From assembly GCA_015075105.1 (NCBI GenBank), contig JABTUZ010000001.1, forward strand, positions 1 through 64,000: a stretch of 64,000 nucleotides of DNA, written 5' to 3'. Shown in pieces: positions 1 through 64,000 of this stretch. The notes under the pieces are model-generated. The model was given only the letters and a program-made list of their open reading frames with translations. It did no database searches and was not told where the DNA came from. The position numbers and the translations under genes were made by a program. The number at the start of each line of letters is the position of its first letter. Positions within the stretch are counted from its first letter, which is position 1. Source of the DNA: Leptospiraceae bacterium (GTDB lineage: Bacteria; Spirochaetota; Leptospiria; Leptospirales; Leptospiraceae).

Positions 1-45
1 TTCAGAGGCCTGATGTCTGAGGTCGGAATATCCAAGCCTAATTGG

Positions 46-986
46 CGTTGACCGTTTTTTGAGAATCTGTATTCTCCTTTTTTATTCCCTAACTCATATT
101 TTTCAGGTGTTTGCATTCCTAAAGACATATGAGGTCTTTCATTATTGTAGAGCCACTGCCTTTGCAAGCAATGTTTTTAACTCTGAAATATTATTAGGTG
201 CATACGGCATCAAATACTCATTCTTGATTTTCCCATTCACTCTTTCAGCAAAAGGATTTTCATAAACATCTATCGCCATGCTATTTTTCATCTGGTGTAC
301 ACGCTTCAACTCAAGAAAAGATTTGCTGTAATATTGACCGCCACCATCAGAATGAATAATGCAACCTGTCACTTCCATCTTCGATTTTTTTCTTGCTTTA
401 ATCGCCATTAGCAATGCCGCATAACTTGTATTTTTAGTGAACAGATCGGAACTCGCTGAATAACCAATTTTTTTTCTACTAAAAAGATCAACAATAAATG
501 TCAGGTAATAAAATATTTCTGCGATCCTGAAAAATTGGTTTTATTTTCCCAATACCAAATGATTGTCTCAAAGAAAATTTTTTTTTAATATCTACGGAAT
601 ATTCTTCTTCAGCCAGATCGACCATCTTTTCTAAAAAATCTATCTTCAATTGTTTTTGACCGAGGACTTGTTCCAACTCTCGAATTTTTTCTTTGTATTG
701 AGTTAATTTATTTGTTTCATTCTTCAATTCTAAAACCTGCCGGATTCCTTTCTTCCTATATGAAGAAAAAGCATAAAGCCATTTGTAAACACAACTTCTG
801 CTCACTTCATATTCTCTAGAAACTTCTGTCACTGACAAAAGATTTCTATCAATATCGTTTACTATTTTTATTTTCAGAGGCTTACTGAAATATCTAAGCT
901 GCCTGTTATTTCCTTCTGGTCTTTTTTTAAATCAATTTTACTTCCCATTTGTTTGTCGTTTTAAACCTCAAAAAACGGTCAACGTA
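46..986 (-). mobile_element. Decayed IS3-type insertion sequence
   Basis: Bounded by a perfect 18-bp inverted repeat (46-63 and 969-986; arms begin CGTTGACCG). It is about 940 bp long, against 1.2-1.5 kb usual for IS3-type elements. The minus strand carries transposase fragments in order: a helix-turn-helix OrfA part, then directly the second half of a DDE OrfB. About 300 bp coding for the first half of OrfB appears deleted. No target-site duplication is visible next to the repeats (left flank attgg, right flank tattt), so the element is old or its flanks were rearranged. It probably cannot move by itself, though intact ends could still be recognised by a transposase supplied elsewhere. Confidence 0.85.
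60..948 (-). pseudogene. IS3 transposase remnant (OrfA plus truncated OrfB)
   Basis: Reading leftwards on the minus strand: a start at 948 (MGSKIDLKK), a frame change in an A-run near 925-930, then a helix-turn-helix (VTEVSREYEVSRSCVYKWL) and the OrfA-to-OrfB linker ELEQVLGQKQLKIDFLEKM. The first half of the integrase core is missing. The sequence resumes at about 515 in another frame with YYLTFIVDLFSRK and continues through IIHSDGGGQYYS, the region of the second catalytic Asp. A third frame change near 145-150 leads to the family C-terminus YNNERPHMSLGMQTPEKYE. The first catalytic Asp is lost and three frame breaks are present, so no functional transposase is expected. Fragments are clearly homologous to the IS3 family; the subgroup was not determined. 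Confidence 0.82.
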
Positions 987-1362
987 TTTCAGTACAAGAC
1001 AGAAATAGTGGTGGTGGAATTTTTTGCAAATAGGTTTATCTTGTAAATAGTGGTTTTGAGCTTTAGTAGAGTTTTTGAAATTTCGCGTTTAGTGCAGATT
1101 TTACACTTTTCGTGCTAAAATGTGGGATCTCCACTCTTTTCTGTAAAGTGCATGCTTTATACCAATTGTTCACCTTTCACGCAAAAATGTGGGAACTCCA
1201 TCGTTTTAGGGAATTTCAAGAGATTACGCATTTAATACAGATTTTGGACTTTTTATGTAAAAGCTAAAAAAAAATTCTAAAAAACGATAAAATTTTTTTT
1301 CTAAAGCAAACTTTTTTTACCTTATAAAGAAGAGCAGAAAAATTTACTTTAAGGAGAAATTT
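987..1362. repeat. Gene-free stretch with diverged short repeats
   Basis: No gene is seen between the IS element and the DUF1564 gene. The stretch holds at least two imperfect copies of one unit. Its core is a partly palindromic word: gtgggatctccac at 1122-1134 and gtgggaactcca at 1189-1200, each preceded by cgtgctaaaat or cacgcaaaaat. Outer parts also match: gcgtttagtgcagatttt (about 1085) against gcatttaatacagatttt (about 1227). A related core on the other strand lies at 41128-41143. The last 40 bases before 1363 contain the ribosome binding site aaggag. Confidence 0.6.
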
Positions 1363-1827
1363 ATGAACCCACAAAAATATGCAGAAACCCAATCGAGCTT
1401 GCTTGTTCCAGCAAAATATATGGACGAGTTCAATAGAAGAACAACGGGTTTTTCGAGACGAAAATATTTACACGCATTGCTGAACAGATACAGAAATGTG
1501 ATTCTTTGGGGTACTTTTGAGAAAATGGATAGAGTAAAGAAAGCGTATCAAGAAGTCGGACAAAATTTGCAGAAGAAGAATTTTACCCCGAATAACGAGG
1601 ACTGGATTGAGCTTGGCATTCTTGCAGACTGGCTTGGCACCACAAAGACAGCTCTTTTTACTCTTTTGTTAGTGCTTGACCTTGCCGAATGGGACATAAT
1701 TCTCCCCAGTCGATTCTTCGAGAATGGAGTTCCCACCCCGGTAACCACGATTGCGGGGGGATCTTACCTCTCCAAGAGAAAAACGACCCGCTACAACAGA
1801 CTAAAACGACACAAACCTGACGAATAA
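1363..1827 (+). CDS. DUF1564 family protein
   Basis: A 154-residue basic protein with the layout of the DUF1564 family, a protein family of unknown function known essentially from Leptospira. Recognisable parts are SSLLVPAKYMDEFNRRT at the start, the arginine-rich RRKYLHALLNRYR, then EVGQNLQKKNF followed by PNNEDWIELGILADWLG, and a hydrophobic stretch TALFTLLLVLDLAEW. A strong ribosome binding site (aaggag) lies 8 bases before the ATG. It stands alone between a repeat-rich stretch and a 150-bp gap. DUF1564 genes often sit in variable, repeat-rich places. The mix of an N-terminal basic part and predicted helices would allow nucleic acid binding, but that is a guess. Confidence 0.75.
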   Translation: MNPQKYAETQSSLLVPAKYMDEFNRRTTGFSRRKYLHALLNRYRNVILWGTFEKMDRVKKAYQEVGQNLQKKNFTPNNEDWIELGILADWLGTTKTALFTLLLVLDLAEWDIILPSRFFENGVPTPVTTIAGGSYLSKRKTTRYNRLKRHKPDE

Positions 1828-1974
1828 GAAAAAAAAGCCCGAAAATAAAACTGGAAGAATAAAGGCTTTTGGGTTATCATATATTTAAACAAAATGGATT
1901 ATGGATCAACCCGGCTTTGCTTTACTGAATCTTTTTTCACGTTGAAAAAGTTCAAAACTGCCGAAACTTAGAAT

Positions 1975-2505
1975 ATGGAAAGAGAAATTGAATCAGAATT
2001 AAATCCTGAATTATTCGATATGGTGAAACGGGGGCAGCTTTCTGCTGAAAAAATCCTCACACTAATTCAAATCAAAAGAACAGTAGATCGGTTTTCTTTT
2101 ACAAAATTTACTGATGAAAAAACTTTGGAAGAGTTAAAATCTAAGTTTGGAGTTTATCTGGATATTATTACATGGGGTGATTATTTTCAAACAGAAATTG
2201 GATCTCAGTTTTTTTCAATGAACGACGATGAATTTCATAAAATTGCGGATACCATAAGGTTTGACTTAATTTCGGCTCATTTAATTTTTTCTGAGAAACC
2301 TTCTTATTTTTATGACAAAGTAAAAGGGGACGCTTTAATTTCTAAGTGTCTTGATGAAAGTTTTAGGACAGAGACTGATGCAGAAAATATTCATCTTGAA
2401 ATTTTACTTGAGTATTTTAAAAATATGGAGCTTGGGAAAAAACCGCTTTCTATTTCGGATCGTGCATGGTATGAAAACTTTGAATTTAAAAAGGTAGCAG
2501 TGTAA
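1975..2505 (+). CDS. Hypothetical protein upstream of enoyl-CoA hydratase
   Basis: A 176-residue acidic, mostly helical protein that I do not recognise. It has no signal peptide, no membrane segment and no cysteine motif. Its stop codon overlaps the start of the next gene (TAATG at 2503-2507), so the two are almost certainly translated from one message and may act together. No clear ribosome binding site precedes its ATG. A repressor, a chaperone-like partner of the hydratase or an unrelated protein are all possible; nothing in the sequence decides between them. Confidence 0.6.
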
Positions 2506-3293
2506 TGAGTTTAGTAGAATTAGAAACAATTGATGTAAATAACAAAAAAATAATTGTATTGTATTTAAACAATCCTTCTTCAAAAAATTCCATGAGTGAG
2601 AAAATGGCTGAAGAGTTCTCCAAGAGTTTAAATTCTATCAAAGAAATTTCATCAGTATCTTGCCTCATTCTTGCCGGAAGAAATGAAATATTTTCTGGAG
2701 GGGGAGACCTTGAGTTATTAAAATCTTTTGCTAAAAAATCAGAAGAAGAAAATAAAAAGTTCATGTATGATTTTTATAATAGTTTTCTTGGAATAAGAAG
2801 GCTTTCAATCCCAGTGATTGGTGCAATTAATGGCCATGCGATAGGCGCTGCACTATCTCTTGCATTTGCTTGTGATATTCGAATTTTTGCAAGAGAAGGA
2901 AAATATTCTTTTAACTTTGTAAAACTTGGAATTCACCCTGGAATGGGGGCATCCTATATTACCGAGGAGCTTTTCGGGAAAAGTATTTCTAACGAACTGC
3001 TATTTTTAGGAGATGCTTTTTCTGGAGAATGGGCACATTCGAGAGACTTGTGTATAGATTCAGTTCCTAAATCTGAAGTGGTGAAAAGATCGGTAGAAAT
3101 TGCAATTTCGTTTACTGAAAGCTCTTCCATGGCGTTAAAATTTTTGAAATCCAATATATACGATGATTCTAAACTGCAAGAAGCATTAAAAAAAGAAGCT
3201 ATCGCACAAGCGAAAAATTTTATATCTGAAGATTTTCAGGAAACAATTCGCTCAATTCAAGAAAAAAGAAAACCTGTGTTTAAAGGAATTTAA
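2505..3293 (+). CDS. Enoyl-CoA hydratase/isomerase family protein
   Basis: A 262-residue crotonase-fold protein. Such enzymes hydrate or isomerise enoyl-CoA thioesters and stabilise the thioester enolate with two backbone NH groups. The first oxyanion-hole segment is GRNEIFSGGGDLELLKS (about residues 58-74) and the second is INGHAIGAALSLAFACDIR (about 108-126), followed by FVKLGIHPGMGASYITEELFG. At the position of one usual catalytic Glu the chain reads GIHPGMGA, so the exact reaction (hydratase, isomerase or another crotonase reaction) is uncertain. It is translationally coupled to the hypothetical gene before it and ends 1 base from the oppositely oriented M32 peptidase gene. Cytoplasmic, probably in fatty or branched acyl-CoA metabolism. 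Confidence 0.8.
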   Translation: MSLVELETIDVNNKKIIVLYLNNPSSKNSMSEKMAEEFSKSLNSIKEISSVSCLILAGRNEIFSGGGDLELLKSFAKKSEEENKKFMYDFYNSFLGIRRLSIPVIGAINGHAIGAALSLAFACDIRIFAREGKYSFNFVKLGIHPGMGASYITEELFGKSISNELLFLGDAFSGEWAHSRDLCIDSVPKSEVVKRSVEIAISFTESSSMALKFLKSNIYDDSKLQEALKKEAIAQAKNFISEDFQETIRSIQEKRKPVFKGI

Positions 3294-3294
3294 A

Positions 3295-4785
3295 TCATTT
3301 TAAGAAATCATATTCAAGATAGTTTAAAAGATACTTGCTGTTGGGAAATTCTCCTGTAGCTTGAAAAATTAATTCTTTTGGATCGAATATTCTGCCTTGT
3401 AAATGGATTTTCTCTTTTAGCCAATTCAAGAGTATGGAAAAATCTCCACTCTTACTTACACTTCCTAAGAAGTTAGGATGATTTTTTGCAAAAAAGAAAA
3501 ACAATTGTGCAGAATAAATATTTCCAAGTGTGTATGTAGGAAAATAACCAAAGGCTCCTCCACTCCAATGAACATCTTGCAGCACACCTTCTGAGTCATT
3601 TTCAATTCTTAAGCCAAAATATTCTTTCATTTTTGAGTTCCAAAGTTCAGGAATATCTTTTATTTTTAAATTTCTTGATATTAGTTCTCTTTCTATTTCA
3701 AATCTAAGTATAATATGTAAATTGTACGTTAGTCCATCTGCCTCTACTCTGATCTTAGTCTTCTCTGTTGAATGTAGATAGTCAATCAAACCTTGCAAAT
3801 CTATATCTTTGGACGTTAGTTGGAATCTACTAAGCATTTTCGGATAAAAGAATTCCCAAAATTCTCTTGATCTACCAATTTGATTTTCCCACAATCTACT
3901 TTGAGATTCGTGCAATCCCAAAGAAACAGAAGAAGTTAGAGGAGTCGGAAAATCATTCATTTCACCTAAACCAAGTTCATAGAGTGAATGCCCTGTTTCG
4001 TGTAAAACTCCAAATATAGAAGACAATGGATTCGCTTCGTCGTATCTGGTTGTAATTCGTTTATCCATTTTTCCTAGGCTCGTAGAGAATGGATGCTCGC
4101 TAATATCTAATCTGGATCTAGAATTGGGCAGCCCTAAATATTCGGGTAAAATCTCATTAAAAGATTTTTGTAAACTTTCGCTGACTGTTTTTTTAAAAGG
4201 ATTGGGGTATGTTTTTGATTTCTCGATCAAAACAACAAGAGATTTTTTCAAACTATGAAATAGTAGTTCTAAATCTTTTGCAGTAGTCTTTGTTTCATAT
4301 TCTTCTAATAGAGAGTCGTATCTTTCTTCTTCGTATCCGTACAATTCTCCCATTTCTTTTATAAGATCTACGATTTGTGTAAGATTTGGTTCAAACTCTT
4401 TAAAGTTGTTATTTTTTCTGGCATTTGCCCAGACTTGATGTGAAATGCTGGTTTGTTTAGAAAAATTTTCCACTAAATCAGTAGGAATTTTTAAAGCACG
4501 ATCTCTATCTTTTTTTAATATTTGAAACTCCCTTAGTAAAATTTCCTTATCGGGAGGATTTTTTTGAATTACTTCATTTTTTGCATCATCAATAAGCCTT
4601 GTGAATTCTTCAGAAACAAACATATCGTGGTGCATCTTAGCGAGTAATGAAATTTGTTCGGAGCGATTTTCAGCCGCATCTTTTGGCATCATTACTTCAT
4701 AATCCCAGTGTAAAACACTTTGTATTTCTGAAAATTTTACAATTTTTTTGTAGTAATCTCTGTATTTTTGGAGTTTATTCGTCAT
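3295..4785 (-). CDS. Carboxypeptidase, M32 family (thermostable carboxypeptidase 1 type)
   Basis: A cytoplasmic zinc metallo-carboxypeptidase of about 496 residues, the usual length for M32, which removes C-terminal amino acids from peptides. The zinc motif HETGH lies near residue 262 in GVLHETGHSLYELGLG. Family features around it include SEHPFSTSLG before the motif, ESQSRLWENQIGRS after it, and TYNLHIILRFEIE with WSGGAFGYFPTYTLGN near the C-terminus. The start chosen is the ATG at 4785 (MTNKLQKYRDYYKK). An open frame continues upstream into the tRNA-Gly gene, but that extension is not family-like and would overlap the tRNA, so it is rejected. The gene faces the enoyl-CoA hydratase tail to tail. 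Confidence 0.92.
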   Translation of the reverse strand: MTNKLQKYRDYYKKIVKFSEIQSVLHWDYEVMMPKDAAENRSEQISLLAKMHHDMFVSEEFTRLIDDAKNEVIQKNPPDKEILLREFQILKKDRDRALKIPTDLVENFSKQTSISHQVWANARKNNNFKEFEPNLTQIVDLIKEMGELYGYEEERYDSLLEEYETKTTAKDLELLFHSLKKSLVVLIEKSKTYPNPFKKTVSESLQKSFNEILPEYLGLPNSRSRLDISEHPFSTSLGKMDKRITTRYDEANPLSSIFGVLHETGHSLYELGLGEMNDFPTPLTSSVSLGLHESQSRLWENQIGRSREFWEFFYPKMLSRFQLTSKDIDLQGLIDYLHSTEKTKIRVEADGLTYNLHIILRFEIERELISRNLKIKDIPELWNSKMKEYFGLRIENDSEGVLQDVHWSGGAFGYFPTYTLGNIYSAQLFFFFAKNHPNFLGSVSKSGDFSILLNWLKEKIHLQGRIFDPKELIFQATGEFPNSKYLLNYLEYDFLK

Positions 4786-4874
4786 AAGTTTACACAGGAA
4801 TAAATTTTGATAAAAAGTACAATAAGAAAATGTTGACTCTATTTCACAAAAAAAAACAATGAAAAAAGTCAAAT

Positions 4875-4945
4875 GCGGGCGTGGTGTAACGGTAGCACAG
4901 CTGCCTTCCAAGCATCTAGAGTGGGTTCGAGTCCCATCGCCCGCT
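4875..4945 (+). tRNA. tRNA-Gly (anticodon TCC)
   Basis: A 71-nt cloverleaf. The acceptor arm GCGGGCG pairs with CGCCCGC (4938-4944), with discriminator T at 4945. The D-arm sequence is GTGTAACGGTAGCAC, the anticodon loop CTTCCAA is at 4905-4911 with TCC at 4907-4909, and the T-arm is GTGGGTTCGAGTCCCAT. The anticodon stem has one C-T mismatch. CCA is not encoded. It lies just before the trans-sulfuration gene, in the same direction. Confidence 0.95.
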
Positions 4946-4993
4946 ATGATTCATTCCGGTCGCTTTTAAAATTCAAACACACAGGGTAAGATT

Positions 4994-6136
4994 ATGAAAC
5001 CTCAAACATCTGCGATTCATTGTGGAGTTGCAAAAGATTCTACATTCAACAGTGTAATCACACCTATATATCAGACTTCTACTTTTCGATTTGAAGATGT
5101 AGGGGTAACGAAAGGGTATGATTATTCAAGGACTGCAAACCCGACAAGACGTGCTTTGGAAGAAAATCTTTCAGCCTTGGAAGGGGGAGTCTCTGCACGA
5201 GCAGTGACTACAGGAATGGCTGCAATCACTGCGGTTTTAAATTTATTTCAATCGGGAGACCATATACTTTGCACAGATGATTGCTATGGTGGAACGGAAA
5301 GACTATTTCGTCATTTTCATTCCACATTTAACTTGCAGGTGACATTTGTAAATATGCAAGATTTAGGTTTAGTCAAAAAAGAAATTCGACCCAATACCAA
5401 AGTAGTTTGGATTGAAACTCCAAGTAACCCACTTCTAAATATAGTAGATATTCAAGCGTTAAGCGACATTGCACATACGAATAATGCTATTTCTGTAGTT
5501 GACAATACTTTTCTTTCTCCTGTGTTCCAAAAACCGTTTGAGCTTGGAGCAGATTTGATCATTCATTCTACCACAAAATATCTTAATGGACATAGCGATG
5601 TAGTGGGTGGAGTTGTAATTTCAAAAACAGAAGACTATGCAGAAAAAATTCACAATATTGTGAATAACTTAGGTTTGAGTGAAGCTCCTTTTGATGCATG
5701 GCTTGTTCTTCGAGGAATAAAAACGCTGTTTTTAAGAATGAAACAACACGAAAAAAATGCAATGGATATAGCGAAATTTTTAGAGGTTCATCCTAAAATA
5801 AAAAAAGTAAATTACCCGGGTCTAAGCTCTCACCCTCAACATGCACTTGCGAAGAAACAACAAACAGGGTTCGGCTCTATGCTTTCTTTTGAAGTGAAAG
5901 GTACGGTTGAAGAAGTGAATAAAATTTTGCGATCAGTGAAAATTTTTTCGGTAGCTGAATCTCTTGGTGGAATTGAATCTTTGATTTGCCACCCGGCTAC
6001 TATGACCCACGCAGGAATGGATTCAGCTCACAGAGAAAAAGTAGGGATAACTGAAAGAATCATAAGGCTATCCATCGGAATAGAAGACGTATCGGATTTG
6101 TTAAAGGATTTAGAAGAGGCATTAGGAAAGATTTGA
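4994..6136 (+). CDS. Cys/Met metabolism PLP enzyme (cystathionine gamma-synthase/lyase type)
   Basis: A 380-residue pyridoxal-phosphate enzyme of the trans-sulfuration family. It forms or cleaves thioether bonds of homoserine or cysteine derivatives, in methionine or cysteine synthesis. The phosphate-binding motif YSRTANPTRRALE is at residues 44-56, the cofactor-stacking Tyr is in DDCYGGTERLF (about 95-105), and the PLP lysine is K195 in HSTTKYLNGHSD. C-terminal SLGGIESLICHPATMTHA is typical of MetB and MetC-type enzymes. Sequence alone does not separate cystathionine gamma-synthase from gamma-lyase or methionine gamma-lyase. The gene is preceded by tRNA-Gly; a shared transcript is possible. 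Confidence 0.88.
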   Translation: MKPQTSAIHCGVAKDSTFNSVITPIYQTSTFRFEDVGVTKGYDYSRTANPTRRALEENLSALEGGVSARAVTTGMAAITAVLNLFQSGDHILCTDDCYGGTERLFRHFHSTFNLQVTFVNMQDLGLVKKEIRPNTKVVWIETPSNPLLNIVDIQALSDIAHTNNAISVVDNTFLSPVFQKPFELGADLIIHSTTKYLNGHSDVVGGVVISKTEDYAEKIHNIVNNLGLSEAPFDAWLVLRGIKTLFLRMKQHEKNAMDIAKFLEVHPKIKKVNYPGLSSHPQHALAKKQQTGFGSMLSFEVKGTVEEVNKILRSVKIFSVAESLGGIESLICHPATMTHAGMDSAHREKVGITERIIRLSIGIEDVSDLLKDLEEALGKI

Positions 6137-6179
6137 ATTTATAGTAATACTTGTATAATTTCAAATAGAATGTAGCAAA

Positions 6180-7454
6180 TTATTCTCTCCAGAATGTTGC
6201 CCAGAAATATCCAGCAAGCACAAGCCAAGAAATAATTTGTCCTAGAAAAAAAGAAAGCCCGGCCCCTGTGACTCCAAATTCAGGAATGAGTATATTGTCT
6301 AAAATAACCCCGGCGAATAATCTTATAAATGCTAGGATTGCTAGAATCTTTGGTTTTCCCATTGCAAAAAGTGCGATTCCAAATGGTGCAAATACCAATT
6401 GTAAAAGATAATTTGGATAGAGAATTTTAAATACAACTATTGAGTCTGAATACTTTCCTGCAAAAAGTAAGTCTAAAATCCATTCTGCTAAAAAAAATCC
6501 GGGAGATAAAAATATTGCAAAAATAAATGCGACTGTTGCTGATTTTAACAAATACTTTTTAAAATCTTCTGTATCAATGAGCTTGGCAAGCCCGGGATAG
6601 ATAACAGAATTTAGAGTAGAAAGGATGATTCCAAAACCACTAAATAATTGTAGTGCGGTTCCATAGACAGCGATTGCCTCAGGTGGGTGGTATTTGCTTA
6701 TGAAAAATATTTCAAGTCTGTCTGAAACAATTGCAAAAATAGACGCAAGAAATGCCCAAGAATTAAAAAGAGCAAGCTCCTTAGTACCTTTTTGTATGTC
6801 TTCTTTTGACGCTCCCCAGTTTAGTTTTTTTCGATCAAATACAAAAAAGAAAAGCACAAGAATAAAAATCGGACTTAGAGAAAATATTGCCAAAATATCT
6901 ACATACCCTAATATCCCTACAGTAAAATAATTTGTGATATATAGGGCTACAAGTCGAATCAGATTGCCTAAGGGATTCCACAAGGCGAGTGAGGTATAAT
7001 CTCCAAAAGAAATAAATACGCTTTCAAAGTAGCTTAAAAAAGAAGTACCAAGTCCTCCTACTACTAAAATAAAAATAATCAATGGGTCTTCAGAAAAACT
7101 TAGAAAAAATACCAAACCCAAAAATAATAAAAATAGAAAGGAAATTGTTTTAATGAGAAGAGAAGAAGAAAGAATCATTCCGATTATTTTTTTATTTTCT
7201 GTAGCTGGAGCTAAAAATTTTACAAGAGCTGAAGGTAGACCAAATTCTGTGATTGCAAGTATAACCGGAACAAAGCCCAAGTAGTACTGAAAATGGCCAT
7301 TCTCAGATTTAGTGAGCAGGTTGACCGCATAGATCATAAAAACTAAATTGCAAAGAGATGAAAATACTTTGGATACAGCAACGAACATCGAGGACTTAAA
7401 AAATCCAGATTTTGTAATTGAAAGAAAATTTGATTTGATTTGTGCTATCGTCAT
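6180..7454 (-). CDS. Polysaccharide flippase-like membrane protein (Wzx/MATE-type)
   Basis: A 424-residue integral membrane protein with about twelve hydrophobic segments and few charges. Its start (VAVSKVFSSLCNLVFMIYAVNLL) and overall layout match lipid-linked oligosaccharide flippases of the polysaccharide biosynthesis family. These move undecaprenyl-linked sugar units across the inner membrane for O-antigen or other surface glycans. The C-terminal part (EFGVTGAGLSFFLGQIISW) is the typical last pair of helices. It starts 4 bases after the end of the PAP2 phosphatase gene on the same strand. A phosphatase that could recycle polyprenyl pyrophosphate next to a flippase makes a sensible pair. 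The sugar handled cannot be inferred. Confidence 0.75.
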   Translation of the reverse strand: MTIAQIKSNFLSITKSGFFKSSMFVAVSKVFSSLCNLVFMIYAVNLLTKSENGHFQYYLGFVPVILAITEFGLPSALVKFLAPATENKKIIGMILSSSLLIKTISFLFLLFLGLVFFLSFSEDPLIIFILVVGGLGTSFLSYFESVFISFGDYTSLALWNPLGNLIRLVALYITNYFTVGILGYVDILAIFSLSPIFILVLFFFVFDRKKLNWGASKEDIQKGTKELALFNSWAFLASIFAIVSDRLEIFFISKYHPPEAIAVYGTALQLFSGFGIILSTLNSVIYPGLAKLIDTEDFKKYLLKSATVAFIFAIFLSPGFFLAEWILDLLFAGKYSDSIVVFKILYPNYLLQLVFAPFGIALFAMGKPKILAILAFIRLFAGVILDNILIPEFGVTGAGLSFFLGQIISWLVLAGYFWATFWRE

Positions 7455-7458
7455 ACAA

Positions 7459-8460
7459 TTAGGTTTTCATATACTTCCCGTTGGCTACTTTATACAGTAA
7501 GTAAGGTGTAATGCAAATCAGAAAAAAGTTCAAAAGGAAGTACCGAATATATCTAAATAAAACTTCATCATGAAAATATTTTTTTGAAATACCCCCCAGT
7601 AGAAAATAAAAAAGCAATACTCCGATTAAAATAAAAATACTTCTAAATAGAAAAGAAGAAATTGTAGTTACCATATCCCAATCAAAATAATTTTCTCCAA
7701 ACTTGTACTTTAAGAATAAAATTCCGGAAAAAAATCCGGCAAGGGAACCACTGGCTGCGATTACAGAATTTAAGGACTGGCTGTGAATTTCGTTATTTGC
7801 ATGGCTTGACACTAAAGTTACTGGCAGGGTAATTGCAATCAGCGCAAGAGAGATCGAGCGTATCAGTGAAATTAGTTTTTTGCTGTCCATCTCTTTTAAG
7901 GAAGGAAAATCCGGAGATAGTTTAAAAATCCATTCAATAAGAATAAGAGAAATAAACCCCATCAATAAACCGCCTATAACATCTCCGGGGTAGTGAACTC
8001 CCACATACATTCGGCTTAAAGGCACTGAAAAAATCATAAAAAGAGAAAAGCCTTTCAAAAATTTATTTTTAAAATGAAGAAAAAAAATCCCCCAGATTAA
8101 AATAGCGACATGAGAATGACCTGAAGGGAATCCAAAAGATTTTTCTTCGGCACTTTTCAATAATTGTGTAAAGCTATTGGATAGACCGGAAGGTCTCGGG
8201 CTTTCAAAGTAAAATTTTGCAAGTCCATTCAAAATGCCTGTACTTAAAATAGCCACCCCTAATTTAATGCCCAAGTTTCTTGAGTAGCAAATATATACAA
8301 AAGGCAGTAGAAAAATAAAGAAGGTTATCCCACCGGAGTAGTGACAAAATACGGAAATTGCTTTAAAAAACTCCCCCAAGATTCCTTCCGGGTGTGGTAT
8401 AGATTCTAAAAAACCATTTCCGAATAAAATATTGTTATCGAGTAGTGTTTTATATCTCAT
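7459..8460 (-). CDS. PAP2 superfamily membrane phosphatase
   Basis: A 333-residue membrane protein with the three acid-phosphatase motifs of the PAP2 family: KFYFESPRPSG, then FGFPSGHSH, then SRMYVGVHYPGD. The His residues of motifs two and three carry out phosphoryl transfer. Family substrates are lipid phosphates such as undecaprenyl pyrophosphate or phosphatidate. The catalytic part occupies about residues 30-175. The C-terminal half adds several extra membrane segments, so the protein is longer than simple PAP2 enzymes (about 200 residues). It is the first gene of a two-gene unit with the flippase. The acyltransferase gene is divergent from it; the spacer holds a run of TA repeats at 8521-8545. 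Confidence 0.85.
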   Translation of the reverse strand: MRYKTLLDNNILFGNGFLESIPHPEGILGEFFKAISVFCHYSGGITFFIFLLPFVYICYSRNLGIKLGVAILSTGILNGLAKFYFESPRPSGLSNSFTQLLKSAEEKSFGFPSGHSHVAILIWGIFFLHFKNKFLKGFSLFMIFSVPLSRMYVGVHYPGDVIGGLLMGFISLILIEWIFKLSPDFPSLKEMDSKKLISLIRSISLALIAITLPVTLVSSHANNEIHSQSLNSVIAASGSLAGFFSGILFLKYKFGENYFDWDMVTTISSFLFRSIFILIGVLLFYFLLGGISKKYFHDEVLFRYIRYFLLNFFLICITPYLLYKVANGKYMKT

Positions 8461-8600
8461 TTTAAAAACTTTTTTATTTTATCGTTAAAAAAGAAATTCT
8501 TTTTTAGAGTTAAATCTAAATGTATAAAATATATATATATTTATAAAACGTCTTGATTTTTGAATGTTTTTATGAAAGTATAGCGAGAAAGGCAAATCTT

Positions 8601-9455
8601 ATGACTGAAAATATTGATAATTGGCAAGAATTTGAAAATACTTTAAAATTATTTACACTTCCTCGTGAAGCACCTGTGCTTGCACTTAGGACTTTGTTGG
8701 AGCTTGTGTACAATGTATCTGTGACAGGGACAGAGCTAATCCCCAAGGCCGGTGGGGCTGTGATCGTGTGCAATCATACGGATATTTTAGATATACCTGT
8801 TCAGGGTGTGTATTCTCCCAGAAAGATAGTTTTTTTGGGAAAATACGAAATCTTTCGACCTCAAGATACTATAATAGAGTATTTAAGCTCTCCGAGTTCG
8901 CCATTTCAATCTTTTCCTTTAAATCTTCTAAAACCTCAAATTGAAAATCTACTCAATGCGTTTGGAAATGTATATTCAAATCAATTGCAAAAATGGGGGA
9001 GTATGCCGATTATTCGTGGACATATTGGAGAAGGAGCGGGTGCTAAAGCAGCCGTAGCCTATTACGAAGAACTCGAAAATTATATGGTATCTTTGGTGAA
9101 ATCAGGAGAAATCCTTTCGATTTATCCTGAAGGAACAAGGTCTGAAACGGGAATCATCGCACCTTTTAAGGCACTTGCAGCAAAAATTGCAATTCGAGCA
9201 CAAGTGCCGATTATTCCGTCAGGTATAAATGGAGCTTGGAGAATGTCTGAACCAAAGGCATTTTTATCAGGGCAGGCTTTTAAAACTAAAATTACATATA
9301 ATATCGGGATGCCTATTCTGCCTGATGATTTTCCAAAAGGACACGAAAAAAAGAGTGCCAAAGAATTAACTGAAAGGCTTGAAAAGGCAGTGTATTTTTT
9401 AGCTCACAATAGAGAGAGACGAGGAAAACCCAGAAGGGTTACTACAGTGTTATAA
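8601..9455 (+). CDS. 1-acyl-sn-glycerol-3-phosphate acyltransferase (PlsC type)
   Basis: A 284-residue phospholipid acyltransferase that would add a second acyl chain to lysophosphatidic acid or a related lipid at the inner membrane. The HX4D catalytic motif is NHTDILD at residues 58-64. The glycerophosphate-binding motif YPEGTRSE lies near residue 175, followed by FKALAAKIAIRAQVPIIPSG. The start chosen is the ATG at 8601 with the purine-rich GAGAAAGG before it. A TTG 48 bases upstream in frame is less likely. The stretch between the two motifs (about 115 residues) is longer than in typical PlsC, so another acceptor lipid is possible. Confidence 0.85.
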   Translation: MTENIDNWQEFENTLKLFTLPREAPVLALRTLLELVYNVSVTGTELIPKAGGAVIVCNHTDILDIPVQGVYSPRKIVFLGKYEIFRPQDTIIEYLSSPSSPFQSFPLNLLKPQIENLLNAFGNVYSNQLQKWGSMPIIRGHIGEGAGAKAAVAYYEELENYMVSLVKSGEILSIYPEGTRSETGIIAPFKALAAKIAIRAQVPIIPSGINGAWRMSEPKAFLSGQAFKTKITYNIGMPILPDDFPKGHEKKSAKELTERLEKAVYFLAHNRERRGKPRRVTTVL

Positions 9456-9587
9456 AATACGTAGTTGATGTTTCTACATCCGTATAAGTATAATTGGAAT
9501 TACGTGTTTAGGAAAAAATATACACTATCCGCCTAATTTCTTTAAAATTTATTTTTTTTCGACCCTTTTTTTCTACCTTAGTATGTA

Positions 9588-10049
9588 ATGGAGAAGAAAA
9601 TGATTATAGAATTGTATGAAGTATTACTGGAAATTCACGCCTCAGAGGTATCTGCCAAAAAAGCAACTATGGCGATTGAAAAATTTATAGTTGACAGAAC
9701 TCAACAAATTCGTCAAAATTTAGTAATGGAAGAGTTCGTTCCGATAGAAAAAGAGCAAATTGGAATCCGATCTGAGATTAAATTTGTCGGAGAAAAAGTT
9801 GATCTTAGGTTTTCTGAAATAGACAAGAGGATGGGTATGGCTATAGACCAGATGAAGACCGGGTTCGTCGAGTCTGACAAAAAAATGAATCTTGTTATAG
9901 ACCAGATGAAAACTGGGTTTGCCGAGTCTGACAAAAAAATCAATCTTGTTATTTCAGAAATGAATAAAAGGTTTCAGTATATGGAAAAACTTCAAATAAC
10001 GATGCTTGGTTGTTTATTAGGTCTTGTTATTAAATTTCTGTTATTTTAA
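9588..10049 (+). CDS. Coiled-coil protein with 18-residue tandem repeats and C-terminal membrane anchor
   Basis: A 153-residue protein: a charged N-terminal half, then repeats of the type IDQMKTGFxESDKKxNLV, then a hydrophobic C-terminus (MLGCLLGLVIKFLLF). The repeats are two nearly identical 54-bp DNA units (9843-9896 and 9897-9950), flanked by degenerate copies. The heptad-like spacing suggests a parallel coiled coil tethered to the membrane by its tail. The architecture resembles the Bdr repeat proteins of Borrelia and DUF1640-type proteins, but I claim no proven homology. Function unknown. It stands alone, followed by a hairpin at 10052-10077. Confidence 0.65.
   Translation: MEKKMIIELYEVLLEIHASEVSAKKATMAIEKFIVDRTQQIRQNLVMEEFVPIEKEQIGIRSEIKFVGEKVDLRFSEIDKRMGMAIDQMKTGFVESDKKMNLVIDQMKTGFAESDKKINLVISEMNKRFQYMEKLQITMLGCLLGLVIKFLLF
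9843..9950 (+). repeat. Two 54-bp in-frame tandem repeats
   Basis: Units 9843-9896 and 9897-9950 begin atagaccagatgaa and differ at only a few positions. Each encodes 18 residues, so copy-number change keeps the reading frame and would only lengthen or shorten the coiled coil. Confidence 0.9.
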
Positions 10050-10051
10050 GC

Positions 10052-10077
10052 GGAAGCAATGGTAACACCTTGCTTCC
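10052..10077 (+). terminator. Hairpin after the repeat protein gene
   Basis: ggaagcaa (10052-10059) pairs with ttgcttcc (10070-10077) around a 10-base loop. No T-run follows, so it is a weak terminator candidate. It also marks the left edge of the restriction-modification island. Confidence 0.45.
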
Positions 10078-10235
10078 TAAAGATTACAAAATTTCGAACT
10101 GATAGATACAAAAAGACAAGTTAGCCGACACCCTAAAAGGCGACCGTGCAGACAAAATCGGTTGACAATTAACTGACCCAAACGAGGAATAAGAAAAATA
10201 GTAATTGTAAATATCCTTGATTTAAAAAAAGACCA

Positions 10236-11053
10236 ATGACAGACAGAATTGCAAAACCATTTTTAAAATGGGCAGGTGGAAAAACACAGCTCATTAACGA
10301 CATTGAAAAGGCTTTGCCCAATGACATTACAAAGGACAAATTTACCTACATAGAACCCTTTGTTGGAAGAGGTGCAGTTTTGTTTTGGATGTTAAACAAC
10401 TTTCCAAACCTACAAAAAGCCGTAACAAATGACATTAACGAAGACCTTATTAACACATACAAGACAATTGCATCAAAACCAAAAGAACTGATTTCAATAC
10501 TTCAACTTACAAAATGAATTTCACGGACTTGAAGGCAAAGACGAACAAAAAAAAAGAATATTACTACTCAAAAAGAGAGCTTTACAATAAAAGAAAAGAA
10601 GAACAAAGCGGACAAGCCGCTTTGTTTATTTTTCTCAATCGGACTTGTTTCAACGGACTTTATAGAGTGAATCGAAAAAACGAATACAACGTGCCAATGG
10701 GCAGCTACAAGAGACCGACAATTTGCGACAGAGAAAATATTTTGGCAGTTAGTCAAGCATTGCAAAAAGTGGAAATTCTTTGTGGCGACTATGAAGAAAC
10801 TCTGAATTTCGCTGATAACAACACTTTGTTTTATTTCGATCCACCTTACAAGCCATTGAGTGAAACTTCTAATTTCAATTCGTATGCAAAAGACGAATTC
10901 AACGATCAAGAGCAAGTCAGATTAAGAGATTTTTGCCACAAACTTGATGCACTAAACCATACTTGGATTTTGAGCAATTCAGACGTTAAGGGAAAGGATG
11001 AAAACGACAGTTTTTTTGACGACTTATATTATATGGTAAACAATGCAACTTAA
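10236..11053 (+). pseudogene. Dam/DpnM-type adenine-N6 DNA methyltransferase, frameshifted
   Basis: Homologous to D12-class methylases such as Dam and DpnM, which methylate A within GATC. The AdoMet-binding FLKWAGGKTQL is at the N-terminus, EPFVGRGAVLFW follows, and the catalytic DPPY lies in LFYFDPPYKPL. The frame breaks twice. Near 10503-10506 one extra base shifts into a frame reading LQNEFHGLEGKDEQKK. In the A-run at about 10548-10556 a second extra base shifts into EYYYSKRELYNKRKEEQ. The C-terminus also stops early after FFDDLYYMVNNAT and lacks the last 30 or so residues usual for the family. Either an inactivated gene or sequence errors in homopolymers; the short C-terminus favours real decay. 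Confidence 0.8.
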
Positions 11054-11800
11054 ATGAAACAAAACGAGGCAGTAATATTGGCACTAGAAAAACTTGGAGG
11101 TGTTGCGACATTAGGGCAACTAAATCAAGATGTTCTAAAGATAAAAGATTGCGTATGGAAAACTAAAACTCCTTTTGCAAGTATTAGAAGAATTGTCCAA
11201 CTTGATAAAAATATTTATAAGATTAAGCCAGGTTTGTATGGATTAAAAAAAATGAAAGCTGGTATTGAGAATAGAGGCATCATACTCGAGACTAGTAAAA
11301 ATATTGACTCTAAAGAATTACAGGAGTTTAATCATTCTTATTATCAAGGACTACTTTTAATTATTGGAAACTTGAAGGGCTTTTCTACATTTGTTCCAAA
11401 TCAAGATAAAAATAGAAAATTTTATGATGAAAGAAAACTAAGCGAAATCAGTACGATGAATGAGATACCGAAGTATTCTTATGATAGTATTGTTAAGAGA
11501 AGTTCAACTATTGACGTTATTTGGTTTAATGAACGAGCTTTACCTCATTCATTTTTTGAAATTGAACACTCTTCTGATATACAAAATTCATTGTTAAAAT
11601 TTAACGATTTGCAAGATTTTAACTCTCGGATGATAATTGTAGCTGACCGTATGAGGAAAATTGATTACACAAGCAAAATAAAGTATTCTTCTTTTAATGA
11701 TTTATCGAAATATAATCGTGTTACATTTTTAGATTATGATACTCTAATTAAACAATATGAAAATATTATTGAACAGAAAGCTTTTGAAATACTTTTATAA
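11054..11800 (+). CDS. Putative restriction endonuclease with N-terminal helix-turn-helix
   Basis: A 248-residue protein that begins directly after the methylase stop codon. Residues 1-70 look like a winged-helix domain (AVILALEKLGGVATLGQLNQ, then FASIRRIVQLD). The C-terminal half has a nuclease-like core: TIDVIWFNERALPHSFFEIE, with an acidic residue before a strand and an E-x-E pair, then HSSDIQNSLLKFNDLQDF and IIVADRMRKIDYTSK. This fits a PD-(D/E)XK-like layout as in several type II enzymes encoded beside adenine methylases. It is not DpnII-like in sequence. No frame damage is seen. If active, it would cut the host unless sites are protected elsewhere, so it may be inactive or repressed. 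Confidence 0.5.
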   Translation: MKQNEAVILALEKLGGVATLGQLNQDVLKIKDCVWKTKTPFASIRRIVQLDKNIYKIKPGLYGLKKMKAGIENRGIILETSKNIDSKELQEFNHSYYQGLLLIIGNLKGFSTFVPNQDKNRKFYDERKLSEISTMNEIPKYSYDSIVKRSSTIDVIWFNERALPHSFFEIEHSSDIQNSLLKFNDLQDFNSRMIIVADRMRKIDYTSKIKYSSFNDLSKYNRVTFLDYDTLIKQYENIIEQKAFEILL

Positions 11801-11814
11801 TAGATTTTTTATCT

Positions 11815-12207
11815 ATGGAAACATTTAAAATTGAAATTCAAGAGTTCTTATCAAGAATAATTGAAGTGGAAGCTGAAACAAAAGATGAAGCAATTACAAA
11901 GGTTCGTCAATTGTATAGGAATGAAGAAATTGTTTTAGACAGTGATGATTATGTTTCAACAGAAATTGGAACTTTTCCAAAGGAAAGTATTATATCTTTT
12001 GATACACTCTCTAACGGAGCAAATTTTTATCTGATTGAAGGAGAAAATATTACATTTTGGGGAAATGATATTGTATCAAAAGTTGTTCAAATCACTCCTC
12101 AAGTATTCGACCTAATAACAATTAATGATATTCCTCTGAATGAGCCTTGTGAATTTATTGAAGACATTGATTATAAAATATTTACACTACTATATTACTC
12201 GAAATAA
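11815..12207 (+). CDS. DpnD/PcfM-like protein
   Basis: A 130-residue acidic protein. Residues 1-50 match the DpnD/PcfM family: KIEIQEFLSRIIEVEAET, then EAITKVRQLYRNEEIVLD. DpnD-type genes occur in DpnII restriction-modification operons; their role is not established. The remaining 80 residues (from FDTLSNGANFYLIEG) are an extension I do not recognise. It begins 14 bases after the nuclease gene on the same strand, so it belongs to the same operon. Its presence is the best evidence that the whole island derives from a DpnII-type system. Confidence 0.65.
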   Translation: METFKIEIQEFLSRIIEVEAETKDEAITKVRQLYRNEEIVLDSDDYVSTEIGTFPKESIISFDTLSNGANFYLIEGENITFWGNDIVSKVVQITPQVFDLITINDIPLNEPCEFIEDIDYKIFTLLYYSK

Positions 12208-12217
12208 TTGGAGTTAA

Positions 12218-12518
12218 GATAAGTCTCACGGCTTCGAATACATAAACGAGTTCAATCGCAAATGGCTTCCATTAGTTCGAGACAAACAAACAAATGAAAG
12301 ATGTTTGGAAACTTCCAGCGATTGCACCTTGGGAAAAATCGTGTGGCAAACACCCGACACAAAAACCACTTTCAGTTTTGACAATCAGCAAAAACCGAAA
12401 ATTGGAAATTGAAAACCCAAAAACAGCTGCAACTTACAGACAAAAAATTGGTGGTTTTAACGACAAAAAAGAAATTGAATTGTTTTTATTAGAAGAACCA
12501 AAAGAAGAGTGTGCATAA
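12218..12518 (+). pseudogene. Remnant of a second (DpnA-like, beta-class) DNA methyltransferase
   Basis: Two fragments in different frames. From 12218 one frame reads DKSHGFEYINEFNRKWLPLV, which matches the part of beta-class methylases after the catalytic DPPY motif. From 12294 another frame reads VWKLPAIAPWEKSCGKHPTQ and then KPLSVL, the AdoMet-binding region close to the C-terminus of that class. The middle of the gene and the DPPY motif are missing, and the tail after KPLSVL is not family-like. In DpnII systems DpnA is the second methylase that modifies single-stranded DNA, so this is its likely broken counterpart. An AUG-initiated 74-residue peptide from 12294 is possible but would not be an enzyme. 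Confidence 0.7.
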
Positions 12519-12545
12519 AAAAACCGCCAACTTTTCAGCTGGCGG
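12517..12545 (-). terminator. Rho-independent terminator of the lipoprotein gene
   Basis: On the minus strand ccgcca (from 12545) pairs with tggcgg (to 12524) around the loop gctgaaaagt, and is followed by a run of seven T (12523-12517). It lies 40 bases after the lipoprotein stop codon. Confidence 0.85.
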
Positions 12546-12583
12546 ATTTTCTAAAATAATTTCTTTAGTGTAGATACTAAAGA

Positions 12584-13345
12584 TTATTTATTTTGCTCGG
12601 TTAAAGGAACAATAGCCATTGCAAGGATTTCAGGTCCAAGAGTAGCCATTTTTGCAACTACAGTAGCTTTATCAGCGTCTGTTCCTGTCCAAGGGATTGC
12701 AGATGTCCATTCAGCATAGCTTAAGTATTGTCCACTGTTAGAGTCGTAGAGGAATGCTCTCACTCTTGCAGTATTCATACCTTTTCCAGCAATAGTTTTT
12801 ACACCATCACTGTCAATGTGAGCACCAAGTAAGAAACGTGGTTTGAAAGCAATTTTAAATCCTTTTTTGTTGAATTTTTCTGCGATCAATTTTTCAGCTC
12901 CTGCGATACCAGCAGAAACAGCAGGTGGAAGAGCGCGAACAAGTTTTACAACTGGTTGCTCAGATCCGCCATGCACATCTTTGGTTGGATCCCATTCTTT
13001 ATGAAAATCTGCCATGTGGTAAACGTTCCAGCACATTTCGTGGCTAAGGTTAGCGTTGAAAGGTGGTAGAAGGATTGCAGGTTGAAGAGAAATCCATCTT
13101 GGAATTTTGTTTTCATCAAGAGTAGATCCGAGAATTGCAAGCATCAAAGCTCCTGAGTTTGCAACAGCTTGAGCTCCATCACCGAAACCATGAATGTCGA
13201 TTGGAAGAACAATACCTTGTTGCTTTTTCCAGTCAATTTTCTCTTTGAAGTTAGGATTTGCGAGTTTGATAGTTCCGCCGCAAGAAAAAGCGAAAACTGC
13301 AACCATCGCAAGTACAGCAGCGTTTCTAATGAAACTTTTTGTCAT
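12584..13345 (-). CDS. Lipoprotein of unknown function
   Basis: A 253-residue protein with a clear lipoprotein signal: basic start MTKSFIRNAA, hydrophobic AVLAMVAVFAFS, and Cys22 in FAFSCGG. The mature protein would be lipid-anchored in the periplasm or outer membrane. A consensus AAGGAG lies 8 bases before the ATG, and a strong terminator follows. Together they suggest a highly expressed single gene, as for major leptospiral lipoproteins. The body has no motif I know. Visible features are QQGIVLPIDIHGFGDGAQAV near the start and a glycine/alanine-rich central helix (ALPPAVSAGIAGAEKLIAEK). Not LipL32 or LipL41. Confidence 0.8.
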   Translation of the reverse strand: MTKSFIRNAAVLAMVAVFAFSCGGTIKLANPNFKEKIDWKKQQGIVLPIDIHGFGDGAQAVANSGALMLAILGSTLDENKIPRWISLQPAILLPPFNANLSHEMCWNVYHMADFHKEWDPTKDVHGGSEQPVVKLVRALPPAVSAGIAGAEKLIAEKFNKKGFKIAFKPRFLLGAHIDSDGVKTIAGKGMNTARVRAFLYDSNSGQYLSYAEWTSAIPWTGTDADKATVVAKMATLGPEILAMAIVPLTEQNK

Positions 13346-13509
13346 TTTTAATCTCCTTAAAAATATGTTTTGTACGACTTACCATAATAGCAAAATCTTC
13401 GCATGGACTTTTAGTAAAGCGAAAAAAGACGAGAAAAATCTCGTGTAAGCCAATAAAATAACGTATTGACTTAGTGAAAAATTAGTCAAACAAAAATTTC
13501 CGAAAATTT

Positions 13510-13749
13510 TCAACGAAGATTTTTAGTGAAAAACCTCCCATAAACCACAATATTTGCAGTAAAATAAGAGAAAATAACGAGTAGAAACACTTCAATAAAC
13601 TGAAAAAAGCCTTCTGAAAAAAAACTATCCGATAAAAATTTCTGAAATTGAATTTTTGTAGAAAATGCGACATAATTAAAAATAAGATAGGATAAAATAA
13701 AAATACCTAAAAATACTAGTTTCGATAGAATAGATTTTCTTCTCATCAT
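13510..13749 (-). CDS. Small membrane protein
   Basis: A 79-residue protein with two predicted membrane helices: LVFLGIFILSYLIFNYVAF near the N-terminus and FIEVFLLVIFSYFTANIVVY near the C-terminus. Its ATG overlaps the stop of the ferredoxin-like gene (ATGA, 13746-13749), so the two are co-translated. This suggests that the small protein anchors or partners the iron-sulfur protein. No family recognised. Confidence 0.55.
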   Translation of the reverse strand: MMRRKSILSKLVFLGIFILSYLIFNYVAFSTKIQFQKFLSDSFFSEGFFQFIEVFLLVIFSYFTANIVVYGRFFTKNLR

Positions 13750-14072
13750 TGGATCCTTTTTTTCATTGTAAACGGGAATTCACTAATTTCCAAATCTTTT
13801 TCGCATTCCATCTGACAGGCAAGTGCTTTTGTGAATCCCATTTGTGTATCTTTGAAACGGATCATACAGTTTTCGCAAGTGCCTGCCCAGCAGTGTTTTT
13901 GTAGGCTTAGATCTAATCCATCGTATTCCATCGAAATAAAATGAAATGCCCGAAGGAGTGAAATTTTTGAAGGAACAAAATATTCTTTTCCTGCTATTCT
14001 GATTGGAACGAGATTTTCTTTCCAGTTTTCACCAAAAATCAGCGCGTAAGATTTCTCTTTGTCTGTAAGCAT
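13746..14072 (-). CDS. 2Fe-2S ferredoxin-like protein
   Basis: A 108-residue soluble protein. The cysteines in KHCWAGTCENCMIRF (C-x5-C-x2-C) plus a later Cys in TKALACQMECEKD follow the plant-type [2Fe-2S] ligand order. SLLRAFHFISMEYDGLDLSL precedes the cluster loop. It would carry electrons in the cytoplasm; the donor and acceptor are unknown. It is coupled to a small membrane protein gene downstream and divergent from carA (42 bp spacer). It resembles the N-terminal iron-sulfur domain of succinate-dehydrogenase-type subunits, but no second cluster domain follows. Confidence 0.7.
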   Translation of the reverse strand: MLTDKEKSYALIFGENWKENLVPIRIAGKEYFVPSKISLLRAFHFISMEYDGLDLSLQKHCWAGTCENCMIRFKDTQMGFTKALACQMECEKDLEISEFPFTMKKRIQ

Positions 14073-14113
14073 TTTATTGACCTTAACTCCACTTTGAAAA
14101 ATATGTATAAACG

Positions 14114-15202
14114 ATGAAAGCCTTTTTAGTTTTAGACAACGGAGAAGTGTACGAAGGTGAATCTTTTGGGTACGAATCTGAAGAAGTCGGTGAAGTCGTA
14201 TTTAATACTTCTCTTTCTGGTTATCAGGAAATTTTAACTGACCCTTCCTATTGCAAGCAAATCGTTACAATGACCTACCCGATGATTGGGAATTACGGTG
14301 TTTCCGATATAGATATGGAATCAGATAAGATTTTTGCAAGCGGACTAATCGTAAAAGAATACGTTCCTATCCCTTCTAATTTTCAAGCTAAGGAGCCACT
14401 CTCGGATTTTTTAAAAAGATACAAAGTTCCGGCAATCCAAGGAATAGACACAAGGAAATTGACTCGTTTTATTCGTAAGAACGGGTCTCCCAATGGAGGT
14501 ATTTTTGTTGCAGACTCTTATTCGGACTCTTTTTTAGAAAAAGTTAAGCTGTTTCCAGGATTAGAAGGAATGGATTTAGCAAAAGTGGTATCCACAAAAG
14601 ATCGTTATGATTTTGGCGACCATTCTGGTAAATCTATGAAGGTAGCAGTCTATGATTATGGTGTTAAATTAAATATCCTCAGGAAATTAGACGAATCCGG
14701 GTTTGCGGTTACAGTTGTACCTGCTCTCTATCCGATAAAAACTTTAATGGATGAAAATTTTGATGCCTACTTTCTCTCAAATGGGCCGGGTGATCCAGAG
14801 CCTTTGAACTATGCAATCGATACAGCAAAAACGATCATTGGAGAAAAACTTCCTCTATTTGGAATTTGTCTTGGACACCAGATTATAGGTCTTGCGATGG
14901 GAGAGAAAACTACTAAGATGCGATTTGGGCATAGAGGCGGGAATCAACCTGTTCAGAATACAATTACGAAAAAAGTAGAAATTACCGCTCAAAATCATGG
15001 ATTTGCGGTTATTCACAATTCTGGCTCTGGGACAAGTGTAAGCCACATCAATCTCAATGATTCAACTTTGGAAGGATTTAAGCCGGATAAAAATCCGGTC
15101 ATGGCAGTACAATACCACCCGGAAAGCTCTCCGGGCCCGCATGATGCGGAGTATCTATTCAAGGATTTTTTTGAGATGGCAAAGTCTCATAAAAAAAATT
15201 AA
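14114..15202 (+). CDS. carA: Carbamoyl-phosphate synthase small subunit
   Basis: A 362-residue glutamine amidotransferase subunit. It releases ammonia from glutamine for the large subunit CarB, which makes carbamoyl phosphate for pyrimidine and arginine synthesis. The N-terminal CPSase domain starts [19 protein letters not shown] and contains [16 protein letters not shown]. The C-terminal class I amidotransferase domain has the nucleophile Cys in [16 protein letters not shown], then [11 protein letters not shown], and the His and Glu of the triad in [13 protein letters not shown]. Length is normal. carB is not adjacent. The gene is followed after 12 bases by a DUF5808-like gene and then a terminator. 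Confidence 0.96.
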
Positions 15203-15214
15203 AGGAGAGAATTT

Positions 15215-15394
15215 ATGAATCAAGGACAAGACAATCTATGGGGAATTCCCATAGGAAAAGAATTTACAGCAGAGGCATTGGTTAGAGACCTTTGGGATCC
15301 TATGACCGATGAAGTTTTTACACCTAAACATTTTATTGGTCTGGGCTGGGGAATTAACTTTTACGCAATAGCAAAAAAATTCAACTTACTGTAA
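15215..15394 (+). CDS. Small DUF5808-like protein
   Basis: A 59-residue protein with an excellent ribosome binding site (aaaggagag) and a start 12 bases after carA. The sequence contains WGIPIGKEFTAEALVRDLWD, then DEVFTPKHFIGLGWGINFYA. The pattern of an N-terminal WGIP, a central (F)TPK and a C-terminal GWGINF matches the short DUF5808 domain of unknown function. Soluble, no cysteines. Co-transcribed with carA; any link to pyrimidine synthesis is unproven. Confidence 0.7.
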   Translation: MNQGQDNLWGIPIGKEFTAEALVRDLWDPMTDEVFTPKHFIGLGWGINFYAIAKKFNLL

Positions 15395-15409
15395 TTGCTC
15401 AGTAAAATC

Positions 15410-15433
15410 AAACCCCGATTTTTTTCGGGGTTT
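15410..15433 (+). terminator. Terminator after carA and the DUF5808-like gene
   Basis: aaaccccg (15410-15417) pairs with cggggttt (15426-15433) across a loop of A and seven T. The symmetrical A and T flanks would allow function in both directions. Confidence 0.8.
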
Positions 15434-15511
15434 ATCTGTTGTTTGGCAAATTTGTATTAAATCAATTTTTATGACAACAATCCGATATAGAAAACTTTTC
15501 TCTTTATAGAT

Positions 15512-15522
15512 GCGTTATGCGA
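15512..15522 (+). repeat. Intergenic copy of the dispersed word RCGTTAKRCGA
   Basis: gcgttatgcga. One of 15 copies in the window, all listed in the findings. This one lies 40 bases before the small lipoprotein start at 15562. Confidence 0.7.
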
Positions 15523-15561
15523 GATAGATTGCGGACTTTATTTATGAGGCTACTTTTGAAT

Positions 15562-15876
15562 ATGAAGTATGCAATTTTAATATTTTTACTTTTTGGTTTT
15601 TGTTCTGACGATACTGAAAAGATATCCAGAGAAAAAACTATCAATGAAATTATTGTAGCAACTCTTTATAAAATTGGAGAATGCAAACAATTTCCAGGAT
15701 ATTTTTTGGTGCCACCCAAAGAGCCATACAAGTATGGGGTGGATGCTTGTGTTTTTTCTATTATTCGAACTCCCTGTCCTTTTAACCAATACCCTTTGAT
15801 TTGTATTGAAATGTATAAAGTAGATGTAAAAGGAATCGGTCCAAAAATTAATAATTCCATCGAGAAAATATTTTAA
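15562..15876 (+). CDS. Small cysteine-containing lipoprotein
   Basis: A protein of about 104 residues starting at ATG 15562 (MKYAILIFLLFGFCSDD), which gives a short signal peptide and lipobox Cys14. An in-frame start at 15517 would put a long basic tail before the signal and is less likely. The mature part has cysteines at GECKQF, DACVF, TPCPF and LICIE, so disulfide bonds are likely outside the cytoplasm. No family recognised. It faces the next lipoprotein gene tail to tail with an 11-bp gap. Confidence 0.6.
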   Translation: MKYAILIFLLFGFCSDDTEKISREKTINEIIVATLYKIGECKQFPGYFLVPPKEPYKYGVDACVFSIIRTPCPFNQYPLICIEMYKVDVKGIGPKINNSIEKIF

Positions 15877-15887
15877 TCATTTTTGAT

Positions 15888-16415
15888 TTATTTTCGTATT
15901 TCCGTAAACAGTTTTTCGATTCTTTCTTTTTCGTTATCAAAGTTGAGGTATATATTTTCTTCTGCCACTTTTAAAATTGCACAAGAAAAACTAAAGAGGA
16001 TCGTACTCTTGACTCCATCTTTTCTATATACAATGGCAGAATTGTATGCCGGAAGACATCTTTTTGACTTTTCAGGGGTATAGGCAAATTTACCATTTTT
16101 CAATAATGACTGAATTTGATTCAATAGGAAAGTATTCTTAACTTTTATCTTAAACGTAGAAATCGTTTCAGGATCAATGTCGTCTAACGTATCAGGCAAT
16201 TCGTAGTAGGTTATCAAATCTGATTTCTCGACTACTTGAATCCCTCGAAATTTTGCCGGAGGACTTGGAACTTTAAGGATGGGTTTATCATCCTGTGGGG
16301 TATTTTTTACACTGCATCCGTAATTTATAAAAATAAAAAATACGGTTAAGGAGAAATTCAAAAACAGGCAGTTGATAATTTTTCTTGAAAATATTTGAAA
16401 TGGGAGTTTTTCCAT
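15888..16415 (-). CDS. Lipoprotein of unknown function
   Basis: A 175-residue protein with the signal segment NCLFLNFSLTVFFIFINYGC and Cys34 as lipobox residue. The mature part begins with a proline-rich linker (VPSPPAKF) and has two further cysteines (SKRCLPAY and FSCAILKV) that could pair. Its start overlaps the end of the glycosyltransferase gene by 58 bases, a long overlap that implies coupled expression. No later start would keep the signal peptide. Function unknown. Confidence 0.6.
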   Translation of the reverse strand: MEKLPFQIFSRKIINCLFLNFSLTVFFIFINYGCSVKNTPQDDKPILKVPSPPAKFRGIQVVEKSDLITYYELPDTLDDIDPETISTFKIKVKNTFLLNQIQSLLKNGKFAYTPEKSKRCLPAYNSAIVYRKDGVKSTILFSFSCAILKVAEENIYLNFDNEKERIEKLFTEIRK

Positions 16416-17101
16416 GATTGTATATAATAACGGTATCTTTTCCTTTTTTTGTCAAGGTCTTCACCAAAACTTCTATCATCAGTTACATAGATTCTATCCA
16501 CTGCAAGCTCCCTAATTTGTAAATTTTTATATTTTGCATAAGCCCAGAAATCCATCGGAAAGGCATAACCTGTTTCGTAGATTTTATGTCCGATCAAAGA
16601 GCGGGTAGTGTATCTTTTGAATCCACAAAAAGAATCTGTAAGATTCCAGTTATATTTTTTATTGATTTTTTCGGTAATTTTTTTATTGATTTGAACTCTT
16701 TCGATAGGTGCATTCCCTGAAGAGAGTGAGTCTTTGGAATATCTTGTGCCGCTAATTATGTCTATATTCGGGTCTTCTTGCCTAAATCGGATCAAGTCTT
16801 TGGGTTGGTGTTGGTCATCGCAATCCATCGTGATTATAAAAGGATAATTGTTTCGTATAGCAAAATCAAATCCTGAAAGAAGACTTGCACCATAGCCCTC
16901 ATTTTTCGATTTATTGATAATCCGAATAGAAGGGTTTTTTGTTTTTTCATTCTCAAGGATACTTCCAGATGAATCGGAAGAGCCGTCGTTCACAAAAAGA
17001 ATATCTGCGTATTCTTTGCATTCTGTATATGTTCTTTGTGCTACATTTTCTAAGGTAGGTGCTTCATTATAAACTGGGATAACTATAAGTGTGTCTTTCA
17101 T
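16358..17101 (-). CDS. Family 2 glycosyltransferase
   Basis: A 247-residue GT-A fold enzyme. The N-terminus TLIVIPVYNEAPTLENV is the nucleotide-binding start. VNDGSSDSS (about residues 36-44) is the first Asp motif, and TMDCDDQHQPKDL (about 90-102) contains the metal-binding DxD-like motif. This layout resembles dolichyl-phosphate mannose/glucose synthase-type transferases, which load a sugar on a polyprenyl phosphate at the membrane face. There are no C-terminal membrane helices, so it is a soluble or peripheral form. Acceptor and sugar are unknown. The downstream lipoprotein gene overlaps it. Confidence 0.82.
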   Translation of the reverse strand: MKDTLIVIPVYNEAPTLENVAQRTYTECKEYADILFVNDGSSDSSGSILENEKTKNPSIRIINKSKNEGYGASLLSGFDFAIRNNYPFIITMDCDDQHQPKDLIRFRQEDPNIDIISGTRYSKDSLSSGNAPIERVQINKKITEKINKKYNWNLTDSFCGFKRYTTRSLIGHKIYETGYAFPMDFWAYAKYKNLQIRELAVDRIYVTDDRSFGEDLDKKRKRYRYYIQSWKNSHFKYFQEKLSTACF

Positions 17102-17199
17102 TTTTTTACAATTCTTAGACTATAATGGAAAAATTTATAATCGACAAATTTTGAAAAGAAAATATAATGTATGTCCTTGTAAGGAGGAAAAATTAGAAA

Positions 17200-17475
17200 A
17201 TGAATAATTTAACGATTTTATTTTTTATCGGTTGGGTTTTTACAAATTGTGCTTCAAAAAATTCTGATGTGAAAGGGACTACTGTAGATACAGGTTACAA
17301 GACTGCTTGTGAAAAAGTTTTACGATGCGATAAAAAATGGCAATCTATCACCGAAAAAGGTTGTGTTCAGGATTTAGAAGAATTAGGGTTTAGGGATAAA
17401 ATCATTTCTTGTATTGAAAATACAAGTTGTGAGAATTTAGATACAAAACTTTGTGTTTCTAACTCAGTGAAATAA
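17200..17475 (+). CDS. Small Cys-rich lipoprotein
   Basis: A 91-residue protein with a strong ribosome binding site (aaggaggaa). The signal segment ILFFIGWVFTNC gives lipobox Cys17. Six more cysteines are spaced as in ACEKVLRCDKKW, GCVQDLEEL, SCIENTSCEN and LCVS. This suggests three disulfides in a compact helical domain, as in small leptospiral Cys-rich lipoproteins. It ends 2 bases from the end of selD on the other strand. Function unknown. Confidence 0.65.
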   Translation: MNNLTILFFIGWVFTNCASKNSDVKGTTVDTGYKTACEKVLRCDKKWQSITEKGCVQDLEELGFRDKIISCIENTSCENLDTKLCVSNSVK

Positions 17476-17477
17476 GG

Positions 17478-18545
17478 CTAAACTATTTCACATAATATTT
17501 CGCTATCCGAGTTTTGAATTTCTCCTATAACCTCAGATTGCATATCGTTGTGTTTTACAAGGCTTTTTTGTATTTGGTTTAACCCAATTGGGTTTACTGC
17601 AATCAACAATCCTCCCGAAGTCTGAGGGTCGCAAAGTATTTTTAGTGCAGTCGAGTGCTCACTTGGATTTATTTTTAAGTCGATGTTATTTTTCAGATAG
17701 GCCATGTTTCGGTTTGTACCTCCCGGAAAGCAGTTTTCAGCTAAAAGCTCAAGAGTATAAGGTAAAATAGGAATTTTATGAAACTGGAGCACTGCCTTTA
17801 AGTTTGAATCTCTAAGCATTCCTGACAAGTGACCGGCTAAACCAAACCCGGTCACATCGGTTGCAGAATGTACGAACTCAAAATTTTCTACCATTGAATT
17901 TCTTGCATATAAATTTAGTCTCGCCATATTTTGAAAAACAATTTTTTCGATTTCGGGACTGGATATATTTTTCTTGATAGAAGTAGTTAAAACTCCAGTT
18001 CCGATTGGCTTTGTCAATAAGAGAAGGTCTCCTTTTTTGGCTCCTCTATTTTTGATGATTTTTTTCGGGTGGACAAGACCTGTTACAGCTAAACCAAATT
18101 TTGGCTCTGGGTCATCTATGGAATGTCCGCCTACAATTTCAATCCCTGCTTCCTTAACCTTGTCAAACCCCCCTCTAAGTATATCACCTAAAATTTCTTT
18201 ACCGAGTTTTTCTATCGGGAATGCAACTAAAGAAAGTGCCGAAAGTGGAGTTCCACCCATTGCATATATGTCGGATAACGCATTGGCAGCGGCAACTTGA
18301 CCAAATTTGTAAGGGTCGTTTAGTATCGGTGTAAAAAAATCTGTAGTCTGTACAATGGCTAACTCACTATTTAGCTGGATTACTGCTGCATCGTCTCCAG
18401 TTTCAAACCCCACTAACACTCTTGGGTCATTGGATTTAAGGCGAAATTCTTGAAGTACATCATTCAACTGTCCTGGCCCCATTTTACATCCGCAACCTGC
18501 TCCATGGGATAAGTCCATGAGTCTAACTTCTTCTTTCGTTTTCAT
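17478..18545 (-). CDS. selD: Selenide, water dikinase (selenophosphate synthase)
   Basis: A 355-residue enzyme that makes selenophosphate from selenide and ATP, the selenium donor for selenocysteine or 2-selenouridine. The N-terminal glycine-rich loop is SHGAGCGCKMGPGQL. Cys18 takes the position where some family members have selenocysteine, and Lys21 is the second catalytic residue. Further motifs are GDDAAVIQLNSELAIVQTTD, NALSDIYAMGGTPLSAL and GGHSIDDPEPKFGLAVTG. No selenocysteine insertion genes are in this window, so which selenium pathway it serves is open. Confidence 0.93.
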   Translation of the reverse strand: MKTKEEVRLMDLSHGAGCGCKMGPGQLNDVLQEFRLKSNDPRVLVGFETGDDAAVIQLNSELAIVQTTDFFTPILNDPYKFGQVAAANALSDIYAMGGTPLSALSLVAFPIEKLGKEILGDILRGGFDKVKEAGIEIVGGHSIDDPEPKFGLAVTGLVHPKKIIKNRGAKKGDLLLLTKPIGTGVLTTSIKKNISSPEIEKIVFQNMARLNLYARNSMVENFEFVHSATDVTGFGLAGHLSGMLRDSNLKAVLQFHKIPILPYTLELLAENCFPGGTNRNMAYLKNNIDLKINPSEHSTALKILCDPQTSGGLLIAVNPIGLNQIQKSLVKHNDMQSEVIGEIQNSDSEILCEIV

Positions 18546-18598
18546 ACATCCTCATTTTAAGTTAATTGTATCTTTGAAATTTTTTTATTAGAGAATTC

Positions 18599-20602
18599 TC
18601 AAATTTTTAAAGAAAGGTTGTTCTCTTTTAAAATACCGAGAAATTCTTTTTCATCTATAATTTTTACTCCAAGCTCTTTTGCTTTGTCTAACTTGGATCC
18701 GGCTCCATCGCCTGCAAGTAAATGAGTGGTCTTAGAGGAAACTGAAGAAACCTTTTTACCACCGTAGTATGCAATCAAATTGAGAGCTTTTTCTCTTGGA
18801 TGAAAATTTTCAAAACTTCCCGTAACGCACCAAGACTGTCCCGCAAATACTAATGTATCGGATTTTTTTAATCCGGAAGATGCAAATTGGAGTCCGAAGT
18901 CTTTTAGCTTTTGAATCAGTTCTAAAATTTCTTTATCTTGAAAATGGTTTATGATTGAGTCCACAGTCCTTGGACCCAGACCATGAATATTAAGTAGTCT
19001 TTCTTTTCCATCGGGATTTTTCACTACGTTTTCAATTTTCTCGATAGAATCAAATCCGTTTTCGATTAAAATTTCAGTAACCTTGTGACCTATTTCAGAA
19101 AGCCCTAAAGAAGGCAGGACTATTTGAAAATCCTTAGTTTTTGACTTCTCAATCCCGCTTAAAATAATTTCTACACTTTTTTCACCAAGGCCTTCCATTT
19201 GGATCAGGTCTGATTTTTTTTTGTGAAGCTCATATAAATCAGGAATATTTTTTATAATTTTTTGATGATAAAAGTTTTCAATTTGCTTATCCCCAAGCCC
19301 TTCTATATCCATTTGCTTTTTTTGACAGAAAAAAATCAGTGAATTCATTTCTCTCTCAGGGCAATGTTTATTCGTGCAAAATAAATCTACGGATTCATCA
19401 ATTTTTTTTAGTTTTGTACCACAGGAAGGGCAGTTTTTTGGAAGTTGAAATATTCCTTTTTCCCCGATTTCGATAACTTCTTCTACAGCAGGAATAATTT
19501 CTCCTCTTTTGGCGATTAGAACTTTTGCACCGATTCCTACTCCAAGTTCGTTTATAAAATCTTGATTATGGAGTGTTGCATAAGTCACTGTTGTTCCTGC
19601 AAGCGAAACTGGATTTACTTTTGCGCGCGGGGTGATTTTCCCTGTCCGGCCTATTGCAAAGTCAATGTCTTCTATAATCGTTTCTTTTAACTCAGCGTCA
19701 AATTTGAACGCCCTCGCCCATCTGGGAGAGTGAGATGTTTCGCCTAACGTATTTCTGTCTTGTAAATTATCTAATTTCACTACAAGCCCATCAACAGGGT
19801 AGTCTAATTTTTCTTTTTTCTTTTTAAAATCTTCGATGATTTTTGGAATATTTTTGCCTGTAGTGAATTTTGTATCTGAGGATACTGGAAAACTGAATTC
19901 AGACAATAATTCTAATAATTCGCTATGAGTTTTTATTTTCCCGTAGCCTTCTGGAAAATACGCATCGTACGCAAAAATTTTTAGAGGTCTTTTTGCTGTT
20001 TGAGAAGAATTTTTGTATTTGATGGAACCGGCTGCAAGGTTTCTCGGATTTGCAAATCTTCCATCGTTTTCTTCATTCACACTTATGAAGTCCGTGAATG
20101 TCATATAGACTTCTCCTCTCACGAAAATCGAAAGAGGCTTTTTTAGTTTTAAAGGAATATTTTTTATAGTACGAATATTTTCAGTAACATCGTCTCCTAC
20201 ACCACCTGTTCCTCTCGACACACCGTTTACTAATTCCCCATTTTCATAGTACAGCACAATAGATGCACCATCAATTTTCCACTCTACAGAATACACTGAG
20301 TTTGGGTCTGTTTTTTGTATCCAACTGATTAATTCTTCTATATTGTAGGTATTTTCTAAAGAAAGTACTGGAATTTTGTGTTTGTACTTTTTGAATTGGT
20401 TGTCGAGGTCAGAGCCAATAGTTTTTGTAGGGCTGTTATTTGAAGCTAAGTCGGGGTATTTGTCCTCTAATCCTTGAAGTTCTTTAAAAAGTTTATCAAA
20501 TTCTTTGTCGGAGATTTCAGGAGAATTTTTTACGTAGTAGAGATATTGATGTCGCCTAACGCTTTCTTCGAGAGTACGAATCTTAGACTCGGTTGCATTC
20601 AA
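18599..20602 (-). CDS. ligA: NAD-dependent DNA ligase
   Basis: A 667-residue ligase that seals nicks in replication and repair. In order: an N-terminal Ia domain (YYVKNSPEISDKEFDKLF), an adenylation domain with nucleophile Lys109 in VEWKIDGAS, RGTGGVGDDVTENIRTI and FANPRNLAAGSIK, and an OB-fold region. Then come a four-Cys zinc finger (CPSCGTKL ... CTNKHCPE), helix-hairpin-helix repeats (QMEGLGEKSVE, NIHGLGPRTVD) and a C-terminal BRCT domain (VTGSFENFHPREKALNLI). The residues around the active Lys (EW before, AS after) differ slightly from the common E-x-K-x-DG-x-A form but keep K-x-DG. Length is normal. It is followed closely by, or shares a message with, the M23 gene. Confidence 0.96.
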   Translation of the reverse strand: MNATESKIRTLEESVRRHQYLYYVKNSPEISDKEFDKLFKELQGLEDKYPDLASNNSPTKTIGSDLDNQFKKYKHKIPVLSLENTYNIEELISWIQKTDPNSVYSVEWKIDGASIVLYYENGELVNGVSRGTGGVGDDVTENIRTIKNIPLKLKKPLSIFVRGEVYMTFTDFISVNEENDGRFANPRNLAAGSIKYKNSSQTAKRPLKIFAYDAYFPEGYGKIKTHSELLELLSEFSFPVSSDTKFTTGKNIPKIIEDFKKKKEKLDYPVDGLVVKLDNLQDRNTLGETSHSPRWARAFKFDAELKETIIEDIDFAIGRTGKITPRAKVNPVSLAGTTVTYATLHNQDFINELGVGIGAKVLIAKRGEIIPAVEEVIEIGEKGIFQLPKNCPSCGTKLKKIDESVDLFCTNKHCPEREMNSLIFFCQKKQMDIEGLGDKQIENFYHQKIIKNIPDLYELHKKKSDLIQMEGLGEKSVEIILSGIEKSKTKDFQIVLPSLGLSEIGHKVTEILIENGFDSIEKIENVVKNPDGKERLLNIHGLGPRTVDSIINHFQDKEILELIQKLKDFGLQFASSGLKKSDTLVFAGQSWCVTGSFENFHPREKALNLIAYYGGKKVSSVSSKTTHLLAGDGAGSKLDKAKELGVKIIDEKEFLGILKENNLSLKI

Positions 20603-20607
20603 TGAAT

Positions 20608-21615
20608 TTAATAGAGTCCTGCGTTGAGAAACTCATCAGGGTTAGTTTTCACAGATGAGCCTCCAATCCAGACTTCATAGTGCAAATGAGGTCCTGTTAC
20701 ATTTCCTGTTGCACCAACAAGTCCGATTGTAGCTCCCCGATTCACGTATTGGCCATTGCTTACAAAAATTCTGGAGCAATGTGCATACAGAGTTTGAAAT
20801 CCATTTTCATGGGATATAATAATATGGTATCCGTAACCAGTATCGGAATACGATACTCTGGCTACTCTCCCGGGAGCGGTTGCATAGATGGGAGTTCCAG
20901 TTGCAATCGCCATGTCAATTCCGTCATGATTTTCAAAATATCCCATAGTCGGAGAGCGTCTAAAACCAAAAATTGAAGTAATTGTATAGTTTGCAAGAGG
21001 GGTTACTAAAGGCATGTTGTGTTGGATATTGGCTCTAGTTTCTAAAAACTCATTAGAGGCATCCAAGAGAGGTTGGTTCTTTAGCATTATCATTTTCAGT
21101 TTTCTAAAATCGTAAATTTCTGAAAGATAGGATCGCCCGGGCACAAGCTCTTTATCAGCTAACTCTTCTTTTTTTAAGTCTGAAAACACATGGTCTTGGA
21201 TTTCAGATTCAGGTAAAATCTTTAACAACTCTTCTTCGCTGCCGTCTATTAGGTTGTACAAATCTTGCAAATCATCGTTGATCTTAGAATAATCCTTCTG
21301 TATTTTTCCTATGTCGCTTGTTAGAACAATGTATTCATCAAAAAATTGCCCGTAGTCATTGGATAAGGAATTGAGTTGGGTTTTCACATAACTCGATTTA
21401 AAAATCCCGTAAATAGAAATCCCTATAAGGGAGGTTATTAAAAAGAAAATAAAAACTATAGAAAAAAGAGAAATTTGGAAATTGAAAGATTTGTCGTAAC
21501 CGTGGGGGATGATGAAAATAGTCATCCTCTCGTGCCCTTTTTCTTTAACAGAGTCAATTTTCTGTTTTATATAAGGATTTGTTTGTCCTAGGTTCTTTTT
21601 AAATTTTTTAAACAT
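20608..21615 (-). CDS. M23 family peptidase (LytM/NlpD-type), membrane-anchored
   Basis: About 335 residues from the ATG at 21615 (MFKKFKKNLGQ). There is one membrane segment (FSIVFIFFLITSLIGISIYGI, about residues 55-75), then a coiled-coil region (VKTQLNSLSNDYGQFFDEYI onwards), and a C-terminal M23 domain. The zinc ligands are in NHDGIDMAIATGTPIYA (H and D) and GPHLHYEVW (the HxH pair); the first His of YAHCSRIF is also present. All needed ligands are therefore intact. This is a periplasmic peptidoglycan endopeptidase for cell-wall growth or division. A start at 21669 is possible but adds a non-conserved tail. Confidence 0.87.
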   Translation of the reverse strand: MFKKFKKNLGQTNPYIKQKIDSVKEKGHERMTIFIIPHGYDKSFNFQISLFSIVFIFFLITSLIGISIYGIFKSSYVKTQLNSLSNDYGQFFDEYIVLTSDIGKIQKDYSKINDDLQDLYNLIDGSEEELLKILPESEIQDHVFSDLKKEELADKELVPGRSYLSEIYDFRKLKMIMLKNQPLLDASNEFLETRANIQHNMPLVTPLANYTITSIFGFRRSPTMGYFENHDGIDMAIATGTPIYATAPGRVARVSYSDTGYGYHIIISHENGFQTLYAHCSRIFVSNGQYVNRGATIGLVGATGNVTGPHLHYEVWIGGSSVKTNPDEFLNAGLY

Positions 21616-21860
21616 AATAATTATTTGACTGTCAGAATATATGATTTTTCTAATATAATAATCGGTCAAGAGGAAATCCGTATTGAATTAAGTTTAGAAA
21701 ATTGGAATAATTCTTTTATACGAAAAGATTCTTTTCTTTCGAGTTTTAAATTTTTTCACAATAGCTATATTTGCAGAATCAGAAAATTGAGTAGTTTCCT
21801 CGAACTCTTAATGGTTCTAATAAAAAAACATTTAGAGTAAAAAATAAAAAAGGATCCCGG

Positions 21861-24800
21861 ATGAATAACGAACAACTTATCAACGATGCTCATCAAATGG
21901 CAGATATAGCACTTGCAAGTGAAGAACCGATTCGAGCAAGGGAATTGGTTAAATTCTGTTTGCCGAACAATCCATTTCTTGCAAAAATTGCCTCGGACAA
22001 GCTCGATACTCCATTGTTTATATTGCAGAGTATGCAGGAAAAGGACGCAAAACAATTCTTATCGAAGTTAAAACCATCTGTTTTGAAATGGCTTTGGAAT
22101 TATGAAAAGAACAGTAGTAAACTGAAGGACTTTTTATCAGAAAAACTTTCAGCAATTAAAAAATTAGATCTTGAGCTTGCAATAGATTCTGAATTTGCCA
22201 AAGAAGATTTTCATCAGACTTTATCTCAGGAAATCGAAAACGGAAAAATTTTCTTTGATACAGGGCTGTTGTTTCAGACGAAAGTAACTTGTCCTTCCCA
22301 ACTAGAAAAAGTAATTTCAAAAATCAAGGTTCTCATTTTATCTCCGGTGATTGATTTTTTCAGAGAGGCAGAATTTATCGTAATCGGTCCCCCGAATTAT
22401 AAAGGAGAGTTTTCGATTCAATTGGGTAATACTGCAATTTATCAGGAAAATTTTACTCTCGGAAGTAGAGGTTATCAAAAGTTTAATTTTCAATATCAAA
22501 ATTTTAAAAACCATCTTCCTGCTGAAGAAAGAAACAGAAGTATGATACTGCTATGTGCAGTGAAAAATCTACTTCAAAAAGAAAATCTATTCGATTGTGT
22601 ATCGCCATTTCTCTATGATCCGAATTTTTCTTTGACTAAGGGAGATTTAACTTTGGAAATAGTATTGAATAGATGGGAATTTTTTTCAGAAAAATTAGAA
22701 CTTGAAATCCAATTGAAAGAAATTCATAAAAAATTTTCCGGAAAGGGAGAATTTACACTTCGTTGCCAATCCTGTGCATCTACAATCGGCACAAGAACGA
22801 TGGATTTAAGAGATGGTAGAGTACAATTAACGTATCCTGTTCTGGGTCATAAAGGACCCTTCGTTTTGTGTTTTACTGCCGAAAAAAGCGGGCGTAAATG
22901 TTCCGCAATAGTTCCTTCTTCTGATTTCAAATTGCTTGATATTACAGAAAAAAATACAGACATATTTCAAATCGAAATGGATGAGATTTTTATAGACTCT
23001 GAATTTATACAATCTGATTTGATAAGTAGTGAAAATCCGGTCTATTATTACTGGGTGACTTCTAAAGGATGCTCATACCATCCGATTCTTGAAAATATTT
23101 CGGGGGCGGGAGTTTTCCCCGGAAATTTTGTTCCGGCAATGAACAGAGCCAGAAGATTTATACTATACAATGAATTTGGATTGTCCTCAAATCCAACAAT
23201 TCATTTTATTCCGGAGTCATCAGAAAAGATCAAAACTATCACAATTTTGAATAATTATGAACCGGGAGATTATGAACTTCACGTAATTGGAATTCATTCG
23301 GGAATACCGGAATACAAATCTTTTGAATTTGCAGTCTCAAATAATCTAAAGAAAATATTTCCGGGAGCTTTACTTCCAAATGATAAAGTAACCGCTAACA
23401 TCCTACTCGCTGAAAAAAATCCAATAGAGATACTGGATTCTGGAAAAAATCCACTACCCTGCACTTTACATAATAATATCCGTTCTTATGAGATGGAATG
23501 TGAGGGTTCAAAAGAGAATATTTTTTTTGCAAAACTCGGTAATAACGGAAGCACAAAAACAGAAGAGATCAAAATTCTTCCGTTAGAGAATCCGCACAGA
23601 GTCGTAACAGTTGAGTCATGGTCTCCCGTACTGGATGTAAATTCTATTCCTGATTATGAAGATCGCCTAACGGATGATCTGCATGACATAAAAGAAGGAC
23701 AGATACTTTTGCTCAAAGATTTTATCTTGAAAATGGCGTTAAACCTCTGGAACTATGAAAATTATTGCGGAGAACAGAGTTCATCCAGATTGTTTGCTTT
23801 AGGGGTATTAAATTTCATGGAATACCCTGATTTTTCAAAGATCGATTCTGAAAAAGAATTATTCCTACTGAATAAAATGAATGAATATTACTCGGTCTCT
23901 TCGGGTCTTTTTGCTCTTTGGAAAGATTGCCCTCCCAATAACAAAACTACTTCTAAAGTAATCCGAAATCTTTCGATTTTTCAGAATACCGGCCATCCAG
24001 CAGGTAACCTCCTGAATCAATCGCTTGCAAGGCTAAAAGAAAAGAGTATCTACTTGAATTCACTTGGCTTTTTTAACAAAGATTTTCAGGATTTTGAAAA
24101 TATTAGTCTTTTTGCTTTGTGGGAAAATCTTTGGAGATCAAAAAAAATAGACACAAATTCTGCTATCTGGAAAAGATTTCTAAACTATCTATTCTTAAAA
24201 AAGAATAGAAAAGCAGTTCCGGTCTATGTTCCCGATTACTGGTCTGAGAGTGAGTTAGATGGAATGCGTTTCTATTGTGCAATGATACTCGGAAAAGACA
24301 GTATAACTTTAAAGAGCATTTCAAGAAAAAAAGTAGAGTTATCTTTTTTTCAAAAACTTTTGAAAACTGTCAAACTCGCTGATTACAAAGAATTTGAGGA
24401 AGAAATAGTGCAGGAAATGCTATCCAATCCTATAGAGAATTTACAAAAGAATCTATCCCGAATGTTTTACCATCAGGGAGGAACTTCTCTTTTTGGAAAC
24501 ACTCCGGGTTCAGTCGCTTTTTTACAGGGACTGCTCGGACTTCATAGTCTTTTGAAGTTTAAAGATTTGAGTTTTGAAAAAAAAGTAATCGAATACAATT
24601 TTTCTAACGGGTTAGGTGAAAACAAGGACATAAAGTGGACTTATCCGGAAGAGACATGGCAAAAGAATGCACCTCAAAAACTTTCAGTCACCGTTCCTGT
24701 TCAAGGAGCGGCTAACGCAGTTTTAGAAGTTTTTGTCCCTTCCCATTCCAAGATCATAAGTATTGAAAATGGATTTATTTCCAAAGACAAAACTTATGCG

Positions 24801-24944
24801 CAAATTCCACTTGCAGGTCTTACGAAAGCAAGCATCACCCTTGTGCCCTATCTATCAGGAAATGCAGGACTTCAGGCTCGGGTCACCTCGATGTACGACA
24901 ATAACTGGGGAGGATCGTTTGAGAGAATGGTGGAGAGTAAGTAA
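21861..24944 (+). CDS. Large alpha-2-macroglobulin-like protein with CGEQ thioester motif
   Basis: A 1027-residue protein. The key feature is LWNYENYCGEQSSSRLFALG, with C636-G-E-Q639, identical in its core to the thioester motif (GCGEQ) that begins the toroidal thioester domain of alpha-2-macroglobulins and complement proteins. Helical segments after it (about 640-870) fit the toroid. The C-terminus (LSVTVPVQGAANAVLEVFVP to VTSMYDNNWGGSFERMV) is beta-rich, as in receptor-binding-type domains. The N-terminal 600 residues are mostly beta-rich with scattered cysteines. Unlike known bacterial A2M proteins it has no signal peptide or lipobox and is about 500 residues shorter. I recognise only the motif and its setting, not full-length homology. 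Role in trapping proteases is a guess. Confidence 0.5.
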   Translation: MNNEQLINDAHQMADIALASEEPIRARELVKFCLPNNPFLAKIASDKLDTPLFILQSMQEKDAKQFLSKLKPSVLKWLWNYEKNSSKLKDFLSEKLSAIKKLDLELAIDSEFAKEDFHQTLSQEIENGKIFFDTGLLFQTKVTCPSQLEKVISKIKVLILSPVIDFFREAEFIVIGPPNYKGEFSIQLGNTAIYQENFTLGSRGYQKFNFQYQNFKNHLPAEERNRSMILLCAVKNLLQKENLFDCVSPFLYDPNFSLTKGDLTLEIVLNRWEFFSEKLELEIQLKEIHKKFSGKGEFTLRCQSCASTIGTRTMDLRDGRVQLTYPVLGHKGPFVLCFTAEKSGRKCSAIVPSSDFKLLDITEKNTDIFQIEMDEIFIDSEFIQSDLISSENPVYYYWVTSKGCSYHPILENISGAGVFPGNFVPAMNRARRFILYNEFGLSSNPTIHFIPESSEKIKTITILNNYEPGDYELHVIGIHSGIPEYKSFEFAVSNNLKKIFPGALLPNDKVTANILLAEKNPIEILDSGKNPLPCTLHNNIRSYEMECEGSKENIFFAKLGNNGSTKTEEIKILPLENPHRVVTVESWSPVLDVNSIPDYEDRLTDDLHDIKEGQILLLKDFILKMALNLWNYENYCGEQSSSRLFALGVLNFMEYPDFSKIDSEKELFLLNKMNEYYSVSSGLFALWKDCPPNNKTTSKVIRNLSIFQNTGHPAGNLLNQSLARLKEKSIYLNSLGFFNKDFQDFENISLFALWENLWRSKKIDTNSAIWKRFLNYLFLKKNRKAVPVYVPDYWSESELDGMRFYCAMILGKDSITLKSISRKKVELSFFQKLLKTVKLADYKEFEEEIVQEMLSNPIENLQKNLSRMFYHQGGTSLFGNTPGSVAFLQGLLGLHSLLKFKDLSFEKKVIEYNFSNGLGENKDIKWTYPEETWQKNAPQKLSVTVPVQGAANAVLEVFVPSHSKIISIENGFISKDKTYAQIPLAGLTKASITLVPYLSGNAGLQARVTSMYDNNWGGSFERMVESK

Positions 24945-25142
24945 TGACAAACACTATATGATCGCAAAATTGAATCAATATCAAAGACTCAGAGTTACAG
25001 TATATTTTCTGAAAAATCAAATACGTTCCCTTTCACAGTATAAAACAATTCTAAAATTCATAATTAAAATTATTTCTCCATCAAATTCCAGAGTAGAACT
25101 CGAAAATAAAATGAAAGAATCTTTTTTCGATTTCCAAATTTT

Positions 25143-25875
25143 ATGAATCTTTCTGAAGTAGTTTTAAAAAATGGAGAAATAGAAATCTGTCATAATTTTA
25201 GAAAATCCTAAGTATTCTGGGAATATCGGATCAATTGCTCGACTTATTGCAAACTTTGGACTAAGCCCTATTCGAATCATCGGTGGTATGAGAAACTTAG
25301 AGCCTGATATGGAGTGGATGGCGTACCGGGCAGAAGAGGAGTTAAATAAGATTTTGTATTTTGAGAAAATCGAAGATGCAAAAAAAGATTTATCTATTTT
25401 AGTCGGAACCGGGATGATCCACGGTAAAGATCGAGGAAGGTTTATAGATTTAAAAGAGCTTTCCAACTTAACAAAAAAATATGGAGAAGTCGGGATTTTA
25501 TTCGGAAGAGAAGATAAGGGGTTATCCAGAAAATCCATAGACAATTGCGACTTTATGGTGGACTTTGATTTGCCGGGTAACCAGCCTTCTATGAATCTAT
25601 CTCATTCGGTTGCCTATACACTTGGAGCAATTTATAACTCTTCTGAAAATTCTTTAGCAGGAAAAAATATACCGAATCTAAACAAAAATCATTTTTATTC
25701 TTTTTCAAAAGAAATTTTTGAGTTACTCGATATGAACAATTTTCACGGAAGTGAGGATCTTGCAGTGAAAAGATTCAAATCTATTTTGGATTCTCGTCCA
25801 CTTAGAAAAGGTGATTTGGATTTTTTGTATAAAATATTTCACTTGGTAAAGAAAAGAATAACAGAAAATTCTTAA
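25143..25875 (+). pseudogene. TrmJ/SpoU-family RNA 2'-O-methyltransferase, frameshifted near its start
   Basis: The body (25183-25875) is a SPOUT methyltransferase: motif 1 ILENPKYSGNIGSIARLIAN, motif 2 VGILFGREDKGLSRKSI and motif 3 GNQPSMNLSHSVAYTLGAI. That is the TrmJ type, which methylates the ribose at position 32 of tRNA. A plausible N-terminus starts at ATG 25143 (MNLSEVVLKNGEIEI) but is in another frame; it ends at a stop at 25209. One extra base near 25186-25191 would join the two as EIEI-VIILENPKYSG. The only ATG in the body frame, at 25288, removes all of motif 1 and the AdoMet knot start. So this is a frameshifted gene, a sequence error, or initiation at an unusual codon. Confidence 0.72.
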
Positions 25876-25958
25876 AACTAAGAAGAAAAATATTCTTGTT
25901 TACAAATATTTTTATTTAAAAGATTGATTGAATTATCTTCATCGAGTGTGGGTTTTGT

Positions 25959-26051
25959 ATGAAATTTATAATTTATCAATGTGTATTGGTTTTAATTTTT
26001 GCAATGGGATGTACTCCAGAAATCAGCCTATCGAAATATGAGAATTTATGA
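25959..26051 (+). CDS. Very small lipoprotein (30 residues)
   Basis: ATG at 25959 opens a 30-codon frame whose first 18 residues form a lipoprotein signal (CVLVLIFAMGC, with lipobox Cys18). A 12-residue tail follows (TPEISLSKYENL). It is the size of entericidin-type or lysis-type lipoproteins, but I claim no homology. It may also be the start of a gene that was cut by the repeat directly after it (26058-26152). The stop overlaps an ATG (26048) that opens a frame into the TPR gene. Confidence 0.4.
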   Translation: MKFIIYQCVLVLIFAMGCTPEISLSKYENL

Positions 26052-26057
26052 CGCTAC

Positions 26058-26152
26058 TGCAAAAACCCCTTTCAGGACTTTTTACAACGCTAGAAAATGG
26101 CACTTTTATTGGCTTTTTGAACAATTGCCTTTTCAAAAAACGACTTTTTGCA
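26058..26152. repeat. Copy of a dispersed repeat of about 60-95 bp, with inverted ends
   Basis: Ends are tgcaaaaa (26058-26065) and tttttgca (26145-26152). Read on the minus strand it begins tgcaaaaagtcgttttttga and contains tgccattttctagcgtt. The copy at 45443-45524 begins tgcaaaaagtcattcttgga and contains cgccatttaacagcgtt. A third copy begins at 37881. It sits between the tiny lipoprotein and the TPR protein start. Confidence 0.6.
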
Positions 26153-26224
26153 GGTACGCCATTTATTAGAAGCAAAAAAGTAAAATTGAAATCCTTCGCT
26201 TTCAAATATTTTCCAAAATCAAAA

Positions 26225-27304
26225 ATGGAACTAAGGAATTTTTCATGGTTGGGTCATTTTGTTTTTTTGATTTTTCTTGTAGTCTATTCTTTTGAATTAT
26301 TTTCTGAAGAAGAAATAGAGCCTCAAATGGATGATTCAAACTCAGTGATAGAAGAATCCAAACCGGAAGAAAAAAACCAATCTAAATCAGGAGAGGTCAG
26401 GATCGAGCTTGCAAAACTCGGGAATGATTTTATTTCATTTATTAGTTCAGGAAAATGGAAGGAAGCAGAAAAGATTGTCTCTGAAATACAAAAAATATCG
26501 GGCGACTCGGTAGAGTACAATTATTTTAAATCGGCGTTACTCTATTCGACCGGGGACTTTCAAAAACCGATCGAGCTTTTAAATCGTGCGATAGAATTGA
26601 ATCCAAACCATGACCCGTCGTACTATCTACTCGGTATGATTCACGGAAAATTTCGCAACTGGGTTAAGTCAATATATTATTTAGAAATTGCCGCATCGAA
26701 AGGATCGTATAATCCTTTTTATCACTACAATTTATCTATTGCCTATTTTTTAAATAAGGATTATGCGTCTGCAAAAATAACCTTAGAAAAGACTCTTGAA
26801 TTAAAAGACAACTACCATCTTGCAAAGTTACTCCTACTTCAATCTTTGATTAAGTTGAACAACACAGAAGAAGCACTTGCGTTATGCGAAAGGTACGAGT
26901 CTGAAAATTTAAAAGTTGGAAGATTTAGAGAAATCTATGCAAATCTACTTTTTGAAGTTAGAAAAAACTCTACTAAAGTTATCGCAATACTTACAGAAAT
27001 AAAAAATTTACATTTAGATTCAAAAAGAAGTTTAGCGAATGCTTTGTTTATGGAAAATCGTTTCTTAGAATCTATGGCTGTGTTTAAACAAATTTTTCAA
27101 ACCGGTTTAGAAATAGAAAACGATCATAAGGTATATCTTCAGATTCTTTTGTATTTAGACAAAGATAACGAGTTTGAAAATTATATATTGGCTTGGATAA
27201 GAAAATCACCATCTGAAAAAGAAAAGATTTTAGAGCTGAGAAAAAATTTTCTTATAGAAAGAGAAGTTTTTCGCACAACGTACAAACCGATTCCTTGGAG
27301 GTAA
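26225..27304 (+). CDS. Exported TPR-repeat protein
   Basis: About 359 residues from ATG 26225, which gives a good signal peptide (MELRNFSWLGHFVFLIFLVV). An in-frame ATG at 26048 would put 59 residues translated from a repeat before the signal and is rejected. After an acidic, serine-rich linker (about 25-60) come at least four tetratricopeptide units, for example YNYFKSALLYSTGDFQKPIE, NHDPSYYLLGMIHGKFRNW and FYHYNLSIAYFLNKDYASAK. These form a superhelix for protein binding in the periplasm. The partner is unknown. The gene ends 2 bases before the end of the DegT aminotransferase gene on the other strand. Confidence 0.78.
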   Translation: MELRNFSWLGHFVFLIFLVVYSFELFSEEEIEPQMDDSNSVIEESKPEEKNQSKSGEVRIELAKLGNDFISFISSGKWKEAEKIVSEIQKISGDSVEYNYFKSALLYSTGDFQKPIELLNRAIELNPNHDPSYYLLGMIHGKFRNWVKSIYYLEIAASKGSYNPFYHYNLSIAYFLNKDYASAKITLEKTLELKDNYHLAKLLLLQSLIKLNNTEEALALCERYESENLKVGRFREIYANLLFEVRKNSTKVIAILTEIKNLHLDSKRSLANALFMENRFLESMAVFKQIFQTGLEIENDHKVYLQILLYLDKDNEFENYILAWIRKSPSEKEKILELRKNFLIEREVFRTTYKPIPWR

Positions 27305-27306
27305 TC

Positions 27307-28497
27307 TTAGAGTAATTCTTTTACTGCTCTCACTACATCGTTTACATCTTCTTCGCTCATCCCTGCAAATAAAGGTATAGAGACAGTTCTGTCATACATA
27401 AGAGATGCGTTTGGGAAATGTTTTTTTTCAAAAGAATATTTTTTCTTGTAGTAGGGGTGTTCAAAGATTGGAATGAAATGCAAACTCGTTCCGATATTTC
27501 TTTCTTTTAATTCTTCTACAAAACTATCTCTACCTATTTTTGCTTTACTAGGGTCTAACTCCATTCTGAACAAATGCCAAGAGTGAATTCCGTTTGGATC
27601 ATCGAGCGGAAGTTTCACTCCTTCTAAATTTTGAAACTCTTTTATATAGGTTTCTGCTATATCTGTTCTTCTTCTCCAAAACCCGTGGGCTTCTCTAAGT
27701 TGTACAATACCGAGTGCCGCTGCTATGTCTGTAAGATTGTATTTAAAACCGGCATCTATAACTTCATAGTACCATCCGGGTCTGTTGTATGCGTCTCTAT
27801 TGATTCCGTGTAGTCTCATCACTCGAATTCGGTCTGCAAACTTAGAATGATCTGTAGTCACCATTCCACCTTCACCTGTGGTGATTCCTTTGGTTGCATA
27901 AAAACTAAATACGGTAAAATCTCCCCAAGAACCGATTTGTTTGTTTTTATGAACGCATGGAAAAGCGTGCGCAGCGTCTTCGATTACGTACAGAGAATAT
28001 TTTCTCGCAAGCTCTAGGATGGCTTCCATATTGCAAGCATGACCTGCAAGGTGAACAGGAATGACGGCTCTTACAGTCTTGTCGGACTTTTTGTGGGTCA
28101 GTACTTTTCCGTCAAAGATACATTCTCTGTCTATGAACTCCTGAATTGTTTCTACAGTCATTAGGTTATTTGTCGGGTCAACATCGGTTAGTAGAGGCTC
28201 TGCATTAAAATAACAAATTACCTCTGCTGAGGCTGTAAAAGTAACAGAGCTTGTAATCACTGCATCCTTTTCGGATAGACCGATTGCTTCTAACGCTAAA
28301 TGAAGTCCTGCCGTGGCAGAATTGACTGCAATAGAGTGGTTGGATCTTACGAAGTCAGAAAATTCCATTTCAAATTGTTTTACCTTTGGACCTGATGTAA
28401 CCCAGCCAGATCGAAGTACATTGGCTACTTCTTCAATAGCATCTTCAGAAATAGAAGGTAATGCAAAAGGTAAAAAAGTTTTTCTAACTGTTATCAT
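27307..28497 (-). CDS. DegT/DnrJ/EryC1/StrS-type sugar aminotransferase
   Basis: A PLP enzyme of about 396 residues that aminates keto-sugar nucleotides used for surface glycans. The start chosen is ATG 28497, preceded by GGGGAG. MITVRKTFLPFALPSISEDA, then SGWVTSGPKVKQFE is the typical N-terminus. The PLP lysine is in FSFYATKGITTGEGGM, and the cofactor-binding region includes VIEDAAHAFPC. Length is normal. GDP-perosamine or UDP-amino-sugar synthesis would be usual roles, but the sugar cannot be told. It is not in a glycan cluster here; nearby glycan genes (flippase, glycosyltransferase) are more than 10 kb away. Confidence 0.9.
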   Translation of the reverse strand: MITVRKTFLPFALPSISEDAIEEVANVLRSGWVTSGPKVKQFEMEFSDFVRSNHSIAVNSATAGLHLALEAIGLSEKDAVITSSVTFTASAEVICYFNAEPLLTDVDPTNNLMTVETIQEFIDRECIFDGKVLTHKKSDKTVRAVIPVHLAGHACNMEAILELARKYSLYVIEDAAHAFPCVHKNKQIGSWGDFTVFSFYATKGITTGEGGMVTTDHSKFADRIRVMRLHGINRDAYNRPGWYYEVIDAGFKYNLTDIAAALGIVQLREAHGFWRRRTDIAETYIKEFQNLEGVKLPLDDPNGIHSWHLFRMELDPSKAKIGRDSFVEELKERNIGTSLHFIPIFEHPYYKKKYSFEKKHFPNASLMYDRTVSIPLFAGMSEEDVNDVVRAVKELL

Positions 28498-28648
28498 GGA
28501 AAAATCTCCCCGAATTATGTCCAAATTCTATTTTAATTTTCGGTAGATTTTTTAAAATCTCCAACTAAAAAGAAATATTATTTTATTGCTTAAATTTCAG
28601 GTACGAAAGATTTAAGAAGAGATTAAAAAAATTGAAAAGATTTCCCTT

Positions 28649-29986
28649 GTGAATACAACTTTTGAAGAAATTCTACAACGAATCGGAATTATTGATAGAG
28701 ATGTCAGTGAGTTAAACCGTTTAAAAAGCCGTCTTCCGGCAGATAGACCTTATTCTCCTTCTCTGCAAATTTCTTTCGATAAGCAAATAAATGCACTCTT
28801 GACCGAAAGAATTTCTCTTATGGAGCTTGCGATTGCAAACCCTCCTGAGTGGCTATTTCCTGAATTACAAGAAGACGAAAACAAGATTGCTCAAAACCTA
28901 AGTCCTAAAATTTTTGTAGGTGATTTATCTGTCCGTCAACCCGCAGAGCAAGATGTTATCAATTTTCTTAGGGCGTTGCCTAAAACAGAAATCCATCTTC
29001 ATCTTGAGGCTTGTGTCAATAAATCCACACTAAAAGAAATGCTAAAGAAAAATAATATTTCTGTTTCAGAGGAAGAGTTTGATAAAAAATTTGTGTTCAA
29101 TGATCTTAACGGATTTATTCAATTATTTTTCTTTATTCAAAGTGCAGTCAAAAGCCCTGAAGATTTTTCTTATATGATATCGAGTCTTGCAGAATATTTA
29201 AGAGCAAACAATATTGTTTATGCAGAAGTATTTTTTGCTCCCTCTAAGTTTATTCAAAATGGCTTAGACTTTGATGAGATGATCGAATCTCTTGTTAAAA
29301 AAGTTCGTCAAATCAAGATGGAAGACGGTACAGAAATCAAGATACTCGTGGATGTTTCAAGATCTTTCGGAAATGCAAACGCAATGAGTAATTTGAATCG
29401 TGTGCTAAAGATTAAACACGAAGAAGTGATTGGAATTGGTCTCGGTGGACCTGAGCTTCTTGGCCCGGCTAAGGACTATGAGAGCGTATTTAAGATCGCA
29501 AGAGAATCCGGTCTCAGAACTGTAGCACATGCAGGGGAAGACGATGGGCCTTGGTCTATTTGGGATACGGTCAAATTACTGCAAGCAGAAAGAATCGGAC
29601 ACGGTACATCTGCTATTCAAGACCCGGAGCTTGTAAAATATTTAAAAGAGAAAAAAATTCCCGTTGAGATTTGTCTTACGAGTAATGTGTTTACCGGAAA
29701 ATACGTTCGTAAAGAGCAAAACCACCCTGTAAGGTACTATTACGACCAAGGATTGATTACATCTATCAATACCGATGACCCGGAAATATTCGGAGTGAAC
29801 CTAACGTATGAATATTTCAAGTTGTACAGATTTTTAGATTTCTCTTTGGAAGAAATTATTGATCTTCTAAAAAAAGGTGTAAATGCAACCTTTCACCCAA
29901 ACAAAGATGCTCTCTGGTCTTCAATGGAATCTAAAATACAAAATATAAAAAGACAATTCAACCTGACTACAAATGGAAAGGGTTGA
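28649..29986 (+). CDS. Adenosine deaminase family protein with N-terminal extension
   Basis: A 445-residue amidohydrolase starting with GTG. The metal-binding and catalytic motifs of the adenosine deaminase family are complete: LPKTEIHLHLEA (HxH), VAHAGEDDGP (third His), RIGHGTSA, and SINTDDPEIF (Asp pair). The deaminase domain starts near residue 108. The first 100 residues form a helical extension (residues such as LNRLKSRLPADRPYSP) absent from classical enzymes. The position usually occupied by Gly after HxHL is Glu (HLHLEA), so the true substrate may be a related compound (aminodeoxyfutalosine, N6-substituted adenosine, adenine) and not adenosine. Confidence 0.85.
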   Translation: MNTTFEEILQRIGIIDRDVSELNRLKSRLPADRPYSPSLQISFDKQINALLTERISLMELAIANPPEWLFPELQEDENKIAQNLSPKIFVGDLSVRQPAEQDVINFLRALPKTEIHLHLEACVNKSTLKEMLKKNNISVSEEEFDKKFVFNDLNGFIQLFFFIQSAVKSPEDFSYMISSLAEYLRANNIVYAEVFFAPSKFIQNGLDFDEMIESLVKKVRQIKMEDGTEIKILVDVSRSFGNANAMSNLNRVLKIKHEEVIGIGLGGPELLGPAKDYESVFKIARESGLRTVAHAGEDDGPWSIWDTVKLLQAERIGHGTSAIQDPELVKYLKEKKIPVEICLTSNVFTGKYVRKEQNHPVRYYYDQGLITSINTDDPEIFGVNLTYEYFKLYRFLDFSLEEIIDLLKKGVNATFHPNKDALWSSMESKIQNIKRQFNLTTNGKG

Positions 29987-30096
29987 CGTATGGAAATCTA
30001 TATTTTTGTCTAACAATAAAAAAAAATTGACAAGTTATCGAATTATTCAAAATACTGTTTTTTTTAACCTAAAAATGTTTTAGAAAGGAGACACCA

Positions 30097-30492
30097 GTGT
30101 TAATAGATGAATTTAAAAAAGATCATGTTGAACTCGTAAGCACTTTAAATAAGGTAAAAGAGCTTGGGATCACTACAAAAGAAGGCCAGGCAAGGCTATT
30201 AGCAGCAAAAGAAGGACTATTGGCTCACCTGAAAAAAGAAGATGCACAGCTTTACCCATTCTTAAAAAAAGAAGCAGAGAGCGATAGCGGACTAAAAAAT
30301 CTTTTAGATACCTTTGCAAAAGATATGGATAATATTTCTAAGTCAGCTCTTGACTTTTTTGCAAAGTATGCAAATGGAGGTTCAACCGTGGAATTTGCGA
30401 AGGATTTTGGAACTCTAACCGCATCTCTGTCAAAAAGAATTCGCCAAGAAGAGAACTTGCTTTATCCGGAATATACTAAAAGACACAAGTAA
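30097..30492 (+). CDS. Hemerythrin-like HHE domain protein
   Basis: A 131-residue four-helix protein starting with GTG after the site aaaggag. Iron ligands of the HHE type are visible: KKDHVELV (His10), AHLKKEDAQLYPFL (His and Glu of helix two) and RIRQEENLLYPEY (Glu of helix four). A di-iron centre that binds oxygen, nitric oxide or iron is expected in the cytoplasm. Single gene. An oxygen-sensing ODP gene lies 6 kb away, which may reflect shared adaptation to changing oxygen. Confidence 0.8.
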   Translation: MLIDEFKKDHVELVSTLNKVKELGITTKEGQARLLAAKEGLLAHLKKEDAQLYPFLKKEAESDSGLKNLLDTFAKDMDNISKSALDFFAKYANGGSTVEFAKDFGTLTASLSKRIRQEENLLYPEYTKRHK

Positions 30493-30610
30493 TTTTTTTA
30501 AAAAAAGCAACAGTAAAAGATCGCTTCAAAACAATTTTTATTAGCCTACACTTGAAAAGCTTCAAAATTTTCTGAGGTTTTCATAGTGTTGGTGAAAATT
30601 ATTTTAGCAG

Positions 30611-31504
30611 CTATTTTCTTATAGAGACACTTTTTTTGTTTAAGATGAATACCGCTAACACAGCAAGACTTCCCCCAAGGATTGTAGAAACTTTCAACTC
30701 TTCTCCCAAGAAAATGTTAGCACTTACAAGCGCAGTAAAAGGAACAATAAATATAAATGTACTGGCCCTCTTGGAACCAAGTTTTCCAGATGCAAAAAAA
30801 TATACTGTAGTCCCGAAAGTTGTGGAAATCACTGACAGGTAAAATATATTCCACCAGAAAATGGAATCAAAACTAAAAACTTTTTCTATTTTGTATGGAA
30901 TCGCCAGAAAAAAATCAATAAGTGTAGAAAAAAAATAAACGTAGAAGCTAAACACTATCGGATGAATTTTCTCCTTAGATTTTTGTCCGGTAATTGTCAG
31001 AAATGCCCAAGTTAAAGAAGCGAATAAAAAATACAAATTTCCTGATATAAAGATTTTTCTAAAATTTCCATCGTATAGTTCAAGCAATACAATTCCGCCA
31101 AATATCCCAATCCCAAGTCCAATACTTTCTTTGACTGAGAGCCAAGTTTTTTTTGCAATAGTTATCAGTAGAAAAGTCAATATAGGATTTAAAGTAGTTA
31201 CAAGTACTCCACCGGCTCCGGCAAGACCGGATTTTAATCCTTCAAAAAAGAATTGATTATAGATGAGATAGAATATGGCTCCCAAAGAAACATAGAGAAA
31301 AGATTGAAACGTTAGGCGAAACGACTCTTTAAATAATATGACTATAGGGAATAGAGAAAGAAATGTAGCAAGAAATCTCCAGAATATAATCACCTCCGGC
31401 TCTGCATAATTGGAAAGCACTTTCCCCGATGCCCAGCTTATTCCCCACGTTACCATTGCAGATACAAGCAATAGATTAAAGAAAATGGACTTTTGATGAC
31501 TCAC
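30611..31504 (-). CDS. EamA/RhaT family (DMT) transporter
   Basis: A 297-residue inner-membrane protein with ten hydrophobic segments in two EamA halves. The N-terminus NLLLVSAMVTWGISWASGKV and the end of half two, ASTFIFIVPFTALVSANIFL, are typical. Such carriers export amino acids or other metabolites; the substrate is unknown. It overlaps the DUF167 gene by 4 bases (ATGA) and is the last gene of the five-gene minus-strand operon that starts at 35078. Confidence 0.8.
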   Translation of the reverse strand: MSHQKSIFFNLLLVSAMVTWGISWASGKVLSNYAEPEVIIFWRFLATFLSLFPIVILFKESFRLTFQSFLYVSLGAIFYLIYNQFFFEGLKSGLAGAGGVLVTTLNPILTFLLITIAKKTWLSVKESIGLGIGIFGGIVLLELYDGNFRKIFISGNLYFLFASLTWAFLTITGQKSKEKIHPIVFSFYVYFFSTLIDFFLAIPYKIEKVFSFDSIFWWNIFYLSVISTTFGTTVYFFASGKLGSKRASTFIFIVPFTALVSANIFLGEELKVSTILGGSLAVLAVFILNKKSVSIRK

Positions 31505-31731
31505 AAGATTCCATCCTGTATAGAAAAGATTTTTACTTTAGATTTTTCTCCTCGAATCAATTGAATTTTTGATTTTGAGATTTTTAATTTTTCAGAGATA
31601 GCTTGTATTACTGCCTTATTTGCCTTGCCTTCGATTGCTCTTTCACGAACTTTGACAGTCCATTTAGAGTTCTCTATCACTACAATTCCGGGAGACTTAG
31701 AATTTGGTTTTACGATCACTTCTAAATTCAT
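31501..31731 (-). CDS. DUF167 (YggU) family protein
   Basis: A 76-residue protein with the compact DUF167 fold signature: LEVIVKPNSKSPGI, KVRERAIEGKANKAVIQAIS and SKIQLIRGEKSKVKIFSI. Function unknown, widely conserved and often next to envelope or cell-division genes. It overlaps murJ and the EamA gene by 4 bases on each side. Confidence 0.88.
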   Translation of the reverse strand: MNLEVIVKPNSKSPGIVVIENSKWTVKVRERAIEGKANKAVIQAISEKLKISKSKIQLIRGEKSKVKIFSIQDGIL

Positions 31732-33341
31732 TTTTTTTTGAACTTATTCAGAAATTGAAATTTTTCGATTAAAATTTTTACTTCAGAAGAATTGAATATT
31801 TTTGCAAAGTAGAGATATATTATCATCGCAGGAAATATTCCTATTGCAAGAACAAGCCTTGAAGAGTTAGAATATGAAAAATCGTTCAATTGAAAAAAAT
31901 GAATAAGCTCAGTTGAAGATATAGATTGAACGTAATACAACCAAATCGACATCGGAAGAATCGGGATGATATGAAAACCTAGGTTTCTTATAATTGTATT
32001 TCTTGAAATTATTATATTGTGTTTTTTTAAATTATGAAAAAGTAAAATAAATGTAATTGCAGAAGAAGAAGCCGACGCAAGCGCAAGGCCCGCGTGTTTG
32101 AAATAGTTCATTAGGATTAGATTTAAAATAATATTGATTGTAAATGAGATCGAATTTACTTTTAAAGGTGTTTTTGTGTCTTGAAAAGCGTAATAGGAAG
32201 AAGTGAGAATTTTATTCATGCTAAAAAATGGAACTGCTAAAGAATAGAAAATCAATGGGGCAAGGGTAGTCTCTGTAGAAATATGATTCCATTTTCCTCC
32301 AAAATAAATCGAATCAATAATTATCTTCCCAAGCAGAACCAAGCCTACCGAAGACGGCAAAGTCAAGAATAGGCAGAAACTTAGAGATTTTTCAATTTCT
32401 TTAGGCACTTCCTTTAATTGATTATTTTTTAAGGAAGAGAGAAGAGAAGGCAGGGTAGTAGTCGCAAGTGCAACTCCTACGATTCCAGTCGGAAATTGGA
32501 TTAGCCTTTGAGAATAATCTAAGCTCACCACAGCCCCTAGTCCCGGGTTTTGATTTTGAATATAATTAGCAAGAAATATATCAACAAGTAAACTGATTTG
32601 ATAAAATCCTCCACCAATTACCGCAGGAAGCATGAGTTTAAAAATTTTACCAATTGCCGGATGACGTATATTCCAGTGAAATTTAGGAAAATACCCTAAT
32701 CTTTTTACGTAGTACATCTGTAAGAGCAATTGTAAAATCCCACCACATACGATTCCGTAAGAAAGAATTTTGACTCTTGACAAAATGCTTTCCCAAAAAG
32801 GAAAGATAGCGATGAATACAAACAAGTAACTGAGATTAAGTACGATAGGCGACATAGATGGGATGAAAAACTTATTCTTAGAGTTTGAAATTGCCATAAA
32901 AATTGAAGAAAGACTCGCCGTCATAATTAAAAAAAATAAAATCACTGAAAGTGTAATCACAAGGTCAGAATATTCTACAGACCCTCCTACAAGAGTAGGC
33001 AAAAAAAATGGTGCAAGAAAAATAAACACTGCAACAAATCCCCAAAGCAATACAAATAGAAAAGAAATTACTGCACCGGACATTAACTTCTCTTCTTCTT
33101 CGCTAACTTTACTCGCATCAGAATATAGTGGCATAAAAGATTGAGATAGAGTTCCTTCTGCCAGAAGATTCCTAAACATATTTGGAAAGCGATAGGCGAC
33201 ACTGAAGGCAGATGCGATCCATCCTGTGCCAAAACTAACCGCCATATAGTGATCTCTAAGTAAACCTAAAACTCTGGATAGGAATGTGTAAAAGGAAAGC
33301 GCTATACTTTTAGAAGCACTGTTTTCATTGTCTTTTTTCAA
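31728..33341 (-). CDS. murJ: Lipid II flippase MurJ (MviN)
   Basis: A 537-residue membrane protein with 14 hydrophobic segments. It flips lipid II for peptidoglycan synthesis. Family marks are SFYTFLSRVLGLLRDHYMAV near the start, SAFSVAYRFPNMFRNLLAEG with TLSQSFMPLY after it, and YSQRLIQFPTGIVGVALATT in the middle. The positively charged residues expected in helix one are there (Arg in SRVLGLLRD). It lies in an operon downstream of a membrane sensor and a STAS protein; the spacer to the STAS gene is one base. This unusual setting suggests coupled control of envelope synthesis. Confidence 0.93.
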   Translation of the reverse strand: MKKDNENSASKSIALSFYTFLSRVLGLLRDHYMAVSFGTGWIASAFSVAYRFPNMFRNLLAEGTLSQSFMPLYSDASKVSEEEEKLMSGAVISFLFVLLWGFVAVFIFLAPFFLPTLVGGSVEYSDLVITLSVILFFLIMTASLSSIFMAISNSKNKFFIPSMSPIVLNLSYLFVFIAIFPFWESILSRVKILSYGIVCGGILQLLLQMYYVKRLGYFPKFHWNIRHPAIGKIFKLMLPAVIGGGFYQISLLVDIFLANYIQNQNPGLGAVVSLDYSQRLIQFPTGIVGVALATTTLPSLLSSLKNNQLKEVPKEIEKSLSFCLFLTLPSSVGLVLLGKIIIDSIYFGGKWNHISTETTLAPLIFYSLAVPFFSMNKILTSSYYAFQDTKTPLKVNSISFTINIILNLILMNYFKHAGLALASASSSAITFILLFHNLKKHNIIISRNTIIRNLGFHIIPILPMSIWLYYVQSISSTELIHFFQLNDFSYSNSSRLVLAIGIFPAMIIYLYFAKIFNSSEVKILIEKFQFLNKFKKK

Positions 33342-33342
33342 A

Positions 33343-34095
33343 TTAGATCATCTTTTCTAAATAACTAATTGCACCGGTTTGCCTGACATTAAAAATAGAC
33401 TCACAAGATGGGCATTGGTGTTTCCCTTGTTTTGTGACTCGAATATTTTTTCCACAAGACTCGCAGTGAAAAATCAATTCTTTAAATTCTGGTTCTAATC
33501 GAGTAAGTTCTGATTTTTTATGATCATTTGGAATGATCGGAATTTCTGCTCTTGTGTCTGAAGTTTTTATCCAATCTGTGGGATTTAATTTTATTGAATC
33601 CGATGTGGTAGTTTTTTCAACTATAGGCTCTGCAAAGTTTTCCGGGTCTTTACTTTCTTCAGAAAAATTGTGAAATGAAAACTCAATACTTTTGTATTTT
33701 CCAAATTCCGGCTCCATGTCTTTGGGTTTTGATTCAGGGAGATAAAGATTTTGCAATACCTTCTCAGCTATAAAATTATCTTCCGCTATGAGAAATTTTT
33801 TATCAAATCCGAATAAAGAAAAAAGAGAACGCATTTCGCTGTTGAGTTGGCTGTAGATTAAAGCAGATTTTTTTTCAGTAAGCTCTTTATTCAACCGAAT
33901 AATTGTAGAGATGCCTGAAGAAGTGATATACGATAACGATTTGCAATCAATAATAAATCTGTGTATCCCGGTTTTTATTTTCTCATGGACAAAGGAAATA
34001 AAGCTGTCGGACGTAGTAGAATCCAATACTCCTTTCAGTTCAATTTGAAAGATTTTTTCTTTTCCTGTAATTTCTTTGGTTCTGAGATTTAGCAT
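33343..34095 (-). CDS. STAS-domain protein with C-terminal zinc ribbon
   Basis: A 250-residue protein. Residues 1-110 are a STAS (anti-sigma-factor antagonist) domain. The phospho-acceptor region is FIIDCKSLSYITSSGISTII, with Ser of SSGIS at the usual site. A flexible acidic middle follows, and residues 210-240 form a zinc ribbon (CESCGKNIRVTKQGKHQCPS, then C), so the pair CxxC...CxxC is complete. STAS proteins bind an anti-sigma kinase and release it when phosphorylated. The zinc ribbon could bind nucleic acid or protein. It is coupled by TAATG to the membrane sensor before it. Confidence 0.78.
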   Translation of the reverse strand: MLNLRTKEITGKEKIFQIELKGVLDSTTSDSFISFVHEKIKTGIHRFIIDCKSLSYITSSGISTIIRLNKELTEKKSALIYSQLNSEMRSLFSLFGFDKKFLIAEDNFIAEKVLQNLYLPESKPKDMEPEFGKYKSIEFSFHNFSEESKDPENFAEPIVEKTTTSDSIKLNPTDWIKTSDTRAEIPIIPNDHKKSELTRLEPEFKELIFHCESCGKNIRVTKQGKHQCPSCESIFNVRQTGAISYLEKMI

Positions 34096-35078
34096 TAATC
34101 TAAGTAAATTGCATCCAATACTACCGGTGAAGATGCTTTGGGTTGAACAATCGGCTCTGGGAGTTTTTCAATTTTACTTTCATTTAGTTGTGTTATGGTG
34201 GAGGGTTTCAACTCCATTTTTTTTATTTCAGGTTTATTTTCTATTTTGGGTTCTTTTGGAATAGGGATTTGTATTTTTTTTAAAACTGGTGGAGAGGAAT
34301 TTATAGGATATACTTTTTTAGTTGTTTCGAGTATTCCTTGTTTTTTATTGAAAAATGAAAAAATCATATAAACTAAATTCAAGAAAAAACAAGCTCCAAA
34401 TGCAATAATAGAGTAATTCACTAACATCCAATAGAATAGTTCTCTTTGTTTATCAAGAAAAAAATGAAAATTTCCTCTATCATAAATTAAATGGATACTC
34501 GCTACGGTTTCTAATTTTTTTAAATGATATACAGGACTTGAAACGGTAACAGTTTGAATTTTAATTTCTGGAAATAGCTTTAGAAGAATCTCTCCAAATT
34601 TTGTGCCGTCTCCGTTGTACTGCTCTCCATAGTCTTGAGGAATCGGAAACTGCCCCTTTCTCATTCTAAGAGCACGCATGAAGAATGGTTTATTGTATTT
34701 TTCTAGAATGGGCCTTGATTTTAAAGGAATAGATATTTCTTCTTTATCTGAATGAGCGATTACTTTACCACTGTCTGATAGAATAAAAATTTCTTTGACT
34801 CCAAATTTATCCAAATCTTTCTCGGCTTGTTTTTTGATTCTACCAAAATCAGTGGACAATTCAAGTAGTCCTTCAGGAGTCATTCTTACCTCTGCGGCTT
34901 TTGCCAAGGAAAACAAAATATCCCGTGCCTTGTTGTCTGAGGTAATTTTTAGCAGGTTTAGAGACAATCTAGAGGACTCATAGAAAGACCATGCTACTGC
35001 GGATATGGCAACCCCCTCACACAATACCAAAAGTAATAGAAAATATAGAATCGAGCGAAAAATCATTTTTCCCTTCAT
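34095..35078 (-). CDS. Membrane sensor-like protein with periplasmic domain and proline-rich tail
   Basis: A 327-residue protein. A membrane helix (SILYFLLLLVLCEGVAISAV, about 8-28) is followed by a periplasmic domain of about 190 residues. That domain contains VKEIFILSDSGKVIAHSDKE, as in dCache/PAS-like extracellular sensors. A second membrane helix (about 215-240) and a cytoplasmic Pro/Lys-rich tail (IPIPKEPKIENKPEI, then LPEPIVQPKA) follow. It has no kinase, HAMP or output domain, so it may pass signals by binding partners, probably the STAS protein translated from the next overlapping gene. First gene of the operon. Confidence 0.6.
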   Translation of the reverse strand: MKGKMIFRSILYFLLLLVLCEGVAISAVAWSFYESSRLSLNLLKITSDNKARDILFSLAKAAEVRMTPEGLLELSTDFGRIKKQAEKDLDKFGVKEIFILSDSGKVIAHSDKEEISIPLKSRPILEKYNKPFFMRALRMRKGQFPIPQDYGEQYNGDGTKFGEILLKLFPEIKIQTVTVSSPVYHLKKLETVASIHLIYDRGNFHFFLDKQRELFYWMLVNYSIIAFGACFFLNLVYMIFSFFNKKQGILETTKKVYPINSSPPVLKKIQIPIPKEPKIENKPEIKKMELKPSTITQLNESKIEKLPEPIVQPKASSPVVLDAIYLD

Positions 35079-35266
35079 TATATTTTCGGATACAAAAGGT
35101 GGAATTTTGAAAAATAAAATTCAATTAACCAACTTTTTCTATGAAGATTAATCATAGTGACATAATCTTTAAGAGAATGATTTGGCTAAAAAGTAAATAT
35201 TAGTCTAATATTTGTTTTATTCCAAAACAGACTCTATTTTGAGAAATTTATCTAAAGTATGCAGCG

Positions 35267-36202
35267 CTAGGTTTCAGATAATTTTAATAGATTGGAATTT
35301 AGGTTTTCAATTGAATGAAAGGAAGATAGTACACTCTGTTTTAAATTATCCGATGCGTGAGAAATATTTGTAACAGTTGCACTTTGTTCTTCCAAAGCTG
35401 CAGCAATGTCTTGCATGCACTCTTGAGCCTTAGACAGCTCCTCTTTGGAATGAGAGGCTTTACCTCCAATAACTTCGTTTTTGTTTACAACGGATGAAAA
35501 AGATTTTTCTAAGTTGGAGTTATTTTGTTTTAATCCACCTAAAGATTCTTGTAGTTTCTGAATCCAAATAGAGATTTCTTTTGTAGCAGACATGGTTTTT
35601 TGAGACAATTGCCCAACCTCGTCGGCAACTACAGAAAATCCTCTGCCGGCTTCTCCAGCTCTTGCAGCTTCTATACTTGCATTCAATGATAATAGATTTG
35701 TTCTTGTATTGATCTCTTTAATTAAAGTGGTGACTTTAGTGATATTTTGAACAGAACTTTCTAACAATGAAAAACTGCTGCGGATATTTTCTAATTCTCG
35801 AAAGCTGGTGGTGATAGATTTTTTTTGTTCGTTCAGTTCTTCGTATAGATCAATGAATATACCAATAGCATCTTCTAAAATAGAATTTACTCGAATGCTT
35901 GATTCTGAAATATTCTCTCCTGCGAGTTTCATCTCTCTCATTGCAAGGTTAAGCTCGTCATTTGAGATATTGATTTCTTTGAAATTATCGCGAGTCTTTT
36001 CAGAAATTTTTTCTACAATTCCAGAGACTATAATTTGACGAAGTAAACTATCTCTGACATTACTTAGAATAGATTGATAATTATTTTCAATAGATATCGG
36101 ATTGTGGTATTGGGTTATTTTTGGGACATTGGAATTATTATCAATCCCCTTTCCATTATTTTTTTTCAGCCAAGAGAAATTCAAAATAAATCCACTCCAC
36201 AT
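35267..36202 (-). CDS. Soluble methyl-accepting chemotaxis-like protein
   Basis: A protein of about 311 residues from ATG 36202. It has no membrane segment. The C-terminal half is the MCP signalling domain. The hairpin tip is [20 protein letters not shown], then [20 protein letters not shown], so the CheA/CheW contact region is complete. The C-terminus [19 protein letters not shown] is a typical adaptation-region helix. The N-terminal 90 residues are helical with no known sensor domain. The gene overlaps the ODP gene by about 22 bases. A start at 36313 would overlap it by 133 bases and add a non-MCP peptide, so the later ATG is chosen. It probably signals for ODP. Confidence 0.8.
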
Positions 36203-36966
36203 TGTAATTTTGAAAACCAATCTAAAAATGCCGGAATATCTTGCCTGAAAAATATTGCTCCGTGTTGAGGGACAATTGCTTCTATATCCATACCTTTTAG
36301 TCTGTCTGTCCATTTCTTGCAGGCTTTGTTAGAGGCCATAAATCTTTGATGAAATACGGTCATTAACTTTACGTGCTCTTGAAAGTTTTCCACTGCCACA
36401 TAACGTTCTCCAGGAGGAAAGAGAGCTGCACCGATATCCCCTGAAAATAAAATTTTTGATCTGGAGTCATAAAGTGTGTAATTAGAAATTGAATGCAAAA
36501 AATGAGCCGGGACAAATTCTATATAGTCTTTGTCGTCTAAATAAACCTTAGAGCCTTCGTCAGGAATCGAAACTATGCGAGAAGTATCTTTTAACCCAAA
36601 GTGAGGCAGAAACTGCGCCCAATACGCCCCAATATAAAACTTTGACTGTGACACGTTCTCCCAAAGAGCGATTCCACTGCTTACATCAGGGTCCTGATGG
36701 CTATAAAAAAGAATATCGAGGTCGCTAATATTTATATGCTTGCATAGATTCGATACTATTTGAGGAAATACAGTAATCCCTCCTGCATCAATTAGAACAC
36801 CCTTGCCTTTGTGAACAATGAGATACTGATTGACATGAACCATTCCTTCTGTTTCATGTTTCTCCATACCGAGCCAAATAAATTTATGATCAGAGTCTGA
36901 ATAAATTACTGATCCGGCAAATCTATCCGAGTCTTGATTTAGCTCTTGTATTTTAGAAAATTCCAT
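36181..36966 (-). CDS. ODP-type di-iron metallo-beta-lactamase-fold protein (oxygen sensor candidate)
   Basis: A 261-residue protein with the fold of the di-iron domain of flavodiiron proteins but without the flavodoxin domain. Ligands seen: H90, D92 and D94 in SHQDPD (in place of H-x-E-x-D), H158 in AHFLHS, D177 in FSGDIGAA and H235 in PQHGAIF. Stand-alone proteins of this type (ODP) are known from treponemes as oxygen/iron sensors for chemotaxis. The overlapping soluble chemoreceptor gene fits that role very well. Cytoplasmic. An alternative is an NO- or O2-reducing enzyme working with a separate flavodoxin. Confidence 0.8.
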
Positions 36967-37076
36967 ATTGATTATTCCGATTTTTCATATTAGAAAAGTG
37001 AGTGTGGTTTGAAAAACTAGCCAAGTAGAAAAAAGTTTCCAACTCTGTAAAACTACAGAGTTGGAATTTTTTGCTT

Positions 37077-37772
37077 TTATTTATTAGAAGGCTCATCCTT
37101 CTTTTCATCTTTTTGTGAAGATGGAGCTTTCTCTTTTTCTTCGTCTTTTTTTGGAGCGGGAGCTTTTGCTTTCTCATCCTCTTCAATTTTTACGATTTGA
37201 AAAGTAACTCTTCTGTTTTTAGGGTCAGCGCCATCAATTCCGGGAACCGGATTTGAAGAGCCTGCACCTTTTGTTCTGATTTTCTTTGCAGGAACTCCTT
37301 CTTTTACTAGTGCATTTTTTACTGCAATTGCTCTTTCTTCGGAGTAGAAAATATTTCCTTTCTTTTTTCCTTCAGGATTTTCAGGACCTACTGAATCAGA
37401 GTGTCCTGTAATTTCCAAAGCGTATTCGGGAGGAAGTTTGCTCAAAGCCTCTTTGATTACGCCTGCGTTTGATTTTGCCCATTGGCTAAAATCACTTTTT
37501 CCAATGTTGGCTTGTTTGTATCCAAAGCCTGGATTCTTAACACCATCTGGATAACGAAAGTCTTTTAACTTTTCATTAAATTCTTCAGAAGGATCCAAGT
37601 CCATGGATCTGGTATTTGCTTTTGCCTTAGAGTCTTTATCTCCCGCATCAGTGCTTTGCTGAGGAGGTTGAGAAGGAGTAGTCGGCTCTTCTTTCTTGTC
37701 CGCGGAAGAGCAGAAAGATAGAGAAAGTGCAAAAAGAAATGCAAGAATCAAGCTGATTTGTTTTATTGTCAT
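37077..37772 (-). CDS. OmpA-family lipoprotein (Loa22-like)
   Basis: About 231 residues. The signal peptide ends in LALSLSFCSS style (lipobox Cys after LSLSF). A Pro/Thr/Ser-rich linker, then the OmpA C-terminal peptidoglycan-binding domain follow. The diaminopimelate-contact motif is ITGHSDSVGPENPEGKKKG and GADPKNRRVTFQI, with RAIAVKNALVKEGVPAKKI between. An unstructured Lys/Glu-rich tail ends the protein. This order is that of Loa22, an outer-membrane lipoprotein of Leptospira that binds the cell wall. Start at ATG 37772 with AAAGGTGG before it; a GTG at 37781 is less likely. Confidence 0.85.
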   Translation of the reverse strand: MTIKQISLILAFLFALSLSFCSSADKKEEPTTPSQPPQQSTDAGDKDSKAKANTRSMDLDPSEEFNEKLKDFRYPDGVKNPGFGYKQANIGKSDFSQWAKSNAGVIKEALSKLPPEYALEITGHSDSVGPENPEGKKKGNIFYSEERAIAVKNALVKEGVPAKKIRTKGAGSSNPVPGIDGADPKNRRVTFQIVKIEEDEKAKAPAPKKDEEKEKAPSSQKDEKKDEPSNK

Positions 37773-37880
37773 AGATACCACCTTTATATTTATTCTTTTG
37801 GCTTGATAATGTCATTATTTTATAGTAAAACGAAATAAGAAAACACTTTTTCAAAATTAATTTTTTATATATGGGTCACC

Positions 37881-37939
37881 TGTAAAAAGTCTTTCTTGGA
37901 AATAAATACGCTCAAATACTCAGTGGAATTGCAACTGCA
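37881..37939 (+). repeat. Copy of the dispersed repeat beginning tgtaaaaagtc
   Basis: Starts tgtaaaaagtctttcttgga and matches the copy at 45443 at most positions over about 50 bases (tgcaaaaagtcattcttgga there), with aaataaatacgct against aaatagatatgct. It lies in the spacer between the divergent loa22-like and rluD-like genes. Confidence 0.6.
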
Positions 37940-38061
37940 AAATATTTTTCAATATATTAAAATTGACATGAATTCGACAAATTTTGAGCAAATATTTTCA
38001 ATAAAATTTCAGTATTTCTTTATAGACTCATGCTCCAATTTTTGAATATTAGAGTTTTATT

Positions 38062-38997
38062 GTGAAAATTGTATTAGAAGTAACTGAAGAATTTCAAGAT
38101 TTTCGTTTAGATGTATTTTTAAATAAAGCCACAGGGGACGAGCTTTCTAGAACTTCAATCCAAAGGTTGATTCGCGACGGACAAGTGAGTCTGAATTCGA
38201 CCGAGTTCCCTATCAGCAAACCAAACTATAAGGTTAGTGTTGGTGAGATTTTTACTATTTTCATCCCACCTAAAAAACAGTTTCGATTAGAGCCGATACA
38301 AATGGATTTTGAAATTGTAAAAGAATGGGAAGATTTTGCAATCATAAACAAACCGGCAGGACTTTCTTCTCACGGTGGGCCCGGGGATGCGTCTCCGAGT
38401 TTGGTAAATGGGTTATTGTATTACTTTAAAGAGTTGTCCAAAGAAGGGGGAATTATTCGACCGGGTATAGTCCATAGATTGGACAAGCCTACTTCTGGTC
38501 TTATGATTATCGCAAAAAACGACAAAGCGCATATCGCATTATCTAAGTTGTTTCAGACTCGGAAAATCGAGAAAACGTATTTCGCTTGGTTAATTCAATC
38601 TCCTAAACTTCCAGAAGGCAGGATCGACTCTCCAATCGGTCGCCATCCGACAGAGAGAATTAAAATGTGCGTTAGGCGAGATGGTCGTAAGTCTATTACA
38701 AATTATAAAATTATAAAAACAATATCTTCCAGTAAACACAGATTATTTTCACTAGCAGAAATTCGCTTAGAAACAGGTAGAACTCATCAGATTCGAGTTC
38801 ACTTTCAGAGTCTTGGCAGTCCAGTGGTGGGAGATATGCTTTACTCCAGAACTGGGAATGAATTTTCCAAGTATGGGCTTTTGTTGTTTTCTCAAAAACT
38901 GAAATTTCAAAATCCTTTTTCTGACGAGGTTATTGAATTGGAATTAGAATTCCCGGAAAACTTTATGCGTTTTGAAAAAGAAGCAGTATTAAAATAA
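38062..38997 (+). CDS. Pseudouridine synthase, RluA/RluD family
   Basis: A 311-residue enzyme that isomerises uridine in RNA. GTG start. The S4 RNA-binding domain lies in residues 15-80 (SRTSIQRLIRDGQVSLNS). The catalytic Asp is in GIVHRLDKPTSGLMIIAKND. RTHQIRVHFQSLGSPVVGD is the second family motif. Length and S4 domain fit RluD-type enzymes for 23S rRNA helix 69, but RluC- or RluA-type targets are not excluded. It is tail to tail with the SpoIIE-type phosphatase. Confidence 0.9.
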   Translation: MKIVLEVTEEFQDFRLDVFLNKATGDELSRTSIQRLIRDGQVSLNSTEFPISKPNYKVSVGEIFTIFIPPKKQFRLEPIQMDFEIVKEWEDFAIINKPAGLSSHGGPGDASPSLVNGLLYYFKELSKEGGIIRPGIVHRLDKPTSGLMIIAKNDKAHIALSKLFQTRKIEKTYFAWLIQSPKLPEGRIDSPIGRHPTERIKMCVRRDGRKSITNYKIIKTISSSKHRLFSLAEIRLETGRTHQIRVHFQSLGSPVVGDMLYSRTGNEFSKYGLLLFSQKLKFQNPFSDEVIELELEFPENFMRFEKEAVLK

Positions 38998-39007
38998 AAA
39001 GTTTTTT

Positions 39008-40930
39008 TTAGTCTTGAAATTCAATGCAAAGTAAGGTTAAGTCATCTTGAAATTTTGAACTGCATAAAAAAGAATGTAATGCGTTGATAATCGTTTTAGG
39101 CATTTTTTCTAAATTTTCTTTTTTTAGAAATAACTCGTGAAGCCTTTCTTCTCCAAATACAACACCTTCCGAGTTGAATTCTTCATACATTCCGTCTGAA
39201 AAAAGAAATAATCTGTCATTTTTTTGAAAGGAATAATCTTTTTTAGAATATTCTGAATTTTTTAGCATTCCAACTAACTTCCCTGTTTTAGAAAGTAAAA
39301 TTTTTTGATTTTTTTGAAGATACACTTGATCAGGGTGTCCGGCAGATACATAACTAAGAGTTTGAAATTGCAAATCAATATCCACCAATATACAAGAAAA
39401 GAATGAGTTTAAGCTCCGATATTTCATGTAAAATTCTCGATTTAATATTTCTAAAAGCTCTTCTGGATTTTGAATTACCCACTTTAAACTTTCGTATTCT
39501 CCTTTAATCGCCATAGTAATCAAAGCTCCTTGCACTCCGTGACCGGTTGCATCAGCCACAAAAATTCTAATTACATTTTTTTTGACTTCGCTTACGTCAA
39601 ATATATCTCCACCAACTTCAGACATAGGAGAATACAAAGATTGAATCTTAATATTTTTTAACTTGTCTAAGTCGGCAGGTAGAATATTGGTTTGAATTTT
39701 TTTTGCCAAAATTAAATCTTTCTTGATGATGGACAAAGAATCGTTCAATTCCTTGGTTCTTTCTTGAACTTTATTTTCTAATTCAGCCGTATGGGCTTTT
39801 ATTTGTCTTAAAATATCAGAAAATCTTTTATGTAAAATGATAACCAATGAGAATAGAAATAAGGCTACCCCCCATTGAAGTATTCCTTGGATCGTGGTAT
39901 TTGTATAAACTGCCATTACAAGATCAAAAAGTGCAACAACAACATAACACGCTACACCAATAGAGAAAATTTTTGCTTCGGTGTTTCCTTTTCTTACATG
40001 ATAGGAAATTCTACTTAGGTGAACAACGACAGTTGCTAAAAGTAATAATTGATAATAGGGAAGAGTGGATTCGAGGTGGACGAACTCAAAAAATGAAATA
40101 AATAAACTTACTATTGCAAATACGAGATGTGACAATAATAACACTCTCGAAATAGAGAATCTTCCTCTTCCGATCATTTCTTCAGCAAAAGAAATCCCGA
40201 ATACAGGCAGTAGGTATAAAGAAGAATACATTGCAAAAGGCCAAAAAATTGTACTTTTGACATAGAATGAAGAGATTGGATGTACATTAGAAAGCAAATA
40301 TATTCCTGAGAAAAAACAAAAAGAAGAAAAAGATAAAGCTAATTTTTGATGAGACTGGGTTAAGAAAAACGCAAAAGTTAAAACTCCGATAATTGCATAA
40401 AAGCAACCGATTATAAAAGAAGATAATTCTTTTTTGAAAAGTGTTTGATACAAGTCTGCATGATTGCCGATTTTTATTGTGTGGAATCCGATATTGTGAG
40501 AGGTCGAATACATTTTAATATACAAAAACTTTGCAGTATTTTTTGAAATCGGAAGCATTGCAGTTTTCCAACCATCCCAGCGATTCTTCCCTATCTCACC
40601 AAAAGAATACAATTTCAGATCGTCTAAGTAAACAACACAAGTCTTGCTTATATCGAAAAATAAAGTAGGGTTAGAAATATTTTTCAGATCGGGTATTTCT
40701 TTTCTAAACCAAACTATAGTAGAGTTATTTTTGCCTTCTGGGTTATTCGGGTTCTCTATTGTTTTCCAATCTTTTAGGCTCTCTACATCAGAGACGTTAG
40801 TTGCAATGCTTTGAGTGCTACTTTCAAATCTATATTCCCAATTTTTAGAAAGGTCTATTTCCTTATTCGTGTTCTGGCTTAGTAAATTTTCACAGAAAAA
40901 AAGAAAAGGTAAAAGAAATAAAAGCTTCAA
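39008..40930 (-). CDS. 7TM-DISM receptor with C-terminal SpoIIE/RsbU-type phosphatase
   Basis: A 640-residue protein. It has a signal peptide (MKLLFLLPFLFFCENLLS), an extracellular jelly-roll domain (about 25-165, for example WFRKEIPDLKN and SFGEIGKNRWDGWKT), seven membrane helices (about 175-365) and a coiled coil (ELENKVQERTKELNDSLSII). A PP2C-type serine phosphatase follows (about 415-635: SEVGGDIFDV, VADATGHGVQGALITMAIKG, YVSAGHPDQVYL and LFLFSDGMYEEF). The Asp residues in GGDIFD, DATGHG and SDGMYEE bind the two metals. Such phosphatases dephosphorylate STAS proteins in partner switching; the STAS gene at 33343-34095 is a candidate substrate. Confidence 0.9.
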   Translation of the reverse strand: MKLLFLLPFLFFCENLLSQNTNKEIDLSKNWEYRFESSTQSIATNVSDVESLKDWKTIENPNNPEGKNNSTIVWFRKEIPDLKNISNPTLFFDISKTCVVYLDDLKLYSFGEIGKNRWDGWKTAMLPISKNTAKFLYIKMYSTSHNIGFHTIKIGNHADLYQTLFKKELSSFIIGCFYAIIGVLTFAFFLTQSHQKLALSFSSFCFFSGIYLLSNVHPISSFYVKSTIFWPFAMYSSLYLLPVFGISFAEEMIGRGRFSISRVLLLSHLVFAIVSLFISFFEFVHLESTLPYYQLLLLATVVVHLSRISYHVRKGNTEAKIFSIGVACYVVVALFDLVMAVYTNTTIQGILQWGVALFLFSLVIILHKRFSDILRQIKAHTAELENKVQERTKELNDSLSIIKKDLILAKKIQTNILPADLDKLKNIKIQSLYSPMSEVGGDIFDVSEVKKNVIRIFVADATGHGVQGALITMAIKGEYESLKWVIQNPEELLEILNREFYMKYRSLNSFFSCILVDIDLQFQTLSYVSAGHPDQVYLQKNQKILLSKTGKLVGMLKNSEYSKKDYSFQKNDRLFLFSDGMYEEFNSEGVVFGEERLHELFLKKENLEKMPKTIINALHSFLCSSKFQDDLTLLCIEFQD

Positions 40931-41127
40931 CGGCGATTCTCTGTAAAATACGAAAGGTGTACATCTATCTTTTCAAGTGTATTTTCTAACTGCATAGTAT
41001 TCACTAAATGTTACTCCTTATGCCCAAGCGTGTAAATCAAAAATTTTTAGAGGATTTTTGTAGTGTTCTTTTTTTTGAGGCTAAACCTTTCCTAATGAGA
41101 CATAATCTATAGTGCTCGAAGTTTTTA

Positions 41128-41143
41128 GGTGGAGTTCCCACAT
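41128..41143. repeat. Short palindromic repeat core ggtggagttcccacat
   Basis: Reverse complement of the core words at 1122-1134 and 1189-1200 (gtgggaactcca). It lies in the 240-bp gap between the SpoIIE-type phosphatase and kdsB; no gene is seen in that gap. Confidence 0.5.
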
Positions 41144-41169
41144 AGTCAAAAGGGCTAAACGAGGACTTT

Positions 41170-41922
41170 TTATGCACCTATCACAAACTTTTGAAAATAG
41201 GCTCTTGCCTTTTCTAAATCCTCGGGACTGTCGATGGAAAGTGCTGCATTTTCTGCAATAAAAATTCCAATGCTATATCCGGACTGGACTGCCCTAAGCT
41301 GCTCTAAAGATTCAGATTTTTCGAGGTCGCTTTTTGGTAGAGAATTGTATTGTAATAAAAAGTTTTTTTCATAAGCATATATCCCTAAATGCCTGTAAAC
41401 TTTTGTTTCTTCTTTAAATTGAGAGGGGATGAGGGATCGAGAAAAATACAGTGCTCTTTTATTGTGGTCGAAAACTACTTTTACTCTATTTGAATCATTG
41501 TATTCAGAAGGGTCTTTGATTTGGATTCCAGCACTAGTCATTTCCCATTGTGGGTTTTGAATTTTTAGTTCAGTCACTCCGTCTATTAGTGTTGGCTCGA
41601 TCCCTGGTTCGTCACCTTGGATATTTACGATTATATCTGCTTCTATTTTTCCTGCTACTTCTATAATTCTATCTGTTCCAGATTCATGATTTTTATCTGT
41701 CATCAAAACCTTTCCTCCAAATTTCAAGACTTCTTTCTCGATTCTTTCATCGTCTGTTGCAACAATTACTTCATTTAGAAATTTTGATTTTTTAGAATTC
41801 GAGTAAGTCCATTCTATCATTGTTTTATTTTCGATTATTGCAAGTGGCTTTCCGGGAAGTCTTGTGCTTGCGTATCGGGCGGGAATTATTCCTACAATTT
41901 TTTTTTTACTTTGTAAGGACAA
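41170..41922 (-). CDS. kdsB: 3-deoxy-manno-octulosonate cytidylyltransferase
   Basis: A 250-residue enzyme that activates KDO with CTP for LPS core synthesis. Motifs: GIIPARYASTRLPGKPL (nucleotide binding), EVIVATDDERI, HESGTDRIIEV and VNIQGDEPGIEPTLID. C-terminal YRHLGIYAYEKNFLLQY and SLEQLRAVQSGYSIGI are typical. Length is normal. It starts 4 bases after the end of icmF, so it may share its message. KDO use implies a diderm envelope with LPS. Confidence 0.95.
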   Translation of the reverse strand: MSLQSKKKIVGIIPARYASTRLPGKPLAIIENKTMIEWTYSNSKKSKFLNEVIVATDDERIEKEVLKFGGKVLMTDKNHESGTDRIIEVAGKIEADIIVNIQGDEPGIEPTLIDGVTELKIQNPQWEMTSAGIQIKDPSEYNDSNRVKVVFDHNKRALYFSRSLIPSQFKEETKVYRHLGIYAYEKNFLLQYNSLPKSDLEKSESLEQLRAVQSGYSIGIFIAENAALSIDSPEDLEKARAYFQKFVIGA

Positions 41923-41925
41923 AAT

Positions 41926-44900
41926 CTACATACTCCTTCTATACTTTCCGCCAAATTTATACATTGCAGAGGTAATCTGTCCAAGGCTTGCGTACTTTAC
42001 AGTTTCCATTAGTTCTTGAAAAATATTTCCTCCTTTTAGTGCAGTTTTTTCTAAAGATTGGATCGCTTTTTCGCACTCATTTTTATTTCTATTTTGAAAT
42101 TCATTTAGCTCGAGAAGCTGTTGTTTTTTTTCTTCTTCTGAAGATCGGATTAGCTCCATCGTTTTTTCATTTGTATTTTCTTTTCCAAGAAAAGAGTTTA
42201 CTCCGATGATTTTTAATTCCCCGGAATGTTTTAGAGTTTCGTAATATATGGACTCATCTTGGATTTTTCCTCTTTGGTACATTGTTTCCATTGCACCAAG
42301 AACCCCACCTCTTTCTGAAATTTTCTCAAATTCGTTTAAAACTGCTTCTTCCACTAAGTCGGTCAATTCTTCAATAATAAATGCGCCTTGGATAGGGTTG
42401 TGATTTTTATTCAACCCAAGCTCTTCGTTTATAATCAACTGAATTGCCATTGCCCTTCTTACAGATTCTTCTGTCGGAGTTGTGATTGCCTCATCGTAAG
42501 CATTGGTGTGAAGGCTATTCGTGTTGTCATAGATGGCGTATAACGCTTGCAGTGTAGTACGAATATCATTAAAATCAATTTCTTGAGCGTGTAGAGATCT
42601 TCCGCTTGTTTGTATATGGTATTTGAGTTTTTGAGATCTTTCGTTTGCGTTGTATCTATACTTCATGGTTATTGCCCAGATTCTTCTGGCCACTCTACCC
42701 ATCACAGAATATTCGGGGTCTAAACCATTAGAAAAAAAGAAAGATAGGTTTTGAGCAAACTCATCAATTTTCATCCCTCGGCTAAGGTAGTACTCTACAT
42801 AAGTAAAAGCGTTAGACAAAGTGAAGGCAAGTTGAGAAATAGGGTTTGCTCCTGCCTCAGCGATATGGTAACCGGATATAGAAACAGAATAGAAGTTTCG
42901 TATTTTTTCTTGAATAAAATATTCTTGGATATCTCCCATCATTTTTAGGGCAAAGTCAGTAGAGAAAACACAGGTGTTTTGAGCTTGGTCTTCTTTTAAT
43001 ATATCTGCTTGTACAGTTCCCCGTATATTTTGAAGAGTATTCTGTTTTATTTTTTCGTAGAGTTCTTTCTCGATTATCTTAGACGAAGAGACTCCAAGAA
43101 ATAAAAGCCCACTACCATCGTGTGTGTCTGGAAGGTCGCCCTGATAGCTCGGTCGAGTGACTCCTTTAATTTTAAAGTAGTTGTGAATTTTATTTTGGAT
43201 TTCGTCTAACGCACCAGTTTTTTGAATGTATTTTTCTACCTCCAAATCAATTGCAGCATTAAAGAAAAAGGCGAGTATCATCGGCGCAGGCCCGTTTATA
43301 GTCATAGAAACAGACGTAGATGGGTTACAAAGATCAAACCCGGAATACAATTTTTTCGCGTCGTCAATAGTCGGAACTGAAACTCCTGAGTTTCCGATTT
43401 TACCGAAATTGTCGGCTTCAACCTTTGGATCTTCTCCATAAAGTGTCACAGAATCAAAAGCGGTTGAGAGTCTGGAGGCGTTTTGTCCTTTGGTAAGCAT
43501 GTGAAATCTTCGGTTGGTTCTTTCGGGAGTTCCTTCTCCTGCAAACATTCTTGTAGGTGCTTCGTCAGATTTTCTAAAAGGAAATACTCCTGCTGTAAAC
43601 GGAAAGCTACCGGGTAGGTTTTCTTTGTATTTGTAGTTTAGTAATTCAGGATAAGAAGTGTAGCTTGGTAGAGAAACAAGCGGAATAGACAAACCTGAAA
43701 GAGAAGTAAAGTGTAGTTTTTGTTTGATTTCTTTATCTCTTACTTTAAAGATTAAATACTCTTCTTCGTAGCTTTTCTTCTTTTCTATCCAATTATACAA
43801 CCATTCTCTGTCTTCTTCTGGAATTTGATTTTCTAAAGAATTGATTTCATTTTCTAATTCTTTTTTTATAATTTCATCTTTTAAAAATTGGGACGTTAGG
43901 CGATAGGATTGAATTTTTTGAGAAATGTCTTTGTATTTTTCTAAGTCAGAATAATATTTTCTAATAGTGGTGGAAATATCTGAAAGGTAAGTTATTCTAT
44001 TTGAAGGAATTAGTGAAAACGAATCAGAATCTTTTGCAGAAAGCAATTCAGTATTCAAAAAATTCAAATTAAAATTGAATTTTTCTTTTAGTTTTAATAC
44101 TAAATTTTCATAGAGAAGGTTAACTCCAAAATCATTGAATCTGCTTGCAACAGTTCCAAAAACAGGCATTTCTTCAGGTGGAAGATGAAAAAGGTTTAGG
44201 TTTCGCTGGTATTGTTTTCTTACCTCTCTTAGGGCATCTTTTGATCCTTTTCTGTCAAATTTATTAATTACTACAATACTTGCGTATTCGAGCATATCAA
44301 TTTTTTCGAGTTGACTAGGTGCTCCAAAATCAGATGTCATAACATATATGGAAAAATCTGAATGAGAGGAAATTTCTGCATCTGATTGACCAATCCCTGA
44401 AGTCTCGACTAAGATTATATCGAATCCTGCTTTTTTCAAAACATGAAGAGTATCATCTAAAGATTCTGACAGCCCTCCCTTTTCTCCGCGAGTTGCAAGA
44501 GAGTGCAGATAAATTTTTTCTGAATAGACAGAATTCATTCTAATCCTGTCTCCAAGCAGGGCTCCTCCTGTTTTCTTCTTAGAAGGGTCAATACACAATA
44601 TTCCAATCCAAATATTCGGATTGGCAGAAGACAATCTTCTTACTAACTCATCGGTAAGAGAGCTTTTTCCAGCACCACCTGTTCCTGTAATTCCAATTAC
44701 TATACTTTTTTTATTTTGTGTGTCGTCTAACTTCTCTTTTTTATTTTTCCTTCTGTGATTTTCGTAGTAGGAAATAGTCTGGCTGATTTCTCTAAAATTT
44801 TTCGGACTGAGCTTTGTGTTTATTATATCTTCGGATATAGAAAAATCACACAACTCCATCATCTTGTCGATCATTCCCTGTAGTCCGATTTTCATTCCTT

Positions 44901-45273
44901 CTTCGGGAGAGTAAATTTTAGTTACACCATATTTTTCTAATTCTTGAATTTCTGAAGGGATAATTACTCCGCCGCCACCTCCAAAAACCTTTACGTGCTC
45001 AAGTCCATTTTCTTTTAATAAGTCTATTAGGTATTTGAAATACTCAACGTGTCCCCCTTGATAGGAGCTTACCGCAATTCCTTGAACATCTTCCTGCAAT
45101 GCGGATTGAACAATTTCTTTAACCGATCGGTTGTGTCCCAAGTGAATGACTTCGGCTCCACTTCGTTGGAGCATTCTTCTTATAATATTTATAGATACGT
45201 CATGCCCATCGTATAAAGATGCAGCAGTTACAAAACGAATTTTATTTTTTGGGGAAGGGTTTGAGTTTGTCAT
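41926..45273 (-). CDS. icmF: Fused isobutyryl-CoA mutase (B12 domain, G-protein chaperone, mutase)
   Basis: A 1115-residue adenosylcobalamin enzyme. The order is: B12-binding domain (residues 12-140; [11 protein letters not shown] with His24 as lower ligand, VFGGGGGVI), then a MeaB-type GTPase (P-loop [11 protein letters not shown] at 194-204, then ETSGIGQSD), then the catalytic TIM barrel and C-terminus (for example [28 protein letters not shown]-like [17 protein letters not shown], and [18 protein letters not shown]). This is the IcmF arrangement, which rearranges isobutyryl-CoA and n-butyryl-CoA, with pivalyl- or isovaleryl-CoA as further known substrates. The P-loop of the GTPase and the RGTVQADI segment are intact. 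Upstream lies a 305-bp non-coding stretch. Confidence 0.95.
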
Positions 45274-45442
45274 TGTTCGATCATTTGCAATTTAACATAT
45301 TGTGTTGTATTTTTTAAACACCAGAAGTATAATGTAATAGTCTTATTATTCTTGCAACTATATATTGAAGACATGAATTTGTTCAATGAAGAAATTTAAA
45401 AGTAGTATTTTTCTCATAGAATGAGTTTATAAATGTCACGCC

Positions 45443-45524
45443 TGCAAAAAGTCATTCTTGGAAATAGATATGCTAAAATACCTTGAGTAAAATCGCCATT
45501 TAACAGCGTTATTTTGATCTTGCA
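45443..45524 (+). repeat. Copy of the dispersed repeat, in a gene-free stretch
   Basis: Starts tgcaaaaagtcattcttgga and ends cttgca. It matches 37881-37939 and the minus strand of 26058-26152. The surrounding 45274-45579 holds no gene I can support. Confidence 0.6.
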
Positions 45525-45579
45525 ACACAAGGGCTGAGTAGTGTATTATAATTTTTTTAATGCCAAGCAGTAAGTGATT

Positions 45580-45802
45580 TTAGTTTTGCTTAAAAAATCT
45601 TAAAAATTTCCTGAAGAAAGAAACATATTCCGGTCTTGCATGGACTTCCATTCCGATTTTAATGTCGTTTTTATCTCCTCCGAGTTCGCACCATGAAGAG
45701 TCATCCTCCACCTGAAAAACTGTACATTTCCCTATTTTATCATAAAAAGTTTTTGTCCCTACTGCAGTTTTTGCTTAATTTTAATCTCCAATTAAATTTC
45801 AT
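45580..45802 (-). pseudogene. Small frameshifted gene
   Basis: Starting at ATG 45802 the chain reads MKFNWRLKL, then a frame change near 45775-45778, then a 64-codon open stretch 45774-45580. That stretch reads AKTAVGTKTFYDKIGKCTVF, then QVEDDSSWCELGGDKNDIKI, then GMEVHARPEYVSFFRKFLRF. The long frame has no start codon of its own. Codon use and the clean join to the upstream ATG suggest one former gene of about 75 residues. The charged, tryptophan-containing middle has no family I know. It may be a decayed gene or a sequence error. It begins 4 bases before the end of the membrane protein gene. Confidence 0.45.
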
Positions 45803-45806
45803 GTCT

Positions 45807-46187
45807 TTATTTTTTAAATAACCGTAATAACCAAGCCCAAGAGCCAAATGAAATCGTTCCCATAATGAATAGTCCCAGGAGATACATTATTAACGAGCCA
45901 AATGTAGCGCTAATAAAAAGGATGATTCCACTTTTCACCTGATCTTTGAAAAAACTCACGACTGCAAGGATTAGTGCAGTAACATTAAAAATATAGAACC
46001 CAATATAGGAAACTATTGGCACAGGCAAAAGAGCAAAAAGCCAAGCAATAAAAAGGCAAATAAATCCATAACGCACATGTTTTATGGGAGATTTAATTGT
46101 AGATTTTAGAATTGAATTGGTGTTTGATTTTTTGATTGTCTTCCCTTTAGAAGGTTTTGCAGATTTTGATTTTATTTTTTTTGTCAT
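45807..46187 (-). CDS. Lysine-rich small membrane protein
   Basis: A 126-residue protein with a very basic serine/lysine-rich N-terminus (KSKSAKPSKGKTIKKSN) of about 35 residues, followed by three predicted membrane helices (about 42-62, 65-82 and 88-110). The basic tail should stay in the cytoplasm and could bind nucleic acid or acidic lipids. No family recognised. It follows the Cys-rich exported protein gene by 12 bases. Confidence 0.6.
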   Translation of the reverse strand: MTKKIKSKSAKPSKGKTIKKSNTNSILKSTIKSPIKHVRYGFICLFIAWLFALLPVPIVSYIGFYIFNVTALILAVVSFFKDQVKSGIILFISATFGSLIMYLLGLFIMGTISFGSWAWLLRLFKK

Positions 46188-46199
46188 ATTTTCCCTTCG

Positions 46200-46715
46200 T
46201 TAGTGTTTTAGTGTGATACAAGATACTACTGTTTCTCCCATGACGGTTGAGGATGATATCCATACATTTCCTATTTTTGTGTAAACTATCCAACTTCCTT
46301 GATTTTTAATAAGAAGCTTTCCTGCATTCCAACGATATTCATGTGCCGCTTCAAATCCCGACATACCGAAAGGCCCCTTGCTCATGGTTAAATGAAGTAA
46401 TCCTCCCGAAATTTTTCCATTTCCCTCAATAGTACAAGACTCGTTTGACTGTTGAAGACTATTTTTTTTATGATTGTTGTATTCTGGTATTTTTTCCGGA
46501 TTGGAAATTTGTTTCCTTTTTCTAATAGCGTCTTTGCAGATTTTTGAAAATTTTGCATAATTAGATTCCATACATTTTCGCAGTTCAGCTTTGTCTTTAC
46601 TTCTTATTCCATGACAAAATTTTTGCCGATCATTCTTGCATTCTCCTCTTGCAGAAATATTCGTTACATTAAAAAATAAAATAATTAGAATAATTATTGC
46701 AATATTATATAGCAT
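46200..46715 (-). CDS. Exported protein with N-terminal Cys-rich motif
   Basis: A protein of about 171 residues from ATG 46715. Signal peptide MLYNIAIIILIILFFNVTNI. Next is a Cys-rich helical unit (ECKNDRQKFCHGIRSKDKAE, LRKCMESNYAKFSKICKDAI), spaced C-x7-C-x13-C-x12-C. This resembles the cysteine-rich GLG1-type repeat, which is usually found in tandem; here only one unit is present. The C-terminal half (GNGKISGGLLHLTMSKGPFG onwards) is probably a small beta domain with two Cys. A TTG at 46742 is an alternative start. Function unknown. Confidence 0.6.
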   Translation of the reverse strand: MLYNIAIIILIILFFNVTNISARGECKNDRQKFCHGIRSKDKAELRKCMESNYAKFSKICKDAIRKRKQISNPEKIPEYNNHKKNSLQQSNESCTIEGNGKISGGLLHLTMSKGPFGMSGFEAAHEYRWNAGKLLIKNQGSWIVYTKIGNVWISSSTVMGETVVSCITLKH

Positions 46716-46938
46716 AATTTTGTTTTGGAGGATAAATAGCAAGCATGGTGATGGTCATTTTGCATAACCATAAAAAACTCTGTCAAATAGGTTTAAAATT
46801 TCCCAGAAAAAAATTATACACACTATGACCAGAAATCAAAATTTGAGAAAATATTGTCAATACCTCAAATTAGGTATATTTTCAAGATTTTAATATTTTC
46901 TTCTAATTCTTTATTCTGTGAGACTAAATAAGAAAAAC

Positions 46939-47358
46939 TTATGCAATTCTGGTTTCTGATAATTGCTTGCCGCAATGAGGACAAAAATTCGCATTCTTTA
47001 ATGGTATTTCTACTGTGCAGGCATTGCATAAAAGTTTTGCATCTGGGAGTTGCTCTATAAGCAGCTTTGGGTTGGATACATTTCTGTTTTTTAATTTTTC
47101 GTCTAATTGTTTTAATTCTAAAATTATAGATGAAGTAATTTCGTCAAATTCAGAGGATGTAGATTTTCCTGTTTGATACTCGTATTTTAAATCTTTCAAA
47201 TTTTCTAAAAGCAAATTTCTTTTTATCCAGAGTGGGTCTATATTTTGAAAGTTTTCATCAGAAGGAATATAATTTTTTTTCACTATTTTTGCATAGAGAA
47301 ATGGAGATAAAAAAAAGAGTGCCAAGAAAAGAGAATAAAAAATTAATAAAAAGTCCAT
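46939..47358 (-). CDS. CcmI-like membrane protein with C-terminal zinc ribbon
   Basis: A 139-residue protein: one N-terminal membrane helix (FLLIFYSLFLALFFLSPF), a helical coiled coil (NLLLENLKDLKYEYQTGK, typical of CcmI-type proteins), and a zinc ribbon (LCNACTVEIPLKNANFCPHC). It is the last gene of the cytochrome c maturation cluster, 4 bases after ccmH. In other bacteria CcmI brings apocytochrome to the ligase. The cytoplasmic or periplasmic side of the ribbon is unknown, and the tetratricopeptide domain of classical CcmI is missing. Confidence 0.65.
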   Translation of the reverse strand: MDFLLIFYSLFLALFFLSPFLYAKIVKKNYIPSDENFQNIDPLWIKRNLLLENLKDLKYEYQTGKSTSSEFDEITSSIILELKQLDEKLKNRNVSNPKLLIEQLPDAKLLCNACTVEIPLKNANFCPHCGKQLSETRIA

Positions 47359-47362
47359 ATCC

Positions 47363-47926
47363 TTACTCTCCTGCTTCTTTTAAGTATTTATTTTTATCTG
47401 ATTCAGTGATTGCGAATTCTTGTGCGATCTTTCTATTCTTATTTTTTCTTGAATAGATTGCAATTAATACAATTCCAAAAATTACTACGAAAAATAAAGT
47501 CAAATTGATCACTAAGGAATTTGGTGTAGCTAGAATTTTTTCTCCAAACCCATTGACAAGTCCTTCTACAATGTCCTGGTTTCCTTCTTTTAAAAACATA
47601 ACTACGACAGGATCGTTTAGAATTTCTTCTCCAAATCCGTGGACAGTTTTTTGTACGATAGTATCTGCGGTTTCATTTTGTTTGATTCTATTTTCAAAAA
47701 AGTTTTTTAGATAGGCTGACACTCTGCAATTATTGAAAGAACAACTTTTAATAGGCAGGGAAGGAAGGCAGATGCAGCGAATTTGGCTTGTAACCTCATT
47801 AAAAACTTTGATATGCTCAGGATTAGTAAGTGTAGTTGTTGAAGAGTCTGAAAATAGTGCGTTATGCGTCATTAGAAATAGGAAAATACCAAAAATAGAA
47901 AGATAATGAATTTTAAATTGAAACAT
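47363..47926 (-). CDS. CcmH/NrfF-like cytochrome c maturation protein
   Basis: About 187 residues from ATG 47926. Signal peptide, then a domain with SQIRCICLPSLPIKSCSFNN, then Cys (C-x-C, C-x4-C). This replaces the usual LRCxxC of CcmH with the cysteine-rich type seen in lineages with divergent Ccm systems. A C-terminal membrane helix (LTLFFVVIFGIVLIAIY) anchors it. It would keep apocytochrome CxxCH cysteines reduced before haem attachment in the periplasm. Its start overlaps the end of ccmF by 14 bases; a TTG at 47941 is less likely. Confidence 0.72.
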   Translation of the reverse strand: MFQFKIHYLSIFGIFLFLMTHNALFSDSSTTTLTNPEHIKVFNEVTSQIRCICLPSLPIKSCSFNNCRVSAYLKNFFENRIKQNETADTIVQKTVHGFGEEILNDPVVVMFLKEGNQDIVEGLVNGFGEKILATPNSLVINLTLFFVVIFGIVLIAIYSRKNKNRKIAQEFAITESDKNKYLKEAGE

Positions 47927-50111
47927 TTTTCTTTTCACCAATCGGGAGTAGGATGAATAACCCTGATAAAAAATATAAAAGAGAGCCGATCCAGATAAAT
48001 TTTACTAAAGGGTTGATCCATATTTCTAAATGCCCGATAATTTTTTTTGGAAATTTTGAATAGGCAAGCTCTCTTTCTTTTATGGATGAGCTTTGGAAAA
48101 AATATTCTAAGAACATTATTGGCAAGTCCGGGTTTTCTGTATTTTGAATAGCGTCTTCTACAGCACCAAGCTGAATATAAAAATCTTCTTTAGGGTAGGA
48201 CTTGATGTCCGGCTCGCTTGTTGGAATTTGTGTTTCAAGATTGCCTGTTAAGTGTGAAATTTGGGGATAGAATCTCCTTTCTGTTATCATGGATCCAGAA
48301 TCTGTCAGGTGTCTGTACAGCTTGTAGGTGCCTTCTTGGGATACAATTACATTAAAAATATTCGGGAGACTATTCGCTTCTCCATTAATCACTGGTTTGA
48401 TTTTTAGTAGAGATGCCTCGATTTGATAATTTCCTAGAACCCCTTTGTCTTGGCTTGCGTAAACAATTTCGTCTCTACCTGAAAATGGAGATAAGTCGTA
48501 AAAAAAGCTAATGGAAGTGTTTTGCTTGAATGCGTTGCCTGCATATCCGATAAAAATCAGTACAATGGAAAAATGCACAAGATAGCCTCCGTACCTCCTC
48601 TTATTTCTAAACAGAAGATTCTTTATCGAATGAAAATAATTTTTGTCTTGATGGGTTTCTTTTCGTGCAATCACTCCTCTGTAGAATTCTTGAAAAATTC
48701 CGGTGAGAGTAAAAAAGCCAAGACCGATTGTTAAAGTAGAATACAATTCGCCAAGCGTGTCGGAAATAGAATATTCTGTTTTTGTAAATAGTGAAGATAT
48801 AGTAAAAGCATAAATCATAGAAGTAAAAATTCCAACTATGAAAGGTTTTAAAAGAGTTGAAAAAAATATTTTATCTGCGCCTTTTCTCCAGGCAAGAAGT
48901 GGAGATGCACCCATTAAAAGTAAAAGTAAAATTCCTGCCGGTACTCCCCATGAATTGTACCAAGGAGATTTGAATTCTTTTCCATACAGTAGAGGAGAGA
49001 ATACCCCAAGTAAAATCGCAAAAGTTGCAAAAACAAGTAAAAAATTGTTTAAAAGAAAACTCCCTTCTTTGGAAGTGATTGCTTCAAGCTCTCGATCTGA
49101 TTTCAATTTCGCATAACGCATCAGAAGAAAAGTAACTGAAGCGATAAGACTTACGATTATAAAAATTATAAATGGGGTGCCTATTGTAGATTTTGCAAAG
49201 CTGTGAGGCCCTTCCAAAACTCCACTTCTTGTAATCCATGTTCCTAAAAGCGTAAAATGAAAAGAGAGGATTAGAAGAAGCATGTTCCAGAATTTCAGCA
49301 TACCTCTTTTTTCTTGGATAATAATGGAGTGAATAAACGCGCTGGATAATAGCCAAGGCATTAGAGATGCATTTTCAACCGGATCCCACGCCCAGTATCC
49401 ACCCCATCCCAGCTCTTCGTAAGCCCATTTCGACCCAAGTAAAATTCCCACTCCCAAAAAAAACCAAGAAAATATTGACCACTTTCGGATGAGCTTTAAC
49501 CAATCTTCAGACAAGTTCCCTGTTATAAGTGCACTCATTCCTATTGCAAATGGAATGGAGAAACTAACGTATCCGACATACAAAATAGGTGGGTGTAAGA
49601 TCATTGCCCAGTGTTGAAGAAGTGGGTTTAAACCGCGACCTACTACTGCTGCCGGTTGAAATTCACGAAACGGTTGAGCATCCGAGTAAAATACGGCAAG
49701 ATATACAAAAAATAGTGAAAGTGTAGATAGGACGAGTTGCATTACCGGTAAGCGATTGTTTCTCATATTTTTAGTTTGATGCAGTAATACAAAAGTAAAA
49801 AAGTTTAAAAGTAGATTCCAAAATAGTAGGGAGCCGGATGAGCCTGCCCATATCGAAGTCGCTCTATAAAAAAAAGACAAGTGCTTACTTGAGTGCATGA
49901 CTACATAGTAATTTCTTAAATCCATACGACTGAGTTGAGTGATTAGAATTATAAAGGCAAGTAGTATGATTCCAAAGTTAGAGATTAAAAATAATCTGCC
50001 GCGTTCGATGTATTTTTCGTCATTTTTGATAATTCCGTATAAAGTGCATCCTGTAGAATATAAAAGAAATGCGAAAGAAGAAATAATACAGAGAGCACCC
50101 AGATCATTCAT
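47913..50111 (-). CDS. ccmF: Cytochrome c-type biogenesis protein CcmF (haem lyase)
   Basis: A 732-residue membrane protein with about 15 hydrophobic segments. The haem-handling WWD motif is WGGYWAWDPVENASLMPWL. SIWAGSSGSLLFWNLLLNFF and GTWITRSGVLEGPHSFA are further family marks, and His residues flank the WWD segment (LHPPILYVGYV). It joins haem from CcmE to apocytochrome c. Its start overlaps ccmE by 4 bases. The C-terminus (WINPLVKFIWIGSLLYFLSG) is the conserved last pair of helices. Length somewhat above the bacterial average. Confidence 0.95.
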   Translation of the reverse strand: MNDLGALCIISSFAFLLYSTGCTLYGIIKNDEKYIERGRLFLISNFGIILLAFIILITQLSRMDLRNYYVVMHSSKHLSFFYRATSIWAGSSGSLLFWNLLLNFFTFVLLHQTKNMRNNRLPVMQLVLSTLSLFFVYLAVFYSDAQPFREFQPAAVVGRGLNPLLQHWAMILHPPILYVGYVSFSIPFAIGMSALITGNLSEDWLKLIRKWSIFSWFFLGVGILLGSKWAYEELGWGGYWAWDPVENASLMPWLLSSAFIHSIIIQEKRGMLKFWNMLLLILSFHFTLLGTWITRSGVLEGPHSFAKSTIGTPFIIFIIVSLIASVTFLLMRYAKLKSDRELEAITSKEGSFLLNNFLLVFATFAILLGVFSPLLYGKEFKSPWYNSWGVPAGILLLLLMGASPLLAWRKGADKIFFSTLLKPFIVGIFTSMIYAFTISSLFTKTEYSISDTLGELYSTLTIGLGFFTLTGIFQEFYRGVIARKETHQDKNYFHSIKNLLFRNKRRYGGYLVHFSIVLIFIGYAGNAFKQNTSISFFYDLSPFSGRDEIVYASQDKGVLGNYQIEASLLKIKPVINGEANSLPNIFNVIVSQEGTYKLYRHLTDSGSMITERRFYPQISHLTGNLETQIPTSEPDIKSYPKEDFYIQLGAVEDAIQNTENPDLPIMFLEYFFQSSSIKERELAYSKFPKKIIGHLEIWINPLVKFIWIGSLLYFLSGLFILLPIGEKKNVSI

Positions 50112-50521
50112 AGTTGGGTTTTACTTTTCCCTTTTTCATCTTTGTAGTCGGCTTCATACTTTGAGGCACATTTAGTTTCAATGTGATTGGAAACTAAAAC
50201 TCCATTTTTTAGCTTCCCATCCACTCTTGCTCTGACTCCTTCTTTAAAAGTATCCGGTAAAATTGTGCTGCCGTCAAAATGAATAGGAATTTCTTTTTTA
50301 TCCATTTCTAAAATAAACTTGGCTTCTTTGCCTTCTCTTGACAAAGTTCCTACTTTTACAAAACCTCTTACTCGTAAAAAATCACCGGAGTATTTTGCTG
50401 GGTCAGCCGCTAATTCATTTGCATCGAGGAGAATAAAAGAAGTTTCTTTAGATGAAAAATAGGCAATTAAGCCCAATGAAATAGAAATAACAGAGATTAG
50501 TATTGCAAACTTTGCTTTCAT
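50108..50521 (-). CDS. ccmE: Haem chaperone CcmE, CxxxY variant
   Basis: A 137-residue periplasmic protein with an N-terminal membrane anchor (KFAILISVISISLGLIAYF). The OB-fold region includes YSGDFLRVRGFVKVGTL and ILPDTFKEGVRARVDGKL. The classical haem-binding HxxxY near the C-terminus is replaced by C118-A-S-K-Y122 (KCASKYEADY). Such CxxxY-type CcmE proteins are known from some archaea and deltaproteobacteria. Upstream His113 is not in the haem site. Start at ATG 50521 (MKAKFAIL); 14 residues upstream in frame are not part of the family. First gene of the cluster ccmE-ccmF-ccmH-ccmI-like. Confidence 0.9.
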   Translation of the reverse strand: MKAKFAILISVISISLGLIAYFSSKETSFILLDANELAADPAKYSGDFLRVRGFVKVGTLSREGKEAKFILEMDKKEIPIHFDGSTILPDTFKEGVRARVDGKLKNGVLVSNHIETKCASKYEADYKDEKGKSKTQL

Positions 50522-50600
50522 GTTTATTACTCGAACACCTTTTAGACCATTAGATAAAATCAATGTTTGAAGAAAAGTGGAAAAAAGAGAATTATTTTAT

Positions 50601-51611
50601 TTAAAAGTCTCTTACTAAAGAAATAAATTTTTCATAACCTGATTCATTCATTTTTTCTAAAGGAATGAATTTAAGCGATGCACTGTTTATACAATATCGA
50701 AGACCTCCTGCTTCTTTGGGACCGTCTTCAAATACATGCCCAAGGTGGGAGTTTCCAATTTTACTTCTGACCTCTATCCTTTCCATTCCGTACTTTTTGT
50801 CTTGTTTGTATTTTACGACTTCTGAAAAAATTGGCTTTGTGTAACTTGGCCAGCCACACCCGGAATCAAATTTATCTTTTGAACTAAACAAAGGCTCACC
50901 AGTTACTACGTCCACATACAAACCTTTTTCGTGAGAATCCCAAAATTGATTCGAGAATGGTTTCTCAGTTGCATCATTTTGAGTGACAAGGTACTGATCT
51001 CGAGTGAGAGTTTTTTGCAGTGTTTTATCATCTGGTTTGTAATACAGAGGTGATTCTGTTTGTGGATTTTCATTTAATGAAGATAAGTCAATATGGCAAT
51101 ATCCATTTGGATTTTTTTCTAAATATTTTTGGTGGTAGTCCTCTGCTAAAGAATAATTCTCTAATGGCAACACTTCTGTGACTATGGGCTTTGGGTAGTT
51201 TTCTTGAAATTTTGCAATCGATTCTTTAATAATTAGAAGGTCTTCAATTTCTTTATAGTAAATTCCTGTTCTATACTGAACCCCATAATCGTTTCCTTGT
51301 TTATTGATTGAAGTCGGATCAATAATTTTGAAAAATTTTTCTAGAAGTAAACTAAGAGAAATTTTTTTCGGAGAGTAATGGACTTCTACAGTTTCTGAAT
51401 GCCCAGTATTCCCATAACACACATCTTCATAGCTTGGATTTTTAGTGGTACCGTTTGCATAACCTACTGTAACTTTTGCAACACCGAAAATTCTTTCAAT
51501 ATAGGCTTCAACTCCCCAAAAACAACCTCCCGCAAGCCAAATTTTTTTAAGCTCTGATTTACTATAGTCTATATTAAGGTTTGGATTTTCAGGGAATCTT
51601 GGATTTTTCAT
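50601..51611 (-). CDS. msrAB: Fused methionine sulfoxide reductase MsrA-MsrB
   Basis: A 336-residue fusion that reduces both diastereomers of methionine sulfoxide. The MsrA domain (about 20-175) has the catalytic Cys in [17 protein letters not shown] and [17 protein letters not shown]. The MsrB domain (about 205-330) has [25 protein letters not shown] and the catalytic Cys in [12 protein letters not shown]. The four zinc cysteines of many MsrB proteins are absent, as in the MsrA-MsrB fusion subtype. No signal peptide, so it is cytoplasmic. It is upstream of the ccm genes on the same strand (37-base gap), and may be co-regulated in oxidative stress. Confidence 0.95.
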
Positions 51612-51932
51612 AATCTATTCATCCTTATATTACATTTGACAAAAAAAATTAAAGTTTAACAAAATAAGATTTAAAAAAACTCTACTTCCAGACTATACTA
51701 AGCTTAATCTTTTACTTCAAAATTTTAAATTAACTAAATTAATGCCTAAAAACACACCTAAAGTAATGAGTGTCCACATGGTTTAACCCCCAATAATCTA
51801 CCTAAAAAACTTAAAACCATCCCGACTCTTCTTTATCTATTCCGTCTAACGTCCAGATTTATATATTTTGCATACTGTGTGCAAAATCAGAGAAAAATTT
51901 TCTAAAATCAGCATCTTCTCTATCTATGGTCT
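51612..51932. other. Gene-free stretch upstream of msrAB and the IS3 element
   Basis: No gene seen. It contains a copy of the dispersed word (51842-51852, accgtctaacgt-like, one edge mismatch) and an inverted repeat: attttgca (51865-51872) with tgcaaaat (51880-51887) around a 7-base loop. That could be an operator or hairpin. The stretch ends at the IS3 left end. Confidence 0.5.
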
Positions 51933-51983
51933 TGCCCCCTAAAACTGGAATACAAAAAAAGGGGATAAAGGAGACTTGATAAT

Positions 51984-52316
51984 ATGATAAGAAGAAATAA
52001 CTATGGCAAAGAATTTAAGGAAAAAATAGTAATGGAAATTTTGTCCGGGCAGAGTTCCGTTTCGCAAATAGCTCAAAGGGAAAAGGTAAATCCTCAAACA
52101 ATCCGAAATTGGAGAAATGAGATAGATACAGGAAAGTTTGAACAAAATAATCAAACCGAATTTGCTTTAAGGAAACGAGTCGCAGAATTGGAAGGTGCAC
52201 TTGCCAACCTTGCGTTAGATAATCACATTTTAAAAAAAGCCCAAAAATATCTGCAAGACTGGAAGCAAAAAGAGAAATTATCAGGAAGTATCTCGCACCA
52301 GAATTTGGAATTGTAA
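51984..52316 (+). CDS. IS3 OrfA (helix-turn-helix transposase subunit)
   Basis: A 110-residue protein. The N-terminal helix-turn-helix IVMEILSGQSSVSQIAQREK, then VNPQTIRNWRNE binds the element ends. The C-terminal leucine zipper-like coil is ALRKRVAELEGALANLALDN, then HILKKAQKYLQ. Complete, no damage. Needed with OrfB for transposition. Confidence 0.88.
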   Translation: MIRRNNYGKEFKEKIVMEILSGQSSVSQIAQREKVNPQTIRNWRNEIDTGKFEQNNQTEFALRKRVAELEGALANLALDNHILKKAQKYLQDWKQKEKLSGSISHQNLEL

Positions 52317-52330
52317 AAAGCTGTAAAGCT

Positions 52331-53110
52331 TTGGAGATCAGTATCTCTTCCTTTTATTACCAATCGGATGCAAAGATTAAAAGAAAACAGGAGGATAAGC
52401 AACTAATAGAAAAGATTGAAGCATATCTGGATTTAATGCCTCAATCAGGTTACAGGTCTGTCACTTATTTTCTGAGAAATGATATGAAAATCAATCATAA
52501 GCGAGTTTACAGGATCATGCATGAAAACCTTTTAAAATGCAGTCCGAAGAGGGCTTATCATCATGCGACCACGGATTCAAAACATAACCTGAAAAAATAT
52601 CCAAATCTTCTTAAGGACAAGTCAATTAATCATGCACGAGTAATAGTTGGTGATGTTACTTTTTTTGATGTTCAGGGGAAAAATCATTATCTGGCATCAC
52701 TAATGGATATGGAAAACAGAGAGGTCATCGGACGAGCTGTTTCTGATAAACTTAATAGTGAACTTGTCAGGTCTGCATTTGAGTCGGCTCTCATGAACAG
52801 AGGAAGTCTCGAAGGTTACATTCATCATACTGATTCTGATAGAAGATATTGTTCGCATGAATATATAGAACTTCTGAACAATTCCAAAATACAAATTTCA
52901 ATGTGTCTTGGTAATGCATATGAAAATGCACACGCAGAATCTTTTAATAAAACTATCAAGTATCAAGAGATAAATATCTCCTGTTATGCTGATAAAATTG
53001 AAGCAGCCAAAAGTATTTTTCAATTTATTGATCGGTACAATTCAATCAGACCTCATTCAGCTTTAGGAGGACTATCTCCTCTGCAATTTAAAAATAAACA
53101 AAAAATATGA
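52331..53110 (+). CDS. IS3 OrfB (DDE transposase catalytic part)
   Basis: A 259-residue chain from TTG 52331; homologous residues continue upstream to about 52271 (REIIRKYLAPEFGIVKSCKA), so the real product is an OrfAB fusion in the -1 frame. DDE residues: Asp in VIVGDVTFFDVQGKNHYLAS, Asp in YIHHTDSDRRYCS, and Glu in NAYENAHAESFNKTIK. An N-terminal HTH_21-type region (SGYRSVTYFLRNDMKIN) precedes the core. All catalytic residues are present, so the element may still move. In DDE motif two, the usual HSDxGxQY is TDSDRRYC. Confidence 0.87.
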   Translation: MEISISSFYYQSDAKIKRKQEDKQLIEKIEAYLDLMPQSGYRSVTYFLRNDMKINHKRVYRIMHENLLKCSPKRAYHHATTDSKHNLKKYPNLLKDKSINHARVIVGDVTFFDVQGKNHYLASLMDMENREVIGRAVSDKLNSELVRSAFESALMNRGSLEGYIHHTDSDRRYCSHEYIELLNNSKIQISMCLGNAYENAHAESFNKTIKYQEINISCYADKIEAAKSIFQFIDRYNSIRPHSALGGLSPLQFKNKQKI

Positions 53111-53253
53111 TTTTTTTCTTTACAGTTTTAGGGGGGCACTTCAAATATGTCAGACTAATTTTAGGAGAACTTTTTTTAGACGGGAAGAGGCTTACATTCC
53201 CACTATCTTTAAATGGTGGTGGAGATAGGGAAATAAATTCTTCTCCAAAAAAT

Positions 53254-53292
53254 TTGACACAAGCGTCAAATTTTAATTGACACTTGTGTCAA
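53254..53292 (+). promoter_or_regulatory. Two palindromic operators over the promoter of the acyl-CoA operon
   Basis: ttgacacaagcgtcaa (53254-53269, one mismatch in the right arm) and ttgacacttgtgtcaa (53277-53292, perfect arms) are 23 bp apart centre to centre, about two helical turns. Such TTGACAC-NN-GTGTCAA palindromes are typical for TetR-type regulators. The second site contains a TTGACA -35 box; taaatt at 53299-53304 could be the -10, which puts the start of transcription at about 53310-53313, on or next to the ATG. Repressor binding would cover the -35. No regulator gene is in the window. Confidence 0.65.
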
Positions 53293-53312
53293 TTAAAATA
53301 AATTATGGTCTT

Positions 53313-54446
53313 ATGAGAGTAGGAATAATTGGGCAGGCTTTGACCATTGAGAAAGAAAACTACGATTGGTCAGTTGAGGATACGGTATTTTTCACCGTAA
53401 AGAAGGCTTTAAAGTCGAGTAGTTTAGAAATAGGGGAGATAGAGACTGTAATCTCTGCCGGTGACGATGTATTGGATGGACTTGCTATAAACCACTGCCA
53501 GACTGTAGAGGCTGCGGGTGCATTTTTAAAAGAAGAGTCCAAGGTGGAAAGAGACGGTGCTTGGGCAGTTCATTACGCTATGGCAAGGTTGCTTTCTGGG
53601 AAGTTTCAAACGGCGATGGTTGTTGCATTTTCCAAAGGGACTCAATGTGGATTGTCTCCATTTAGCGGCATGGTTTCTGACCCTTTTTATCTTCGTCCTG
53701 TGGGGACAGATTCTGATACGATATGCGCTATCCAAGCTGAATACTTTTCTCAAAGACTTGGGGCAAGCGAAAAAGATTTTGCACTCGTCGCCCAAAAAAA
53801 CAGAAGTTCCGGAAGTAGAAATGAAAGGGTGATGAAAGGCGAAGGAAAGGACTACTCTATTGAAGAAATTTTAGACTCACCCCAGATTGCCACGCCTATT
53901 CGAGAATTGACTACGGGGAGAGTCGGTGACGGTTGCACTGTTTTGATTTTAGCTACTGAAGAATACGTGAAAAAAAATAAGAGAAAGGCGAGTTTTATAA
54001 CCGGGGTAAGTTTTATTTCGGATGCGTACTACCCGACTTATAGGGATTTGTCTAAAGTGAAAAGTGCAAGTGTAGCCGCAGGGCTTGCTTATAAAATGGC
54101 CGGAGTCGATCCTAAAAAAATTGACCTTGCAGAAGTGCACGAATGCTATGCTCATCAGGAAGTTATGCTCTATGAGTCTCTTGGGCTTTGTAGCGAGGGT
54201 GAGTCTATTTCTTTTTTACGAGATGGAAACACTAAGCCAAACGGTAAAATTCCCGTGAACCCTTCGGGTGGTGTACTTTGTGGGAATGTAATTTATGCGT
54301 CCGGTCTTACGAGGTTATTGGAATCTCACTTACAAGTAATTGGTGAAGCGGGTAGCGTACAGGTAAAAAATGCAAAGTCTGCGATTGCACACGCACAAGC
54401 AGGTCTTGCCATGCAGGCAAATATAGTTTATGTAATCGAGGCTTAA
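53313..54446 (+). CDS. Thiolase-fold protein (SCP2-type), possibly non-thiolytic
   Basis: A 377-residue thiolase-superfamily protein. ATG 53313 (MRVGIIGQALTIEKENYDW) is chosen; an upstream TTG lies in the operator. Fold marks: EIETVISAGDDVLDGLAINH, GTDSDTICAIQAEYFSQRLG, PIRELTTGRVGDGCTVLILA, AEVHECYAHQEVMLYESLGL, and the C-terminal NPSGGVLCGNVIYASGLTRL. At the position of the usual nucleophile Cys the chain reads VERDGAWAVHYAMARLLSGK, with no Cys. So it is probably not a classical thiolase; thiolase-like retro-aldolases such as Ltp2 also lack that Cys. First gene of the operon; its stop abuts the next start. Confidence 0.72.
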   Translation: MRVGIIGQALTIEKENYDWSVEDTVFFTVKKALKSSSLEIGEIETVISAGDDVLDGLAINHCQTVEAAGAFLKEESKVERDGAWAVHYAMARLLSGKFQTAMVVAFSKGTQCGLSPFSGMVSDPFYLRPVGTDSDTICAIQAEYFSQRLGASEKDFALVAQKNRSSGSRNERVMKGEGKDYSIEEILDSPQIATPIRELTTGRVGDGCTVLILATEEYVKKNKRKASFITGVSFISDAYYPTYRDLSKVKSASVAAGLAYKMAGVDPKKIDLAEVHECYAHQEVMLYESLGLCSEGESISFLRDGNTKPNGKIPVNPSGGVLCGNVIYASGLTRLLESHLQVIGEAGSVQVKNAKSAIAHAQAGLAMQANIVYVIEA

Positions 54447-55664
54447 ATGGGAAAAAAAGTTGCCATAACAGGAATAGGACAGACTAGAACAAAATTTAAA
54501 CGTAAAGACGTAAATTTTCCGGAATTGATGGGAGAGGCTTGCAGACTTGCAATTCACGATGCTCAAATTAACATAGATGATATTGATTGCGTTGTATGCA
54601 GTAGCAGCCCTGAATTTTTTGAAGGGTTGAGCGAGCCGGAAATGTGGGCGACTGATTTTACCTTTGGTGTAATGAAGCCCCATTACAGAATCCACACCGG
54701 TGGAACTGTTGGCGCTTCTACTACTATAGCCGGTTGGTATTTAGTTACCTCTGGCTTATTTAAAAATGTATTAGTAGTTTCAGGTGATAAGTTGAGCGAG
54801 TCTTCTGTACAAAAGGGACTAAGTTTAGTGTATTCACCTACTATGGGAAGAGATTTTGCCGCAGGTGCACCTTCTGCAGTTGCTTGCCAAGCAAGGATTT
54901 ATATGAATAAATACCCTGTAGCAAAAGATGAACACCTTGCAAAGATCGGTACCCAGATGAGGAAGAACGCGCTTAACAATCCAAATTCTGCTTTAAAACT
55001 ACCGCAGATTTCAGAAGACATGATGTTGAATATGGCGTGGCTAAGTACTCCATTTAGGCTACTCGATTCTTGCCCAACAAGCGATGCAGCTTGCGCAATG
55101 GTTTTACAGTCTGAAGAAATTGCAGATAAAAGGGACATTCCAAAGGCTTGGATCCAGTCTGTTTCTGCTGTGTCTGATGGTGTGAATTATCCGGATAGAG
55201 ATTGGTCTTTTCCCATAGCTCTGAAAAAAGCGGCAAACACTGTTTATAAAGAAACCGGGATAACAAACCCAATAGAAGATTTAGATGTAGTGGAAATTTA
55301 TGACGCATTTACAAGCCAACATTTGATTTGGACCGAAGGGCTTGGTCTTTGCGAGGATGGGAGGTCTGCAATTGATTTGATCGATTCTGGTGCTACAAAA
55401 ATGGACGGTAAAATTCCCATAAACCCATCCGGTGGAGTTTTGTCCAATAACTCAATCGGTGGCTCTGCAATGATACGTCAGGCGGAAGTGGCTCTGCAAA
55501 TTATGAATAAAGCAGGAGAAAGACAAGTCAATGGAGCAGAAATCGGTCTTGCACACGGCTGGGGGGGAGCTATACAATTTCATACAGTGATGATTCTTTC
55601 TGGTGAAAAAAATATAGAGGACTCATTTCAAAAAAGAAAATCTATAAAAGTAGGCCAAAAATGA
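54447..55664 (+). CDS. Second thiolase-fold protein (SCP2/Ltp-type)
   Basis: A 405-residue thiolase-superfamily protein. Marks: KVAITGIGQTRTKF, VVCSSSPEFFEGL, VLVVSGDKLSES, LDSCPTSDAACAMVLQSEEI, LDVVEIYDAFTSQHLIWTEG, NPSGGVLSNNSIGGSAMIRQ and LAHGWGGAIQFHTVMIL. At the nucleophile position it reads HTGGTVGASTTIAGWYLVTSG, again without the Cys. It directly follows the first thiolase gene and overlaps the DUF35 gene by 4 bases. Two such proteins plus DUF35 could form one complex, with DUF35 closing the active site. Whether the reaction is thiolysis, retro-aldol cleavage or condensation is not decided. Confidence 0.75.
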   Translation: MGKKVAITGIGQTRTKFKRKDVNFPELMGEACRLAIHDAQINIDDIDCVVCSSSPEFFEGLSEPEMWATDFTFGVMKPHYRIHTGGTVGASTTIAGWYLVTSGLFKNVLVVSGDKLSESSVQKGLSLVYSPTMGRDFAAGAPSAVACQARIYMNKYPVAKDEHLAKIGTQMRKNALNNPNSALKLPQISEDMMLNMAWLSTPFRLLDSCPTSDAACAMVLQSEEIADKRDIPKAWIQSVSAVSDGVNYPDRDWSFPIALKKAANTVYKETGITNPIEDLDVVEIYDAFTSQHLIWTEGLGLCEDGRSAIDLIDSGATKMDGKIPINPSGGVLSNNSIGGSAMIRQAEVALQIMNKAGERQVNGAEIGLAHGWGGAIQFHTVMILSGEKNIEDSFQKRKSIKVGQK

Positions 55665-56131
55665 AAGAAACAGTAAAAACTTTAGAAGGCACAATTGAAA
55701 TGGATTACAAGTGGGCTCCTGGGAGTACTGTGGGGAGATTTCTTACTCATTTGAGAGACTTAAACGAGGTGATTGCAGTTCGTTGTCCAAAAACTTCAAG
55801 AGTCTATCTACCTCCTCAAAGTTGGTCTCCTTACGGCCAAATAAAGATGGATCGCTTCCAAGTATTAAACGGAAAGATTAGATTAAAAGCAGGCTCCATT
55901 GTTTACAAGGCTCCTTGGAATATTCCGGAGGGGGTGAATGTTCCTTATATGTATGCAGCAATCCAATTTTCAGGAGCAGACACAGAGTTGCTACATATAG
56001 TTTGTGAGAAAGAAGAGATTTTGAAAAATCTAAAGCCTGGAGACGAATTAGAAATAGTTTGGAAAAAGGAAAAGACTGGTACAATTCGAGACATTGAATA
56101 TTTTACTCCAGTTTCAAAGGAGAAGTTATGA
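55661..56131 (+). CDS. DUF35 (OB-fold) acyl-CoA-associated protein
   Basis: A 156-residue protein. The ribbon helix ahead of the OB-fold is VGRFLTHLRDLNEVIAVRCP, then the fold (LPPQSWSPYGQIKMDRFQVL, and later LLHIVCEKEE and LEIVWKKEKTG) ending in IRDIEYFTP. Only one Cys remains of the usual four zinc cysteines (VRCPK), so the zinc ribbon is probably lost. DUF35 proteins bind thiolase-type enzymes or MaoC hydratases and shape CoA channels. It overlaps thiolase two and the CoA ligase gene, so it is in the middle of a translationally coupled set. Confidence 0.78.
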   Translation: MKETVKTLEGTIEMDYKWAPGSTVGRFLTHLRDLNEVIAVRCPKTSRVYLPPQSWSPYGQIKMDRFQVLNGKIRLKAGSIVYKAPWNIPEGVNVPYMYAAIQFSGADTELLHIVCEKEEILKNLKPGDELEIVWKKEKTGTIRDIEYFTPVSKEKL

Positions 56132-58137
56132 ATACTATCCAATATAAAACAGAGTGTCCATACTCTACAATTCCTGAATTATTAGAGTCAAGAGTATTAG
56201 AGCTTGGTAGTAAAGACTATTTAATTTTCCAAGATAAAAAATATTCTTATAGAGAGTTTCACGAGATTACAAATTCTGTATCTTCCTACTTTTACAAACT
56301 CGGATTAAAAAAAGGAGATCATATATCCATACTCATCCCAAACTCTCCTGAGTTTTTGTTTTGCTATTTTGGTGCAATGAAAGGTGGATTTGTTGCGGTC
56401 ACTCTAAACACTTTATTAAAAGCAGACGAATTAGAATATATCATAAACGATTCTGATTCAAAAATTATTTGTACTACTCCCCAATATAGAAAAATGCTCG
56501 AGCCAATTTGGAAGAATTTAACTTCTCTAAATAAAACTATTCTAACAGGGGATTTAATTTTAGACGATGAGAAAAATACGATTCTATTAAATACACTAAT
56601 AAATGAGGGAGATAAAAATTTTTTTGTTCAATTAAATGGTGATGACTCTGCATCTATAATTTATACTTCAGGTACTACAGGCCATCCAAAGGGGGTTATA
56701 CTTACCCATTCCAATATTTTATACAATAGCTTTGTGGCTTTTCAGATGGTGGACTTGCAACCGGAAGATACAGCGCTTTGCATCATGCCCTTATTTCACG
56801 TAAACGCACAAATTGCTTCTATGATGAGCACTATTCAGGCAAAGGCAACTGTGGTACTGGAAGAAATGTTCAAGCCTAGAAATTTTATAGAGACTTTAAA
56901 AAAATATAAGTGCACTACATTTAGTGGAGTTCCCACTATATATAATTACCTAAACGAGATGCCGGATGCAGAAGGAGAAGATTTGAGTTTTTTGAAAGCA
57001 TGTGTTTGTGGGGCTGCTCCAATGCCTGTGGAAGTTTTTCAAAAATTTGAAGAGAAGTTTAAGGGGAAAATTATAGAGGGTTATGGTCTTTCTGAAGGTA
57101 CTTGTGTTTCTTCACTAAACCCTTTGCTCGGTGAAAGAAAAATCGGATCTATCGGAATACCCATCCCAGGTCAAGAAATGTCTATTTGGGATAACGATGG
57201 AAGTTCTTTGCCTGATGGTGAGGTGGGCGAAATAGTTATCAAAGGACCCAATACGATGAAGGGCTATTATAAAAAAAATGAGGAAACAAAAAGAATAGTC
57301 CAAAACGGTTGGCTTCGTACAGGAGACTTAGGGTATAGGGATAAGGACGGGTATTATTTCATAGTTGGTAGAAAAAAAGAAATGATCATTTCTGGTGGGG
57401 AAAATATCTACCCTAAAGAAATAGAAGAAATTCTTTACGAGCACGAAGGAGTTTTAGATTGTGCGGTAGTCGGAATCCCGGACAAAACTTATGGAGAGGT
57501 AGTAGGGGCGTTTATTGTTCCTAAGAATGGATCGAGTGTTTCCGAAAAAGAAATAAAGACCTACCTTCGTCCCAAAATTGCAGGGTATAAATTTCCAAAG
57601 ATTATCGAAATAGTCACAGATCTTCCAAAAACCGCTACTGGAAAAATCCAAAAAAATAAGATCATAGAAGACTTTGTGGGAAACCTACAACTCGTAAACA
57701 GAGTAGATGGCCATTTGAATATACACTATAAATGGGTTTACGGTGAAGCGCTTGCAAAGTTTTATACAGGCTTAAAAAATGAGGGAAAATTTTACGGTTC
57801 CAAATGCCCGAAGTGTAAAAAAATCCAGTGTCCTCCTAAATCTTATTGTGGTGTATGTTTTGAAGAATGCACAGAATGGGTAGAGCTTCCCAATATTGGC
57901 ACTTTAGAGAGTTTCACTACAGTGTATATGGAATTCCCAGGTCAACCTATGAAACCACCCTATACTTATGGATTTATAAAGTTAGACGGAACACATACCC
58001 ACGTGTACCATTTGATCGAAGGTATTCCTGAGGTAGAAATTAAAATAGGATTAAGGGTAGAGGCAGTATGGGAAGACCCGGGTAAAAGAAAGGGAAATCT
58101 ACACGATATAAAATATTTTCACCCTGTGGAGAAATAA
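56128..58137 (+). CDS. Acyl-CoA synthetase fused to a zinc-ribbon DUF35 domain
   Basis: A 669-residue fusion. Residues 1-530 are an AMP-forming acyl-CoA ligase: ATP motif IIYTSGTTGHPKGVIL, substrate loop EGYGLSEGTCVSS, hinge GWLRTGDLGYRDKDGYYFIV and the catalytic Lys in LPKTATGKIQKNKI. Residues 545-669 are a complete DUF35 domain with a rubredoxin-like zinc ribbon (C560-P-K-C563 and C574-G-V-C577) and an OB-fold ending in HDIKYFHP. In the stand-alone protein before it the zinc Cys are mostly lost, so the fused copy may be the structural one. The fusion would bring activated substrate to a thiolase-fold or MaoC partner. I know of no common family with this order. Confidence 0.85.
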   Translation: MNTIQYKTECPYSTIPELLESRVLELGSKDYLIFQDKKYSYREFHEITNSVSSYFYKLGLKKGDHISILIPNSPEFLFCYFGAMKGGFVAVTLNTLLKADELEYIINDSDSKIICTTPQYRKMLEPIWKNLTSLNKTILTGDLILDDEKNTILLNTLINEGDKNFFVQLNGDDSASIIYTSGTTGHPKGVILTHSNILYNSFVAFQMVDLQPEDTALCIMPLFHVNAQIASMMSTIQAKATVVLEEMFKPRNFIETLKKYKCTTFSGVPTIYNYLNEMPDAEGEDLSFLKACVCGAAPMPVEVFQKFEEKFKGKIIEGYGLSEGTCVSSLNPLLGERKIGSIGIPIPGQEMSIWDNDGSSLPDGEVGEIVIKGPNTMKGYYKKNEETKRIVQNGWLRTGDLGYRDKDGYYFIVGRKKEMIISGGENIYPKEIEEILYEHEGVLDCAVVGIPDKTYGEVVGAFIVPKNGSSVSEKEIKTYLRPKIAGYKFPKIIEIVTDLPKTATGKIQKNKIIEDFVGNLQLVNRVDGHLNIHYKWVYGEALAKFYTGLKNEGKFYGSKCPKCKKIQCPPKSYCGVCFEECTEWVELPNIGTLESFTTVYMEFPGQPMKPPYTYGFIKLDGTHTHVYHLIEGIPEVEIKIGLRVEAVWEDPGKRKGNLHDIKYFHPVEK

Positions 58138-58569
58138 ATGTATAAATTAGGAAAAACCTTTGAAGAAATCCAAATAGGTGAAAAAGCGAGCTTTACAAAA
58201 ACTATCACTGAAACAGACGTATATTTATTTGCAGGAATTAGTGGAGATTTTAACCCTCTTCATGTTGACGAAGAATATGCAAAATCAACTCAATTCAAAA
58301 CAAGGATTGCACACGGTGGGCTTGCGGCCTCACTACTTGCGAATATACTTGGGATGAAGCTACCCGGGCTTGGAACTGTGGCATTGGAGGTAACTCAAAA
58401 ATTTAGAAACCCTACCTACTTTGGTGATACAATTACTGTAGAGGTAGAAGTAACTAAAAAAATAGAAAGAATAAAAACAGTAGAGATGAGTATTCTTTGG
58501 ACTAACCAAAGAAAAGAAGTAGTTAGTAAGGGAAGTTGTAAAGTTTTACCTCCCGAAAAACAGTCTTAG
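58138..58569 (+). CDS. MaoC-like enoyl-CoA hydratase
   Basis: A 143-residue hot-dog-fold hydratase. The catalytic Asp/His pair is in AGISGDFNPLHVDEEYAKS (D and H of the hydratase-2 motif), followed by RIAHGGLAASLLANILGMKL. It hydrates enoyl-CoA to 3-hydroxyacyl-CoA, often the R isomer. Start directly after the ligase stop codon. In steroid pathways a MaoC protein pairs with DUF35; here two DUF35 domains are encoded just before it. A single domain, so a homodimer is expected. Confidence 0.88.
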   Translation: MYKLGKTFEEIQIGEKASFTKTITETDVYLFAGISGDFNPLHVDEEYAKSTQFKTRIAHGGLAASLLANILGMKLPGLGTVALEVTQKFRNPTYFGDTITVEVEVTKKIERIKTVEMSILWTNQRKEVVSKGSCKVLPPEKQS

Positions 58570-58574
58570 CAGTG

Positions 58575-58585
58575 TCGCATAACGT
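58575..58585 (-). repeat. Intergenic copy of the dispersed word RCGTTAKRCGA
   Basis: tcgcataacgt on the plus strand, in the 42-bp spacer between the MaoC and acyl-CoA dehydrogenase genes. One of the 15 copies listed in the findings. Confidence 0.7.
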
Positions 58586-58611
58586 ATAAATTTTATATAG
58601 AGAGGCTTTTT

Positions 58612-59772
58612 ATGGATTTTTCTCTTCCTGAAGATGTACTTGAGTTTAAAGAGTCTGTAAAAGAATTTGCCAGAAAAGAAATCCTACCGAGTGCAGAAGA
58701 GAGGGATTTGAACAGGACATGGGACCCAAAGCTTTGGAAAAAAATGGGAGAAATTGGACTACTTGGGCTTCCAATTCCAATAGAGTATGGAGGGCAGGGG
58801 GCGAATTGCCTCACTACAACTGTTGCTACCGAAGCCTTTGCAGAGGGATCACTCGATGGAGGGCTTACACTTGCTTGGGGGGCGCATAGTATCATAGGTG
58901 CAATGCCTATAGTTTTATGCGGTACAGAAGAGCAGAAAAAAAAATATTTACCAAAAATGGCTTCAGGCGAGTGGACTGCGGGGCTTGGGCTTACAGAGCC
59001 TTATTCTGGTAGTGACGCTGCGGGAAGTATGCAAACTCGTGCGGTTAAAAAAGGAGATAAATATATACTCAATGGATCCAAAATGTTTATTACAAACGGA
59101 CCTATTGGTGATGTATTTACAGTTATGGCGGTCACGGATAAGTATAAAGGAGCTTTTGGAGTTTCTGTATTCATCATAGAGAAAAATTTTAAAGGATTTA
59201 GCGTTGGTAAAAAATTAGAAAAACTTGGTATGAGAACAAGCACTACAAGCGAGCTGATTTTCCAAGATATGGAAGTTCCCTTGGAAAATATGATTTCTAA
59301 AGAAAACTCTGGATTTATAAGAGTGGGGAAGGCCACGCTTGAATGGGAAAGGACAGTGCTTGTAGCAAGCTCTATTGGCTCTATGCAGTCAATGCTCGAT
59401 TCGGCAGTGCGTTATGCGAAAGAGAGGGAGCAGTTTGGTGAGCCAATCATAAATTTTCAAGCAATCCAGAATAAAATTGCAATTGCCAGAATGAAGTTAG
59501 ACGCGTCTAGACTTTTAATTTACAAAAGTGCAATCAAAAAAGATAGAGGCGAGTCTGCACCGATTGAGTCTTCAATTGCAAAACTTTATTCTACAGAGTC
59601 AACGATAGAGGTAGCTTATGATATGGGACAGATTTTTGGTGGGTATGGTTTTATTCACGAATACCCTATTGAAAGAGCCTACAGGGATGCAAGACTTGGA
59701 ACTTTGGGGGCAGGTACATCTGAGGTGATGAGATCCATTATCTCTGCAAATTTACAGGGAGGGATAAAATGA
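58612..59772 (+). CDS. Acyl-CoA dehydrogenase (first of a pair)
   Basis: A 386-residue FAD enzyme that forms a 2,3 double bond in acyl-CoA. Marks: GLGLTEPYSGSDAAGSMQTR, KMFITNGPIGD, LGMRTSTTSELIFQDMEVP, RYAKEREQFGEPIINFQAIQ, and the C-terminal GYGFIHEYPIERAYRDARLG. In medium-chain enzymes the catalytic Glu sits in EGTSE; here it is AGTSE. Instead Glu is present in the isovaleryl-type position on helix G (KATLEWERTVLVA). The active base therefore resembles that of isovaleryl-CoA dehydrogenase and substrates may be branched. Its stop overlaps the second dehydrogenase gene by 4 bases. Confidence 0.9.
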   Translation: MDFSLPEDVLEFKESVKEFARKEILPSAEERDLNRTWDPKLWKKMGEIGLLGLPIPIEYGGQGANCLTTTVATEAFAEGSLDGGLTLAWGAHSIIGAMPIVLCGTEEQKKKYLPKMASGEWTAGLGLTEPYSGSDAAGSMQTRAVKKGDKYILNGSKMFITNGPIGDVFTVMAVTDKYKGAFGVSVFIIEKNFKGFSVGKKLEKLGMRTSTTSELIFQDMEVPLENMISKENSGFIRVGKATLEWERTVLVASSIGSMQSMLDSAVRYAKEREQFGEPIINFQAIQNKIAIARMKLDASRLLIYKSAIKKDRGESAPIESSIAKLYSTESTIEVAYDMGQIFGGYGFIHEYPIERAYRDARLGTLGAGTSEVMRSIISANLQGGIK

Positions 59773-60968
59773 ATTTTGAAATAGGAGAGGAAAGTAAAAA
59801 ATTTTTAGAAGTATTTAGAGAATTTTGTAAAAAGGAAATTTCTGATTCAGTAGAGGATTCAGAGAAAAATGGCGAAATTCCCAAAAGCCATTTTACGAAA
59901 TTATACGATATAGGCTATAATGGTTTACTGCATAAAGAAGAATACGGAGGGTCTGATTCGGGGTATTTACAAGCAATCCTTACTCAAGAAATTCTTTCAG
60001 AATACTGTGGCTCTACTTTTTTTTCAGTTGGTGCGTCTGTAGGTTTATTTGGAATTCCACTAAGCGAGTATGGAACAGAAGAACAAAAAAAAATCTATTT
60101 AAGAGAAGTAATATCCGGGAAAAAAATTGGTTGTCTTGCAGTGACCGAGCCTGACGCGGGTTCGGATGTATCCAGTATAACATCAACTGCAAAAAAAATC
60201 GGAAGCGAATATATACTAAACGGTCAAAAAACTTATATAACCAACGCACCAATTTGTGACTATATCCTAGCACTTGCAAGGATTTTTGACTCAGAAAAAA
60301 AAGAGAGCGGGCTTACTTGTTTTGTATTCGAGTCAAACAAAAAAGGAGTAGTTAGAGGAAAAAAACTTTCTAAAATGGGTTTAAAAGGCTCTCCTACAGG
60401 TGAATTATTTTTTGAAGAAGTTCGCTTAAACCAAGAAAATATACTTGGAAGACCGGGAAAAGGGTTTCAAATGATTATGGAAGCCTTTAACAGAGAAAGG
60501 CTTTCTCTTGCGGCATACTGTGTAGGCACTATGGCGGCTTGTCTTAATGATTGTATAGAATTCTCCAAGAAGAGAAAATCTTTTGGAAGACCAATTTCCA
60601 AGCACCAGAGCGTTGGCTTTATGTTATCGGATATATTAGTGAAGTATGAATCTGCAAGGGTGGTTTTACATGAGGCCTCTTGGATGATGGACAAATTTTC
60701 TAATAGTAAAAAATCTGATTCAAGAATGATGCATAACGGTTCCCCGGTTGATTTGACCGCAAAAATGGCAACTGCAAAATTACTCGCATCTACCCACGCA
60801 AGAGAGGTCGCAAACCTTGCAGTACAAATTCATGGTGGGGCAGGCTTCATGGATGAATACAGAGTCTCCAGAATTTATAGGGATGTAAAGCTCGCAGAAA
60901 TCGGTGGGGGAACTTCTGAAATTCAAAAGCAAATCATTGCTCGATCTGAAAAAAAGAGGGTAAAATAA
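59769..60968 (+). CDS. Acyl-CoA dehydrogenase (second of a pair)
   Basis: A 399-residue paralogue. Marks: GCLAVTEPDAGSDVSSITST, QKTYITNAPICDYILALARI, MGLKGSPTGELFFEEVRL, EFSKKRKSFGRPISKHQSVG and FMDEYRVSRIYRDVKLAEIG. The C-terminal GGGTSEI lacks the medium-chain Glu, but AFNRERLSLAAY has Glu in the isovaleryl-type position. The two dehydrogenases are distinct, overlapping genes. In steroid operons such adjacent pairs (ChsE1/ChsE2) form mixed tetramers with one active site per pair of subunits; here both keep a plausible base, so either a heteromer or two separate enzymes is possible. Confidence 0.9.
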   Translation: MNFEIGEESKKFLEVFREFCKKEISDSVEDSEKNGEIPKSHFTKLYDIGYNGLLHKEEYGGSDSGYLQAILTQEILSEYCGSTFFSVGASVGLFGIPLSEYGTEEQKKIYLREVISGKKIGCLAVTEPDAGSDVSSITSTAKKIGSEYILNGQKTYITNAPICDYILALARIFDSEKKESGLTCFVFESNKKGVVRGKKLSKMGLKGSPTGELFFEEVRLNQENILGRPGKGFQMIMEAFNRERLSLAAYCVGTMAACLNDCIEFSKKRKSFGRPISKHQSVGFMLSDILVKYESARVVLHEASWMMDKFSNSKKSDSRMMHNGSPVDLTAKMATAKLLASTHAREVANLAVQIHGGAGFMDEYRVSRIYRDVKLAEIGGGTSEIQKQIIARSEKKRVK

Positions 60969-61835
60969 ATGCTCGCGAACCGATTTATTGCAAAAGAAGT
61001 ATTCCAAGAGAATTTATTTAAAGAAAAAACTATTTTGATTACAGGAGGTGGATCCGGGATAGGGAGACTAATTGCAGATAGTTTTGCCGAGCTTGGAGCA
61101 AACTTAGTAATTTCATCTCGAGACTCTGAAAAAATTCAACGTGCGTCAGACGAAATCCAAAACGATTGGGGGGTAGAAGTAAAGCCAATTTCTTGCGATA
61201 TTTCTAACCCGGATTCAGTCAAGGCGATGGTGAATAACGCATTCTCCTGGAAGACAGTAGATATTCTAATCAATAACGCAGGTGCAAATACGTTACGCCC
61301 CACAGAGAATCTTTCTTTTGTAAGATGGAAAGCGATTCTTGATACAGTCTTGTCCGGTACATTCTATGTTACAAGAGAAGTGGCCGCCAAGTGGATAAAG
61401 AAAAAATCCAAAGGAAACATCATAAACATTGCATCTACTACAGGTTGGACAGGATCTCCACTTATGGCTCCATCTGGCGCAGCAAAAGCAGGGATAATCA
61501 ATTTAGGAAAAACTCTCGGAAGCGAATGGGGGAAGTATGGTATTAGAATAAACGATGTGAGTCCGGGGCCAGTTTTTACAAAGGGAAGTTTTGATAGACT
61601 TTGGTTGAATGAAGAAGTAATTGAGATGATTCATAAAAAAGTTCCACTTGGAAAATTTCCAAGACCGGAAGATGTTGTAGGAAGTGTAATTTTTTTAGCC
61701 AGTCCTGCTGCCGAATTTTTGACAGGTGCATCTATTGCAGTGGACGGAGGAGAATCTTTGAAGCCGAGCTTTGCAGATTTAATAACCGAGTTTCGTCCAA
61801 GAAAAAAAATTGAAAGCGACGAAAATTTGCTCTAA
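60969..61835 (+). CDS. SDR-family oxidoreductase
   Basis: A 288-residue Rossmann-fold NAD(P) enzyme that starts directly after the second dehydrogenase stop. Cofactor motif ILITGGGSGIGRLIADSFAE (TGxxxGIG), ILINNAGANTLRPTEN (NNAG), and a C-terminal region VDGGESLKPSFADL. The catalytic tetrad is incomplete: Ser is in INIASTTGWTGSPLMAPSGA, but the usual YxxxK reads APSGAAKAG, so Tyr is Ser and the Lys remains. Enzymes of the 2,4-dienoyl-CoA reductase branch lack the Tyr in this way, so it may be an enoyl or dienoyl-CoA reductase and not a 3-hydroxyacyl dehydrogenase. Last gene of the operon. Confidence 0.82.
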   Translation: MLANRFIAKEVFQENLFKEKTILITGGGSGIGRLIADSFAELGANLVISSRDSEKIQRASDEIQNDWGVEVKPISCDISNPDSVKAMVNNAFSWKTVDILINNAGANTLRPTENLSFVRWKAILDTVLSGTFYVTREVAAKWIKKKSKGNIINIASTTGWTGSPLMAPSGAAKAGIINLGKTLGSEWGKYGIRINDVSPGPVFTKGSFDRLWLNEEVIEMIHKKVPLGKFPRPEDVVGSVIFLASPAAEFLTGASIAVDGGESLKPSFADLITEFRPRKKIESDENLL

Positions 61836-62070
61836 ATAAATTTTTGTAATAATACAGAAAAAAAAGATTATTCGTTTTTGTTCCAATTTTTATGGAAATT
61901 GTAAAAAAATATTTTTTTTTAAACAGATAAATTTTTATTCTTTTTGTATAATTTCTTTGACTCATAAAGGGGAAAAAATTAAAACGTAAGCCTTATAGTA
62001 TATTTTTTTAAAAAATATATATACGAACTTATTTACAGATGTAAAAAACTATTATAGTGGTTTAGATTGG
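61836..62070. other. Very AT-rich spacer after the acyl-CoA operon
   Basis: 235 bases, mostly A and T, no gene seen. No clear hairpin terminator. It probably holds the promoter for the small zinc-finger gene and leuS. Confidence 0.5.
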
Positions 62071-62250
62071 ATGCAAATTTTAAAAGAAAAAAATATAAAT
62101 AAAGACTCTACTGTACTTTGTATGTGTGCAGGATGCGGTAAAAATGTTGAGAAAGTTTATCAAAATAATTTATGTAAGACTTGTTTGACCGGCATATTCA
62201 AACGATTGGTAACAGTGATTGATTCTGTCAGGCACACAAATTCTATTTGA
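62071..62250 (+). CDS. Small zinc-finger protein upstream of leuS
   Basis: A 59-residue protein from ATG 62071. Cys residues lie in VLCMCAGCGKNVEKVYQNNL, then CKTCLTG. One four-Cys zinc site (CxxC ... CxxC) is likely. The rest is basic (FKRLVTVIDSVRHTN). No standard ribosome binding site is visible, and the frame stays open a little further upstream without ATG, so the true start may lie before 62071. It ends 6 bases before leuS. I do not recognise a family. It could bind RNA or DNA. Confidence 0.5.
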   Translation: MQILKEKNINKDSTVLCMCAGCGKNVEKVYQNNLCKTCLTGIFKRLVTVIDSVRHTNSI

Positions 62251-62256
62251 AGATCG

Positions 62257-64000
62257 ATGGATTACCCTTTCAAGCAGATTGAAGAGAAGTGGCAGAGATA
62301 TTGGGAAGATAACAAAACTTTTTTAACGGACGAGGATGAGTCTAAGGAAAAGTTTTATTGCCTCGATATGTTCCCTTATCCAAGCGGTGCGGGTCTTCAT
62401 GTAGGACATCCAGAAGGTTATACAGCAACAGATATAATTTCCAGATACAAAAGGATGCAAGGGTTTAGAGTTCTTCATCCTATGGGCTGGGATTCTTTTG
62501 GTCTTCCGGCAGAGAGATACGCCATGACCACAGGGATTCACCCGAGCGTAACAACAAAATCGAATATAGACAATTTCAAAAAACAAATTAAGATGCTGGG
62601 TCTTTCTTATGATTGGGAAAAAGAAATTGCAACGTCTGATTCTAAGTACTACAAATTCACTCAAGTGATCTTCTTAAAGATTTACAACAGCTATTACGAT
62701 ATAGACTTAGACAAAGGAGTCCCGATTAGAGAGTTAATTTCTGAATTTGAAAAAAACGGCTCTAAAAAAGTAAACTCAGCGTCTTGGGATTATAGTAGAG
62801 TCTTTAGCGAAAAAGATTGGAAAAATTTTTCCTCGGTTGAAAAAGAAACCATTTTGTCTGATTTTAGATTGGTTTATATTGCTAATATTCCTGTAAATTG
62901 GTGTGAGGGTCTTGGCACCGTACTTGCCAACGAAGAAGTAGAAGAATGGGTAGGGAAGGGCTATACAGTAGTTCGTAAACCCATGCGTCAGTACATGATG
63001 AGAATTACAGCCTATTCCGACAGGCTATTGCAAGACTTGGATTTAGTGTCTTGGCCCCAGTCCACTTTAGAAATGCAAAAAAACTGGATCGGTAAAAGTA
63101 GGGGAATTGAGATAAATTTTTATACAGAATCAGGTAAACCAATCAGGGTATTTACGACCAGACCGGATACAATTTTTGGAGTAACGTATTTAGTTTTATC
63201 TCCTGAACACCCCTTGGTAGATGAAATTACTACTCAAGAGAATAAAAACTCTGTGGAAGAATACAAAAAAGCCACTTCTATAAAAAGCGATTTAGACCGG
63301 ACTGACTTGAATAAGGACAAAACAGGGGTAAAAACGGGTAGTTTTGCCATAAATCCTGCAAATAATGAGAAAATTCCGGTCTGGATTGGTGATTATGTTC
63401 TCTATGGATACGGAACAGGTGCGATTATGGCTGTACCTGCTCACGATACTAGGGATTTTGAGTTTGCAGAAAAATTTTTCTTACCCATTCTACAAGTAAT
63501 TCACTCAGAGGAAAACCTGCCTTTTGATTCAAAAAACTCGTATTGCATAAATTCTAACTCAAGTGAAGTCCAATTGAACGGTCTTGGATTTGAAGAGTCG
63601 TTTGAAAAGATTTCTAAATGGGCAGAGTCCAAAAAAATCGGGAAGGTGAAAAATCAGTATAAGTTAAGAGACTGGTTATTTGCAAGGCAGAGGTATTGGG
63701 GAGAACCTATTCCGCTTGTGCATTTAGAAAATGGGGAGACTTTTTCTCTTAGCGAAGACTCATTGCCTTTGGAGTTGCCTGACCTAAAAGAATTCAAGCC
63801 TTCTGGAACAGAAGAGTCTCCTTTGGCGCTTGCAAAGAATTGGTTAAGTTATTACGACCCAAAAACAGGTAAGAGAGGTAGGAGAGAAACAAATACCATG
63901 CCTCAATGGGCGGGATCTTGCTGGTACTATTTAAGGTTTATTGATCCTATAAATGATGAACTATTTTGTGATCCAGTAAAAGAAAAGAAATGGATGCCTG
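62257..64000 (+). CDS. leuS: Leucyl-tRNA synthetase (5' part; runs past the window)
   Basis: Residues 1-581 of the enzyme that charges tRNA-Leu. The HIGH-type motif is [20 protein letters not shown] (about residues 41-60), followed by [19 protein letters not shown]. The editing domain (CP1) spans about 225-420 ([40 protein letters not shown]). [19 protein letters not shown] and [17 protein letters not shown] match the C-terminal side of the catalytic core. The KMSKS loop and anticodon domain lie beyond 64000. Start ATG 62257 follows the small zinc-finger gene. Confidence 0.97.

What the first reader, a model, noticed from the sequence alone, without database searches (positions are those of the whole stretch)
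21861..24944. Alpha-2-macroglobulin-like thioester protein without a signal peptide
A 1027-residue protein has NYCGEQSSSR at residues 634-643, matching the reactive thioester motif, in the right setting before a helical region. Known bacterial A2M proteins are lipoproteins or periplasmic and longer. A cytoplasmic one would be unusual because thioesters form and act outside the cell. It could have a start further upstream or be a new intracellular variant.
Basis: partly seen in the sequence, partly recalled or inferred. Interest (0 to 1): 0.6.

Follow-up and report, generated by a model that had tools for sequence, protein, structure and literature searches.

The report
Cytoplasmic-looking alpha-2-macroglobulin thioester protein
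This bacterium encodes a shortened, very distant relative of the complement/alpha-2-macroglobulin "molecular trap" proteins that keeps the reactive thioester machinery but has no export signal, so a trap normally used outside the cytoplasm appears to have been moved inside it; only two other genomes searched have one.

Summary
The ORF is real (21861-24944, 1027 aa). Two full-length homologues (25-29% identity) were found, both in other genomes of the same order. All three keep C-x-E-Q, the thioester motif. They also keep a Tyr four residues before it and a Met-Tyr pair near the C-terminus, matching the residues that shield the thioester in Salmonella/E. coli A2M.

A profile of the three aligns with canonical A2Ms of the class over residues 475-1014 (hhalign E 4e-9; 1.4e-5 with both motifs masked; controls >=0.2). 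Models of low confidence, built only from these three sequences, give complement C3/C5, TEP1 and A2M as the best PDB hits. So it belongs to the A2M/complement superfamily, although Pfam and NCBIfam do not recognise it.

The missing signal peptide holds up: none of the three has one, one homologue has no room for an upstream start, and cysteine content (1.1-2.1%) is far above the canonical A2Ms of the class (0.25%). "Thioesters form outside the cell" is not a real objection: E. coli A2M made without its signal peptide still reacts with methylamine.

Best reading: a new, compact, cytoplasmic A2M-like variant with an orphan helical N-terminal domain, probably a covalent trap. Target, trigger and thioester formation are unproven.

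The parts
21861..24944 (+). whole gene, 1027-aa A2M-like protein without signal peptide
   Evidence: ORF with SD; two full-length homologues at 25-29% identity
21861..22250 (+). N-terminal all-helical domain, residues 1-130; orphan, in place of a signal peptide and the first MG domains
   Evidence: AF2 helices with block means mostly 59-80 pLDDT; conserved in all three homologues; no credible relative
22266..23573 (+). beta-rich macroglobulin-like region, residues ~136-571 (three to four probable MG-type domains), with invariant Cys144, Cys302 and Cys305
   Evidence: predicted strands; Foldseek alignments to C3/C5/TEP1 of about 1100-1300 columns; hhalign from residue 475
23655..24563 (+). thioester-domain-like helical region, residues ~599-901
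   Evidence: helical in both AF2 models; hhalign to canonical A2M TED
23754..23777 (+). thioester motif Y632-E-N-Y-C636-G-E-Q639; Y632, C636, E638, Q639 invariant
   Evidence: pocket residues from PMC4498604
24624..24941 (+). C-terminal macroglobulin (CTMG)-like domain, residues ~922-1027
   Evidence: beta domain in the AF2 models, hhalign
24891..24896 (+). Met1011-Tyr1012, equivalent to the thioester-shielding Met1625-Tyr1626 of Salmonella A2M
   Evidence: invariant in three; aligned with the MY of canonical A2Ms

Best explanation
A compact (about 1000 aa), cytoplasmic, highly diverged member of the alpha-2-macroglobulin/complement thioester superfamily. Shown here: homology of the C-terminal half (residues 475-1014) to canonical A2M, and conservation of the reactive Cys/Gln and of most of the residues that shield the bond. 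Well supported: it is not exported by a Sec/lipoprotein signal. Inferred: Cys636 and Gln639 form an internal thioester, held shut by Tyr632 of the TED and Met1011-Tyr1012 of the CTMG domain. A trigger then separates CTMG from TED: proteolysis of a loosely ordered stretch, or ligand binding through the unique helical N-terminal domain. The freed acyl group bonds covalently to a nearby nucleophile. The likely use is a covalent trap or tag for a cytoplasmic target, most simply a protease that is misplaced or invading. The target itself is a guess.
For: Full-length homologues in two genomes of the same order keep CxEQ(x)SS(R/K)LFA, Tyr at C-4, and MY near the C-terminus. The A1 profile hits a canonical 2009-aa A2M of G027 exactly at the thioester motif, E 4e-5. 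hhalign against 21 canonical A2Ms of the class: prob. 96, E 3.9e-9; 1.4e-5 with both motifs masked; 20 column shuffles E>=0.22, reversed 0.56. The 36 best Foldseek PDB hits of a model built from three orthologues only are all A2M/complement/TEP; the C-terminal half alone gives C3b. No signal peptide and no upstream room. Cysteine content 1.36, 1.10 and 2.08% against a mean of 0.25% in 21 canonical A2M fragments. A2M expressed without its signal peptide is methylamine-reactive (PMC3328433). Conservation of these residues where overall identity is 25-29% argues against decay.
Against: No biochemical test. AF2 confidence is low (mean pLDDT 51 and 62; only three sequences), so the toroid is not established and the TM-scores are low. 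The second shielding Tyr (C-2) of canonical A2M is not conserved (N/M/A). No bait region or PF00207 domain is recognisable, so a protease-bait mechanism is not shown. Only three homologues are known, with no conserved neighbours to indicate a partner or pathway.
Confidence: 0.6

Rival explanations
1. A2M-like protein exported by a signal-independent route (or surface-attached after lysis) that works as an ordinary envelope protease trap.
For: The characterised bacterial A2Ms in the papers read are periplasmic or membrane-associated (PMC5764988; PMC4498604); a missing Sec signal does not exclude other export.
Against: Cysteine content several-fold above canonical A2Ms of the class. No signal in any of the three homologues, and no secretion gene beside any of them.
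Confidence: 0.15
2. Cytoplasmic scaffold or binding protein with the A2M fold in which the Cys and Gln are kept for structural reasons and no reactive thioester is used.
For: The second shielding Tyr is lost; the bait region is not recognisable; Type II A2Ms (MagD) show that the fold can work without a thioester (PMC5764988).
Against: C, E, Q, the C-4 Tyr and the CTMG Met-Tyr are all invariant among sequences where only about 17% of positions are. Lineages that give up the chemistry, such as MagD, lose CxEQ.
Confidence: 0.2
3. Not A2M-related: a chance CGEQ in an unrelated multidomain protein.
For: No Pfam, NCBIfam or PDB sequence hit; AF2 confidence low.
Against: Profile alignment survives masking of both motifs, while reversed and shuffled controls fail; Foldseek returns only A2M/complement at the top.
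Confidence: 0.03
4. A decaying fragment of an exported A2M gene that lost its signal peptide in this strain.
For: Shorter than canonical A2M; the same genome carries a canonical A2M gene interrupted by an in-frame stop.
Against: The same architecture and N-terminus occur in two other genera of the order at 25-29% identity with motif residues intact; the ORF is uninterrupted.
Confidence: 0.02

Closest known systems
Bacterial Type I A2M (E. coli ECAM/YfhM, Salmonella SaA2M)
   Same: CxEQ in a helical TED followed by a C-terminal MG domain; C-4 Tyr and Met-Tyr thioester pocket; homologous (to canonical A2Ms of the same class) over residues 475-1014
   Different: 1027 aa rather than about 1650 (13 domains); no signal peptide or lipobox; orphan helical N-terminal domain; no PF00207 or bait region recognised; not next to PBP1c; several-fold more cysteine than canonical A2Ms of the class
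Bacterial Type II A2M (Pseudomonas MagD)
   Same: A2M fold family; Gram-negative-type host
   Different: MagD lacks CxEQ, is periplasmic with a signal peptide and sits in a six-gene mag operon
Complement C3/C3b, insect TEP1, human A2M
   Same: best fold matches; thioester motif of the same type (GCGEQ; the window protein happens to have CGEQ)
   Different: secreted eukaryotic proteins of about 1300-1650 aa; about 10% identity in the structural alignments
Canonical A2Ms of the same bacterial class (including one in the same genome)
   Same: profile homology, MY and CxEQ
   Different: the one in this genome has a signal peptide; full-length frames mostly 1500-2100 aa; few cysteines

Membership tests
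A2M/complement thioester superfamily | statistically supported homology to A2M | tested here: met
   hhalign E 3.9e-9, controls >=0.2; HMM hit to a canonical A2M at 4e-5
A2M/complement thioester superfamily | C-x-E-Q thioester motif conserved among orthologues | tested here: met
   CGEQ/CAEQ/CAEQ
A2M/complement thioester superfamily | alpha/alpha-toroid TED and MG domains | tested here: inconclusive
   right order of helical and beta regions, and Foldseek family hits, but pLDDT 51-62 and low TM-scores
Bacterial Type I A2M | CTMG Met-Tyr shielding pair | tested here: met
   M1011-Y1012 invariant and aligned with canonical MY
Bacterial Type I A2M | TED shielding Tyr at C-4 | tested here: met
   Y632 invariant; ECAM Tyr1183/Cys1187
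Bacterial Type I A2M | TED shielding Tyr at C-2 | tested here: not met
   N/M/A at that place
Bacterial Type I A2M | signal peptide or lipobox, envelope location | tested here: not met
   location itself not measured
Bacterial Type I A2M | PF00207 and bait-region domain | tested here: not met
   no Pfam hit up to E 5; hhalign begins after that domain; an unrecognised bait cannot be excluded
Bacterial Type I A2M | about 1650 aa, 13 domains | tested here: not met
   1001-1027 aa
Bacterial Type I A2M | gene next to pbpC (PBP1c) | tested here: not met
   neighbours are an M23 peptidase, LigA, an rRNA-methylase-like ORF and a TPR protein; no PBP1c beside either homologue
Bacterial Type I A2M | reactive thioester, protease trapping | not testable with these tools
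   needs protein
Bacterial Type II A2M (MagD) | absence of CxEQ, mag operon | tested here: not met
   CxEQ present, single gene

The most novel reading that the evidence does not exclude
A cytoplasmic, thioester-bearing A2M/complement-like protein that covalently traps or tags intracellular targets (for example proteases, or proteins brought in by phage or predators), with its own sensing N-terminal domain: intracellular use of complement-type chemistry in bacteria.
Probability: 0.35. Interest if true: 0.8.

Novelty: new variant of a known kind. Interest (0 to 1): 0.55.

Why it matters
The bacterial A2Ms described in the papers read act in the envelope. A conserved signal-less version with most of the thioester pocket intact would mean that complement-type covalent chemistry can be used inside a bacterial cell. 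It would also add a family that current domain libraries miss entirely.

Tried and rejected
Pfam, NCBIfam and PDB sequence searches gave nothing credible; PHROGs and PADLOC gave only weak hits in a single member, taken as chance. No relatives in viral contigs, plasmids or the rest of 393 genomes drawn from the phylum. Viral fold library: scattered beta-sandwich and tail proteins, not informative. N-terminal domain as an MgtE_N/FliG-like superhelix: HMM hint (MgtE protein, E 0.008; FliG_C E 0.0086) but hhalign 0.18, barely different from controls (best 0.26), so rejected. Operon or partner gene: neighbours differ in all three genomes. Promoter and terminator scans at shuffle level.

Full report
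OBSERVATION. The ORF at 21861-24944 (+) is a complete 1027-aa gene with a Shine-Dalgarno-like AAAGGA. The motif is in place: N634-Y-C636-G-E-Q639-S-S-S-R. Upstream in frame there are only 22 hydrophilic codons (FPRTLNGSNKKTFRVKNKKGSR) before a stop, so no signal peptide is hidden there.

HOMOLOGUES. Of the 48 genomes of the same class at hand, two besides this one encode a full-length homologue: G023 (contig JANSYA010000010.1, a metagenome-assembled genome) and G015, both in another family of the same order. Identity to the window protein in the alignment is 29% and 24% (27% and 25% in BLAST). None of the other seven genomes of its own family has one, nor does any other of 393 genomes drawn from the phylum. 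The DNA ligase of the window genome is 47-52% identical to that of the same two genomes, so this family evolves fast or is old and patchily kept. The three neighbourhoods share nothing.

IT IS AN A2M RELATIVE. (a) The three-sequence profile finds a canonical 2009-aa A2M in G027 exactly at its thioester motif (E 4e-5). (b) hhalign against 21 canonical A2Ms of the class gives E 3.9e-9 over residues 475-1014, pairing CxEQ with CxEQ and the C-terminal MY with MY. With the thioester motif masked it is still 1.1e-6, with both motifs masked 1.4e-5; the reversed profile gives 0.56 and 20 column shuffles 0.22-0.95. (c) AF2 models from the three orthologues alone are poor (pLDDT 51; 62 for the C-terminal half). 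Even so, the 36 best PDB matches of the whole model are all complement C3/C4/C5, TEP1, CD109, E. coli A2M or human A2M/A2ML1, and C3b leads for the C-terminal half. The TM-scores are low, so this supports the family and not a detailed structure.

THE THIOESTER POCKET. In E. coli/Salmonella A2M the bond is shielded by two TED tyrosines, four and two residues before the Cys, and by an adjacent Met-Tyr of the C-terminal MG domain (PMC4498604). Here the C-4 Tyr (Y632) and the Met-Tyr (1011-1012) are invariant in all three; the C-2 Tyr is not kept. Overall only about 17% of positions are invariant in the three, so joint conservation of Y, C, E, Q, M and Y is not what drift would leave.

WHERE IT ACTS. 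None of the three has an N-terminal hydrophobic stretch (maximum 19-residue hydropathy 0.59-0.74 in residues 1-60, against 2.13 for the signal-peptide-bearing A2M of this genome). The G023 gene starts directly after a stop (open frame 1002 codons, protein 1001). Cysteine content is 1.36, 1.10 and 2.08%, against a mean of 0.25% in 21 canonical A2M fragments of the class, about half of which have the thioester Cys as their only one. This is the pattern of a protein living in a reducing compartment. It is indirect evidence; the location was not measured.

ANATOMY. Residues 1-130 form an all-helical domain with no credible relative. Residues ~136-571 are beta-rich, macroglobulin-like, with invariant Cys144, Cys302 and Cys305. 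Residues ~599-901 are the TED-like region and ~922-1027 the CTMG-like domain. The PF00207 and bait-region domain is not recognisable. Two stretches of low confidence (about 354-467 and 558-617) could hold a cleavage site, but this is a guess.

MECHANISM. Most likely the protein is a covalent trap kept shut by TED-CTMG contact and opened by cleavage or by binding through the N-terminal domain. Shown: homology, and conserved reactive and shielding residues. Inferred: the thioester, the cytoplasmic location, the trigger. Unknown: the target. I give about 0.95 that it is an A2M-superfamily protein, 0.8 that it is cytoplasmic, 0.65 that it makes a thioester and 0.35 that it traps cytoplasmic proteins.

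PLACE AMONG KNOWN KINDS. It fails several defining features of Type I bacterial A2M (export signal, size, recognisable bait domain, second Tyr, PBP1c linkage) and of Type II (which lacks CxEQ and sits in the mag operon). It is therefore filed as a new variant within the superfamily and not as a Type I A2M. I found no description of a signal-less bacterial A2M in the open-access library, which does not cover subscription journals.

Noticed in passing
L009 4315-9903 (own genome, C1 about 302.3-307.9 kb, - strand): The canonical, signal-peptide-bearing A2M of the same genome is split into 834- and 1005-aa frames by one in-frame TAA; same-family genomes have uninterrupted A2M frames of about 1875 aa. 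Sequencing error or real loss was not settled.
   Followed up: partly
window 22764-22775 (protein residues 302-305) and residue 144: Invariant Cys144, Cys302 and Cys305 (CxxC) in all three homologues; possible metal or redox site next to the MG-like region.
   Followed up: no
window 41926-45273 (-): 1115-aa fusion of B12-binding, MeaB GTPase and methylmalonyl-CoA mutase domains, the layout of IcmF-type fused isobutyryl-CoA mutases (family name from memory).
   Followed up: no
window 39008-40930 (-): 7TMR-DISM receptor fused to a SpoIIE-type phosphatase.
   Followed up: no
G003, G006, G007 and others: Canonical A2M genes are multiplied (up to four per genome) in several genomes of the same family.
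   Followed up: no
G023:C9:1058785-1060773: The DNA ligase (LigA) match of G023 reads through one in-frame TAG.
   Followed up: no
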